DNA of 64,000 nucleotides, from positions 9,279,001-9,343,000 of the forward strand of contig NC_092562.1 of assembly GCF_037975245.1 (NCBI RefSeq), given 5' to 3'. The stretch's first letter is position 1; each line of letters starts with the position of its first letter. Made by a program: the position numbers and the translations under genes. Below, one piece after another: positions 1 to 64,000 of the stretch. The notes below the pieces were generated by a model. It saw nothing but the letters and a program-made list of their open reading frames with translations. It was not told the origin of the DNA and did not search any database. This stretch comes from Apostichopus japonicus. Taxonomy: Eukaryota > Echinodermata > Holothuroidea > Aspidochirotida > Stichopodidae.

Positions 1-278
1 TGCTGTCTTGTTAAAAGTCCACCCAGCTGAGCAAGTTTAATAGAGCAATCCTTTCATATGAGTAACCATGTGCAGATTACTTGGATGGTCTTGAGGGCAA
101 AATTACCTTTAACCTGAATGGAGTATTGGCTAGTGCAGCATCTACTAGTACTGTACAACAGTACTACTACAACTGTTTCTGTATCAGTGACTAACATACA
201 GTACAGTGCTGTATGGCTGAAAATTCATAACCTTGGCAGTTTATACTAAAATGTGTTTTCACTCTAAATGGTGACAAT
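1..278. other. Unassigned flank
   Basis: No gene can be supported here. A short open stretch at 76-194 on the plus strand follows an AG and ends in TAA, but it has no recognisable homology (see the rejected list). Confidence 0.4.
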
Positions 279-2642
279 TAGTGTTGTGGCGATAATCGCT
301 AATATCGGTTTTGGCCGATATCTGATATTCCAATCCTGATATCGGTATGATTCCAACACAGATTTTCTTAAACAGCCAGAACGAAGGTCAAATCGCACCT
401 TAAGTCATGCATTGATACATAGAGTAGCAAAATTGTATTCGGCTATTGTAAGTTTGCACAACTCAGAAACAGTAACCACCTTTATAACTCTGTATCCGGT
501 CCCTGTATCCCGTTAGTAAATTAGTAAGAGAAAATTTGTGTATATTCTATGACACTCACATTAGTCCTAACCCCGGATCATATTTCACACCCAGTTGATA
601 TGCGTGAAACTGTGTGCTAGCATTTTTTGGGGGGAGGGAGGGGAGGGGGGCACAAGCCTATCCTTTCTGTTGCATCTATTGTATGAATCATTACTCTGTT
701 TGACCAACTACGTTCAACACTTTGGCTGCAAGTCTTTTTCCAACTGTCGTCAAATGAAGCCACATACTGTATTTGCAATGGCAAAAAAGGTGTCAGCGCA
801 TATGTTCAGTTTTAATCAATATGTTATATGATCACTTGTATAATACAGCGGCCAGACTGGTGAAAGTTACCTTTAAGCACGACAAAGATTATGTATAACC
901 TTAAGTTGCCTGACTAGTCTGTTTACAGATTCTTATCAATATATATTTTTCAGACCTTGTGTCTTATATCTTTGACCAACTGATCAGAATATTGACCACT
1001 GGCTTTTAATCGAAATCGATACTGAGGCAAAAGAAATGGGTTTTTTTACAACAGATTAAGGGGCACAATTAATCTCAAGGAAGATTAGAACTATAGGAGT
1101 AGTCCAGTCAATTTACATTCTTCAAGTACTGTTGTATTTCACACTTGACAAGTTGGCATAAGCAGTTAGTCATAATGGTAGCATACAATCAATACTTTGC
1201 ATCAAGTTGGTATGACGTTGGCAGCACAGGAGTGTCCAAGGTTGTACAGTACGTGTGTCCACTTACCATCAGTGTTCGATTTTTCCGGTATCGCATCGCA
1301 AAATGCGATCCAAAACGACAAACTTGCGAGACGTTTCCAAATCAGCATCGCAGATTGTGCCGATTTGTGCGATACAAATTCCTAGTCAGATTTGGGAGCA
1401 AACACTCAAACCTTAACTTACGAACTGTCGATCACAATGTAGAAGTTATAATTTATTGAGTTGATACTCAATGTACAACTTATTCACTTGACCGTATAGC
1501 GAAAAAAAAACCTGAAAAAATAATATCCTACCATAGTTAAGTGTAAAGCAAATAGCCTAACCACCTCGGCGGTTACGGATCTCACGTAACTAAAAGGTTC
1601 CCTGGCAACGTGTCAAAATATGTTAACAAACAGGTGTTACACAGGGGATGAGCTCACAGTTGTTGGGAAGGTACCTGGGCAAATTCGCAGCACATGTACC
1701 GTGGTACAGTAGTTGGGTATAGGGTTAAACACTGCAGTTGTAAAAATGTACGCATAGTGCACGCTATTCATTGTTAGGCAGTCTAGAAACGGGGCTTTGC
1801 TGAACGTTGTTTGTTTCATAATATCGGAAGTTTTGTAAGTTGCACTTTTTAAAGATTGAAAGACAGATTAAATCTCTTTTCATTTTATAACATAATATAG
1901 CTACTTTAACTTGTCATTTTAAAATTTTCATCAGTTTCGTGACAATTTAAATAAAAAAAGTTGTCAGTATTTTGCATCCTCAACTGCAAATTTTTTCATC
2001 GCCAGACATCGCAAAAAATGACAACAATTTTCGGGGGCTTTCGCCCCCAGGATCCCCACGAGGGGTTCTACCCCATGACCCCACCATAGCCCTAAGACGG
2101 GCCCCTGGACACCACGCCTTTATGCTCGCACGTTACGCGTGCTAGGCAGGCGAACACCGGCGGGAAATCGGCAGTGTGTTCGCGGGAAATTGAACAAGGT
2201 TTTCCAACACTGCTGAACTGTGCAGCCTTACTGTATGCATCATGTTCAAGGTTTTCACGGAGGCCTTTGAGAAAATGAATGGTTAGTACAGTGTATATAT
2301 GCTGCACTAATGCTGTGTGTAGGCCAATGTTCACGAAGGTCATTGGTTATATTTGCGCGCCGTAGACGTGTTTTTAGATGTTACGGAGAGTCAGGTTTCC
2401 ATGGATATTAATCGAAAATGAAACTGAGTTTAACTGACGCTAAAGAAATGGATCGTCTTGGGCAGATTAACAAATCATTGCAAGTATAAATAAGTACAGG
2501 TAGCTCTGCTGTTAAAAAGAAAAGTTCAATATCGGTTTGCTGTTATCGGCAATTAGGCAAAATTTTACCGATACTGATATGCTGCCGATATTGCAAATAT
2601 CGGCCGATACCGATATTGAAAACGATTATCGTAGCAACACTA
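279..2642. mobile_element. Pair of hAT-like ends, family A
   Basis: The left end at 279 reads TAGTGTTGTGGCGATAATCG. The right end, reverse-complemented from 2642, reads TAGTGTTGCTACGATAATCG. Both run into subterminal repeats of the type TATCGGCCGATA. The flanking 8-mers (271-278 GTGACAAT and 2643-2650 GTATAAAT) agree at only 5 of 8 positions. The interval also overlaps, rather than nests with, the better supported element at 1270-2825. The two ends belong to one family but may come from different insertions. Confidence 0.35.
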
Positions 2643-2825
2643 GTATAAATAATAACAATAAACAAACATTTTCTAGTTAATACATTGATCGCCAACATTT
2701 GGTCCGTTTTGTGGTAATTTCAAAACTGCTATTCAATATTCGGGAACTGCTATGCAACAAAAATATTGTATAGCAATTGTCGAAATTTGTTGCTATGCAA
2801 GTTTTTGGCCATAAGTCGAACACTG
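1270..2825. mobile_element. hAT-like non-autonomous element with exact TSD
   Basis: Both ends begin CAGTGTTCGA (1270-1279, and the reverse complement of 2816-2825). The element is flanked by an exact 8-bp duplication CTTACCAT at 1262-1269 and 2826-2833. Short inverted ends plus an 8-bp TSD are the signature of hAT transposons. The inside is rich in short CATCGCAAAA-type repeats on the left and TTGCTATGCAA-type repeats on the right, with a GC-rich stretch at about 2030-2110. No transposase reading frame is visible, so it would need a helper element. Confidence 0.7.
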
Positions 2826-2996
2826 CTTACCATAGAGATCATACTTACTTACTGCAGTGTAAGAAACACTAGATTTAAGCATATAAATCTGCTTGCTATA
2901 TATATTCTGAAATTATAAAGCATGTTCCACATGACACAACGTGATCCCGTCAAGTAACTATTGCAGTGTCCCTTCAGAATGGAAGGAACTTTTTTG

Positions 2997-4719
2997 TAGT
3001 GTTCGACCGATTGTATGACAATCGGTTTTACCGATTACCGATTATTTTCTGTGACAATCGGCCGATTGCCGATTACCGATTACCGATTATTTCAAAATTT
3101 TCGTGGAACTGGCCTAATGTATGATTAAGTGTTATGTATGATCACCAACTTCTAGGCCAATACAATCAAAGATGTAAATGAACGACTTAACCTTTCACAG
3201 TAAAGATTATAGAGCAAGTAAAGAACACTGTAATACATACAAAGGGCGATGTACGATTATAACGAGGAGTCGCAATATTTAGCAATCCCGCCACAACACA
3301 GTACTGTACAGACTACAGAAGGGGGAAAATAGTAGCCATTGGCTACGAAATGGAAAAAAAAAAAAAAAAGTTAGGGACAGGTTTTACAACTGCTATTAAA
3401 ACCGTTATCAGTGTTGCAACTCCAACGTAAATAAAGTAAAAAGTATATCGCACGTAAATAAAATATTCGTTATTTCGTTAGCTGATATCGAAATATATAA
3501 TCTGATATGAAAAATAATGTGTAGGCCTAAGAGTAAGTTGGCCTGACGTTTCGATCCTAGCAGGATCGAAATGTAACGCCACATTACTTATAACATATTC
3601 TTACACAGGCTCTTTAGTGGATAAGCAGTTTGCTAACAGTTTTAATTTATTTTGAAAAATAAAACAATCCCGAACGTTTGCTTCAAGTTTTCAATGATTA
3701 CCATCTGCGCGGTAAAACTTCCGATCGAACGAACGTTGTTTCAAACGATCATACACAGTAAGTCAATGGCGCTTCTCCATTGACTTAACTACATGTGGGA
3801 GAAATCACACACTAAATTCCCATTGACTTTGTCGCGGCGTGTCACTGGTAATCAGACTTGCTTTTAGTCGGTTGCGGTAGGGAGTTTAGTTACTGTTACA
3901 TGCGGCATAGGAAAAAAAGTTCATCAGGTTTTTTCGTAACAATATGCGTAAGAATGTTTGCCTAATCACAAAATACTGTTATGCAGTAGAACTTCTGAGG
4001 AATGTCACCAAACGTGTTTATGGATTTTTAGGTGTATTTGGAGCCTTGATTTCATCATTTTATGCCATTTGTAAAATCTTGGGCGCATTTTCAAACTTAA
4101 CAGTTCTGAAGCTGAACCGTTCTTCAGCCAGACTAGCCTAATGTACGTAGTTCTCACAATGAACAAAGCCTAATGTTATTGTTTTCACTTTCCAGTTTTC
4201 ACCTACGGTGAAACGGCCAAAGTGGTTCAAAAGTATACTGAATTGGTGATTATAATTAGTATAGACAATTTTTCTTTCTTATCAATCGTTTAACATGATG
4301 ACAGGTGTTTTTTTTTAGATGCAACAAGCGAAGTTAAAAAATACGTCGTTCCCCTAAGCTTATCGCGGGTATACTGTGTGTTGTCACGCGGGTATACTGC
4401 ATGATGTTAACTGCCAAAACTGGATAGTATATCGAACAGCATTTGTACAAAATCGCGCGAGGGACTTACGATACCCTTACACGGTAGATTAGTGCACCTT
4501 CCCCGGCTATGAATAGCATTGAATCGAATGATCAAAAAATTTTCTCCTGTTGTGGTTGTGGTGTATCAAAAGCGCGGAAAATACAATCCTTTATGTGGAA
4601 CGTAATAATCGGTTCCAACTAATCGGTAGCGCAATGGATTTTGCCGATGCCGATTATTTACCGATTGTCTGATAATCGGCCCGATGCCGACTGTCTAACC
4701 GATTATCGGTCGAACACTA
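2997..4719. mobile_element. hAT-like element with CCGATTATCGG subterminal repeats
   Basis: The ends read TAGTGTTCGACCGAT on both sides and are flanked by the exact 8-bp duplication CTTTTTTG (2989-2996 and 4720-4727). The first and last 120 bp are arrays of CCGATT/AATCGG motifs, typical of subterminal transposase-binding repeats. The interior holds only short reading frames (for example 3944-4141) with no recognisable domain, so this is a non-autonomous copy of 1723 bp. Confidence 0.82.
3549..3571. repeat. Perfect short palindrome in hAT element
   Basis: Two 10-base arms (TTTCGATCCT and its complement) surround a 3-base loop AGC. They sit in a longer motif (GGCCTGACGTTTCGATCC) that reads like the end of another repeat nested in the 2997-4719 element. 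Confidence 0.55.
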
Positions 4720-4727
4720 CTTTTTTG

Positions 4728-5431
4728 GTCTTTGTGTGCACAGACGTACCATGTCCAATGTGAGTGTTGCATACCCAGGATTAATGTCAACATTCAGACA
4801 TTATACAAAACATGTACTAGAGGATGAACTAGTGTCAACATATGCTGATGCATAAACTACACATAAATAATACTGGCTAGTCAGATATGTAGCCAATACA
4901 TGTCTTGAAACTGGTCAGAGGCTTTCATAATTGGTAACACTGCTTCTAACCTATATACTGTACAGCACAATAGCAAGTATTACAATTCCCCACAGCTCTC
5001 ACAGGTAAACAGTAGCACACAAATTCAAATGGTGTGTCTAAATGACTTATAAATTCTGTGTAGTTCTTTTAAAGTCATCAGTATTGGTCCCAAATATATG
5101 CCAGTAAAGTTGAAAAAACGGACCCCCAGGCTCAAACTTTGAGGAGTATTTTACTACTTATTTTACTACTGTCTTCAAAGTATTCTTACTCAATAAGACC
5201 TTTAACCCATGTACTTTATCACTCCTCAATCTCTGACACTAAGTTGGTTGTTCAGAATAGCCAGCATTTTTCACATTTTTAGCAAATGTGCTAAAAATTT
5301 GGGGTCAAAACTGATTTCCTTTGAGCCTTTCCTGGCAGTGTTGAGAGTTGGTACATGTACAGTATACAAATGGTCAAAGACAGTCCCAACCAGTTGCAAA
5401 AGCTTTTTAGGATAAAATGTCTGATACTCAC
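4728..5431. other. No gene seen
   Basis: AT-rich sequence between a hAT element and the signal-peptide exon. If that exon is real, this is the start of its first coding intron. I see no further exon. Confidence 0.4.
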
Positions 5432-5550
5432 CCGAATTTACAAAAGAAGCTGCTAGGGAACAGCAGGATAAAACTGTTAGCACACTTAGTAGTAGTTTTG
5501 GTTTCCTAGAAGACTTCATCTTGATGATGGTGTGTGTACTCTTAGCAATT
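5432..5550 (-). CDS. Candidate first coding exon of a secreted or membrane protein
   Basis: On the minus strand a strong acceptor (pyrimidine tract then CAG, ending at 5551) is followed by 31 bases of leader and an ATG at 5519. The exon codes for about 29 residues: a basic start (MKSSRKPK), a hydrophobic run (LLLSVLTVLSCCSLAASF) and a probable cleavage region. It ends at a consensus donor (G|GTGAGT) at 5431, in phase 1. That layout is a classic signal-peptide exon. The following exons must lie towards or beyond position 1. They were not found, because the next 5 kb is mostly transposon, so the protein cannot be named. The same frame runs on to 5271 but is probably intronic there. Confidence 0.45.
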
Positions 5551-6604
5551 CTGAGGAAACAAGAAGGGAAAATAATTATAATTAGGGCAACACCTCATTA
5601 AGCACACTTACTTAATTGTCAATTTGGAAAAAAAAGTGAATTTCTTTAATGCTAAAATATCATGACAATGAACTTATCTTAGAATAATTAGTAGGTACAG
5701 GTAACTGTTGAGTATTTGCACTTCAATACAATCAAAGCAAGGGCACATTACAGACTATGTCCAATTGTTTCTTGAGAAAATAAGGCTTTGGAATGTGACT
5801 TATAAATTAATATTTGACCCAACTCAGAAACAGTGTACAGATGTGGTGACAGTGTCTAGAATGTAGTGTTTTCTCATGCGTATAGATTTGGAAAAAACAG
5901 TGTGATTTCCGACAACTGGATCTTTGGGCAATCTCTGGAGCAATTCCAAACTGGTGTGGACCTATTTCTGCCAGATTATAACCAGAATTAACACCTTTTA
6001 AAGAGAGACCTGTCATAAATTATGGACTTATGGCTGTATGGCATATATTATATTCTTCCTATTTACGTTAAACTTTTCCACTGGTACAGTAGTACTGTGT
6101 GGAATATTAATAATGATCATCTGTGTGCCTCATCACAAATGAATTTACAGTGATAGATGTGTAACTTGTAAGTCTACTGTAGGCTTGGGTGCTACTCCTA
6201 AGCTCGAGTACAGTAGGATACTCACCACCCTAAGATAAATTTTGAAACATGTTTGCTGTCTTTCGTTATGTGATTCTTTGCAAATATTACACATTCTCAC
6301 AATTTCACTAAAACTGGGGAAAACTTCATGGCATCACTAGTGGAACCATGTATTGCCATTTTAAGTGTCAGTCCCATCCTGGTTCTATCTTTTTTTCCTT
6401 TCCTGTCACATGATACTACTTTGGAGCACTGCCATTAATAGGTTTAAACGAACAAACTATGACATGGGCAACAACTTTGATCTATTGTCAATCAAACCTC
6501 AGCAACCTTGATTTTTCACTGGGTTAGACGGGCAGGCAGGCAGACAGATAGATAGATAGACACACGACACCTTATCATCTCTAGCATACAAGCCCATAGA
6601 TGAT
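5551..6604. other. No gene seen
   Basis: Intron-like AT-rich sequence upstream (minus strand) of the signal-peptide exon, with a short GATA microsatellite near 6546-6560. Reading frames here have no recognisable features. Confidence 0.35.
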
Positions 6605-6612
6605 CCTACAGT

Positions 6613-8004
6613 CAGGGTTCGCAGGTTTCTTCCGGGGGTGGAAAAAAACGCGGAATAAACCGCGGTTTATTCCACTCGGAAGAAATAGGTTTCTTCCAGT
6701 TTCTTCCGGAAGAAATGGAAGAAACTCATTTTTGGGGGAAAAACTGTTGAAAAAGTTTAATAACAACCTGCAATGGTTTCTTACTATGTAATAAATGGTC
6801 AAGAAGCACTATAGTGTCATCAAATAGTCCATATCTAGGTTTGGAGCACATGACCTGCTTCCAGCATATACTGTACACAATATAGTACTAGGCTACTAGC
6901 ATCGGACAATTCAGGGAACAACTATGGACAAGCAATATTTTGCAGACCAGATTGGTCCTGATTATAGCCCAGTTCTTAGTTAAAAACTAGTTTCTGAGTG
7001 GAGGGGCAAGTGTTCCCTGGAAACTAGTGTAGGCCTACAACAATGCACACTCATTACTACAATTACATTGACCACTATGACCAAATGTTTCAATCCTACT
7101 CCTGAAGCCTGTATTGTTACAATTACTATGGAGCTGAATAAACTTTGCCCTAGTTGAGACTTGGAAGGTGAGGGTGATTTTTTGCCAGTTGCTTAGCAAC
7201 TAGGTCAATGATTGGAATCCTACTCCTGAAGCCTGTATTGTTACAATTACAATGGAGCTGAATAAACTTTGCCCTAGTTGAGACTTGGAAGGTGCCACCA
7301 AGGCATCAACTCATATTTTATCTTATCCCAAAACTCAAATTGTTTTAATGACCATGAAATGTAGGGGGGGGGGGGGGGGTACTGGATTAATTGTGTGAGT
7401 CAAAACTAATACCTGTATAGGGGCATAGCTTGTGGCCCAGCTGTGTTTAATTGTGGATGTTTGTTCTTTTTGCTGTTTGGATGACAAGTCCTCCTGTTAA
7501 TTACTGTATAAGCTATAATTAAGGGAGTTGCAGAAATTAAACATTGCTTAAATCTAACAGATATTGTTCGGCTTTTTTCTTGGTGTTCCTTGTATTAAAT
7601 CCTCAGTTCAAGGGCCAATCCAGGTTAATCATTCATACAGTATGGCCAGTTATGCAATTCTGGTTGATGGGGGTGATCGTGAGATGATAAGTAGTCTCTC
7701 AATATTGTGATTTATAAGCAAACATCTTTTGGTGTAGAAAAACATCCCAAAATTATAATCAAAACAAAAATATCATATTTTGATGGTTTCAATGGTATGC
7801 ATTTCAGTCAGATGGTGGTAAACTATTTGTCTCTTTATCATGTATGTGGGTTGTGCTGCATATATGCCAATTTTCACAGTTTCTTCCGGTTTCTTCCAGT
7901 TTCTTCCGGAAGAAACTGGAAGAAACCTGGAAGAAACAGGTTTCTTCCAGTTTCTTCCACGTCCCCGGAAGAAATAGGTTTCTTCCGGAAGAAACCGAAC
8001 CCTG
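6613..8004. mobile_element. hAT-like element with TTTCTTCC hairpin ends
   Basis: The termini are CAGGGTTCG (left) and the complement on the right, flanked by the exact 8-bp duplication CCTACAGT (6605-6612 and 8005-8012). The first 120 and last 130 bases are dense in TTTCTTCCGG and its complement, in both orientations, so each end can fold into its own long hairpin as well as pair with the other end. The length is 1392 bp. It contains no transposase frame; the Phe/Arg-rich frames at the ends are translations of the hairpin repeats. Confidence 0.88.
7092..7294. repeat. Two 79-bp direct repeats inside the hAT element
   Basis: Positions 7092-7170 and 7216-7294 are near-identical (AATCCTACTCCTGAAGCC ... 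TTGGAAGGTG), with a 124-bp period. This is a local duplication inside the 6613-8004 element. Confidence 0.85.
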
Positions 8005-8363
8005 CCTACAGTACATGAGAATTGAAACTTTTATGAAGCAGACTTAAATTAGTGTTACTTCCTCCAACCCTAACCATTTTTACTATATTCCAGTCTCACC
8101 TTCCTCAATTTATGAATGGGTTAAGAACAATTGTAAGGTTTCAACTGACTTTACCTACAGTGTACTTTTGTTAATATTCAACAATTTGAACTGTTAGCTA
8201 AATGATTACCTTTACATTTACATACTGTATTGATTACTGTACCCATTATATCCTTCTCAGCAAGCAAACCTGCCACTTTTAATGACCATGGAGAATATAT
8301 GCAGTATTTTTAATGTTGGAATTTACATTGCGTGGTTTATGCTTTGTGTCAATTTTTTTCTCT

Positions 8364-8626
8364 TCATACAGTACTTTGAAGTATTCCACACATGTTCTGC
8401 ACATTTGAATGAATAATACATTCTGTAAATGTATATATTGATTGACATACATTTAATAGTGGCATTTTTAATTAGGTGAATTAAAGATGATACAGATAGT
8501 ACATTACAAATGTATATGACATTGAAATCTGCAGAGTATTGAATTGAATGACCTTTAAGTACAATACCCATACTGTACTTTTAAGTGTTGTACACATGTT
8601 CTGCACATTTGAATTAATAATACATT
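8364..8626. repeat. Two ~59-bp direct repeats, 204 bp apart
   Basis: Segments 8364-8422 and 8568-8626 share a CATAC(A/T)GTACTTT start and a 35-base core (ACACATGTTCTGCACATT...) with one mismatch. This is probably an old tandem duplication in noncoding DNA. Confidence 0.6.
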
Positions 8627-9919
8627 TTCTACACTTTTATGGGATAGAATCCATAGGCATCTATAATAAGAAGAAAGTAGGATATCTAATTGCTGAGAAA
8701 TCAGACCTAAAAATAAAGAAAATGCCACAGTGGTGACAAATTTTGGAATTTCAATAATCAACCACTTTTGAAAGCAATTTAATTAAATTTATCAGAATAT
8801 ATACATATGTCATATTGCTCTACTCTTGTAATGAGGGTGGTAATTTTTGGAGAGGGTCCAGCAACAGCAATCTGTGATTTGACACAGAATAACCCATATA
8901 CTGTACATATATACAACTTCCACAGTATACCTCAATAACCACTCCTAATGCCAGTATCGCCTGCCATGCGAAAGAGAGCTTCCCTAACCAGATATATCAA
9001 TCATTTTGCACCTTTCTTTCAAATAGCAGCTAAGCAGCTAGTTCAGGTGATGTTCAAAGGTCATTTAGAAGGCCAAGGAGTCACATGAAGTCAAACTGCA
9101 CAATGGCAATTGCAAAGTATACAGTAATACATGTAGTATGTACACAAAACGCTCTGGGGTGTGTGATTAATTGTGTAGAGCTACTGTAACATACTCTAAT
9201 AACGTAATGTATTATTTCCTTTTAAGTTTGTTTTGCCATAACAACTCATAACATTCAAAGTACAGTAAGGATACATCATAGGCAGCACAGATCAACACTT
9301 CAAAACTACGACTACTGTTGTTGACAACTGTATGAAAGTAATTTAAAATTTAAGTGTGATTCAGAATGCAAAATGTATTTTTTAATGCAACTGTGTGCAG
9401 AATGGGATTTAGAATGCAAGTGGTTATGATTTTAAATCCACCAAACTCTGAATGCATTCCATAGCGTACATACTGTAGAGTCAGCCACTATTGCTTAAAT
9501 ACCTACCCTTCTTCTTTACTCAGTAGTTCATACAATTAATCAGCTCTTCAGGTTTTAGCTTCTGAAGTTCTCAAAAAAAATTCTAGGAAAGCTAGAGGGA
9601 AACGTCACTGCACAGAAGTTGGAGCCAAAGGACCACTGAGATGGTGTGATAGAACTATTGTCATTTTTGCACAATAATTAAATATGTCTATAAATGACAC
9701 CTTACTGTAGTATCATAACTTACATGATAACATTAAATTAGTAAGTGGCAGTTCATAAGAAACAAGATGCTTTAAAAAGTGGAATATTGACTTATAAATA
9801 CCATCAAGAAATTAAACCCATCTAGGTTTTAACAGTTTTTCCCACGAAGCAGGAAAACAGGTTCTTCTCACCAATAAATCAAGGCTGGTGACAATGCTTA
9901 AAAAAAACAGTTGAGACTC
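8627..9919. other. No gene seen
   Basis: Noncoding AT-rich sequence. I found no exon pair or repeat terminus that could be defended. Confidence 0.35.
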
Positions 9920-12900
9920 CAGGCCTCAAAATTTTCTTTTAAAAGTACTTGCCATTTGGCGATCGTGACTAAAAATTCTATTCGCCAAAATGAAAAATTC
10001 ACTCGCCACTAGTAATGCTACTTAAGCTTCAGACTCCATATTTGTCCTTGTAGAAGTGCAAAAGCAATTTTATAACCTTTGAAGCTAGTCATACTGTACA
10101 CACAGCTAAATAATGCACGTTGGAAGATGTTGTTTCTGTGCAATACGGAATTTGAACTTTGTCTCCCTAAACAAAAGCGGTAAACAATGTAAAATATGAC
10201 ACAGAAAAATACTTTAAATAGGATGACTCATAAAGACCACCTATTTTGTTGCAACCAGTTTACAAGGAATGTCGTCACATACAGTAGGCCACTGCCTGGC
10301 TACTTGGATTTTGTAATCATTACTGTAGTACTGCTAGCTAGGCTCGGGGAATAGGGTCTAGCCCACTACGAATGTGAGCCATGACTCCCTATTTTAGTTT
10401 TAAGTTACTTTCTTGCTGCAGTTAGGGTTAATCAGCTTTTACTCCACTACAGACATGCTTACATGATTACATCATGAAATAATATGTTAAATGCATGAAA
10501 AATCCATCACTGTTAGTGTATGCATGTGGGTCAATCCATGCCAAATCAACAGTGGCCTCCACGTCGACCCTCTCAGAATCGCCTGAAATTGATATAGTGT
10601 CTTGCCATATGTCTCAAAGGATGAAATTGGGCACAAAAAAAATTTAAAAATTTTTCGTTGCTAGGATACGGCCCCGCCTAGCAACCAAATCCAGATTGCA
10701 TTTTAAGAGCCCTAAATTTGTGTCAAGTTTGGAGGCATTTTTTGCATAAATGTAAAGTATCTTATGTCTGATATTGCAGATATTGTGGAAGACAGGTGGC
10801 CAGTCTTCGAATTTAGCTAATTTTGAGGAAAATTTACGGTCTCAATTTTTCGTAACAAGTAATTAAAATGGCAGAAAATGAGATTGGGGTCTTTTCTGGC
10901 CCTACTTTGAGTGTGCTCTATATTCACAAGCAAAGGCATGTTTGAGTTTTAATTTCCATAGGATCCTTGTCCAGTGGTAGTACTACGGGAAAAGTGCGAA
11001 AAGAAAGTCAAGCGGGTCGTACGTTTTACGAACAGCGCCCTCAAATTTAAGAAATCTCACTTCTGGCCCTAATTGGGGGTCCATTTTGGGCCTGTGGGTA
11101 TATTTTTATTTTTTTTTAAATAGCATTATTCAGGAGCGTATTGACCCTATTTTTAAAAACTCAAGTCAAAAAGTTGTGTATTTTGTGTTATCTACTCAAA
11201 TTTACGACTCGAAAATTGCAAAAATCACTTCGTTCATATGTATGAAAATGCTTGCACAAGCCGATTTAAGTAATTCAAATGACAACAACTTCTTAGCATT
11301 AGCATACAGGTGCTTAACAATTAAGAGGGTGGTCCACTAGCATAAGGACTACAAATAAACTGCATTTTCAGGGTTGTATGCCCAACGATGCCTGTGAACA
11401 GCGCCCTCAAACATCACATTTTACCAATATTTTGGGCATTTCAAGGTCAAATTTGGTCACAATTAAAAGTTTTATTTTTGGTTTTTAATACAAAACTAGT
11501 AAGATATGTATAGTTATGATGCAAAGAATGAGCTAAAACATCTTTTATATTAGTTATTCATGCTCTGATGAGCAGCTTAAAGTGGCGTATATGAGAGTTA
11601 CATCAGCTCTACAGAAACATGCTTGCGAGGGCAAACAGTGGTAACATTGTATCTTCATTCAGGGAGATGTTAAACAACATTAGAGACTATTCAAATGTAT
11701 TTATTAAAAGTGTTCTGTCTAATACTCTTTGACTCCCTCTCACCCAGAAGATTACCGTACCAAAAAATTCAGTATACCTTAAATGCATGTTTATGCAGTC
11801 TCTATGCAGTAAAAGTCAGTCACATACTGTATGTATACAAATCTGCATAGTGCACTATGGGGAGGGTGTTGGGGAGGGGGGGGGGTGAGAGGGAGTCAAA
11901 GAGTATTAGACAGAACACTTTTAATAAATACATTTGAATAGTTTCTAATGTTGTTTAACATCTCCCTGAATGAAGATACAATGTTACCACTGTTTGCCCT
12001 CGCAAGCATGTTTCTGTAGAGCTGATGTAACTCTCATATACGCCACTTTAAGCTGCTCATCAGAGCATGAATAACTAATATAAAAGATGTTTTAGCTCAT
12101 TCTTTGCATCATAATTATACATATCTTACTAGTTTTGTATTAAAAACCAAAAATAAAACTTTTAATTGTGACCAAATTTGACCTTGAAATGCCCAAAATA
12201 TTGGTAAAATGTGATGTTTGAGGGCGCTGTTCACAGGCATCGTTGGGCATACAACCCTGAAAATGCAGTTTATTTGTAGTCCTTATGCTAGTGGACCACC
12301 CTCTTAATTGTTAAGCACCTGTATGCTAATGCTAAGAAGTTGTTGTCATTTGAATTACTTAAATCGGCTTGTGCAAGCATTTTCATACATATGAACGAAG
12401 TGATTTTTGCAATTTTCGAGTCGTAAATTTGAGTAGATAACACAAAATACACAACTTTTTGACTTGAGTTTTTAAAAATAGGGTCAATACGCTCCTGAAT
12501 AATGCTATTTAAAAAAAAATAAAAATATACCCACAGGCCCAAAATGGACCCCCAATTAGGGCCAGAAGTGAGATTTCTTAAATTTGAGGGCGCTGTTCGT
12601 AAAACGTACGACCCGCTTGACTTTTTTTTCGCACTTTTCCCGTAGTACTACCACTGGACAAGGATCCTATGGAAATTAAAACTCAAACATGCCTTTGCTT
12701 GTGAATATAGAGCACACTCAAAGTAGGGCCAGAAATGACCCCAATCTCATTTTCTGCCATTTTAATTACTTGTTACGAAAAATTGAGACCGTAAATTTTC
12801 CTCAAAATTAGCTAAATTCGAAGACTGGCCACCTGTCTTCCACAATATCTGTAATATCAGACATAAAATACTTTACATTTATGCAAAAAATGCCTCCAAA

Positions 12901-15130
12901 CTTGACACAAATTTAGGGCTCTTAAAATGCAATCTGGATTTGGTTGCTAGGCGGGGCCGTATCCTAGCAACGAAAAATTTTTAAATTTTTTTTGTGCCCA
13001 ATTTCATCCTTTGAGACATATGGCAACACACCATACCAATTTCAGGCGATTCTGAGAGGGTCGACGTGGAATCGACCCAAAAATCTGTTGATTTGGCATG
13101 GATTGACCCATGTAACAGTGAAGCAAAGCCTAACAACTTGGCAGTTACATCCTTTGGCTTAAATGTTATTTAAGGAATATAATGATAGCATTTCATGACT
13201 CTTCAATCAAAATCAGATGAAAAAACCCAGCTCTTATAAAGTGACAGATTTATTGTAGTGGATGCAAAACTGTAATGAAGCTACTAACCGATTCCAGAAC
13301 CTACAACCAACCAAAACAGTCCAACATACTACACTAGTGATACTTGCTTTACAGTAGCCCACGTCCAAAGAAATCAGCAAAATGGTTCTGATATGAAACC
13401 CAAAGATATCTGAGGTATGACTGAGAGATTCTAGGATACTACGTATCTAGGTATTCCACTGTTTAACTCTCCTTACTTAAAGAGTGACTTTATTGTCAGG
13501 ATGACTTAAGTCAGATGCTTAGTCTTGATAATATGTTGCAGTTCACAAAAAAAGAAAAAAACTTACATGAGAGAGCTCAAACTCTGGAGTGCACCTTTAA
13601 GGCTTCAGACATGATTACATACAGTAGGCTACACAATACTGCCAGACCTAAATTTTAATAATCCACTGTTTTATCAATTCTAATAACTCAACTCAAACAT
13701 GTTATTCATATAAACAAGAAAGCATCATCGGATGACATATAACTCCATTTGTTCTTGAATAATGTACTATAAATATGTCATTTGAAGCCATAAACATCTT
13801 ACAGTATGTTTTCTCAGTGAGCAATATGTTGCATCTATCGTACCGAACTGACCTTTATGTCAGTGGTCCAGTCACTTTAGTTGATGACCCCGCTTGCTTG
13901 AAGGGTCATTTCTCAAACATGAGAAGTGTTGTAGAAATCCAACCTGGACTGATAGCAGTGTGTTATAATGGTCTACAACATTTCAAAGTTTGTGACTAGT
14001 GTATCTCCAAGTTCAAATCTCTCTCTCTTTCTCTTGTGCTTTCTTTCGTATAGGAAGGGCATGTCTGTACTAGAATTAATTACACACCAAACAAACTCTC
14101 TCAGTGGCCATTGGGCTTCTGTACATAAAACTCAATGCTAAAAGGCTGTAGACCTAGCTGTAGCCTACAACAGAAATGATGAGGAACATTTTAATGCTCA
14201 TAACCCAGTGAAACAACACCATTATGATAAGCATGGGTTCTGCCTTAGCTGCCTCATATGAACGGTGACGGATATTATTAAAATTTGAACGTTCGTCCAT
14301 AAATTGCAGGACAGAATACATAGCATGATATTAAATACCAGTCTAACTTGGCTACAAACTAGAGAAACATGCTGAAATGTAATGTGACATATATTCCTAT
14401 ATATATTCCATATTCCCAACTTCCAGAGAAGACACTCTATAATAATACAAACTTGAACTACAACAAACCTACAGTCACAAGCTTACTTGTTGTGATGAAA
14501 ACGTGAGAGGAACCCAGGGGACTGACCAAAAATGTTACTACCCCGTCCAAGCTGTTACCACCCTGTCAAGAAACTCCTAACGAAAAAAAACCTTGTTCTC
14601 CGTTTTCAATTACATTTTAGAAAAGAGCATCTATCTTCCACTTGCAAACTGGTATTGAGTGAAACACTTTGAAACAAATCCTAGCAGCAATAACAGCAAA
14701 CTTGTTTCAAAATTCCTGAATTTGTCGTATATTTTGCGAATTGTGACATGTAGGAAATGCCTTAAGAAATAATTTAGATGTTTGGCCACCTTAAGTGTTT
14801 TGGTATTCTGAACACAAAACGTTTTACCAAAATGACAGATAATCGTGTATTGTCGATTTGGTTTCTGCAGATCAACTGTAAGATAGCGAACCATTTTACA
14901 CAGTTAATTCGCATTGAATTGATCATTGATAAAAATTAGTTTACACCGTAAACTTGCTTCAAGCCTGCTTTTCATCATTCTGTGAAACGTTTGTCACGAT
15001 AACCTTGCTAATCTTGGGGTTTGACTAGCACACGAGTCACTCGCTAAATGTCAAGCGTAGTGCATTTTCTATTCATCAAAGCTAAAATTCTACTCGCCAG
15101 CATATTGTCAACGGTATTTGTCGAGGCCTG
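9920..15130. mobile_element. Possible hAT element (CAGGCCTC ends) carrying a nested foldback
   Basis: The left end at 9920 reads CAGGCCTC and the right end at 15130 reads its complement. Both have subterminal CTCGCCA/TGGCGAG-type motifs and a shared ...AATTCTA.TCGCC block. The flanking 8-mers (TGAGACTC, CTCTTAAA) do not match, so either the TSD has decayed or the ends come from separate copies. The 10528-13109 foldback lies inside. No transposase domain was recognised in short frames such as 13775-13999 or 14631-14894. Confidence 0.3.
10528..13109. mobile_element. Foldback element: 1.2 kb inverted arms
   Basis: The left arm 10528-11745 and right arm 11883-13109 are near-perfect reverse complements around a 137-bp spacer. 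They encode the same 84-residue frame on opposite strands (11086-11340 plus and 12288-12542 minus). The outer ends are GGGTCAATCCATGCCAAATC and its complement. ATGT stands immediately outside each end (10524-10527 and 13110-13113), a candidate 4-bp TSD. Visible differences between the arms are a few substitutions and about 12 bp missing near the left tip, so the duplication or conversion looks recent. The spacer holds a G-rich tract at about 11860-11885. Confidence 0.88.
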
Positions 15131-16380
15131 CTCTTAAATATAGGCCTAGTTGGGGTTGAGGTTTAATGTCTAATGGAGAGGTACCCCGGGGACAGACCAA
15201 AGTCAGCAAACGAATACATAGAAGCAAATTATTCAACTATCCATCATTACTTACTTGATGCAGACAATCATGGCCCCTCTGTGAACTGACCATGTATCCA
15301 GAACAGAAGAGAAGCTAACTTATGGTTCTGTAAACTGTAAATTAATGCCAACTAAATATCCTAAAACAATTTTTGGATGGTAACACTTGTACTAATTAGT
15401 ACTTGCCTAACAGAACACTAACATTGTTAAGCCTACTAATCGATATATCAATAGGGGCCTAGATGTAACGTTATGCCAGCCCCAGTCAAATTGTAACTTG
15501 CTAGGTTGGGCTTAATGTGATCCATTCATGTACACTACTTCTACCTGTTCTCAGTAACTATCACAAAAAACCCAACAGTAACTTGTACAACTAGGCCTAG
15601 CAACAACATCGACAAAAATAAAGGCTTGTACTAGTTGTACTATCACTCAGTTGTAGGCCTGGTATTACTATTAGTAGCATGATGGTATATACAGTAAATT
15701 CGCAATAGTATGGTCTAAGTGCAAATAACGTCCTATTAAAAGATTGCCATAATGACGATCTTGCTGATTTTGCTCATGGGTTTAGTTCTAACTTCTAATT
15801 CTATCCTTCAGCTATTTGATTTCAAGGTTAGACCAACTTCTACAATAAATACAGAGAATTAAACTGCCTGAAGCAAGGAAACATTTCTTTACATTCACGT
15901 TGCATTATTGCTTTGTAGATTGAAGTCGCTATTGAAAAAGTAGTTTAATTTGACTTAAGAAACGCCGCAGTGTCTATCAAGTATCAGTGCCGCTACATGT
16001 GTAACACAGTACGCGAATTTAAGGGGGCAAGCGAAGTTACCGTGTACCACCATACCAACATCTAGCCTAACTTGGTTCTTACTAGGTTAGTGTACCTGTA
16101 ATAATAACGGCAACATGCACACCAATTGTTGTTTTGGGGGTATTGGTGTGTGTTAGTATAGTGAAAGTATGCACTCAGTCCATCGTATACACAGCTACCG
16201 AGCAACTGTAGAAGTAACTTACCAATTATTACAGGGCTGTTCGCCTCTTTCTACGCTTTCATCACAACATATTCAACAACCATACCCCTGTTTAATTCCT
16301 TTAAGATTCCTTAACAAAACATCTCGCTGACACAACGTTATAGGAAAATAAATCCGACGGAAAAAGTACCTCTGTCTTGT
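13114..16380. other. No gene seen
   Basis: Noncoding AT-rich DNA. A good minus-strand donor (GTAAGT) lies at about 15256 behind a pyrimidine-rich AG, and another lies at 16222. They could bound untranslated leader exons but carry no coding signal of their own. Confidence 0.3.
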
Positions 16381-16418
16381 CTGTTCTCCTCACACCGTAC
16401 TGTACCTAATTCTCAGAA

Positions 16419-16442
16419 ATGCAAATTAGATTGCGTCATTGG
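16419..16442 (-). promoter_or_regulatory. Octamer / CRE-like / CCAAT cluster
   Basis: Within 24 bases stand ATGCAAAT (16419-16426, POU octamer), TTGCGTCA (16431-16438, C/EBP-ATF type) and ATTGG (16438-16442, an inverted CCAAT box). On the minus strand the order is CCAAT, TGACGCAA, ATTTGCAT, followed about 200 bases downstream by a consensus splice donor (G|GTAAGT at 16222). This would fit a promoter with an untranslated first exon for a leftward gene such as the signal-peptide exon at 5432-5550. That link is inference only. Confidence 0.28.
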
Positions 16443-19400
16443 GACCTTCCATTCGAATGTTAGAGAGAGTTTCTACCGACTTCTTTTTGGTAGTTATTTT
16501 ACCTTAAGAAACTAAGTTTTAAATACCAAATAAAATCATATAAGTAATTTTAAATAATGAAAATAATAATTCAACATAAAAATGTAATAACTAAAATGAC
16601 CTTTAAATATCACTTAGATTTTTGTTTTGTTTTAAACCCCCTTTATGGTATCAACAACATCCATAGGATGGTATGAATATTAAGCTCTCGCACTCTGTCC
16701 AGGCGACCTTCACTGCATGATCATACAATGATGATAAACAAATGTATTACTAAACATTCCCTCACGAAAGGCAAGAGTTCGATTCCCGTGGGGTAGTCTT
16801 TCATTGGGATCATATTTGATTACATGGCTTGATATCTTCTTTATAGCAACAATCTCGAAAACAATCTAGACTTTCAACATTATGCTTGCATACGTGTTCA
16901 TCCTCTACACAAAAGCGCGAAGTATATGTTGTTGTATTTTTGGCAAAAAATAACTGCATCTTTACAGTGTACGTGTGTGGCTGAAGTGTTGTTTACTAAT
17001 AACTGCAGTAACAGCAATCTTGCAACAAGCACATTCATACATGCATGCTATTTAACTACATTACGGACCGGTTTCAGCACAATTGGCATACTTAACGGAC
17101 ATGAACATTTTAACTGCGAGTACTCACCGGCCTGGAGGTGGTTCATAAAAGTAGAAAGATTGGGAGCGATCGGGTAAGGGAGTGGTTGGCCCGATACGGG
17201 TTGGGGAAGCAATTCGGGCAATGGAGAAGATTGGGGAGGGGAGTTTGGGGAGGGGGGTACGGGAGATCAAAGGGTGGGGATTTAAGGAAAGGATTATGTT
17301 ACAGTGTTATGTGTAGGTCCTGATTATAATTGCACAGTTCCTAAAGGACACTTCATAACAATAATTACGAGCACTGCGAAGCTACCCGTGTTGAGGGATC
17401 AATTATGTAAGCACATGTGCGCATGCATGGTTAGTTGGGAAGGGGAATGGAAATGAAATAGATCGAGGAATGGAGATGGTCAAGGGAAGATCGTAGGAAG
17501 CGATCGATGTTATGAAAAAGAGAAAGAGGGTACTAGCCCAGGCACGTACCCAGTGCCTGATGTGAGCGGGAACTCTGCCCCTCCCCTACCCACCACCCCT
17601 GACTATGCAACTGGACAGGCCTTGATATGGTAGTGATCGAGTTGTCGTGGGGGAGGGTATATATTCTTCATCGAACCATAATTCCTGTATTGTACTTGGC
17701 ATCCAGCAATGTGAAATGGTACGCCCTTTATAATGACCATCAGTAAGACTTATGGTTTTACTCCAGGACGCTTCTTATTTTCATTAGACGCTGATGATCA
17801 TCTTGCAGTTTATAGCTACAACCTGTGGAACAGATGTATTGTTTCGGAATCACCCAAATTAACACTAGCTACATGCACGTAAAAAGTTTTAAATAGCCAG
17901 TTCCTACCCATGTCCATAAAGTGATGATCTTCCCTGCCAACGTTAAAACTAACTATACGCTTCATCATTGTGAGCGAATTTTAGCCGGAAGCCTGTCAAT
18001 GACGGTGATACACCGACGACTTTCTGCAATTGGAACTACGAAATAGCTCCATGCTTTTAACGACTTTGGACAGGTTAATGAATTTCCGTTGGCATGATAT
18101 GCCAACGCGCGCGCACCCTGCGCTTAATTGTTCCTCTGTTGCTGTTTCATTTTTGCATTGCAGGTAAAGAAAGTGCATTATGGGACATGCGTATGGTTGG
18201 ACATAACACCTAAATAGACATGTATGGTCTAAGCAAATTAGGTGGCTATCATATATCTTGAGCGTCCCAGTGGTATTTGTACCGATAGCAATGGTGTATC
18301 TCACCAACTCGACGAAGGAAATATTACTGTATTTTATGGGATCCACATCATATACCACTGTTGAAATATATCACAATTTGACCTAAGGTCGACCCCCCCC
18401 CCCCCACCATATGTTCATATTACTTGTTTCCGTCATTCAGTGAATTCAATGTTTCAGTTGAATTATTTTTGGATAAACATTGCTCCGATCATTAAGTGTT
18501 CCGCGGGCGCATTCTGGGCTTTTAAAACACCATCATTGGCCGCAGAAAGTTGGTGGGCCGTATGCGGCCCTGTGGTGTAAGAGATACTGTGAATCTTCCC
18601 TCAGGAAGAGATTGACAAGGGGCTGGAAGACTGGAAACACATCTTGACATCATTGATAAAGTGTTTCATTTGCAAGACCAGTTGTCATGCATGTCAACAC
18701 GGGGGGAGAGGGTTAAATGGGGGGGGCCCAACATATCGGGGCAGTGGAACATGTGACTTCCATTTGGGAGAACTGAATCACAAAGACAAATTAACCGAAA
18801 GTTACATGAATGGTTTTTGTATTCCGTACCACAAGTTCAAAAATATTTGGATGTTTTTCAACAATGGGCCTTTTTTTTATCTCATCTTTTTAATAATTTT
18901 TTAACTAGACATGGCACTTTTTTCTTCGTTTTTTTGAAACAAAAAGGAGGGCGCTCCTGTATGTGACTAGTATGAAGTTCATTTTAACCAACACATAAGA
19001 CTAGAAAAAATGTTTTTTTTTTAATGCAAAAGTGTCACACCTGTCATGAATATATGACAGAAATGCTATATATGATATATTATACACTAAATGAGAAACC
19101 TTTCATCTCATTCAAGTTCCTATTTGTATAAACTGAAACCTTCTTTCCCGTCTGTCATGGCTTCCTTACTAATCCTTCCGAACGCCAGTCAATGAAATTC
19201 TCAGTTATGTATTCAGCTCTATAGTAATCCATGTAAAATCCCCGCCCATTGTTCTTGTCTCCCACACACACGCACAAAAGAAGGCTATACAGAAAAGAAA
19301 ACGAACAAAACAATAGAAGGCAATGAGAAGGAAGCGACAATAGATAATATATTACCACAGATTACGCTGCACCCACATTTAACTTCACGGTCCTTATAAG

Positions 19401-21677
19401 GAGGATATCAAACAGACAGGAAAATCAATTAATTACTCAAGAGAGGGACCATGGGATATATATATGTATAATGTTTTGTTGAGAATTCTAAGTTCTATGA
19501 TCAACGTACTGGTCACTCCTACTTTGTATTTACCATCTGATGCCAATCAACTGATTTGCTTTTAACCGCAATGCATGCGGTTAAAAAGCAAATGGATTAG
19601 TGGATGAAGGTTTTTGGTCATGGCGCGGCTCGGGATTTCTTTTCGTAGTACAAGCGAGGGAAGAATTATGCATTATTTGTATTTCCTTGCTTCGGTTCAC
19701 GTACTCAAGTCACGACCAGTGAAAGTTAGAAACCAGAGATAACGTAACTAAGGCAGCAACATGTTATAGTAGCAGTTGTACTGTCATTAACCGCTGGAAA
19801 GGGGATTGCCGGGGGGAGGAAGGACAAGGAAGGGGAAGGAGAAGAGAACATAACGAGGAAATCGAAAGGGATAAGGGAGAGGTGGAAAAAGCCGAGATGG
19901 CTTTATTAAAAAAAAAGATTTCAGCAACACCAAAAGTCTGTTCAAAAAGTGGTAAAGAGTTTCCTGCTTCAAGGAGCTTACTAGCAGGCGATGTATGCCA
20001 ATCAGTAACCGAGCAGTCCATATACAGTCACTGGGGCATACCGGTTCTGCGAATGAACGCACTCGCGCTTGTGCCTTACGCAGTTTAAAACATCTATCTG
20101 ATTCATACGCTTAATTGTGCACTGTAGATGAACAATTGATATTATACCTAGCAGTATTATGGGGGGGGGGGGGGGGAGGTGTCACTGGCTGGCCAGTTGT
20201 TCTGAATGCGGGGGCTGGTTTGTATAGAACGCCAATAGCAAAAGTGGGAGGGGGAAGAAACCGTTTTGTTTGTTGCGGTCCACTCTACCCCATGTCCCAT
20301 TCAAACCCATAAAAATTCAATGGAGAAGTCTTGTATATGCCTATATATAGAGACGTATGCATACATGGAAAATCGAAACTGTAAAGTTTCAGCTCAAGAA
20401 TTGGAACGAAAGTCGGAAGCTAACCAGGCACGACGACAGGGGAGGGGGTCTGGTGGTTCTACAGCCCCGGGGTCAATTGAGTGGAGCAGGGATTATGGGA
20501 CAAAGAATAATGAATTCTCATATTCATAATATCATTAAGGAAACACGATGGCTTCAAACAGGGGGCATGGTTACATGAATTCTGCCCGGGCCCGATCTGC
20601 CTTCCAACACCACTGTATAGTTACACCAGCTATATAATGAACATCTTCTTGCACCATTTGAGCGAGAAGAGATGATATGTCCCATAGTATTCATATTATG
20701 CTGTATCGTTATAGTTTATGAATCTTATAGACTGTTGGTGGAGCTATACATTACAGTCACTGGTGTGATGTTACCAATGTAACGATATACATGCATTATC
20801 TTTCATATATGTTTACATGGTCGGTCTATTTCCGAGAATTTCATATATTTGCTTTTCTACAAAGGCAGAGTTTTATGATACCTGCTTAAGTTTATACCTA
20901 CGGTATACTGAAAATCCACAGGTACACGCATTCAAGCCGTAGGATTTCACACTATATAACAAGGAAATAACTTGGTCTTATGTTTTAGCACATAATTATT
21001 GGTCTCAATATACACATCGTGCCGTTCACCGGGCCATTCAGTTCAAGTTACAAGGCTCAGTGCTTATTGTTTGCCAAATTCAATCTTCGACCTTTCCAGC
21101 TAACTGCACTAAAAGTTCAATGAGAATGTCCGTTCTATGCAATGTTCATATATATATTCATTATTTTATTGAGTTACCTGTCGTTCAAAACTTTGAGCTG
21201 AATAAAATTCGCCAGATTTTTTTAACGAGTCCGTAGATTCTACAAACTTTAAACAAATTTGCAAGCCCCGCCCAACAGATCACGCGCCAATCAAATCTCT
21301 CTATTTTGTTTACGACCGTTAGGCCTAGGAATACTTTCACTTTCCTGGCTAGGTCCATTCTCTTGAATAGTATCTTTCTCTCGGTCTTACCGATGTAGCT
21401 TGTGAAATTGTGTCATTTCCTTCCATTGCAATGAGTAAACAGGTGTTTTCAGACGTTTCATCCGTGGAATTGTAAAAGGTGGACGATCCGCATATACGGT
21501 ATATGTAGACTATTTTGTTTACATTTGTGTAATGAACATGCTGACATGGGCGGTCGCAGTGATGTTACTGCAAATCGTTCGCGCCATAAGGGTAACAGAA
21601 AATCAATTTCTTTCTTTCGATTGCGACAGCTTTTCTCCATTAAACCCACCTGGTCAGAGTGCATAGAGAATAAGAAA
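16443..21677. other. Long stretch without a supported gene
   Basis: I see no exon chain. There are homopolymer tracts (poly-C about 18391-18405, poly-G about 20161-20176), G-rich sequence at 17200-17290, and a weak tRNA B-box-like GAGTTCGATTCCC at about 16775. The longest frame, 17996-18358 minus, has no recognisable domain. Confidence 0.35.
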
Positions 21678-21988
21678 TATGGTCAGGCACCTACCCACAA
21701 AGGTTGAAATTGATTGGACTTACGGTCTAGGAGGAGTTTGCAAAATTTAGAGCAATTTTAGCTTTAACCTATACATTGACCTTTGACTCCGACCCTTAAC
21801 AACCACATCAGTACTAATTTCAAATTTGTCCCTTAATTATCTACATATCTTATGGTGTAACGCCTTTTGGGTAATGATTGTATTTGACATATGACCTTTG
21901 ACCTATGACGTTATCAATCACGCAGGCACGAGGTTACATGGCCAGGCACCTACCCATCAAGTTTGGTCTTGATATGACTTAGGGACTA
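21678..21988. repeat. Degenerate ~256-bp direct repeat split by the CACTA element
   Basis: The phrase CAGGCACCTACCCA(C/T)... followed by a GA(C/A)TTA.GG.CTA motif occurs at about 21684-21731 and again at 21940-21988. The second copy is interrupted after GGGACTA by the CACTA element and resumes at 33951 with TAGGACAAGG. The uninterrupted first copy reads GGTCTAGGAGGAG at the same place. Confidence 0.6.
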
Positions 21989-22014
21989 CACTCTAAAAAC
22001 AGTTGGTTAAAAAA
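21989..22014. repeat. Left terminal inverted repeat of CACTA element
   Basis: Starts CACTCTAAAAAC and ends in GGTTAAAAAA. It pairs with 33926-33950. Confidence 0.9.
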
Positions 22015-23248
22015 TTAACCAATACCTTAACCAACACTGGGCACGTATGTCAAATTCGACTTATTGGTGAAATTTTAACCAACACCTGTTGGTGAACGGC
22101 TTTAACCAGCCGTTGGGTAACATTTTTAACCAATAAAATAACTATAAGTTTGTACCCAACAGTTGTTGGTTAAATTAATTGTGTAAATTATGCCCATCAT
22201 TGGTGAACTTACAAAAGTAGGGATCATTAAATTGGGGAATTAAAAATCATTGTATTGGGCAATTACTACATTTAAATTGGGCAGTGGCTTTTACCATTAC
22301 AAAAGGGTTGGGCAGTTAAATGAGCCTTCATTGCCCAATATATGTCGGCGAATGCAATAAATTGGACAGTGACGGATGAGATCCTCAGTGGATTTTACTT
22401 AATGTAGTTGAAAGACTCCTCACAAGTTTTGTTTATGCAGACCTAGTTTGCAACAATCAGTTGAATATGGCAATGCAAAGAGTAAACAATTCCTTGAAAA
22501 ATATTGAAAAATTAACAAACAGGTACATTACAGAAGCCAGATGGATGACATTTTGAGAAGATGTTTTTATTGAAAACAATAACCAGCTGAACCATGTGAA
22601 TAAAATACAAACAAAACAAAACAACACATAAATATGCTTGGATGTAACAACTTCTTAGCTGTGCTCTATCAGACCTTTAAGGTGACACAATGTAAAAAAC
22701 CCTCTACCCTTCAAGAAGAACCTTATTCATAGAAAACTTGTAACACTCAATATCTCACATGTGTAACTATAGATCAATTGATGCATAAACAATCTATGAA
22801 TCTAAACATCAATCATGATCTGATTAATCAAGGTTTACCTATAGTATATATACAGTTAATTAAGAATTACATTGAGTCTCACATACATATGTGGTGTACA
22901 TGATTACATTTAGAGACATATTTATGATATGTGCAGTACATTGCAGCCAGCGCATTGTTCTTATTTCCAGTTTTTGGATGTATAGTATATATATCTTCAC
23001 CACATATAGAGATACATGTGTAGGTGAAATTAACCTACATTAAACCTTACTCACTCATGAAAGAGTTGATTAGATCGGGATTCCAATAAAAATTAGTAAG
23101 GAAAGTTTTGATTTGTACCAGCATGGTATGTAAAAATATGTCATATCATGAGTTTTAATTAAATGTCCCTTCAAGATGATGCTATCGGGTGTGTGAATTT
23201 TAAAATAATAATATTATACAAACTTCTTGCTTACAATTATTATATGAG
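22015..23248. other. Subterminal repeats and 3' noncoding part of the transposon
   Basis: TTGGTTAA/TTAACCAA motifs cluster at 22010-22170, and TTGGGCA(A/G)T motifs repeat at 22250-22380. Such subterminal arrays are the usual transposase-binding zones of CACTA elements. The remainder to 23248 is AT-rich with no exon. Confidence 0.6.
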
Positions 23249-23587
23249 CTTCTTGCTTACAATTTCCTTTTAAGGCACTTCTTACTTTCCAGGGCCAAGA
23301 ATGCTATAATACAACTTGGCATATGTGCTTCTTTGATTTCATAAATCACATTTTGAATGAACTGCCAAACAAGACTGCATGAAGGTCGATAAGCCATGTC
23401 CAAAATGTACATTTGCCATGAAACAGAAAAAGACAGCTTTAATAGAAGAGATTTGTGAGAAACTGACCTCTGTTCTAAAATAGCAAATATCTGGGTTGGT
23501 ACCAAGAGGGCTCCTTGCATACAAAAGTAGCTGCAGTATTTTTGTGGCATCAATATCCTTTGAACTTTGTAAAATATCAGCCATGAA
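23249..23587 (-). pseudogene. Decayed tandem copy of the SAM gene's last exon
   Basis: This block repeats the terminal exon (23620-23937) base for base over most of its length. The same ADILQ start, IDATK, GTNP/APTQ, YILDMAY, SCLVWQFIQNVIYEIKEAH and PSCI phrases appear, but split over two frames (23339-23584 and 23257-23553). At least one small indel lies near the GCAGC...TTTTG position. It follows the intact exon directly with no clear acceptor of its own, so it is more likely dead than an alternative last exon. Confidence 0.65.
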
Positions 23588-23619
23588 TATCTTGCTTACA
23601 ATACTTTTCTTTTAAGCCA

Positions 23620-23937
23620 CTAATTACTTTTAAAGGCCAAGAATGATCTAAGATCTCTTATGCAACTTGGCACATGTGCTTCTTTGATTTCATAAATCAC
23701 ATTTTGAATGAACTGCCACACAAGACAGCATGAAGGTTGGTAAGCCATGTCCAAAATGTACATTGCTTTGAAACAGAAATCGATAGCTTTCAGTAGTGAT
23801 TCTTGAGGGACTGGCCTCCGTTCTAGTATAACGAATGTTTGGGTTGGTGCCAAGAGAGTTCCTTTGCATACAACAAATGGCTGCGGCTTTTTTGTGGCAT
23901 CAATAGTCTTTGAAATTTGTAGAATATCAGCCACTTC
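23620..23937 (-). CDS. SAM gene exon 10 (last)
   Basis: Acceptor TTTTTCTCACAG. It codes 105 residues (EVADILQISKTIDATKKPQP ... CLVWQFIQNVIYEIKEAH ... FKSN) and stops with TAG at 23620. A decayed duplicate follows at once. Confidence 0.78.
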   Translation of the reverse strand, partial: EVADILQISKTIDATKKPQPFVVCKGTLLAPTQTFVILERRPVPQESLLKAIDFCFKAMYILDMAYQPSCCLVWQFIQNVIYEIKEAHVPSCIRDLRSFLAFKSN

Positions 23938-26900
23938 CTGTGAGAAAAATTGAAAAAAATGGAAATTATCACAAGCTGCTCTTTGTCAATCAATATGAAG
24001 TTGTGACAGCAAAAAGCTCTCCATTCTAGCAGATTTGTATTTAGAAAAAAACTTTACATGAAATTATACTTGGCACAGCCAAACTTCATAACCACCCATA
24101 TCTCTGCTTACAATGACATGCTAGTTTTAAAAAAGTACTATGAACGTTTGATACATTTGAAATTTACTGTTTAGTTATCATGTTTAGAAGATACTTTTAC
24201 TATCATTAACTTTTTATCACCAACTCATAATTTATTCCTAAAATCAGCTATACATGTGACCCATTTCCTACTACTGTCATTTACCAAATTGAGCAAAATT
24301 TGACAAGCATATTGTTGTTGTGAAATCAATATTTACATAATATTATGTAGGCCCTGCCCACTCATGAATATTAATTATCCATTTTGAACCAAACGGAATA
24401 TGGTTCATGTGCTTGGGAGCATCTATGTACATTGACACAAATCCAGCATAATTGTTGATATTCCACTTTAACAAACAATCCATCACAAACTACAAAACAC
24501 ATATGTCATAAGCATGTTGTCAATGAACTTCAACAAGTGGACAAATGAATGCTTAAACACCTACTGGTTGAATGTCCACGAAGGAGGTGATTGCCTCTTT
24601 TACTGAACACAATCCTTTCTTTCCCTTTCCTTTCCCTCTCAAGATGACTGGAAGAAGAAAAAATGCCAATGTTTTCTTCTTATCTGTAAAAGTGACAAAA
24701 CATAACTAAAGATAGGTCCAAAGTCCTTGTGCATAAAAATATAACACAATTAATGACCACTTAACATATAAATTGTCATTACCACGTATAGTGCCCGTAC
24801 AGCACAAATTATATGTATTTTCTCTTGCCTTTATTTGTCTCTAACACTAGAAGTCCTTCAAGTCATTTGTATCAGAAAATGGCATATCATGAGAATGCAA
24901 TGAGAAAATGGCATATCATGAGAATGTAATGAGATAAGTTAGCATCTGTTTGGTATTTTGTGTATGTTTATTTTCAATCATACATGTCTCCTTTAAAAGC
25001 CCACATTCATAATGTTGTGCTGCTATCACAACCTGTTTGCAAAGTTATCTACTCTTTATATTTTATTATATATTCAGATCTCAAAACACTGATGAACCTT
25101 TGACATATTTTGTGTTCTATTGTTCTATTATAGTAGTCACTAGCTTTTGGCTTAAATGAAATCCCAAAGATGGGTCAGATGGAGTCTAAGCAAGGGAATA
25201 TACCTGCACCAACTCAACTTGATTTCTGTCTGAACCAGATCCCATTGATGCTTTTTGTTCAATTTCAGTTTATTATTTTTACAAAAAAAGAAAGGAAGTG
25301 TTGTTGTCTTTACAAAAAGTAAACTAAGGCTATTTTGAGAACAAGATCAGATATATTACAGATAATTGGTCAAACCTGATCTTTCAGAAGTTCCTAGTGT
25401 GATGGTGGTGAAAGGTTGCAAGGAATGATCAACATACAAAAATTAAATTAGCTCAACTATGCGCACTGAAATAAGAAGCACACTTACCAATAGACAAACT
25501 CTCTAGGTTAACGTACTCCAATCCAAGAATGCCTTGCCAATTTTCAACCTGTTTGCCATATTCTATAATCCCATTGTAGTACAAGTCCCATTTCTCATAC
25601 AGGTGATCCTCATGCTCAGGCCAAAGCACTGAAAAATCTTGTTCTATCTGACAGAGCAAAGGGAAATAGAATACTTTAATGTGTGTAAGCATGTTCTATT
25701 TTTGATCCTCAGCTAGGATCCATTAAAAAATCAGGTGACATCCCTATGTTCCGACGTCTCTATGTTCCGACGTCTCTATGTTCCGACGTCTCTATGTTCC
25801 GACGTCTATTAGTTCCGACAAATTGTTTGGACTTTTTGACCAAATTTGACCAAATTTTATTTGGACCCCATTTATGACCCAATTTTTTTTCGGACCCCAT
25901 TTTTTTTTGTACCAAAATTTTTTTGGACCCAATTTTTTTTTGGACCAAACTTTTTGTGGACCCAATTTTTCGGACCCAAATTTTTCTTGGGACCCAACTT
26001 TTGGACCAAGTTGATTTCTGACCAATTTTTTCCCTGACCCCTAATTAGGTCCCAATAAAATGGGTCCCAAAAAATTAAGTCCGAAAAAATGGGTCCCCAC
26101 AAATTGGGTTCCACAAAAATTAGGTTAAAAAAAAATTGGGTCCACAAAAAACTTTGGGTGATGAAATATTGGGCCAGAAAAAAATTGGGTCCGAAAAAAT
26201 TTGGTCTCAAAAAATTTGGTCCAAAAAAAATTGGGTCCAAAAGAAATGGGCCCGAAAAAACTGGGTCCGAAAAAATTGGGTCCAAAAAGAATGGGGTCCA
26301 AAAAAATTTGGTCAAAAAAAATTAGAGTCCAAACAATTTGTCGGAACATAGAGACGTCGGAACATAGAGACGTCGGAACATAGAGACGTCGGAACATAGA
26401 GACGTCGGAACATAGAGACGTCGGAACATAGAGACGTCGGAACATAGAGACGTCGGAACATAGAGACGTCGGAACATAGAGATGTAACCATAAATCACTC
26501 TCACTGAATTTGTTAAAGTCTGGTTCCATGCATCTATACAAACACTATGTACTGTTGAAGCTGGATGTGGAAAATCCAACTGCTTGATACCTTTTGCTAG
26601 TTTAATAACATTTAGTAAACATCTGGGAAAGAAAAGTAAGTATTTAACATTTATTGACAGATGCTTTGAAAATATCTCAGAATACTGCTCATATTTTTTC
26701 AAAATATTTTTTTAATGTGGTGGGGGGGGGGATTTGAGTTGTAAAAATTCAATATTTAACATTTGTGATATCATCACTGAACAAAAGCATATTCATGGGA
26801 ATAATTTATCTTGTCTCCATGTAGCAAGATGATAGACAAGTTGTTAGATTGGTACACAATTGCAAGAAATGCAGAGCAAACATTGCACATAAAACCATGG

Positions 26901-29900
26901 CACTGAATGGCAAAGACACCATATTAAAAAAAAAAAAAATTTGTACAAATTGTAAACCTTATTATACCGCTTGAATCTGTACCTTTTTTCTACACTAAGC
27001 ATCAGCAACCTTTCTTAAAATCCTAGCTATATCCCTGAATAAAGCAACATTTTCATCCAAAAATAACATTTATTCCCAATCTGGTCTTTATAATGCATCC
27101 TGATCTGCCAGATGCCTAAGGTTAAATTAAAAGTCAGTCACTTTTCTTCACTGTGTGGCTGATTACTGTCATAAACTTCCAGGCATAAATTAAAAGAGAT
27201 TTAAAATATAATGCCATCATTTAAAGAAAGCAGTGAAACTAGTTCTTTCCAATCAAACTAGATATGTAGTCAATCAAAGTACTGTTTTTAAGTTGGCCAA
27301 ATAGCCTTCAAAGTGAAATATAGTATTAACTCATCAGTGAGGTTAGTGACTTAATTAATTTCAGTGTTTCTGCTAAATCAAAACCTCGCTAGTAATTTTT
27401 CCACAAGAGATAAAGGATATGGTCTTAACAGTATCTTCGTAATATGTGTATTCAGAGCTCGCTTCTTTACTATTTTTGATGCAAAATCACCCACGTATTT
27501 CTCTTTAATTAAGCAGCAAAAATTCAAATTTGATAGTTACCATTCCACGGTCTAACAACCTGGGATACTCTTTCAGAATATCTGAAATGTTAGTTGAGTG
27601 GTCTTTGATCTGTTGTTGTCTGTAAACTGCAGTTTGCCTCATGAAGTCCAATACTTTCTCTCTTGGTTCCATGTTACATTTCAGCCACTCAGTCATCATC
27701 ACCAATTCCTCTTTGTTCTCCAGATCAGCTTCTGGCAAGGACAATAAAAACATATATTTCCTACTAAACAGAGATTCCTTAACATCAAATTTTGAAGTTA
27801 CCAATGGTTGTGGCAGGTATAACATGTCCTAAGCCAGTCTTTGATCATTGTCATGGCATGAGAGATAAGTCAAATCCTGAAAATAGTTGGTAAAAACCTA
27901 TTACACGGTAAAAACCTATTACACACCTCTCAATGTTGGTGGAGTGGACACTTTAGTCAAAGGAGTAGGTGGACTTGATGCACCGGGGGAATCTTTCACC
28001 ATGGCAATCTTCTTTTTACATACGTAGCGTAGGTGCTCTTCTAGATACCCTGTCGCCGGTCGTCCTGCAGCACCTTTGCAATACCATGCTTCCTGCACAT
28101 GAAATCAGCATACTCTTTTATCAAACTGAAGTATGGTAGCAAAATTCAAGTCAACTCAGAAAATTATGTGACTTATTGATCTACATGTAAAGCTGTTGTA
28201 CACCAACATTTAAAACTTCCTAGCTGGTTGGAACATACGCTTTTAGCCAGCAAACCACAGACATGTCTGGTACATGTTCCACAATGGCACGGTAACAATA
28301 CGGACGCTATGACTAAGGACATTGTGGCACTCCATACCGTCCTCACAGAATATCGTATGCTTACTGATAAAACAGTATTGTCCCAGGGGACACTATGACA
28401 CTTGCTTTTAAGTGATAAGCCTAAAAGTAATGGGTTTGACCCTAATTGCACATATAATCAATAAGTTACAGAATTCTGATATTTTATGGAATAAGGAGGG
28501 TACCTACTGAACAACAAACTTCATTAATACCTTGGTTAGATTTAGAGATTAAGCCCATTGAAAACAAGTGCCTATGTTACAGTTTTTGGAGTTCCCAATG
28601 TGACAATTGAACATCCATTTTGGTATTTTCAACATATTAAAAGGCCTTCAGTTAAATGATGCCTATATAATCATGGTAGTATTGAAAATAGATTTCAGTA
28701 TCACAGTCCTCTATGAGATGAACAAATTACTTGGTACAACCCACAGAAGATTATATTACTTGACTACAGATGACAAAAAGTAATGATATTTTGGGCAGTG
28801 TTTTGTGTTCAACATTTTAGAGACATTTTGAAAGGGCAGCTAGGAAAAGGAAACTAGTCACCTCAACACTTCCAAAAAGTCATGCATAACATCAAAGTGG
28901 TGTATACTATGGCTAATGACAATTAAGCCGAGGGATATTAGAACATAAACATGCTTACATAACCCAAGGGAGATGCTGGATCCTTCAGAAAGGGAAACAA
29001 ATCAACAACTGCTGCTGCTAACGCTGCCTTAATGAAGGAGCTTGGCCTGTAGATTAAAAAGGAAATAGGTAAAATGTTGACAACAATACAGCAAATGTAT
29101 TCTATCTATTGAGAATTGAAACAATTCATTCAGAAACATAACCATATTGAATATTTTTCATTATAAATTCTATTAAAAATATCTCTTGGTCTCCAGGGCA
29201 TTTCAAAATAGGGTACAGCCACTTCTCTGTGTTTATATTAGAAGGGTCTGCTATTCCCATAATATATCATAGTGAATATACTCACTTATCTCCATAATGA
29301 TCAACCATGTGACTAGTACAAATTTCCACAAGAATGTGTCGATCCTGTTTTGAACATAATTTCTTGCAAGAGATGCTTCCCATGACTTTCCTTCCTCTGG
29401 AAGACTGGCCTAGAATAGCTTCAACATCCTAAATATCAAATATGAGAAGAGTGTGAATGGGCCAGTATGTAAATTAGAAAACTAAATTTATTTGGATGCA
29501 TAGAATGTTAACACTACTGACACCTATAGACTGAATGGTGAAGGTGCAGTATGGTACCAAAAATCACCAACCTATATGCAATTACCTCTGCCATTCAATA
29601 AACTTTAATTTTTTATTATTTCTATTATAAACTTATTTCTGTATCGTTTTCTGATAATGATCACTTTGAGTCCTCGCAGGGAGATTCATCACTTCCAGAG
29701 CTACTGTACAGTAGTTCTTTCATAATGGAAAGTTTAGGGGTAATCTCTGGTATTCACAACAAAACCTCTTTTCTCATTCAAAGCATGCACCATACCTTGC
29801 TTTCATAAAAAAAGAAGTAGCCTCAACCACTATAAGATGTTAATAACTACGGTACTTTTCACTAAAAACAATAGAATATCCTTTACTTACAAAATGGATT

Positions 29901-32900
29901 CTTTTCTGTCATTTCAAGGGATATGGTGAATGGAAGGGTGAGTAAGATGAACCTTCAAGTGATGTGTCTGCATCTGATTCAATAATCAAGGTATCAACAC
30001 TAGTACTTGAATCGCCAGTAGTAGAAACATCATCTGCATCTGAGAGAGATGATACATCTGGTATCTCATCTTGATATAGAGGAAATTGGAAGACCACTTT
30101 ACTCTGAAACTGGGAGAAAATTAATTTATAATCATGTAGGTTATGACTAAATAACTAATTCACCTGCAGTGGTACAACTGATGCTGTGTCTATAGAAAAG
30201 TGATGCGAGTAGAAATGTAATGAGATCTGTCATTCCCATTATGATTCTTCAAGCAAGTCACAGGACGGTGGTCAAACAACTGTCTAGGACAAACAGTTTC
30301 AATTAAGTCTGATGTGGTTTCCACAGCATATGCCTGTAAATGTCTCTGGAAGCCTATCGTCTTGAATAAGTTCAGTACAATATAAATATCAGAATTTTTT
30401 AGAAGGACACATTGCACACTTCCAAATTCTGGTCCATCGTCATTCCATGAGGTGATAACTGCAGTTCCTTCTCTAAATTCATAACCATGAATCTTGGCTG
30501 CTCCTACAAAAGTTATCTCTTCTTCTAAACCAATGTTCAGTTTTGCAGCAACTATTTCAGCTGCCATCATGTCTAAAATTGATCCTACTCTTGACAGGGT
30601 GGATACTTGCTCCTGATTTAATTCTATGTCTTGATTTTCAAGAGGTTGTTCCAAGAGAAATGCATAACACTGGGCCATTTGGTATTTAACTGCCAGTGTT
30701 TTAGCAATGTTCTGGAAATTACAAGACAAATTTGCAAATTTTTTGAATGTTTTGTGTTTTCCCTCAAAACGCATTGAGGTGTACTGATTCAAAGGTCCAA
30801 GGAATCGCAATGATCTTGGATAGTGTGTAAGAAAATGCTGTTTTGGAGTAAGGTTCCGATCTGGAAACAATTGGAGAAATAGTTGGTGATGATCTCTGAT
30901 CAAAGCTTTCAGAACATATGTTGCAGAGAGGCTCAAACTGGGACTCATTATTATCTTGAAAATATCAATCAACAACAGATACAACTCCCATGCATCAGAA
31001 TCTTCTTCAATTTTATCTCCAATCATTATGGGTAAACTGAAAGCTAGGCACATCATCTGTGAAGCACTTTGTCCACTTGCTTTTCCAGGGTTTGAAAGAG
31101 ATGATTGTTTCAAAGGACTAGGCTTATTTGACTGGTCAGTGAAGCCATAATTAAAACATGAAATTCTACCATTAAGTTCCTCCAAAGTAAACTTTTTTTC
31201 CTGAATCAGCTGGTCTAACACTAAGTACATTTCTAACGGTATCACTCCTTCCAAAAAGTCATGCATAACATCAAGAGTTATGTTTTCAACTACATGAAAC
31301 TCTCCCAGATCATTTAGAATTGTAGCAAATCTGATACCTGTCTCACTAGGGTCATCATGTTGTAAATCTGCAACATAATTTTCTACTGTTCTAAGTAGAC
31401 TGGCATTTTCAACTAATTGTTTTTGCAGTACACTTCGATGCCCCTTGCAAAGTCTACAGTAATAGTTTGCTGTAAAGCCACGAACATAGCCTAACATGGT
31501 ATGTATACCCAAGTTATCGCCAACAACTTGGAACAAAACCGGCCTAACAAGTCCACTGAAATCATCCCCTTCTATATTCAGACATGCATTCGATAACATT
31601 TGAATTTCTTCTTTTATTACTTTCACAACACTTTCTACTCCATATTTGGTAATGAGAGATGAGGTGATTAGAGCTGTGAGAAGAATGTTGTTTAATCTGG
31701 CCTGATATCTCCTGGGTAGACACAGCACATTTGTATAAAATGCTGAAATCTTATGTTTTCCTTTCCTTGAACCAAGAGGGTTTGCAGTCTCAAAGTCATC
31801 ATTGTATAGCAGCAGGGGTATAAGAGGCACTTCACCATGCTGTTGATACCTATTTTTGAACAGAATGCCATCTCGATATGTAACCAGGACATTTGGATCT
31901 GCAGATGCTTTAGCTGAAAATATTGCATTCATAACTCCTGGTTGTTCCAGAAATTTTTTAAGTGAAATTGCCAAAGGAATGTACTGAAATGTCTCTTTCT
32001 CTTGTTCTTGAATTGGAGCTCCTGTTTTATTTATTTTAGACTTGAAACAGTAGCCTAGAAGTTTTTGTTCAGGTTCAACATATGCACCAATATGCTTGAA
32101 AAGTTTCCTCTGTTGGTATTCTGTTCTCATTTCAGAGAAAGGAGCTTCCCTTGCATTGGAAAAAATATTGTGAAAGTCTTGCTTATCCTCTTCCTTTCTC
32201 AATAGTGTGGACTGCTGGTTACTTATTAATCTAGTAATTTCCATTTCAATATGATCAACTACATTTTCAATTAGGTCCTGTACATCAACAATAATTTTTC
32301 CCACTAATGATGAAGGAATAGGTGAGGACTTAAGTCGGGCTGTGAATATTGCATATGATTTAGCTATGTTGATATCATTTTCCATTGATTCTTCATCATC
32401 TTCTTCTGCCTCATAATGTGCATCTGCTTCCATTGGAATGGGACTGTTCCTTTCTGGCTCTTGGTCCCCCTGGTCATTAGTTTGTTCTTTATTACCCAAG
32501 TGGTGTCTGTTGAGATGCCATTTGTAGCCTTCAGTTGAAAAAAGAGTGCAGTGCAACCAGCTTGACCACAAATAATTTTACTTGAGTTTTTTGAGTTAAT
32601 TCCATGGTTATGCTTCAAATGGAAAAATAAGCCTTTGATTCCACCTCCAGTTCTTGTAAGACATTTAAAGCATGTAAAATCCATTGCTGATATACAGGAG
32701 TACTCACCTCCTTCTTCCAACCTGCCTGAAATTTTAGTCTGTCACCAATCTTTGGTATCAGATCCCTTATGTCATCTTCTTTAAGCAAAAGAAGTGCAGT
32801 TTTGTCAATTCCATTCTCTGAGGGTTATAAGAAAGGAATAAATCATCAGCATGCACACACTATCTACAAATATCACTATATATGAAATATGAAGAAATTC

Positions 32901-33647
32901 TGACTTAATGAATAATGGTTGTCTAGTTATTGCAATTTGAAAATTTTGATGTTTGATCCTGTGACCTCATTAATGTTCATGATATGACTCCAAAAACAAT
33001 GAGGTTTATGATCAATCATTCCCTTGTTGAGTTATCATGCAAAAATTCTCATAAATATCCTCCAAAATATGTATGATATAAATCAAAATAAAAAAGTTTG
33101 TGGCATCACATTTGATCTATCCTTAGCCTAACTGTTATAAGTGTGTAAATAATTAAACAGGTGTATACACTAGGCTAGGCTACCTATACTATAGACAGTA
33201 GGTCAAAGTTTTTGTATTTGGACTTTAATAGGATACCACATTTACATTAATAATTAGGCCTAGCCTATGTCGATTACACGAACAACACTAGTATATGGTG
33301 AAAAACACGAAAAAGATTCATAACATTTAACATCGAATAAACCACTGTGTTAAACACAGTGGCAGTTTAGTAACTGCATACTGTTACTAATATTACTAGT
33401 GTTACTATAGTATTAGGCATAGGCCTACTAGTAGTATTATAGTACTAGTATTAACGTTAGCCTAGTATAAGCCTAACGTTGGCCTCTGAGCCTAACGTTA
33501 TACTGTCACTGGGGGGTCTCAGTGCCCACATAAGTTTAAACTTTTTACCGATGTTAAGCTACACTTACCGATAAAAGTTTCATGTAGAGACTCGATCTCG
33601 TATTTTTTCAAGAAATTCAAGACAGCACTGTCTTCGATATCTGCCAT
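23620..33647 (-). CDS. SAM-domain accessory gene of the CACTA element (10 exons)
   Basis: Joined exons (minus): 33647-33569, 32817-32708, 30109-29891, 29428-29286, 29046-28959, 28092-27927, 27731-27541, 25647-25488, 24683-24565, 23937-23620. They sum to 531 codons. Every junction has GT/AG and agrees in phase (1,0,0,2,0,1,0,1,0). Residues about 5-60 form a SAM domain (NFLKKYEIESLHETFI, then NGIDKTALLLLKEDD and PKIGDRLKF), a helical protein-interaction module. An acidic Ser/Thr/Asp-rich linker follows. Next come regions that I recognise from multi-copy uncharacterised SAM proteins of fish and invertebrates (GRKV, GYLEEHL, WLKCNMEP, DILKEYPRLLD, LYEKW, FFLLPVIL, VWQFIQ). One in-frame TGA stands at codon 130. 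The function is unknown; I infer an accessory role in transposition or silencing evasion. Confidence 0.78.
24565..24683 (-). CDS. SAM gene exon 9
   Basis: Acceptor TTTTACAG. It codes DKKKTLAFFLLPVILRGKGK, then a Lys-rich stretch and SVKEAITSFVDIQP. Donor CCA|GTAGGT, phase 0. Confidence 0.72.
24874..24931. repeat. Tandem duplication of 29 bp in intron 8
   Basis: Two copies of AGAAAATGGCATATCATGAG plus nine more bases, one mismatch. Confidence 0.8.
25488..25647 (-). CDS. SAM gene exon 8
   Basis: Acceptor GCTCTGTCAG. It codes IEQDFSVLWPEHEDHLYEKW and a Tyr/Glu-rich segment to NLESLSI. Donor G|GTAAGT, phase 1. Confidence 0.77.
25749..25819. repeat. Five 16-bp repeats, left arm
   Basis: TTCCGAC recurs at 25749, 25765, 25781, 25797 and 25813 (unit TTCCGACGTCTCTATG). 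They are the inverse of the array at 26340-26483. Confidence 0.92.
26340..26483. repeat. Nine 16-bp repeats, right arm
   Basis: GTCGGAACATAGAGAC repeats exactly every 16 bases from 26340 to 26468. The unequal copy numbers (5 versus 9) show that the two arms expand separately. Confidence 0.92.
27541..27731 (-). CDS. SAM gene exon 7
   Basis: Acceptor CCTTGCCAG. It codes a helical region (EELVMMTEWLKCNMEP, EKVLDFMRQTAVYRQQQI, DILKEYPRLLDRGM). Donor ATG|GTAACT, phase 0. Confidence 0.78.
27927..28092 (-). CDS. SAM gene exon 6
   Basis: Acceptor CATGTGCAG. It codes EAWYCKGAAGRPATGYLEEH followed by a basic segment and a Pro/Ser/Thr-rich tail. Donor G|GTGTGT in phase 1, completed as GAA by exon 7. 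Confidence 0.75.
28869..28895. repeat. 27-bp exact match to the transposase gene, in intron 5
   Basis: The 27 bases here are identical to 31248-31274, in the same orientation. In the transposase gene they code LDVMHDFLE, the most conserved-looking motif. Homology stops abruptly on both sides. Confidence 0.9.
28959..29046 (-). CDS. SAM gene exon 5
   Basis: Acceptor ATCTACAG. It codes PSSFIKAALAAAVVDLFPF, then LKDPASPLGY. Donor TAT|GTAAGC, phase 0. Confidence 0.75.
29286..29428 (-). CDS. SAM gene exon 4
   Basis: Acceptor ATATTTAG. It codes DVEAILGQSSRGRKVMGSI..., a Cys/Lys patch, then ...EICTSHMVDHYGD. Donor AA|GTGAGT, phase 2, completed as AAG by exon 5. Confidence 0.75.
29891..30109 (-). 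CDS. SAM gene exon 3, contains in-frame TGA
   Basis: Acceptor TTTTCTCCCAG; the alternative TTTCAG six bases on keeps phase. It codes a Ser/Asp-rich linker (DVSSLSDADDVSTTGDSSTS...), then SPYPLK, TGA (29911-29909), QKRIHF, and donor TTT|GTAAGT in phase 0. The frame is open on both sides of the TGA and phases match exon 4, so the TGA looks like a single substitution or a read error. Confidence 0.65.
30190..32684 (-). CDS. CACTA-type transposase with N-terminal C2H2 zinc fingers (one frameshift)
   Basis: The ATG at 32684 opens MDFTCFKC...HLKHNHG, a first C2H2 finger. The second finger starts ICGQAGC in this frame but its histidines (GYKWHLNRHH) lie in the frame that then runs open to TAA at 30190. 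The switch falls in a six-base T run (A6 on the plus strand, 32538-32543). The long frame has no ATG before 32433, so the finger start is needed. Counting from 32571, landmarks are YNDDFETANPLGS (256-268), VGDNLGIHTMLG (350-361), a CRLC knuckle (372-375), LDVMHDFLEG (433-442), KQHFLTHYP (577-585) and MRFEGKHKTFK (600-610). I know this layout from animal EnSpm-type transposases. Catalytic residues cannot be assigned safely. The gene lies inside intron 2 of the SAM gene, same strand. Confidence 0.78.
32708..32817 (-). CDS. SAM gene exon 2 (SAM domain, second half)
   Basis: Acceptor CCCTCAG, then AG completing Glu27. The exon then codes NGIDKTALLLLKEDDIRDL and PKIGDRLKF, the typical C-terminal half of a SAM domain. 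Donor GAG|GTGAGT, phase 0. It ends only 24 bases before the ATG of the transposase gene. Confidence 0.8.
33569..33647 (-). CDS. SAM gene exon 1 (SAM domain, first half)
   Basis: ATG at 33647, 303 bases inside the right end of the transposon. It codes 26 residues (MADIEDSAVLNFLKKYEIE...) and ends G|GTAAGT in phase 1. The next exon completes the codon as GAG. Confidence 0.78.
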
Positions 33648-33925
33648 GGCGTTAGCTGTATTCTTGATTACTGAACCACCCTGTCAGGGATCGTACTATG
33701 CATGACGTGTAGTGTGTGTTATAGACGCTGCGCTGATGTACGTACAGTGTACATATATGTGTACGCGCGAATTTTTTACTCAGTGAGCGGTAAAGTTATA
33801 AACAAGTTGGTTAAACGTCGGACTGTGAAATGTACATACTTATTGGAATAGCCCAAATACTGCCAGTTAACCAACTTAAGGGTACAAACTAACCAATTAA
33901 GTGCACGGGGGTCCTATACCATTCT
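33648..33925 (-). promoter_or_regulatory. 5' terminal region of the CACTA element, likely promoter
   Basis: The 278 bases between the right TIR and the SAM gene ATG contain ACCAACTT/TTGGTTAA subterminal motifs (about 33800-33900) and a CG-containing stretch (33720-33790). Any promoter for the element must lie here or in intron 1. No TATA box is certain. Confidence 0.4.
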
Positions 33926-33950
33926 TTTTTTAACCAACGTTTTAAGAGTG
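33926..33950. repeat. Right terminal inverted repeat of CACTA element
   Basis: The complement reads CACTCTTAAAACGTTGGTTA plus AAAAA. It pairs with 21989-22014. Confidence 0.9.
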
Positions 33951-34964
33951 TAGGACAAGGTCGCGACACACTTTTCTTGCTAACACACTCACACTTCCTC
34001 ACATTTCTGATCTGGGGTGAAGTACAATACCTCATCTCTCAATACATTCCATGTAGGGAGATCAGGTAATACATCGAAGCATATAATACCAACTGCGCAT
34101 TCGTATATATTCAAGGGAACGAAGTGCCATTTGGAGCCCGAATAGCTTTTTTTGAGACCGACTTGACGCTGCAGCATTTTGTAGGAAAGCAAACAATACA
34201 AAAACAAAAATGTGTGAGAGATAGAGAGGATTCACTCAATGGAATCCCTGCGGAAGCTACAACACATTTATATATTTCTTGTTCTCTCTCTCACCCCCTC
34301 CCACCCCTCCCTCGTATGTAAGCCCCTGCGCATGCGCAAGTGAAATCGTAGGTAATATTAACCACAAGCTCTCTTTTCTCCGACGTCTTTATTCTCCATA
34401 AAGATCACATATTTCGAACAGGAATGCTTATAAAAAGAAGAGGAAGAAGAAATACAATGAACTCTCTCTTACAATTTTTACATCAAACCTAAAAGAGAAA
34501 GAAATTACCTAACATTTAACAATTACTTACCTCCTTGTCGTTATCAATATCCATAGTTTAATCGAGATCGGGGGAAAACAATTTCTCTAACAGTCAGTAA
34601 GCATATTTGGAAAATATTCAAAATAGCCGTTGCAAGGTTTGTCTATTGAATCAGCAACCAAAATACCAATACTGAGAAATACGCATGCACTGACAACAAA
34701 AAAATCTTCAATGAAATATATAAAGATTTCAAGTTTTCTGAAGAAGTCACTCTCTTAACATCTTTTGCATGCATGGCTTCAACAGAGCTCTTCCAGTCTA
34801 TGTTTAATAAACTAAAATACATGTGAAAGGGTAAACATTATTGCATACGTATTTTCATTATAAGTCTTCTGTAATGTATTCTATAGTATTCTGAAACTGC
34901 ACATGGATCCCTTTCTTCAATTGTTTTCTCAATCATTCTGTACACATACATATACATAGCGTAT
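33951..34964. other. No gene seen
   Basis: Flank right of the transposon. The first bases continue the interrupted 256-bp repeat. The rest is AT-rich with no exon chain. Confidence 0.35.
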
Positions 34965-34980
34965 TCATATATGATATAAT

Positions 34981-35175
34981 CTACACCCTAACCAACTATA
35001 GGCCATGTACACTGATTGTATTATGTCCATAGGTTCGAAACTAGTAAGGAAGGTCGTCATTCCACTGTGGGCTTTCAGTGCCACCTGTATCGAACAATGG
35101 AACAATACTAGTCCTGTTTTTGGTGACAAATTTTGCCTTACTCTATAGAGACCAATCATGGTGCTAACCAACTTG
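34981..35175 (-). repeat. tRNA-like composite repeat, degenerate copy
   Basis: It shares with 35910-36085 the block running from CACCCTAACCA...AGGC through GGTTCGAAAC(T/C)(A/G)GTAAGG to TTTTGCCTTACTCTA and GTGCTAACCAAC. Only the 5' part of the tRNA-like segment (minus strand) is left. Confidence 0.7.
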
Positions 35176-35714
35176 AAATCATTTGTGAATCCGACTCTGC
35201 TAAATCAAGTGGAAATAAATGAATGAAATGAATGAATGCAAATGAATATACATACATATGAAATTGTAATGAGTTGGAAAATCATATTAATACTCATCCA
35301 CACCAGTAGAATCACTGTGTTCGAGTGAAACGAACGTTGGGTCTGTGACATGAAGGTCCGGGTATGGTTCCTACTTCGCCTGATTATTCCCCAAAAGACA
35401 ACACCAAAAGTGGAATTGTATATGAATATGTCGGTAGATGGATTATATATGTATATAGGCAGATAGGTAGCTAATATCGTTTATTTATAATAAGCTCACC
35501 CCAGTCGTTACAAAGCACTGACAGGATTTCCCGCCTTCCTGCTATTTATGTATTCAATCGTTTAAACATAACATGACTCTATTAAGAGTTGTAATCCATG
35601 GCGGCATATGCTCTTAAAATGATATCAAAGTCACACATTATAACGTTTATATCTATATACACATGGATCGTTATTATGAAAGAATCAATAAACGCTAACC
35701 GACAAGGGCTGCAT

Positions 35715-36085
<371 letters not shown>

Positions 36086-36181
36086 AATCATTTGTGATTC
36101 CTAAAGCCGGATCTCGAAAGAGATACTTTGAACATACTTTATGTTAATAAAATGGAGGTAAACGACAACGGCAAATGAATA

Positions 36182-36255
36182 TATATAAATGAAAATCTTA
36201 ATGAGTTTGAAAATCAAGAACAGTGAAAAAACTGCCAGCCTCCACCGGGATTACA
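36182..36255 (-). repeat. Fragment of the same composite repeat
   Basis: A tail segment plus the first bases of the tRNA-like part (CCAGCCTCCACCGGGATTAC), broken off at the B box. Confidence 0.65.
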
Positions 36256-36332
36256 TAAATATATATCTATCTTTTAAAAGTTAAAAAAAAAAAATACCGA
36301 AATAGTTATCACGTAGAAATATTATCTACGTT

Positions 36333-36715
36333 ATCTGCTGCCACCAGTCTGTATCATTTCGATATGTTCAAAGTATTCTTCGCACCCTCCCCCCCCCCCC
36401 ACTTCGGTCCCCTCACCCTTCCCTTTCCATGGTATAGAGTATCACCGGTCATCTGCTGCCACCAGTCTGTATCATTTCGATATGTTCAAGGTATTCTTCG
36501 CACCCTCCCCCCCCCCACCTCGGTCCCCCTCACCCTTCCTTTTCCATGGTATAGAGTATCACCGGTCATCTGCTGCCACCAGTCTGAATCATTTCGATAT
36601 GTTCAAAGTATTCTTCGCACCCCCCCACCTCGGTCCCCCTCACCCTTCCTTTTCCATGGTATAGAGTATCACCGGTCATCTGCTGCCACCAGTCTGCATC
36701 ATTTCGATATGTGCA
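36333..36715. repeat. Minisatellite, 110-118 bp units x 3.3
   Basis: Units start with ATCTGCTGCCACCAGTCTG at 36333, 36451, 36568 and 36678 (the last partial). Length differences come from a poly-C tract inside each unit (CACCC...CACTTCGG). The Pro/Ser-rich frames across it are repeat translations. Confidence 0.95.
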
Positions 36716-37298
36716 ACATCTTCATCCTCCTCACTGTACACTGGATTCCGATGTGGATGACCGTTCTGTGAAATGACGTCATGTGATGTTAAAGTGATAA
36801 ATTAACTGTTGACAGATCAATATAAAGCAAAGAGGACCAAATAATGAAGTCAATCACTTTCCTTAATTACTTTCAGTAAATAACGGGAGAATTTCAATAA
36901 AGACATATATTAATAAATAGTGAGACACAATGACGGGACAGACGAACAGATGGATCAATGGATAGTTTCCCCGTGAGTTAGTGAGGGCGGTATTGAAGAA
37001 CTTAGCATGCATAGACTCCGGGGTGTGACCTGATGAATTCACTTTGGCTTCGGCTTTGAGTACATGCTGCCGTGTTGGACAAATCTAACCGTATTAGTAA
37101 TTACCGACTTTGCGATTCGCGTTATAGTCATTGTCGACTTTGCAATCCGCGATACCCCTCCCAATTTTGCAAGGTCGGTATCTGGAGTGACTGGAGTGAC
37201 TCCAAAGTATATACCATATCAGGATTAGAGGAACATGCTTTCGTAATTGGCAAGTTTGAAAGTTTACTTTAAACCATTTATTTTTTACACAAATTGGC

Positions 37299-37433
37299 TC
37301 ATGTTTGGATACTAATTTTGTTAAGAGTTTTGGGTGATTTATCAGTTTTGGCGCCTCGAATGAATGGGCTCCGATGATTTGAGAAATGAGTCCTGAATAT
37401 CTGTGGTAATAAAATGCATTTTTTTGGCTTCCT
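37299..37433 (-). CDS. PLPPR-like last exon (tentative)
   Basis: A perfect branch-site sequence TACTAAC stands 18 bases before CAATAG. The phase-0 frame codes 44 basic residues (RKPKKCILLPQIFRTHFSNH ... NKISIQT) and ends in TGA. The length gives a PLPPR-sized protein, but the tail is not conserved enough to confirm. Confidence 0.4.
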   Translation of the reverse strand, partial: RKPKKCILLPQIFRTHFSNHRSPFIRGAKTDKSPKTLNKISIQT

Positions 37434-38782
37434 CTATTGACATTCTTTTCGTTAGTAGCATCAATATTAATCAAAACCTATTCTTTAAGGACAAACACAT
37501 AGGAAAAAGTACTTAACATGGAGGATCATATATGTTAAAGTAATGTGTGCAAGGCTTCGGGCCACTTGAAGACGGAACACGTCACGCGATTCTTCATATC
37601 TGAATTCTATTTCATTTCTTGTGTGTTTGCACGGAAAACCGATGACAAATTCACATTCAGCATATATTACAGAAATGAAGAAGGTTACAAAAGGTGTAAA
37701 CATTTCCCAACGTGTGAAGTTCTAAATTCAGATATCTGAAATAGCCCTCAATTTCAGACGCCTTCATATTTTCAGTCCCATATTACATTAATTTCCAAAA
37801 CGGCTTTCCATATACGCGCGAATGGGCGACTTGTTTTAATAGCACGGTCTGATATCTTCTTCTCGTATGATTTTCCTTATTAGCCGTATACCCAGCATAG
37901 CACGAGATTTCTCTGAACTGAATTGATTCAGTATTTGACACTTCTAGTCAAAGTTGCGTGCGTCGCATGACAAGGGATATTTAGTAAAACACATCTCCAT
38001 CAGGGTAACTGAGATGAGATAACTGCGCACCTACCTTCCCACCCATCCACCCGTACTATGTTTTGTAAATGTTTGATATATTTAATATATACAGGGCTGT
38101 AGCCATGGAAACACGTACCTTTCAAACTTTCCTCCCATATGTTCTTGCAAATGGCACCATATTTTCTTGAATCTAAGCCCTCTTACCGAAACACACGTGG
38201 AGGTCCCCCTCCCCTTAGACCCATCTCTAGCAAAGTTTTGTGTCCCTCTTCCTCAAATTTGAGTTCGTAACAGAACGTAGAGTCTAAATGGTATCATTAA
38301 AGCCATATCGATACAAGCGTCAAATGCCTTGACTGGGGATAGCACCATATCCCATATTTTCCCTGCCGACGCCATATATTATCGGGCCCCAAATTGAGAC
38401 ATGGAGCCTCCATAAAAGTATTTTTGGAAACTGCTAAAGGAAATTGACAGGTTTAATATTTGCAACCCATTCTGATGAGCTTCATGTCAACTACTTTCGA
38501 ACATATCTGCCAAACTGGCCAGTGTTCCTAACATACATATAATGTTGAGGTTCTATTCTGTATATTATTTGCAGAATAAATGTACTGTAATGACAAAAAG
38601 CCTCTTTCAAAAATACTAACCGGTGGTCTTGAAATGTGGTGAATCCTCGGAAATCGCATCGGTGAAGATGGAAATGTGCTGAAGAAATTTGAGTTATCCT
38701 CGAAGCACGGTCTGTCGTCATTGGCCCGACAAGATTCATTGAAGGACTGAAGAACACATACAACCTGAGAAAAACAGTTATA

Positions 38783-38826
<44 letters not shown>

Positions 38827-41800
38827 GAATCTGGCAACGTCAGATTGAATATCGTCAGGGTAATTCACTTGAAACTGTCTTCTTTTAATAAAAAAAAAAT
38901 CAATCAATTATGCACAGAGGAGAAACTAATAATTGTTTCAAAAAAAGTTGCATTTAATTAATTTAAAATTACAGGGAAATCTTTTCAGCTACGCAAAAAT
39001 TTCGATTTGTGTCCGTATTTCAAGGATAAACCAACAAGAAGATTTTAATCGCCTAAGTCTAGCCTTTAAAACCATTGCCGTGATGATATCACAGACCACC
39101 TACCCACTTATTGGAGTAATTGAAGGTTTAGTCAGTCACAACTGGTTAATTTCAGTTAACCATGTCTGGAGTTAGGGACAGGATCGATATTGAGATGTGC
39201 TTTTCAACTACTACGGTACTAATCAATGTACTGGGAAAAATTTTCTCTTCAGTGTAAAATCTTACAGTATCTGTCACAGGAATATCTCTTTCAAGATGCA
39301 TTGTGGTTCAGCTGAGTAATTTACCACAGTGAAGTGTTGTAGACTGCTTACACCTTTAGATTAATAAATAGTCCAAACTATAAATGACCATAGCAACCAT
39401 CAAGTTCAGTTACTTATTTTTCCTGAGAAAATTTGTTAAATTGTTCGGCTGATATCTTACACTTGTATTGTAACATGACTACAATATGATATTTGTCGAG
39501 TTGTGTTAAGTTTTCATGTATGAAATATCAACAAAAATGGTCAAATGCAAAGTCAAATATGCATAATGTTGGTGTCCGCTTTTTACAAGGTAACATATTG
39601 CTTCCTGGAGGTTTGAAACACCTGAATTGACCCAAAAGATCAGATAGGTGTACCTGACTGAAAATGGGGTGGGGTTGAGGGATGGTGGAGGGGTGATAGT
39701 ATCATGTGATATCCCCATAGTGCTGCATTCCAAAAATACATAAAGAAAATATCATGTCAACAAAGGCATACCAGGTACAAAGCTATGAAAGTACCCATCG
39801 CGAAACCAGTCCAGACGTCGATCCAGAAATGGCGATGAGACATCACTCTGGATGCACCCCACATAAAGGCTCCCCCTACGGACGAGACTCCCAAAAGAAC
39901 AGGAGGTAATCTTGCATTTGGTATTACCACGTGGTTTGTTATGTAAGCCTTCAGAAAGAAAGAAAAAATGAGTGAGGTATACAGAAACGTATAGATGGTA
40001 TCTTACATTAAACGAAAAAAAAAAATAAACAGAAAATAATTATATTTGAGTATGCAACCTCATCAGTGATATTGGTAAGTTACTGCGTGTGGGTGGGCGT
40101 GTGGGTAGTGGGAAGGAGGTGGGGAGCATCCATTAATTTAAGAAACCCCTCCACTAGTTTGTCGTTTAGCGATATGTACACTAGTCTTGAAGTAAGCAAT
40201 CACGTCAAACAATTATATTCATTATATTCATATATGTACAATTTGCATTTTGCACACAAAAGAAAAAGCAAACAAACAATGTGCCATCCATTCCCTGTTT
40301 ACCCTTCTACCAGCCTCCACCCCATCCCATTTCCCTACCGACGTATTTATAACTCTTCCTATATGCCTAGTCACCGTCAAATTGATTAAAACCAAATAAG
40401 TGACCAACCCTGTAACGAAACAAAATTGAAAATTAAAAAAAAAAAATGTTTAATTTGAATGTATTTTCTACGATACGATTTTGAAGTGTAACATGTTAAT
40501 GACAAAAACGTGTTACGTCAACAGGCGACTATTATGAATTTAACTGTATACACAGCTTTAATTAGTTACCTGTTGTGACGTCAAAGACATGAACGAGAAA
40601 CATCGCAATCGAATGTAAAACAACAAAGGCTTATAATTAACATAAATATTCTCCAATATCTATAGATGTGAAATAAAAACAATATGTCCTCACATATGAA
40701 GTAATGTTACAAGTTGTTTCGTCCATTGAAGTATACATTGTCACATTTTTTCACTTTTTGACCGTTCTAGTCAATATTGCATTGCTGTTTACTTCTTTAG
40801 TACGACAACAACATATACATACCTGAAGACCATATAGCAATTTTAATATTGTTAACCTCCTGTTTTTGTTTTGTTTTTTGTTTTGTTTTGTCAATTGTAA
40901 GTTGTTTGTTATGTAGGTCCGTCTATATATACTATAATACCACGCTTAGATAATCTATTGTTTTCCTAATGGATTTCACGATGTCAGCTGAACATGGACC
41001 ATTACCCATCTCCCCTCTCCCCTCTGCCTTCTCCCTCGCCCTCGGCATCCCCTCCCATACAGTTACAACACTTTGCAATACGACTTTAAGCATGACTGTC
41101 GTGTTCACAAGTAATTTTTCCCACAAGACATAGTTTTGCAGTTTCTTTTGGTTTTCAGGATATTCCCCTTTAACTTTGTTTAAAAGTTCGGAATGTTTCT
41201 TTGAAGGATTACGTCATAATTCATGAAAATAAAAAACAAAAAGAAGAAGCTGAATGCGTTAGTAATAGCTGTTCCAGTTAACCTATTTAACCTATTTAAC
41301 CTATTTTTAATCTATGCAATGTTCCTTTAATTGACGATGACATCAGCCACTCAGTGAAGACTTGTATGTTCATATCAATTGTTTGATAAAATTGTTTTAA
41401 AATTTTCTTTTAACTTCATATCTACAACAGTGCATACGTGGATGACATTCAAGCACAAATTGTCCTTGACAAGTTTGTCATGAATTATTAAAATGTAATT
41501 GATGACACAAACGTCTTATATATTCCCGTTAATTCGTTTTTGCATCTGACCTTATGATCTGCTTATAGGGCGATGCAGTCCAACTCACTTTGATTGATTA
41601 ACCTACATTGTTTAAAAGGTCATTTCTCCAACAACAAAAATAAATAAATAAATACATTTTTTTTGACAAACCGACAGCACTGTATTTGCAACAAAACATT
41701 TGCAACAAAACAAACAGGTTTGCAACAAAACATAATTATGTCAGGCCTAAAGTCACCCTTTAGCATTCTTCTCATGATGACGTCACCATCTCAGTCCTGA

Positions 41801-44800
41801 CCTAATTGTTAATATTAACTCCACCTGCAAGGAGAATAATGCTAATGCCGCACTATTATGACAACACTAAAATCTTTGGGAAAAGGCGAAAGCCCGATGA
41901 TTCCTCGCAGTCGTTGACAATCAACGTGTGGCTTCTCCCAATATACGCAATGTTAAGTACAGTAACATCTGTTTACCAGCACTGCAGGCTATATCGTCAA
42001 TAAGAACTGATTCTGGGTTTGGTTAACCTTCCTTTTCCACCCACTCCTTCGCGATTCGACTCTTTTACGTATACATGATGTAGTAGACACAATGTACAAA
42101 CAATCAATTCAGTAAAACGACATGTACCGTATATAAGAGTATAAAGCAATTTCATAGAAGTAAATTTAATAAAATGTCTGTCTTACCGTCATGAAAATCG
42201 ACGAGAATGAACCCAGTGATGCATGCAGGGATGGAAAGGACCTCCTGCAAATTAAATCAAACGCCGTCATATATTAATTAATAACATGTAAAATATGTTT
42301 CTATGTGGTATATTGTTAAGTAACGACTTTTTGTCATGTGAAAGCGTTATCGTTAATTTAAAGAACGTTTCAGAGTTTGATTCGCAATAATGAAGGGCTT
42401 TTTTCCTCTGACCTATCTGCAAATAAGATTGATCTATTTCATGTTATTTAAGTGGTATTTTTGTGTCATGAATTATGCAGAAAAAGACTCAATATTTTGA
42501 AGTTTAGGTGTCTGAGAAAACATTCAACGGTATACTAACGTATGATTGGCTGGAATATTTCTACATAATTTTGCAATATTTCGGTCATCGCTCTGATGGT
42601 TTAATCGTTGCACATATATAACTCCATTATGTGAATCTTGAAGCAGATTCCTGGCCTCTAATTTAAATGTCATCTGTGTTGCCCTCACCCTCCCACCCGA
42701 CTGCACGCTTTCCCCCGATTGACGATGGAGATCAACCCCACCCCTCCCCTTGTGCACCCTATTCTTTGTATAAAAGGAGATCCGTAAAACCATCCCGCTC
42801 GTTGGTCCGTCATGTTCAGATAATCGCATAGTAAAGAAAATCAATTCACCTCCGTACATCTCAAAATATCAGTGTCAACGCTGTACTGGATTGGATCATT
42901 GATCCAGCCAAGCATTGAGACAAGGTAAGAGAACTATTTGGATAATAGCTTGTGATTGTTCCTTATTAGCGAGTATGTAACGGCTTAGTCCAGTCGAAGA
43001 ACCTATTTAACCCCAAAATTGACGTAGGCCCAGATGTGGCATAGAGTCGTTTGCTAACTTTTGAAGTTTATACCTAAGTTGTAATCGCTTCTGATTCGAA
43101 GATGGGCTAAATGAAACGTTTAACCATGGGCGGTGATTTGGGGGGGGGGGGGGGTTGGGTGCGGTGGGGGGGGGAGGATGCAGTCATTGTAGGGTGTGTC
43201 ACGTTTTGTGGTTTGGATCCATTGTTGGATGGTCACTAAAGAACTTTCTTCTAGGCTGGCTAGAAAACACAAACAATTAAAAGCTCACGTTCACACAGTG
43301 CGCTAAGCATTTTGTCAATATGCATTAATACGACTGAATCGCCAGTGGGTAATATTATCATATACCCCACCTTTCTCTACCTAACTGCGCGAAATATCGC
43401 AACAATACTCTTCGCACACATCATCTAGGGCATAAGAATTGGGGCTCTTAATTATGAAACATTATCTAATTGCTATATAACCTATAATATGCTAATGAGC
43501 GTCAAGTTTAACGGATACTAAACTCTCCCGTGCATCATTCCCACGGTCCGCAAACTAAGATGGCAACCTAAAAGTTTGTCGTGAAATATTTCCGTATATC
43601 GCGGGATTTTTCGGGAATTTTATCTCTATCGTTTCGAGAGGTTGCCTATATGTACATAGTCCAAGCTAGCTCTTATGCATTCCGAGAATCGATTCTGAGG
43701 GGTGTCAGAGGTGTCGTGTACTTCTGTGCGGGGTGGGGGGGGGGGCTCTTTAGCCACCCAAAAATCATGGTCGGGTTCAAACCACCCCTTCCCATTCTCA
43801 GACAGTATTAAAAACTTGACTTGTGGACACTACATGAATATATAACAGGTATATGCGATACTACCTTAACAGTCGAAAAATCTGTCAATATCGTTTCAAA
43901 CTGTGCAAACTATAGCACCATGTTGCAATTAGGCATGCTCCATTTTATCCAAATTTCTCAAAGGGAGGACCTTAGACACTATCCACGTACTAGACGACTT
44001 AACTTCCTAGCCCCTCCCTCCCCCAGTATATTAAGGTGGTTGCGCCGTTGGTCTTGTAGCCTGTACATGCTAACCAGCATGGATATAGCCATTGTAGGTT
44101 AACGTTCATTATCAACATAGGCGTAGGAGCCCAATCTGATTTGTGGGGGGGGGGGGGGCTGTAACGACTCGCCCGAAAAATATAACCAAATTTTTCCTCG
44201 CGCTATGTTGATTTGCATATTATATAGGCAAGCACCGGTTATAATATCGCATGCCAATATCATACAATCATTTGCCGTGTTATTACCCTTCCATATTGAT
44301 TATAATTATTAGGAAAGTCGTTACATGTAATTATTTACATGTAATTATACATGTATCATTATTATCATTATTTTTGCAAAAATAATGATAATAATAATAT
44401 AATTTTAACCTTTGAAAAACACATTGCAAATTATTTCTCTTTCAGTAGGTGCCCAAAAAATTCTCAGCATATTGCCCGAATTTTCACAAAAATATTTGGT
44501 TGGGGGCTGCAGCACCCCCAGCCCCCCCGGCCTCCTACGCCTATGATTATCAACGTACAGATTATCAATTAGAAAACGTTTCCTCTTGAACGAAAGATAG
44601 TGAGTGCTTAATTCGGTGTTTATGTTTGCTTAAACTTCCGCCATGCCCTGAGAGGGTTATGTACATATACAGGACATTCGCTTTTTTAACTACAGCAGAA
44701 TGAATTGAATGCTATACATGGTGACTGCTATGACACATACGAACAAGTTACACTGCCTCAATTGAACACTGGGTCAGTAAATTCATGTTTGGCTGTTACC

Positions 44801-47800
44801 TCAAATCTCACCTGGCTTGATCTATTAACGTTGCATTTGTGTTGGTATCGCATTCATATGACGTCACAAACTGCGAACAATTCAAGTTACCATAGTTCGG
44901 TCGGCATACGGTGAGAAAGTACGGTGTTAGTTTACCGGTAAACCGTTGAGTGAAATCCGTTAGAATCCACGTCGAGAAAAATCCAACAGCGAATACACCT
45001 GACGAAACGAAATGAATGGTTTTTATCTTTTATCAATGACAAATTATCACGGGAACATGTGCCGGGGCGGCGAAGAATTTCACAACTTATTCTGTGGTCG
45101 CGACACCGTGCTATTTTGTGGGTCAAATGGAAAGTAAGGGCCGGTTAGGGTCATCTCCGTACACGTATCAAGTTAAACGTCTCATATGTTCAGTAAATAT
45201 AAATCAGAAAACTTTGTATCAAACTTGAAATGATAGTAGTTAAACTTACAATTCGGACATGCTTAAATTAATATTGTGTATGTAACGTTAGGGGAGAATG
45301 AAATAGTTAGTTGGTTTGGTCTATCACACAGAAGACTGACTTCCAATGCATCTTGGATGCCATCATTAATATACATGCATCATAAATATATAAATAAATT
45401 AAAAAATTAAAATAAAGTAAATAGGTAAGAACACATGCACTTATAACGGTGTAATGAGATATGGGCCTGCATATAAAAAAAATATAAAAAATTCAAGTGA
45501 CACTGCAGGTAAAGGTATCATTTTTCTTCGTGTAAGAAATAACATCCCATTCTTATATCTTGTATACCACGGTGTATCACAAGATGGTACCCATTTACAT
45601 ACACATTTTCATGTGATGAAAAGAGAGCGGGAAATTTATGTTAATTTATTCAATAGACTAAACCGAAGACTTGGTTTCTCACAATCTGCCAAATGCTTAT
45701 GTAGAACTAGTATACTGTTTAACGTATAATCTAAAACATGGCGTTCGATAATGATGTACGAGTACTTTCTTAGGTAACACGTCAAGGAAGAATTCGCTGA
45801 GTAGTTTACCCATTTAGCATTCACCACAAATCTTTCAAAGTTTTACAGCTTGTTATTTGCTTCCATCAACTCATTGAAAACTTCCTTTGTTAACTGTACG
45901 TGGCCATCTACACCACAATGTAAACAGACATATCTCAACCTGTATTCCGATGTAAACAAATTCGACTTGATTACTTAACATGGATGTTGACATTTAAAGC
46001 TATTATACAAACAGTACTTGGAATGTTACCGTATGCTGATAGAAATGTACACATAGTTTATCATTCATTGCTATATATAACTTGCAGAAGTTTGAAGTGA
46101 TTACAATTGATGAAGCAATATATATTTCAAAGGTTACCATATAAATTTGAACATGAATTGTCTAGATAAAGACTATACGTCCGCTAAATTGAGTTTATAG
46201 GCTTTGACCGGCAGTGACGTTGATAAAACGTCTCCGAAATATACTGTCATTATATCTGTGATTCCTAGTTGACCAGATACAATTTCGTCCATAATTATTA
46301 AAGACCTTAGCTTTTGAGGCATATTTTCACAACTAACGCATAGACTGAGATATAGGAAATCTTTGGGTATCACATAAACAATATAGATCACGCACATTAG
46401 GACTGATACAACAACACAACCGGTATAGACACATTGAAGACCACTAATGAAGCAGTATATATATAGTTATTTGAACAGCTACGCATAGAAGCAGTGAAGT
46501 AATCATACTGTTCTCTTTATGCTAATAATATTTTGTATTTGAAAATAGCAGCTTCAATAGTTAGGCTAATAGACCTACACATATAGCCTATCATGCACTG
46601 ATATGCCTGAATTCAAAGAAGATGATATGTAGACTAGGTTTCCTTTGAGGAAAAAATGACCATAAAATGTTAAAGGTTGGCATAAGGCTCGCTATCAATA
46701 CCACTATAAAGTGATTTAAACTTAAATATATATATATTAAAATTGTTAATACACTGCGGGATAAAAGAACAGTTACATATGTTTATATTATATTTAAAGT
46801 TATAACGATTCGCTTCATTCAACGGTCGAGTCAAGTTATTGCCAGTGGTTTTCCTGGCTCGAGTTGAGTCACAGTTTACTTGAGTTATACCGTATATATA
46901 TAGTCGTCGTATGGGGAAAAGTTCACAATCTTTTTCGGAACACGAGTCACAACAAATTGTTACAATAATGTCAATAGACATACAGAGAAGGAATAAAAAG
47001 GCATTGACTTTTACCATCGCTTTACAGTATAGTACTAGTAGCGTTTATTGTGCCACTATAAAGAGTAACAAAGATTTATAAGCTGAATGCGGTTCTTGGA
47101 ATTTTCTACTTGAGAAGGATTTACTTCAGACTACAATAAACGAGTCAGCAAATGAAAGGTAAGTTATCATACCCAAGTGAAGGAAATGGGAATTTTAAGA
47201 TCTGATACTTAAATTTCCAGTTAAATTTCATGGGGAGATGGAGGGTAGAAAATTAAAATAGAACTTCACTCACATGATTTTGACGGGGATGGGGTATACA
47301 TTGTATTGAGTGGGAGCGCAGTGGCCGACCACGGGGAAGTGTTTGGGCGGGATGCCAGATATAAGGTGTTACCTCGTAATGAATGTTCAGGCACAAATCT
47401 ACATATCAGAAAGAGCAACTTCTCTGAAATTTAATTGGAACATATCTCTTTCTGTTTTCGTATATTTCTGTCCAAACCTGTCCGCCGGCCGCAGGGGTGG
47501 TGAAAAGTTCAGCACTATTTTTTTTATTAAGGCATGCACGTTTGGGAGTATAAATATAAACCAATATCCTAGTGTGTAACCTACCACAGAAACGCACCAC
47601 GCGTCTCACGCAAGGATGGATACGAAGGCTACAACTGACGACCATCTTGCTGCGGCCTTTCTGCTCAGGAAACTTGCCACAGTTATCGCACATCGCTAGC
47701 ATCCACTCCCCGTACATAAGCTGTGTGGGGAAACAAAATTGATGCAGGTTTAGTGTTACTTAAATACAATAAAATTTGAAGAAAACGGGAGGGAGATGGT

Positions 47801-49869
47801 TGAGGCCCCACATCCCATCGTCAGTCGGAGGAAAATGGTTCAGTCGCGAGGGACTTTTTACTTCCGGGGATGGGGAGGGGTGGGATTAGACCAGTGGTTG
47901 TACACCCCCTTTCAGCCTCACACAAAATATCAAGCGTATTAGTTAGCATAACCTTACGTTAAGAGCTATAATTATATAGACATCATTTTATAGTATAAAT
48001 TTTCCTTAGACGCACCATTTTGACGTCTAAATTTTAGCTTTTTGTCTATGAAGGACCCACAGACCTTCCCCCAGTGGCATGCACAGGGTTCAAAGGTATG
48101 TGTGTGTGTGGAGGGGGAGGGGGAATTACGGTTTATTCGGTTGCAATATTGTGGAAGGGTCACAGAGGAGCTAAGAAGTGGCTGCCCTTGTGTCATTGTA
48201 GCCGACCCCATTGTAGGGGGTATCTTTGGGTCCACTCCAGAAAAAAGTTGTAAACTTCAAAAAGTGCATTCTGAGTTATAAATTAAGGTCTATCCAAGTA
48301 ACTCTAAACGCAATATTGTGCTAATAACTAATATTACACTCCAATCCCCCCACGGATCTAGGTACTGACCTTAATCTTTATGATGGGGGGGGGGTATTAA
48401 AGCCAACTCCAATTGATGGGGTCCTATCCCCACCCCCCCCCCCCCAGAGTCAAATGATATATCCTGAGGCATATTTAGACTATAATTAGGTTTTTATTAG
48501 TAGCTCTTAACTAATAATGAAATCAAACTTTCTCGACAAATTAAGGTAGGGGCTGAACCATAATGGGAGGACCAGAGGATTTCATCCAGAAGTATTTTAT
48601 AATAGAGGGGTGTTGACATGGAGACGTCTCTTATGAAGGCGGCTAAATTTATACGTCAAATGGTACGTTCTGTAGCATATTCAGACTATAAGAAAGTTCT
48701 CGGAAGTAGCCCTAAAAGTCAATGTTTTGCTAATAATTATACTTTATGTGAGGTTGGAAACAGGGAGCGTGTTGGAGGTTATACCCGTAGTAGTGGTCCT
48801 ATTCTTGCCCGGCAGAATATAAAAATCGCCCCGACTGAACAAATTTCCCCGAAAGACAATCGGAGGTGGGGGCCATGGCCCCGCCCCTCTCGTTGCCCAT
48901 GCCAGTTGTTCCCTCTACATGGGTGACGGCTTCAACGAAACCAGGACCAATGACAATGTTAAGTAAGTCTCTCCTTGTATTTATTGGTGATGGATCTCCT
49001 GGTGCTGTGAAAACATGTGTATACCGATAATGACTACCAAAAACAGATGAATTGTTACGATATACATAGTCTGAATGTTACGTATATTATGCTGAAGATT
49101 TAGGTATAGGGGCTGAACCTTTGGAACGGCCAGAAGCATATATGATTTAATCAAGGTGGGGTGGCCCTCCGTTTGTCGGGGGAAATTGGTTCTGCTTTCA
49201 TGTATACTTTATAACTTGAACATTATTATTATCAATAATTTATTGTTATTATCGATATGTTATTATTATTATTATTAGTAGTAGTAGTATTAGTATTTTA
49301 TCATCATTATTATTAGTATTATTATTTCTCCTCCATATGTTTTCACGATCACTCAACATGGTACACATTAAAATTAAACATTGCAAAAACATAACTTGTA
49401 TGGTCTGTTACATATTCCAGCATATGCAGTTAATATCACCTGATGTAAGTAAACAGCAAAAAAAAAAAAACCAATTGCAACACACAGCTAAATGAGAAAC
49501 ATCATCACTATTATTATAATTGATTTACAGTGCTTTTTTCTATGTCAAATCAAATCGGTACTGTTGCGTCAGTAATTACCCGCACTATTCATACCGCATA
49601 GCGAAATATAAATGCATTATTCCTAAATGATATTCAGAAATACAAATTTCTACAATATTGGCTATGTAATCGCTTATTTCTATAAATGATTGATCATTCT
49701 TCAAACTGTGACATTTAAAAGATCACTCCATTTAATTGTGTTCTTCCGCTTTCTTATGTTAAATTACGTTCGTCATTTTAAGTTGCCTTAATTGTGCCTC
49801 GACGAAGGCTGATAATGCTTCAATTATGTATGATATACAGTATTTCGTCACGGTATTATTATTATTATT

Positions 49870-49917
<48 letters not shown>

Positions 49918-52900
49918 AAATTTCAAAATATCAAAATAACTTCCTATGCAATAAGGCACGGTACCGCCCGACCACCCTCTCATAATAACTTTCAAGGCAA
50001 TAAGGCATGGTACCACCCAATCATCCTGTCCAGTGGCCATCGGTTATGTTTGGAAACGGTATACCATTTATTAACATCACATGATCACAGCGGGTTATTT
50101 TTCACTCTTCTCAACAAACGCGCCCTATGTGGATGGGAAGTGTCCATATATTTCGTAAAGCATACATGCCCACGAGAAAAGGATCAGGAGGTACCGCCTT
50201 GGGCTCGGGGTCACATGAATTTATGCAGACTTAAAAAGGGGGCCCGTAGACTAAAATTTGTTTTAGACCAGATCTTTAGACACCACTATCAGGCGCGTAT
50301 CCAGGGGGGCGTTGGGGCGCCCCCCCCCCCCCGGGTAAGAAAAAGAAGAGAGAAAAAAAGAGAAGAAAAAGGAAAAAAGAGGGGGAAAAAAGAGGAGGAG
50401 AGGAAGGAAGGGAAAAGAGAAAGAAGAAAGAGAGAAAAAGGAGAAAAGGAGGGAGAAGAAGAAAACGCCAAGACAACGGGAAGAGAAAGAGGAACAGTGA
50501 CATCATTACAGCGCTGATCCCTATATACACAGGGTAGCCAATGGCGGAGCAAGGATTTCGGAAGGGGCGTGTGCCTCAGCCTACCCCTCCATTTTTGACG
50601 TTTCCATATTTCCTCTCTCACTAATGATCTATACATATACTATATATGGTCTATCATAACGCGTGTATGTGTACATACGCCTTAAACAATTGAAGAATTG
50701 TGCTATGAAACCAACTGTGGCTGGTCTCGAACTCGACCGTGTCGTCGGGAACATGACGCATTTCGGGAAGGGGGCGACCGCCCCCCCCTTCAGCATGTTT
50801 CTTTATGATATCGCTAGTAATTTCAAAATAGAAAATGCTTAGATGCAACTTACAAGGCCTGGGAAGTGCCATTTTCAGCGATCTGGGAGGCATTTAGGCA
50901 AAAATTTGCCTGTACGCTTCGCGCCAACAAATGGTCCTGGGTAGTGCCATTTCCAGTGATTTTGGAGGCATTTTCGGGCAAAATTTTCTAGTACGCTTCG
51001 CTCCAACTCATGGTGGAGCTACGCTTAGATAATTTGCCTACAGGCTTCGCTCCTCCCTTGGCAAATTATTCGCTACGCGCCTGTTCGACTTTCTAAAACA
51101 AACAGCAGATATCACATCATATCAGTGAGCATGAAAATGGCGTTCCAGGATGAACAGCCTCAAAACTGCCCGACTTGCCCGAAAAAATTAACCAAAACTT
51201 TTGGCGCGCTTCGCGCGCGTTCAACATGTCACTGTCATATAAGTAAGCAACGGTTATTACATCGCATGCCATCGTGTACCGTACCGAACGGCAGTGGCAG
51301 AGGACCCCCCCCCCCCAATGAAAAAGCCGAGGGGGGAAAATGCAAGATAAGCCCCCCAATATTTACCAAGGCTCCGAAACGTGCATCTGCCCATTTTTCA
51401 ATGCATACTTGTCGATCTGTCCGATGCACACGTATACTATATAGGTGTAATAATTTTAGTAAATGCTGGGGGTACATGCATTCGTGACAGAGCTTGGTTC
51501 ATAGAAATTTGTTGGCAACTGCACATGTTTTTGGAATTACCCATTTGTTTACATTAAGAATAGCTTTCTGTTTTTTCTTATGACATTTATTTAATTATTG
51601 GATTTAATTGCTAGTAGTAATTTACTTCACTCAAAAACGTCTTTGCGAGTACACTACGAGTAATAGCTACTCTCTTAAAACACCATCGAATATACAAATT
51701 ACAATGCTTTTACAGATTTTTACGTGCAATCTGAAAAATTGCAGGCTTGAGACCCATATTTTAGGGCTAGGTATTCGCAGCATAAAACACTCGGGAAGTG
51801 CCGTTTCCGGCCATCTGGGGGTTTGAAAAACCCAAAATTTTCTTATACGCTCCGCGCCAACCGATGGTGGCGCTCCGCTTAGATAGTCTCCACACATTAG
51901 CCCCCCCCCAATAATTTTCCCGTTCCGCCGCGCCTGCCGTACGGTTCATTAAAGTTGCGCGGTATTCCGCGGGATGCTAATGTAAACAACGAAATGTCTT
52001 ATGCAGATGGAGGAAAAGCATGGAAGTCCAATCATATCAAAACTCTCTTTTACATTAGACATGGCGAATTAGGAGCTGCAGCCCCCCCCCCTCCCCCGCC
52101 TCCTACGCCTATGTGTGTAGTGTTCGGTTTCGGAAATATCTGCTATATTTTCATTTCCTTCAACGAAGTTTTATAATAGCCGTTATAAGAAGTTTTAATA
52201 TTTGTACACCAATAAATTAACTGTGTCTGAATTTTCGAAAATTCTTTCACCAACATTCTTCATCATACTTCCCTCTATTCGTGCAATTATTGAAAAGTGG
52301 GGCTGACGGGTGTTGTGGGCCGCGACGTAGAATCACATACAAAAGCAATGATCCACAGGACATGCGATGAGGTCGAACATGAATTGTGACTGGTGACAAT
52401 CTTCAAAAAGGTTATGGATGGAAAAAAACATATTGGGAAATACTTGGTTCTCAGGCAAAAAGTGTACATCTGGTTGGTCATTTTCAAGCCCGAGAAGTGC
52501 CATTTCCGGTGATCTGGGGGGTATCAAAACCAGAAATTTTCTTGTACGCTGCGCGCCAACCGATGGTGGGGCTCCGCTTAGATAGTAATTCGCGCCCCCC
52601 CCGGGTTAGAAAATCCTGGATACGCCCCTGACTATAGAGGCATAACAGGAGTGTTAGCTCAGTGGCTAACGCCGGTGCCTTTCAATCAAAAGGTCCAGAG
52701 ATCGAGTCACTCCAAGATTAATTAATGTATGTCGTCCAGTTACAGATTTGTTGACAATTGACAATTCATTATCATGGACGTTAAATATGAATGTAAGAGA
52801 CTGACTTCGGTCAGCTTGCTGCTTTGATAAGCCAATGAGGCTTCTTCGCGAGTTCCTGCTTGCAGGAGGATCTAAAACACATACTTACATACTATACATA

Positions 52901-53263
52901 CATAACGAGCTATTGGAATGCAGACACACATACACAGAGACTGACCGAAAGACAGTCAGACAAGGCTACAATCACAATACCGACAGAAGCGTCTGAAATA
53001 TCTCAACTTACAACGACTGCTGGAGCAACGCTGCAAATAACAACCATTCCGTTTTCAGATATGACCCGATCTTCCTCGTAAGGCAGCGAAAGTGTACGGT
53101 CCTTACACCAAAAGCCCTGCAGTTTTACTCCCGGCATATAGTCGGTGAATTTCAGGAAAAACCAGAGCACTATCAGAGCCGATAGGAAAATATAATCCAC
53201 CATAACAAAACAAGGGACCAGAAAAGGATTCTTGGAAGGAATTGGATCATTTTTTCGTGACAT
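37299..53263 (-). CDS. Phospholipid phosphatase-related (PLPPR/LPPR-type) membrane protein
   Basis: Exons (minus): 53263-53012, 47720-47585, 44998-44936, 42657-42540 (tentative), 42244-42187, 39948-39772, 38764-38621, 37433-37299 (tentative last). They sum to 361 codons, and all phases agree. Order: a first membrane segment (about 14-37), an extracellular loop with LQGFWCKD and PYEED as in PLPPR proteins, a second segment, then FPEQKGRSK and HPCVRRVVRFCGVFAVGFFST. SFPSLHAS (192-199) stands at phosphatase motif 2, and SRVMSHRHFWIDV (242-254) at motif 3. Motif 3 keeps Arg, His and Asp, but motif 2 has Leu for Gly and no KxxxxxxRP motif 1 was found. A six-pass plasma-membrane protein without full catalytic equipment is expected. 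Confidence 0.82.
38621..38764 (-). CDS. PLPPR-like exon 7 (cytoplasmic tail)
   Basis: Acceptor TTTTTCTCAG. It codes VVCVLQSFNES (end of the last helix), then a hydrophilic tail with Phe/Ser/Pro (FFSTFPSSPMRFPRIHHISR). Donor CCG|GTTAGT, phase 0. An (ATT)n tract lies about 25 bases upstream of the acceptor. Confidence 0.72.
38789..38826. repeat. (ATT)n microsatellite
   Basis: Twelve or more ATT units just upstream (minus strand) of PLPPR-like exon 7. Confidence 0.95.
39772..39948 (-). CDS. PLPPR-like exon 6 (motif 3)
   Basis: Acceptor TTCTGAAG. It codes AYITNHVVIPNARLPPVLLG, a helix, then GASRVMSHRHFWIDVWTGFA and MGTFIALYL. This is the motif-3 Arg/His/Asp triad plus the last helices. Donor CTG|GTATGC, phase 0. 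Confidence 0.85.
39949..42186. other. PLPPR-like intron, nothing else seen
   Basis: AT-rich intron sequence with a TTTGCAACAAAACA triplicate at about 41685-41732 and no further exon. Confidence 0.5.
42187..42244 (-). CDS. PLPPR-like exon 5 (58 nt, motif 2)
   Basis: Acceptor TTTGCAG. It codes RSFPSLHASLGSFSSIFMT, corresponding to the SFPSxHA motif and fourth segment. Donor ACG|GTAAGA, phase 0. Confidence 0.8.
42540..42657 (-). CDS. PLPPR-like exon 4 (tentative)
   Basis: It lies between exons 3 and 5, is open in the required frame, and has fitting phases at both ends (acceptor AAATTAG, donor AC|GTTAGT). The roughly 39 residues (LLQDSHNGVIYVQRLNHQSD ... LCRNIPANH) fill the loop before SFPS but show little resemblance to PLPPR proteins, and both splice sites are weak. 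Another exon may be the true one. Confidence 0.4.
42658..44115. other. PLPPR-like intron sequence
   Basis: Noncoding, with G-rich tracts at 43139-43175 and 43730-43745. Confidence 0.5.
44116..44545. mobile_element. hAT-like MITE, CATAGGCGTAGGAG family
   Basis: The left end is CATAGGCGTAGGAGCC and the right end GGCCTCCTACGCCTATG. The exact 8-bp TSD is ATTATCAA (44108-44115 and 44546-44553). Inside are a G13 tract, CTCGCCCGAAAAATATAACC and a 38-nt perfect palindrome. It lies in the intron between exons 3 and 4 of the PLPPR-like gene. Confidence 0.9.
44358..44395. repeat. 38-nt perfect palindrome
   Basis: Two 19-base arms (ATTATTATCATTATTTTTG and its complement) with no loop, inside the MITE. 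Confidence 0.92.
44936..44998 (-). CDS. PLPPR-like exon 3 (63 nt)
   Basis: Acceptor TTTCGTCAG. It codes GVFAVGFFSTWILTDFTQRF, the third membrane segment of the PLPPR family, and ends ACC G|GTAAAC in phase 1. It is too short to appear as an ORF by itself. Confidence 0.75.
44999..47584. other. PLPPR-like intron 2
   Basis: A minus-strand frame at 46670-47017 starts with a signal-like hydrophobic run (VNAFLFLLCMSIDIIVTICC) but has no supporting splice signals. Otherwise nothing is seen. Confidence 0.4.
47585..47720 (-). CDS. PLPPR-like exon 2
   Basis: Acceptor CACACAG. It codes LMYGEWMLAM...KFPEQKGRSKMVVS and HPCVRRVVRFC. Donor G|GTAGGT in phase 1. Confidence 0.82.
47721..50290. other. PLPPR-like intron 1, distal part
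   Basis: G- and C-rich tracts (48386-48394, 48429-48446), a degenerate MITE-like end CAGTGGCATGCACAGGG at 48072, and ATT/AT microsatellites near 49250-49330. Confidence 0.45.
49850..49911. repeat. Compound (ATT)n-(AT)n microsatellite
   Basis: About eight ATT units followed by about 18 AT units. Confidence 0.95.
50291..52632. mobile_element. Nest of hAT-like MITE fragments in PLPPR-like intron 1
   Basis: Outer ends CAGGCGCGTATCCAGG (50291) and CCTGGATACGCCCCTG (to 52631) could pair, but the flanks do not match. Inside are poly-C/G tracts, an AG-rich stretch (50340-50465), repeated blocks ending GCTCCGCTTAGATAGT (50936-51032, 51790-51887, 52491-52586; truncated 50858-50935), a GCCCGAAAAAATTAACCAAA copy (51180-51285) and a right end CCTCCTACGCCTATG (to 52112). 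These are several overlapping insertions, too broken to separate by eye. Confidence 0.6.
52648..52903 (+). repeat. tRNA-derived SINE
   Basis: A-box TTAGCTCAGTGG at about 52654 and a B-box-like GATCGAGTC at about 52700 lie in a tRNA-sized head. A body of about 150 bp follows (TTCGTCAGCTTGCTGCTTTG-like, AGTTCCTGCTTGCAGGAGGA) and a CATAC/ATAC-rich tail. This is the standard SINE build: pol III head, body, simple-repeat tail. Confidence 0.72.
53012..53263 (-). CDS. PLPPR-like exon 1
   Basis: ATG in good context (CAAAATGTC) at 53263. It codes 84 residues with a hydrophobic helix (PCFVMVDYIFLSALIVLWFF), the loop VKLQGFWCKDRTLSLPYEED and the start of the second helix. Donor GTT|GTAAGT, phase 0. Confidence 0.85.
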
Positions 53264-56200
53264 TTTGAAATGAGTTTATAATGATTTGCTTTGTGCACCT
53301 TCGAAATGATTGATCTGTAAGAAAAAGAAACGAATCGGTTGTAACAACGTTTTGGGGAAAAATAATTAAAACTTATAAATGACATTACATGAAAAGTATA
53401 ATATTTTGTAAATTTTGGTTAGAAATTGAAAAGTCATCATAGATGGGTATACATTTTGTCTGTTGCTGACTCATTTGAATGGGGTGTACTTCTCAACTCG
53501 GTACTGTTGACTCGAAAACAACGGCCCAGTGCAGTGTTTTCTATGAAAGGTCTTGTTGTGACGTCATATGTCATTTGAGGGCGAATTATTCGAACAATGG
53601 TGCCCACATCGATGATGCCCACATAACACCCACATCCTCTATTTTTACATTTTATCAGAAATTATGGAAAAGGTACAAGGAAGAAAATAGAGGGTGGGGG
53701 TGGGTGGGATGGGGTATACAGTAAAGGGGCAGAGATTAATATCCATAAGTCCATAATACGAACGGCTTTAATTTTCCAATTTTCCAACTGCAAACTAACC
53801 AGCAATTTGTTTTTTTAAATATTTTGTGGTAAATTATTATTTTTGTGTCTAAACTTTTTCATTTTATAAGACAGAAGATATAGAGGGCAGAATAAGATAC
53901 AATATGTTTAACCATAATTAAATTGCATATACCAAAACAGTAGCTTGTATTGAATGTGACGTTTTTTGTTTTCTATATATATTTCTAGTAACTTTTTTTT
54001 CCGACTTAAACGGTTTTAATTTCTTTCTTTGTCATTGAACGATTTTCTTAGGTGGGTAGGGGGTGTAGGGTGGGGGTGGGGGTGAGGAGGATCAGTCAGT
54101 TCTCTCCTTAATGACTTACATTAAACTGTGTATTAGGCTATATTATAATTCTGCGTCGATTTACGATACCAATGCGATGCTTCTCAGAACAATATAAGTA
54201 GGCCTAAGTCATTAGCCTGTCAGGCTTTTATTTCAAGTAGTAGTGGCGGAAAAGTATACAAAGTTTGAAAAAATCCCAATTTGCCTCTGAGTTAATAAAA
54301 ATGTCTGAGCAACGAAATTTTTACAGAACTTTTGCTTGTTCATCATGCAGTATTGGCCTCAAATTTTAGCATGTTAAAAAAAAATACTAGACGTTTTCAA
54401 TAGTACTTCTTGGAGGATTATCTCTCGCTTTCTCTCTCTGTCCCTTGTATCATAACGTAAGATTACCGGCAACTTTTCGTGCTTTTTAGGATATGCTGCT
54501 AACTTTTCAAATAAGTTCACAACGAAGCGCATGCGCGGCGGATAACACCCACAGAAAGATTTCACTCAGGTCTAACGTTCCGTTTTAACTTAGATTTTTG
54601 TGGACGCATGTCGCCTGTTAAAGTGCTTTACATCACACTATATCACGAATATACACATATCACTATCATCCGGACTGTTCCGTTGTTTGATGGAAAGTAC
54701 AACACTGTTTTACCATCATAAATCGACTGTACATAATTTCGAGCAGACTTGTAGCTCAGTTCGTTCACTATTTCTAGCATAGCTTGCCCGTATACTCGAA
54801 TTAACCTTTCGGATTTGTACTCGTAAAATCGACGCATGTTGTAATCTAGTAGAGGACGGTGAAAGATTGCGTACTCGCGTACTCGGGATTCAGTTGACAT
54901 GTTTAAAGATCCTTAGATACGAGTACTGGCCCGAAATTCTAACATGCTGTAACATTTTTAAATTGTTCACGCTAGGATGATACTTTAAGTTAGTATAGAG
55001 TCTATTAAATCCACACAAAAATTCTCCTACGTAAAAAGAAATTACCACAAATGCAACTCGGGAACATTTCTTTTCGATGCGTTACCAAAGCAAGGTCTTT
55101 TGTGTGCGCATTGCTCTATTGTAAAACTGCATGAGTGGAAAGTATGCATGTGGTACGAAAACTGAGGTATATTTGAGGCAATTATGGACAATGTTATGGC
55201 TTTAAAGAGAAGCGTTGCCTACTGAAAATTGGTAGAGTAGCTTGTTTAAAAGTGACACATAACCTATGATTGGCTGGCGTTGCTAAACCTCTACTTCTCC
55301 GAAAGTGACATGAATGGCCAACGCGTTATAGCTGATACCTCTAGTTCATCCGTAGCGAAAAATTCTTTCAGACCCCAGTACTTGAACTGCTATACTTATA
55401 GTGTGTAAGTCAATGGTGTATTTATTTGGAGTATGCTTCTTCAAGTGTTTCTACAACTGGCGGGTTTAACCATACTTCCCATAATGTTATCTATAAACAT
55501 ATTATTTAAGCATATTGTAGGGCTATATTAAGTAAATATTTCAGTTAGGGGAAGCGCTTTGAGGGTTGAGATAACCATGCTTGTTTTTAAAGTTTGAACA
55601 TCCATAATTTGACTGTTGACCTTCATGACTGGCAGATTTACGAGGTTGTATAATGAAATGGTGCAAATTTAATATTTCAGAGCCTCAGAAAACTAAGAAA
55701 TATGAACAAGAAATGTCGGATTTTTGCACTTTGTTGATAGGCCTATCACACGCAGGCTACTCTTTGCAACTAATGAGTGCCACCTATATAATGTAAATAC
55801 GTAGAGACACTACTTTCATTATTGATTTTTACAAATGGAATTAAGTTTGATGTAAACACTCCGTCGAGAGTGTGTCAATTTCAAAACTAACTGAATCACA
55901 AAACAAGTACAGTAAGTGTTAGATATACTTACATGAAGTACCGTGTCGCACTGTGATGTTTATCCTCCACGTATATATATATATATTCTTATCGTTCATC
56001 CGAGTTTGTTTTATACCGGTTTCATTTTACGGAGTTTTCGGCCGTAAACTATAGTAATAAGCAGATCACGCAACAAACTGAGCAAAACCTTCCATACAAA
56101 CGAAAATACCGCGATGATTTCCGTTGTTCGCATTACACAACGCAGCCGTACATACTTACGGAGAAACAACAAAGTACCGTAAACGCATCACAAGAGACAA

Positions 56201-56649
56201 AGATGATGGAGAAAGGTTAAAGCGACATATACGATATTATCGACGATCGATACACTTAACGGTCATCATTGTAAAGTGGTATATATAGATATATGAAGCC
56301 GTATGTGGGCATGCTCCAGAGGGAGATGGCCTGCTGAAAAGGGGAGGAGGGTCGGGGGGGGGGGACACACCGGGCGGGCGGGGGTAACTGTGAAATATGG
56401 GATAAATCATAATTTATTCTTATTTTCGTAATATATCAAGAAGTGGTTGGATGATATATTTTCATTGATGCCCCACCTGACTCTAGACGACATTATCAGT
56501 TGACTGACATCCCGAAACTGCCGACTAGTCAAAGTAAGTACACCGGCGATGGCTGTATAAAACCTGTCTAAGACACTGGGCACTGTACGGTACGAGCTAA
56601 TACGCATTGCGACAGCTTGGCGATAACTTGTGAAACTATTACGGTAGTG
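53264..56649. other. Upstream of PLPPR-like gene, no further gene seen
   Basis: It should hold the promoter and leader exons of the PLPPR-like gene, but I cannot place them. A minus-strand frame at 54643-54900 begins MSTESRVREYAIFHRP with ATG in fair context and a possible donor at about 54706. It is unrecognised. Confidence 0.35.
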
Positions 56650-56657
56650 AATCAACA

Positions 56658-56999
56658 CAGTGGCGGAGCTAGGGGTATTGGTCGGGGGGGGGGGGCGAGA
56701 ATGGTCTGTAGGGGCGCTTTCGACACTATCTAAGCGGAGCGCCACCACAGGTTAGCGCGGAGCGTACAGAATTTGTTTGAGTAAAGAAACTCCCTAGATC
56801 GCCGGATATGACCCTTACTAATTTGCAGATGATGTGACAAATGTCAATAGGTGAATGTCAAAATGAGAGTGCAATAAAAAAGTGAATAATCGCGAATGAG
56901 TTAAAAGTGGTAAAAAGCTGAAAAGGGCGCCAGCAGTCTATTTGAGTCCGTCGGGGGGGGGGGGCATCCGCCCCTGACTGTATGGACGCTCCGCCACTG
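56658..56999. mobile_element. hAT-like MITE, CAGTGGCGGAGC family
   Basis: The left end is CAGTGGCGGAGC and the right end GCTCCGCCACTG. The exact 8-bp TSD is AATCAACA (56650-56657 and 57000-57007). The length is 342 bp. Inside are two G tracts and an inverted copy of the CGCTCCGCTTAGATAGT block found in PLPPR-like intron 1. Confidence 0.92.
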
Positions 57000-57007
57000 A
57001 ATCAACA

Positions 57008-60000
57008 ACATTTCATGTGCAATAAAAAAAAATACAATTTCAGCAAGTGTCGGCGATAAGTCTTGGCTGAAATTGGCATTTCGTATTTAATTCCATTCAA
57101 ATTCATATACTGTATTCAATTTTGATCGTCAACAACTGAGGTCAAGTTTTGTAAAAAAAAAAATATAAAGGTTTGTTGACATGGTTGCTAATGGAAGCCA
57201 ACATTTTCAATTTGCTTAACTACGGTCATCAACTATTAAGCACAACCGATCAGGGATTGATCCAAACGGAAGCGTTATGAGATTGTGATCGCTGGAGCCG
57301 AGTCACGAGTATTTAGTTAAGTTCCCCATAAACAAAACATAGAAGTGAATGGTGCAATCATATATAATATGATCACTGATCTTTTTTTCCAGAATAGCCC
57401 AGCTATGTGTTTAATACTACCGCGGAGATACCTCAGTATAGGAAAATGAAGTAGGCCCTACGCTACACAATGTTAGGAGATACTGAGTGAGGGAACATCA
57501 ATCCATTTGTCCTTAAAAGTAGAACCTTTCTTCGTCACATTGCTTTAGTCTTCACGTCGATAGGTTTACTTTCTTGAAAAAATATGATACTATAGCATAT
57601 GGTTTTATGTGGGGGGGGGGGGGGGTGAGGATGGGTGGTTTAATAGAAGGAAGATGGAGAGCACTGATGTATGAGGTCATAATATTTGCGGATACGGCGT
57701 TCCATATGCATCCTTTTTCCGCCTGCCCCCTCCAACTCAGTGAACCCTTCTTCCTCCACCCTTTCACATATCTTCCCATGCCGCCTAATTACCGTACCCT
57801 ATCCGATAATTCTCTAGTTCAGTAATTCTTTTTATGAAATATGTTCCTTTAACAATCAAGGTCGACAATTAAAAATACTGTACACTCGGATATTCATACG
57901 AAAGTTGCTACTTTGTCAGTGAAAAATCCCCATGGCAACAGTAAATTAGAGAGAAAGAACAGTGCAGGCTTTGATAGCGCACACGATCTACGCGGCCAAT
58001 TACTTGGTTCGCTGCTTAGCGTGATCGGTTTCCTTTGAGCGGACGAATGGTCTGTTGTCTTTCCCGTGTATATAATATTAATATGTGTATGAACGATAAA
58101 TAACCCGTCTACAGCTTTTTGACTCATCGAAGTACTTCAGAATGAAACCATATTAAACTTGCGAATGGTGCACACATAGACCTTTAATTGCACAAATGCC
58201 CTGAAACCGTTAACCGCAGATATAAAAAAACTTTTTGATTTTGTTTGTTCGTGTATTAACAATATTGGTACAATTGGCTTTTAATGGTAGGGGGAACAAA
58301 GTGTGTACCAACGAAGTATAACTATGTGTCAGGGGAGCGGAGAGCACAGGGTGAAGGTGATTGGGCATCAGTGGTTAATCCAGAATTTCTCGGAAGAGGG
58401 AGCCGGTGAGAAAAACATTAGATACCGAATAACCGAAGAAGCGGTGCGTAAAGAAACATCGCTGTAACGCACGGCATACCCATCGGCGAATCATACAGAA
58501 ATGATTCCACTTTGCACCTTGATTTGAGTGAGGAAAATTAATTTTCCAACTGAATTTTTAGCGGGAAAATAATATAAGATATAAAACCCAAGGGAGGGGA
58601 TGGACTTTTGTGGCAGTTGGGCACAGGCTGACATACCTGCACAAAACATTCTTTAAGTGATACCCAAACGGCTTATGTTATGTACTATGTTTCTCCGCAG
58701 CCATGTAAAACCCTGCACACATCGTTTCTTTAATCCGTGTATGCGGTTACCCATTCTCTCGATGACATATATTTCAGGCAATTTCAGAGCGTTTCACCCT
58801 GATCTACCCCCCCCCTCCCCTACTCCGGCCCACGCCTTGAATTGAACACATGTGTCATATAGACAATAAACTTATTGGATTGACTGAGTATCATCAGACC
58901 TGGATAAAAACCTGCATATCTATTCAGATTGTTACCACTCTCTAGTTATAATGTTGCAAATATCACACATGATAGCTTGTGTGGGAATTTTGATTAACAC
59001 TTATACAACCTTATGATGAATGACTTCAGTAATTGGAAAGTTGAAGTCTCCTCAGGGGGATAAACATGATATTTATATATGTGAAATACAAATTCCCTAT
59101 TCGTCATCTGTCCTTAGAAAAAACAAGGGGCAATGACAAGAAAAGTGATAGAGATAAATATTTATTTTTATCAAATCGAAAAGAGATTACAGCGATAGAA
59201 ACTACACTATAAATGGTAACTAGTTTCCATTAAATTTGTACCATTAAAGACGTTGCTACAATTTTAACGTTTCCGTTCCTCCGTCCTGTTTACTACTATT
59301 CCTGTTCTAACAAACCTAAAACCGGAGATTACAAATCATAAAATTCTGCCAAAGAAGCAGTGAAACTCTAAGTGTCTGGAATATACATCACAGAGGAACC
59401 ACTATCGCTATTAACCTGTATGATAGACATCCTAATAGCTCATGGAACAGCAAAAGATAATCTATAATGTGTTGAAAACATATCACACTTTCGATGTCTC
59501 TCCACAAACAAGACGAAAGACTTGAAGCAAGTTTAAACATAACATAACTGTTTGAAGGTTTTTATAAGATCAGTTTAAGGTCTTACAGGAATTGTTGCAT
59601 TCGGGTTTTGTCCATCAGGGCATCTGCACATGCACTTCCCATCCTCTACACCCCCCCCCCCCCAATCCGTCCTTCTCAATCTCTGATCTAAAAATATGTA
59701 AAAATGAAACAAATAATTGTAATCATATGTATTAATACTTCATCATTTCATATTTCAACATACTTTAAATAGCAGACTCAAGACCCTACAAATAGATGAT
59801 CCTTATTAAAAAATTTTTTTTTCCCAAACTGATTTTACAGGTTGAAGACAACTTTGCATCTTCTCTTTCTATTATCATAGCTCCATTTTCCGAGGTTTAC
59901 TAAAAAAACAATTTGGCAAATATTTTGAATTTTATTTTTGTCTGAAGACAAACAAAAAGGGGGTGGGGGAATGAAGAGATAAAACTTCACAGAATGACTG

Positions 60001-61018
60001 GTTATGTTAGCTGCAGAGATACTCATAGAATAAAGACACCACATGACATCAAGCCTTATATCCTCCACTTACAGGTTTGTTAGACACTGTACTTTTCCTC
60101 CTTCAAATCAACAATTTTGATTTTTACATTTAAGTACCTCTTAATAGAATCTATGCCATAAAAATAACACATGTACAATTGTAATTTTATTGCTAGATAA
60201 CTTCAAAAGAATTAGAAAAAGACAATTCTTTAGAGAAGTAGAAAAAGATAATTCTTTAGAAAAGTTTACCAAATAGGTTAAAAAAAAAAACATTAAAAAT
60301 TAAAGATGATGAAAGACTCAGTAAAAGAAACACATAACCTAACTTTTTTAACTTTATAACCATATAAGAAACTGGTCTCTAATACTTTACCTCAAAGTCA
60401 TCTTAAGGAAGCCTTGATATTATCAAGCGAGCTAGAGTCAACTAATAATGTCAATACAGTATTAACCAATAACAGTGTTGAATTTAGGGGCAGGGCTGAT
60501 GGGACTGCAGCCCTGGGGTCTCCCATATTTAGTGGTCCTGACATATTATGTTCTTGCAAATTTCTCAATTCCCAGGCAGATGAAACAAATTTGTCCCATT
60601 TCTTTAAGTTACAGACAAACATGATGCATACACAGGTTTTTCATAAATCAAGTTGCCAAAGCAATGATTTCTTTGTAAATATACACACCTGGTTCAGGTA
60701 CAATATACCACAGGTTTCCTGACCCAAATACATAACAAAACATTTAAAATTTGATTGTAAACCTTTGTCTTCTTGCATTTTGAGATATGATATTAAGGTT
60801 TATCAGCTCCTTCCATATGACAAGTTGAACCAGTGACATACACTGATGGATTCCATGTTGCATATTTGGTTATAGTCTTAATTTATTTCGACGCTGGACA
60901 GATATTAGGCAAATTCTATACAATCCATGCATATATTTCAATTGTGTGATATTCTGTAATGAATAGTAAAAAAAGCATCTACCTGAACCTTTAACCTGAA
61001 CCTTTGCCAGTATGTTTA
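57008..61018. other. No gene seen
   Basis: AT-rich with poly-G (57610-57626) and poly-C (about 59651-59664) tracts. Frames are short and unremarkable. Confidence 0.35.
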
Positions 61019-61026
61019 CATTGACT

Positions 61027-61532
61027 CAGTGGCGTAGCTAGAGGTTTTGGGGCCCGGGTGCAAGAGTAGAAATAATGAAACGACATTGCGCACTAAGCGC
61101 GCGAAAAACTTTGGTTATATTTTTCGGGCTAGTCGTTACAGACCCCCCCCCCCCAAATCAAATTGTGCTCCTACGCCTATGATATTTCCACCTTTCGAAA
61201 TCTACTGCCTTGGAACTGTATACTGACATACCCGAAATTTCTGTAACATGTAGTCATTACAGAATACAGAACAGAATAAAAAGAAAGAGAAAACGGTCGA
61301 AATGGACTGAAAATAAATAACAATCTATAAATTTGCTAATAAAAACAACTACATTCAGTTCAGATTCTTATTAGTAACTGGAAAATAGTCATGCCTGGCA
61401 ACATACATCAATTTCGTCATATTTTCTAAAAAGTGCTTATTTTTTTTACTTTCATTCTCCCATTTCAGCGCCCCCCTAAACCCGGCGCCTGGGGCACGTG
61501 CCCTCCCTTGACCCCCCCTAGCTATGCCACTG
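61027..61532. mobile_element. hAT-like MITE, CAGTGGCGTAGC family, with nested fragment
   Basis: The ends are CAGTGGCGTAGCTAG and CTAGCTATGCCACTG. The exact 8-bp TSD is CATTGACT (61019-61026 and 61533-61540). A truncated, inverted copy of the 44116-44545 family (GGTTATATTTTTCGGGC ... GCTCCTACGCCTATG) sits at about 61090-61182, so this MITE was hit by a second one. Confidence 0.92.
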
Positions 61533-61540
61533 CATTGACT

Positions 61541-64000
61541 GTAACCCTAAAATGACCTCAATCCTTCAGTTTGTTCTTGGAAGAATATCCTGCTAAGATC
61601 AAAATTTCAGGCCCTCTATGTTTTGTATATTTTCCAATTATAATATTAATATTGGCAATCTGAAGTTAGTAAGCAGTTTGGTTTATTAGCACACTAATTT
61701 CAATTAGCTATTCCTACAGAAAGGAAAAAAAAAATAAACAACTAAACTTGAGCTTCCCAAGTTTGGACATTTCCCATGCATGTTCACTATGAATGTGAAT
61801 GGTTCAAACAGGCTTCCTTACAAAACTAAAAAACAATACAAGAAAAAGAACAATGGAAAACAGACTATGAAATTATAAACAATGAGAAAGATCAAAGAAA
61901 ATGTCCAAAACATAAAAAACATAATGGAACTGAATATTCATGTTCAGCTTGTGATCTTTAATATGATAATAATGCGATTGGATGCTTTGTAACTAAGTGC
62001 ATTTATGAAACTTAAAGACTTGAGTAAGCTTGAATTAAAGTGATCTCTGTTGGTTGCAGCTGATTGGTCAAAACCACATCTCATAGCATTTTGTATTGAC
62101 AGTGAAACAAGTTCTTCACATTGCATCTGGCAACAATCGAGTGAATGATGTCATCTGGGCAAATGAGCTGAAGGCTATCTTATTTTTGTTGTTTTTGTTA
62201 ATGTCTTTATAATATTTTGATCATTTATCCATAGAGAAAAAAAAGCAATCCTTCTACAAAAGTGTCGCATTTTGACGGAATTCTGACTACAGGGAACGTT
62301 GACAGATAATAAGCAAAGATTCCAAATGTCTCAGGTTTTTCAAAGGTAAATAAAAGAGAAGATTACAATAGTAAGGCTAGTGTAAAGCAGTCTGAAAAAC
62401 TTTAAACATGACATGACATCACAGAAAGAACGGGTTTTAATCTTCCTCAAGTAAAGGAAGGTTAAGCCAGTCCAAAATAGGTTACATTGAATCAACTGTT
62501 TCTTAAGTTCAGGAAAAGATCATGAGAAGCATTTCTCAACTAACAGTGGAAAACGTTCCTTTGAAATAGAAAATTGAAAAGATCTGTAATGAGAATATCC
62601 CTTTAACCACTTCTGTGTGAGTACATCGAGTACATTCTGCATGAGTACATTGCAGTTACCATAGGAACTGTTTTCTCTTACAAAAACAAAACAATTTCAG
62701 GAATATTTCACAAATAAGATGCACACAGGGGAGGCAAACAATGATGGGAACCTTTTCCGCATTAAGTACTTAAGATAACTTTCTCTCAAAAATTGCAACC
62801 TAATTATGCAAATGATGTCAAAATGATGCCAAAAAGTTTTGTCAAAAGAGTTCCACTATGACTTCCATGACGTAATATAGCAGCTTCTCATCACCTTTGG
62901 CTGCCTCTTCCCCCAAAACACACACAAATAAGACTGGTAACTGGTAAGTACTACTAAAATTGAACTAAAACAAGAAAGAAATCAACTCAATCACACCTGA
63001 AATTATCGCGAAGATTTGTTCACCAAATGAAGTTAAATTAGCAAGTAATTTATGATTCATTCACTTGCAACATTTTGTTTGTCATGTATTTATTCTTTTG
63101 TTTGAACTACTCATATTAAAGGAAGTTAAAAATTCATCATTTCTGACCACTCCTTTTTTGTTCTTTTTACAATAAAAAACAAAAAAAATTGACCATAGTC
63201 AAAGAACTGTACTGCTATTGGATTCAAGCCTCCAAATTATCACAACATAATAAAGAATACAAGATAACTGCAAAAAAGATGTTTAAACCTATTTTAGTTA
63301 TAAAATGCCAATTAAGTTTAATTCAATCCTAATACTGGTAAATATTTTGTTATCTCTAGATCGTTTTAAAATTTCAATACTGTGATCTTTACCTCAGTGA
63401 GCATTTTGTTTCTGTTTACGAGCCCAGTGTCCTTCGATGTTTGAAAGTCCCACGACGAATGGCTTAGTAAATATTATACATATCTAAACATAATCCAAGG
63501 ATTGACATGTATTGTTCAAACAAACTTAAAAGAGTCAGAAAAATTATTCTTACTTGAGGGAATGAAGTTGTTTATTTGTTTCTCAGTTGGGTCATATCAA
63601 ATAATTTTGCTTCCAAATAATTGAGGAGTTGTCAACAATGAAATAGGCCAATTTGTTTAATTTTTTATCATTCATTGAATTGTTGCAATTGTACACCGAT
63701 GTAAGGTTTTAGATGTAGAAGTAGGCTGACTTTTTTGTAAGTTGATTACTTGCAAATGGACAGGGACCTCCTTGACACACTTTTCAAGGAGATTATACAG
63801 TGTAATTAGCTTTTATCAAACTTTTATATCTTTTTAATATATCTACTTGTAAGTGATGGATATAAATATCACCCATTGTTTGGTATCTCTTCCAGAAATG
63901 AAGAAACTCTTGTTGGACATATTATACTTCTTCAAAATTTTATTCTGGGAAAATGAAAAGAAGAAACGAGTTTTGTTTTAAGTAGTTACCATGGTTACAG
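61541..64000. other. No gene seen
   Basis: AT-rich noncoding sequence. A possible minus-strand leader exon with donor GAG|GTAAAG near 63391 is too weak to call. Confidence 0.35.

Follow-up and report, generated by a model that had tools for sequence, protein, structure and literature searches.

The 64,000-nucleotide stretch of Apostichopus japonicus DNA analyzed here (contig NC_092562.1; hereafter, the window) encompasses a segment bounded by inverted ends, within which a predicted ten-exon gene for a SAM-domain protein encloses, in its second intron and on the same strand, the open frames of a zinc-finger transposase. The features are as follows.

21989..33950, both genes on the minus strand: entire element of 11,962 bp, delimited by inverted ends and flanks
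21987..21988 (left) and 33951-33952 (right): probable target-site duplication TA, flanks GGACTA-element-TAGGAC
33780..33950, minus strand: 5' end of the element in gene sense, TIR and subterminal TTGGTTAA cluster, three TTGGTTAA/TTAACCAA sites
21989..22200, plus strand: 3' end of the element in gene sense, TIR and subterminal TTGGTTAA cluster, six TTGGTTAA/TTAACCAA sites
23620..33647, minus strand: predicted gene for the SAM-domain protein, 531 codons over ten exons (final stop counted), with TGA at codon 130 (exon model, codon usage and a partly agreeing blind splice search)
33569..33647, minus strand: SAM exon 1, N-terminal half of the SAM domain, ATG within GCCATGG
32708..32817, minus strand: SAM exon 2, C-terminal half of the SAM domain
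29891..30109, minus strand: SAM exon 3, Ser/Asp-rich linker with the in-frame TGA
29286..29428, minus strand: SAM exon 4
28959..29046, minus strand: SAM exon 5, absent from the chain found by the blind splice search
27927..28092, minus strand: SAM exon 6, exon model and blind splice search
27541..27731, minus strand: SAM exon 7, exon model and blind splice search
25488..25647, minus strand: SAM exon 8, exon model and blind splice search
24565..24683, minus strand: SAM exon 9, exon model and blind splice search
23620..23937, minus strand: SAM exon 10 with the final stop
30190..32684, minus strand: transposase gene within SAM intron 2, open frames 32741-32364 and 32577-30190

The termini of the element, CACTCTAAAAACAGTTGGTTAA at 21989 on the plus strand and CACTCTTAAAACGTTGGTTAA at 33950 on the minus strand, pair with each other, the terminal sequence being CACTCTAAAAAC at 21989, with its inverted partner at 33950. 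With 27 nt from the 33950 end as the query, the alignment score at 21989 was 21, compared with no more than 13 anywhere else in the window; none of 200 shuffled windows reached this score (maximum, 18). When the flanking bases were included, blastn recovered the end pair at an E-value of 5.9e-4, with 27 of 29 positions identical; the pair was not listed by blastn without the flanking bases at E-values up to 1, nor by a separate run at E-values up to 1e-3. Both ends carry clusters of the repeat TTGGTTAA, such that 9 of its 13 sites in the window lie within two terminal zones (383 bp together), the borders of which were fixed post hoc, with the sites already seen. Among 2000 random pairs of zones of the same sizes, any one four-letter 8-mer occurred at least nine times in 4 pairs. 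The inverted ends and the TTGGTTAA clusters are new here, and the end at 33780..33950 is the probable promoter side of the element.

The TA that flanks the element on both sides is probably its target-site duplication, as judged from a single copy; in an alternative register, the ends may be TACACTC, with a 4-bp duplication, GGAC. A 51-bp repeat occurs twice to the left of the element: its second copy is the left flank itself (21938-21988), and the first copy (21679-21729) is 78% identical to it. The second copy is broken exactly where the element begins, and a TA duplication fits this arrangement given that the first copy continues through CTAGGA. In this one copy, ends of the 5'-CA..TG-3' form (CACTC..GAGTG) are combined with a probable duplication of TA, or of GGAC in the other register, as in the CMCT (CACTA/EnSpm-Mirage-Chapaev-Transib) clade, where, according to the available part of PMC12730594, most elements have CA..TG ends, duplications are 2-5 bp long and ESTA elements show TA duplications. 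The plant-type combination of CACTA ends with a 3-bp duplication is absent, the fifth base being C and the flanks reading CTA on one side and TAG on the other.

All nine introns of the SAM-domain gene have GT-AG borders and matching phases, and the joined exons amount to 1593 nt, that is, 531 codons. The sequence-only reading, made on the same DNA before this analysis, had described ten exons joined in perfect phase into a 531-codon frame, which holds for the phases but not for the frame itself: codon 130, in exon 3 (29911-29909), is TGA, and 531 codons are obtained only by reading through it. We read this TGA as a nonsense change in this copy because exon 3 is otherwise in phase at both borders and has a GTAAGT donor. 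The claim that the frame starts with a split SAM domain was borne out, the 63 residues encoded by joined exons 1 and 2 matching the Pfam family SAM_1 with an E-value of 1.1e-5 and 26.1 bits, above the gathering cut-off of 23; on the whole 530-residue product, the score is 21.0 bits, under that cut-off. The Pfam search of the protein gave no match outside the SAM domain, and a sequence search of the PDB gave weak matches, the best of them to an ankyrin/SAM protein (E-value 0.3).

When codon usage was taken from the transposase and stop codons were given a neutral score, the assigned frames of the SAM exons reached 121 bits in total, against a maximum of 80.6 in 2000 draws from introns, and the assigned frame is the best of six in 6 of the 10 exons. 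Searched blindly for spliced open frames, the interval 29500-21989 yielded a chain of 1596 nt (100 shuffles: mean 808, maximum 1430; opposite strand, 337), which reproduces exons 6-9 exactly, departs from the model in exons 4 and 10, lacks exon 5 and includes three extra pieces. We rejected the length of an open chain as proof of the gene: exons 4-10 of the model comprise 1185 nt, and at least 5 of 100 shuffles hold longer open chains. Open chains alone being weak, the case for the SAM gene is carried by the codon-usage test and the SAM domain.

Several further features of this gene and of the window deserve description. Exon 10 is tandemly duplicated, with a diverged copy at 23251..23583 on the minus strand that is 82% identical to 23590-23933; this downstream copy contains several indels, and one of its frames is open for 112 codons, with a 64% match to exon 10 over 81 columns. 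The duplication provides no support for purifying selection, the substitutions being spread evenly over the codon positions (17/99, 13/104 and 15/102). Intron 7 contains a foldback repeat (25734..26489), detected through blastn self-matches, with inverted arms of 97 nt that are 95% complementary, 16-bp GTCGGAACATAGAGAC-type tandem units at both ends and an interior of diverged GGACCCAATTTTT-type tandem units; it is probably a later insertion. An acceptor-like site at 26622 ranks third among 720 AG sites by a PWM built from the nine acceptors of the SAM gene, and the open frame that holds it (26322-26711) extends into the foldback repeat; this open stretch may be a lost exon. Outside the element, the window contains an inverted repeat at 10527-13110, with 1.2-kb arms (10527-11745 and 11883-13110) that are 98.5% identical and separated by a short spacer, which is either a recent palindrome or an assembly artefact, and tandem units of about 117 bp at 36330-36743 that are 83-91% alike.

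The zinc-finger transposase lies wholly inside SAM intron 2, on the same strand, and its ATG (32684) is the 24th base of the intron, all as the sequence-only reading had it, but it does not form one frame: a zinc-finger frame (32741-32364) and a catalytic frame (32577-30190) are joined by a frame change that, as placed by eye, falls inside the second C2H2 finger. In the 795-aa frame, the motifs YNDDFE, VVGDN, CRLC, DVMHD, HFLTH and RFEGKH start at residues 258, 351, 374, 436, 581 and 603, respectively. With the catalytic residues picked by eye, without an alignment, C(2)C and H(3-4)H motifs are found between the second catalytic D and the last E (VVGDN, CRLC, HFLTH, RFEGKH); C(2)C and H(3)H motifs in this interval are listed for the CMCT clade in the available part of PMC12730594. 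The Pfam search of the 795 aa matched no transposase family, Transposase_21 (PF02992) included, and returned only a YwqH-like hit (E-value 0.33); the 446-aa core gave nothing at E-values up to 10, and the PDB sequence search gave no match. A single-sequence structure model of the catalytic frame had a mean pLDDT of 33.4 and was unusable. No relative was found among viral contigs, prokaryote contigs and phage records, which are the wrong collections for an animal element. Given the by-eye motif assignment, the lack of a Transposase_21 match or a PDB relative and the failed fold, we file the transposase as CACTA/EnSpm-like within CMCT, as opposed to a proven EnSpm member; the choice of CACTA/EnSpm-like rather than EnSpm proper follows from the CACTC ends and the missing 3-bp duplication, a 2-bp duplication being seen also in SmTRC1.

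The change of frame in the transposase is possibly an assembly error. Both genes look damaged and, given the TGA in the SAM frame together with this frame change, this copy of the element is probably dead.

The SAM start codon is located 303 bp inside one end of the element, and the SAM stop codon 1,631 bp inside the other. Because the gene begins and finishes within the element ends, it apparently travels with the transposon. A host gene hit by a transposon, which the sequence-only reading had named as the outcome that would sink its proposal, is disfavored because the SAM gene and the transposase share one matched pair of ends (21989/33950); nor did blastn, at E-values up to 1, detect an inverted pair around the transposase alone (33568-32685 against 30189-28500), a search that very short ends could escape. 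Some observations do suit the scenario in which the SAM gene is a host gene that this copy captured, or that received the transposon in its intron 2, and plays no part in transposition: many host proteins contain SAM domains, the element is known here from a single copy, and there is a stop codon within the SAM frame. We nevertheless consider this scenario unlikely, given that, besides the position of the ends, the codon usage of the SAM exons resembles that of the transposase and the layout is the same as in En/Spm: a second gene of several exons houses the transposase ORF in one of its early introns, on the same strand and inside the ends.

The sequence-only reading further proposed that splicing acts as a switch, such that retention of intron 2 yields the transposase. 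In its simple form, this switch runs into an overlapping upstream frame. If intron 2 is retained, a frame of 93 codons starts at the SAM ATG, the context of which (GCCATGG) is strong, and the stop of this frame begins at 32617, that is, 67 bases beyond the transposase ATG and in a different frame. Forward reinitiation at the transposase ATG is excluded since the upstream frame stops beyond it, and expression of the transposase would need either leaky scanning or a separate transcription start located 3' of the SAM ATG. Splicing of exon 1 to an acceptor at 32686, just before the transposase ATG, was rejected as a candidate: this acceptor is weak, ranking 469th of the 720 AG sites by the same PWM. 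It keeps the frame with exon 1, for which the chance expectation is one in three.

What can be read from the DNA is a set of CACTC inverted ends, subterminal repeats, a transposase frame with the CMCT pattern and a ten-exon SAM gene enclosing that transposase. On balance, we favor, as the probable explanation, a decayed autonomous-type CACTA/EnSpm-like animal cut-and-paste transposon in which the SAM protein acts like TnpA of En/Spm; points against it include the lack of a Transposase_21 match or of a PDB relative, the overlapping upstream frame in a transcript with intron 2 retained, the unusable structure model, the lack of a 3-bp duplication, the failure of blastn to list the end pair without the flanking bases and the single copy of the element seen. 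The SAM protein is put in the TnpA position because the layout is the same as in En/Spm, and we infer from this analogy that it could serve as an end-binder and regulator. Under this scheme, a promoter near the 33950 end would drive the SAM gene, the fully spliced message would encode the SAM protein, and the transposase would come from another message with a different start or different splicing. The SAM protein would gather on the TTGGTTAA repeats through its non-SAM part, self-association of the SAM domain would bring the two ends together for the transposase, and the protein might also repress or tune the element's own promoter. DNA binding by the SAM protein finds no support in its sequence, in which Pfam matched the SAM domain only, and the zinc fingers of the transposase could be the end-binder instead.

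Animal genes annotated as 'SAM domain-containing protein 3-like' (SAMD3-like), which are present in many copies in fish and invertebrates, encode an N-terminal SAM domain, a low-complexity linker and a conserved C-terminal region, and the SAM protein of the element may be a homologue of the SAMD3-like proteins. A bolder version of the preferred reading, which we regard as speculative, is that the SAM protein, self-assembled on the subterminal repeats, builds the synaptic complex and tunes or silences the promoter, and that the SAMD3-like genes are remnants or domesticated descendants of such transposon genes.

Alternatively, the element's SAM protein might target the host instead of the transposon ends, its SAM oligomer serving as the basis of a factor that acts on chromatin or counters silencing. 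SAM domains are often oligomerizing modules. According to the available parts of the sources, Spm TNPA also restores the activity of a methylated promoter (PMC1636069), and there are fungal DNA transposons with TET/JBP genes, for which the authors discuss a link to silencing (PMC12730594). Pfam found no chromatin domain in the SAM protein, however, and the subterminal clusters suggest an end-binder encoded by the element, though the zinc fingers of the transposase could serve, so that we hold a host-side role to be improbable. Finally, it is very unlikely that the ten-exon gene is partly an artefact of joined short open stretches, with only the SAM exons or some of the exons being real: the long open chains in shuffles, the exact agreement of the blind search for exons 6-9 only, the TGA in exon 3 and the best frame in only six exons would all fit an artefact, but the codon score far exceeds that of the intron draws, the introns agree in borders and phase, even if the borders were chosen to fit, and the SAM domain spans exactly the first junction.

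The copy, then, is a real two-gene transposon whose kind is known and in which the position of the SAM protein is unexpected, and the suggestion of an undescribed two-component mobile system is not supported, given that the nested, alternatively spliced layout has already been published for En/Spm (PMC2613891, PMC1636069, in the parts available). In maize En/Spm, as described in the accessible part of PMC2613891, the tnpA gene has 11 exons and contains the transposase ORF in its intron 1; the abundant 2.5-kb message consists of the 11 tnpA exons, and the 5.8-kb tnpD message also includes the large intron 1 ORF. TNPA recognizes the subterminal repeats, and both proteins are needed for transposition. 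By these accounts (PMC2613891, PMC1636069), the element described here resembles En/Spm in having the transposase ORF in an early intron, CACT ends, subterminal repeats and two genes. It differs in that the host intron is intron 2, not intron 1, the ends are CACTC, not CACTA, the probable duplication is the 2-bp TA, not 3 bp, and there is no Pfam match to Transposase_21; furthermore, the second protein has a SAM domain, which the descriptions of TnpA in the available parts of these sources, the basis of this comparison, do not mention.

The closest counterparts in animals are SmTRC1 and the TRC elements, which share with this element an animal host, a CACTA-like character, a 2-bp duplication and a second protein in a proposed TnpA-like role. 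According to the available part of PMC1636069, SmTRC1 has a 2-bp duplication in 7 of 14 copies and alternatively spliced transcripts, its second protein was proposed by the authors to bind DNA in the manner of TnpA, and the second proteins showed no similarity to other animal or fungal elements in that 2006 survey. In the same account, SmTRC1 is 4.5 kb long and its transposase matches Transposase_21, in contrast to the 11,962 bp and the lack of a match here, and the descriptions of the SmTRC1 second proteins given there mention no SAM domain. Among the matches listed for the open-licence literature, no paper ties a SAM-domain protein to a CACTA element, which is weak evidence of novelty; PMC10924252, in its available part, deals with a host ankyrin/SAM gene.

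The second protein of plant CACTA elements is needed for transposition (PMC2613891, available part), and its animal counterpart has so far been obscure. A SAM protein fixed in this position, if confirmed, would provide animal CACTA elements with a recognizable accessory protein and a testable route to synapse; it would also hint that transposons, not their hosts, own some of the SAM genes found in many copies in animals. The accessory genes that we met in the parts of the sources at hand are TET/JBP (PMC12730594) and RAG2 beside RAG1 (PMC4411706), compared with a SAM protein here. The nested layout is already known from En/Spm, as far as the sources at hand describe it, and the SAM protein in the position of TnpA is the unexpected part.
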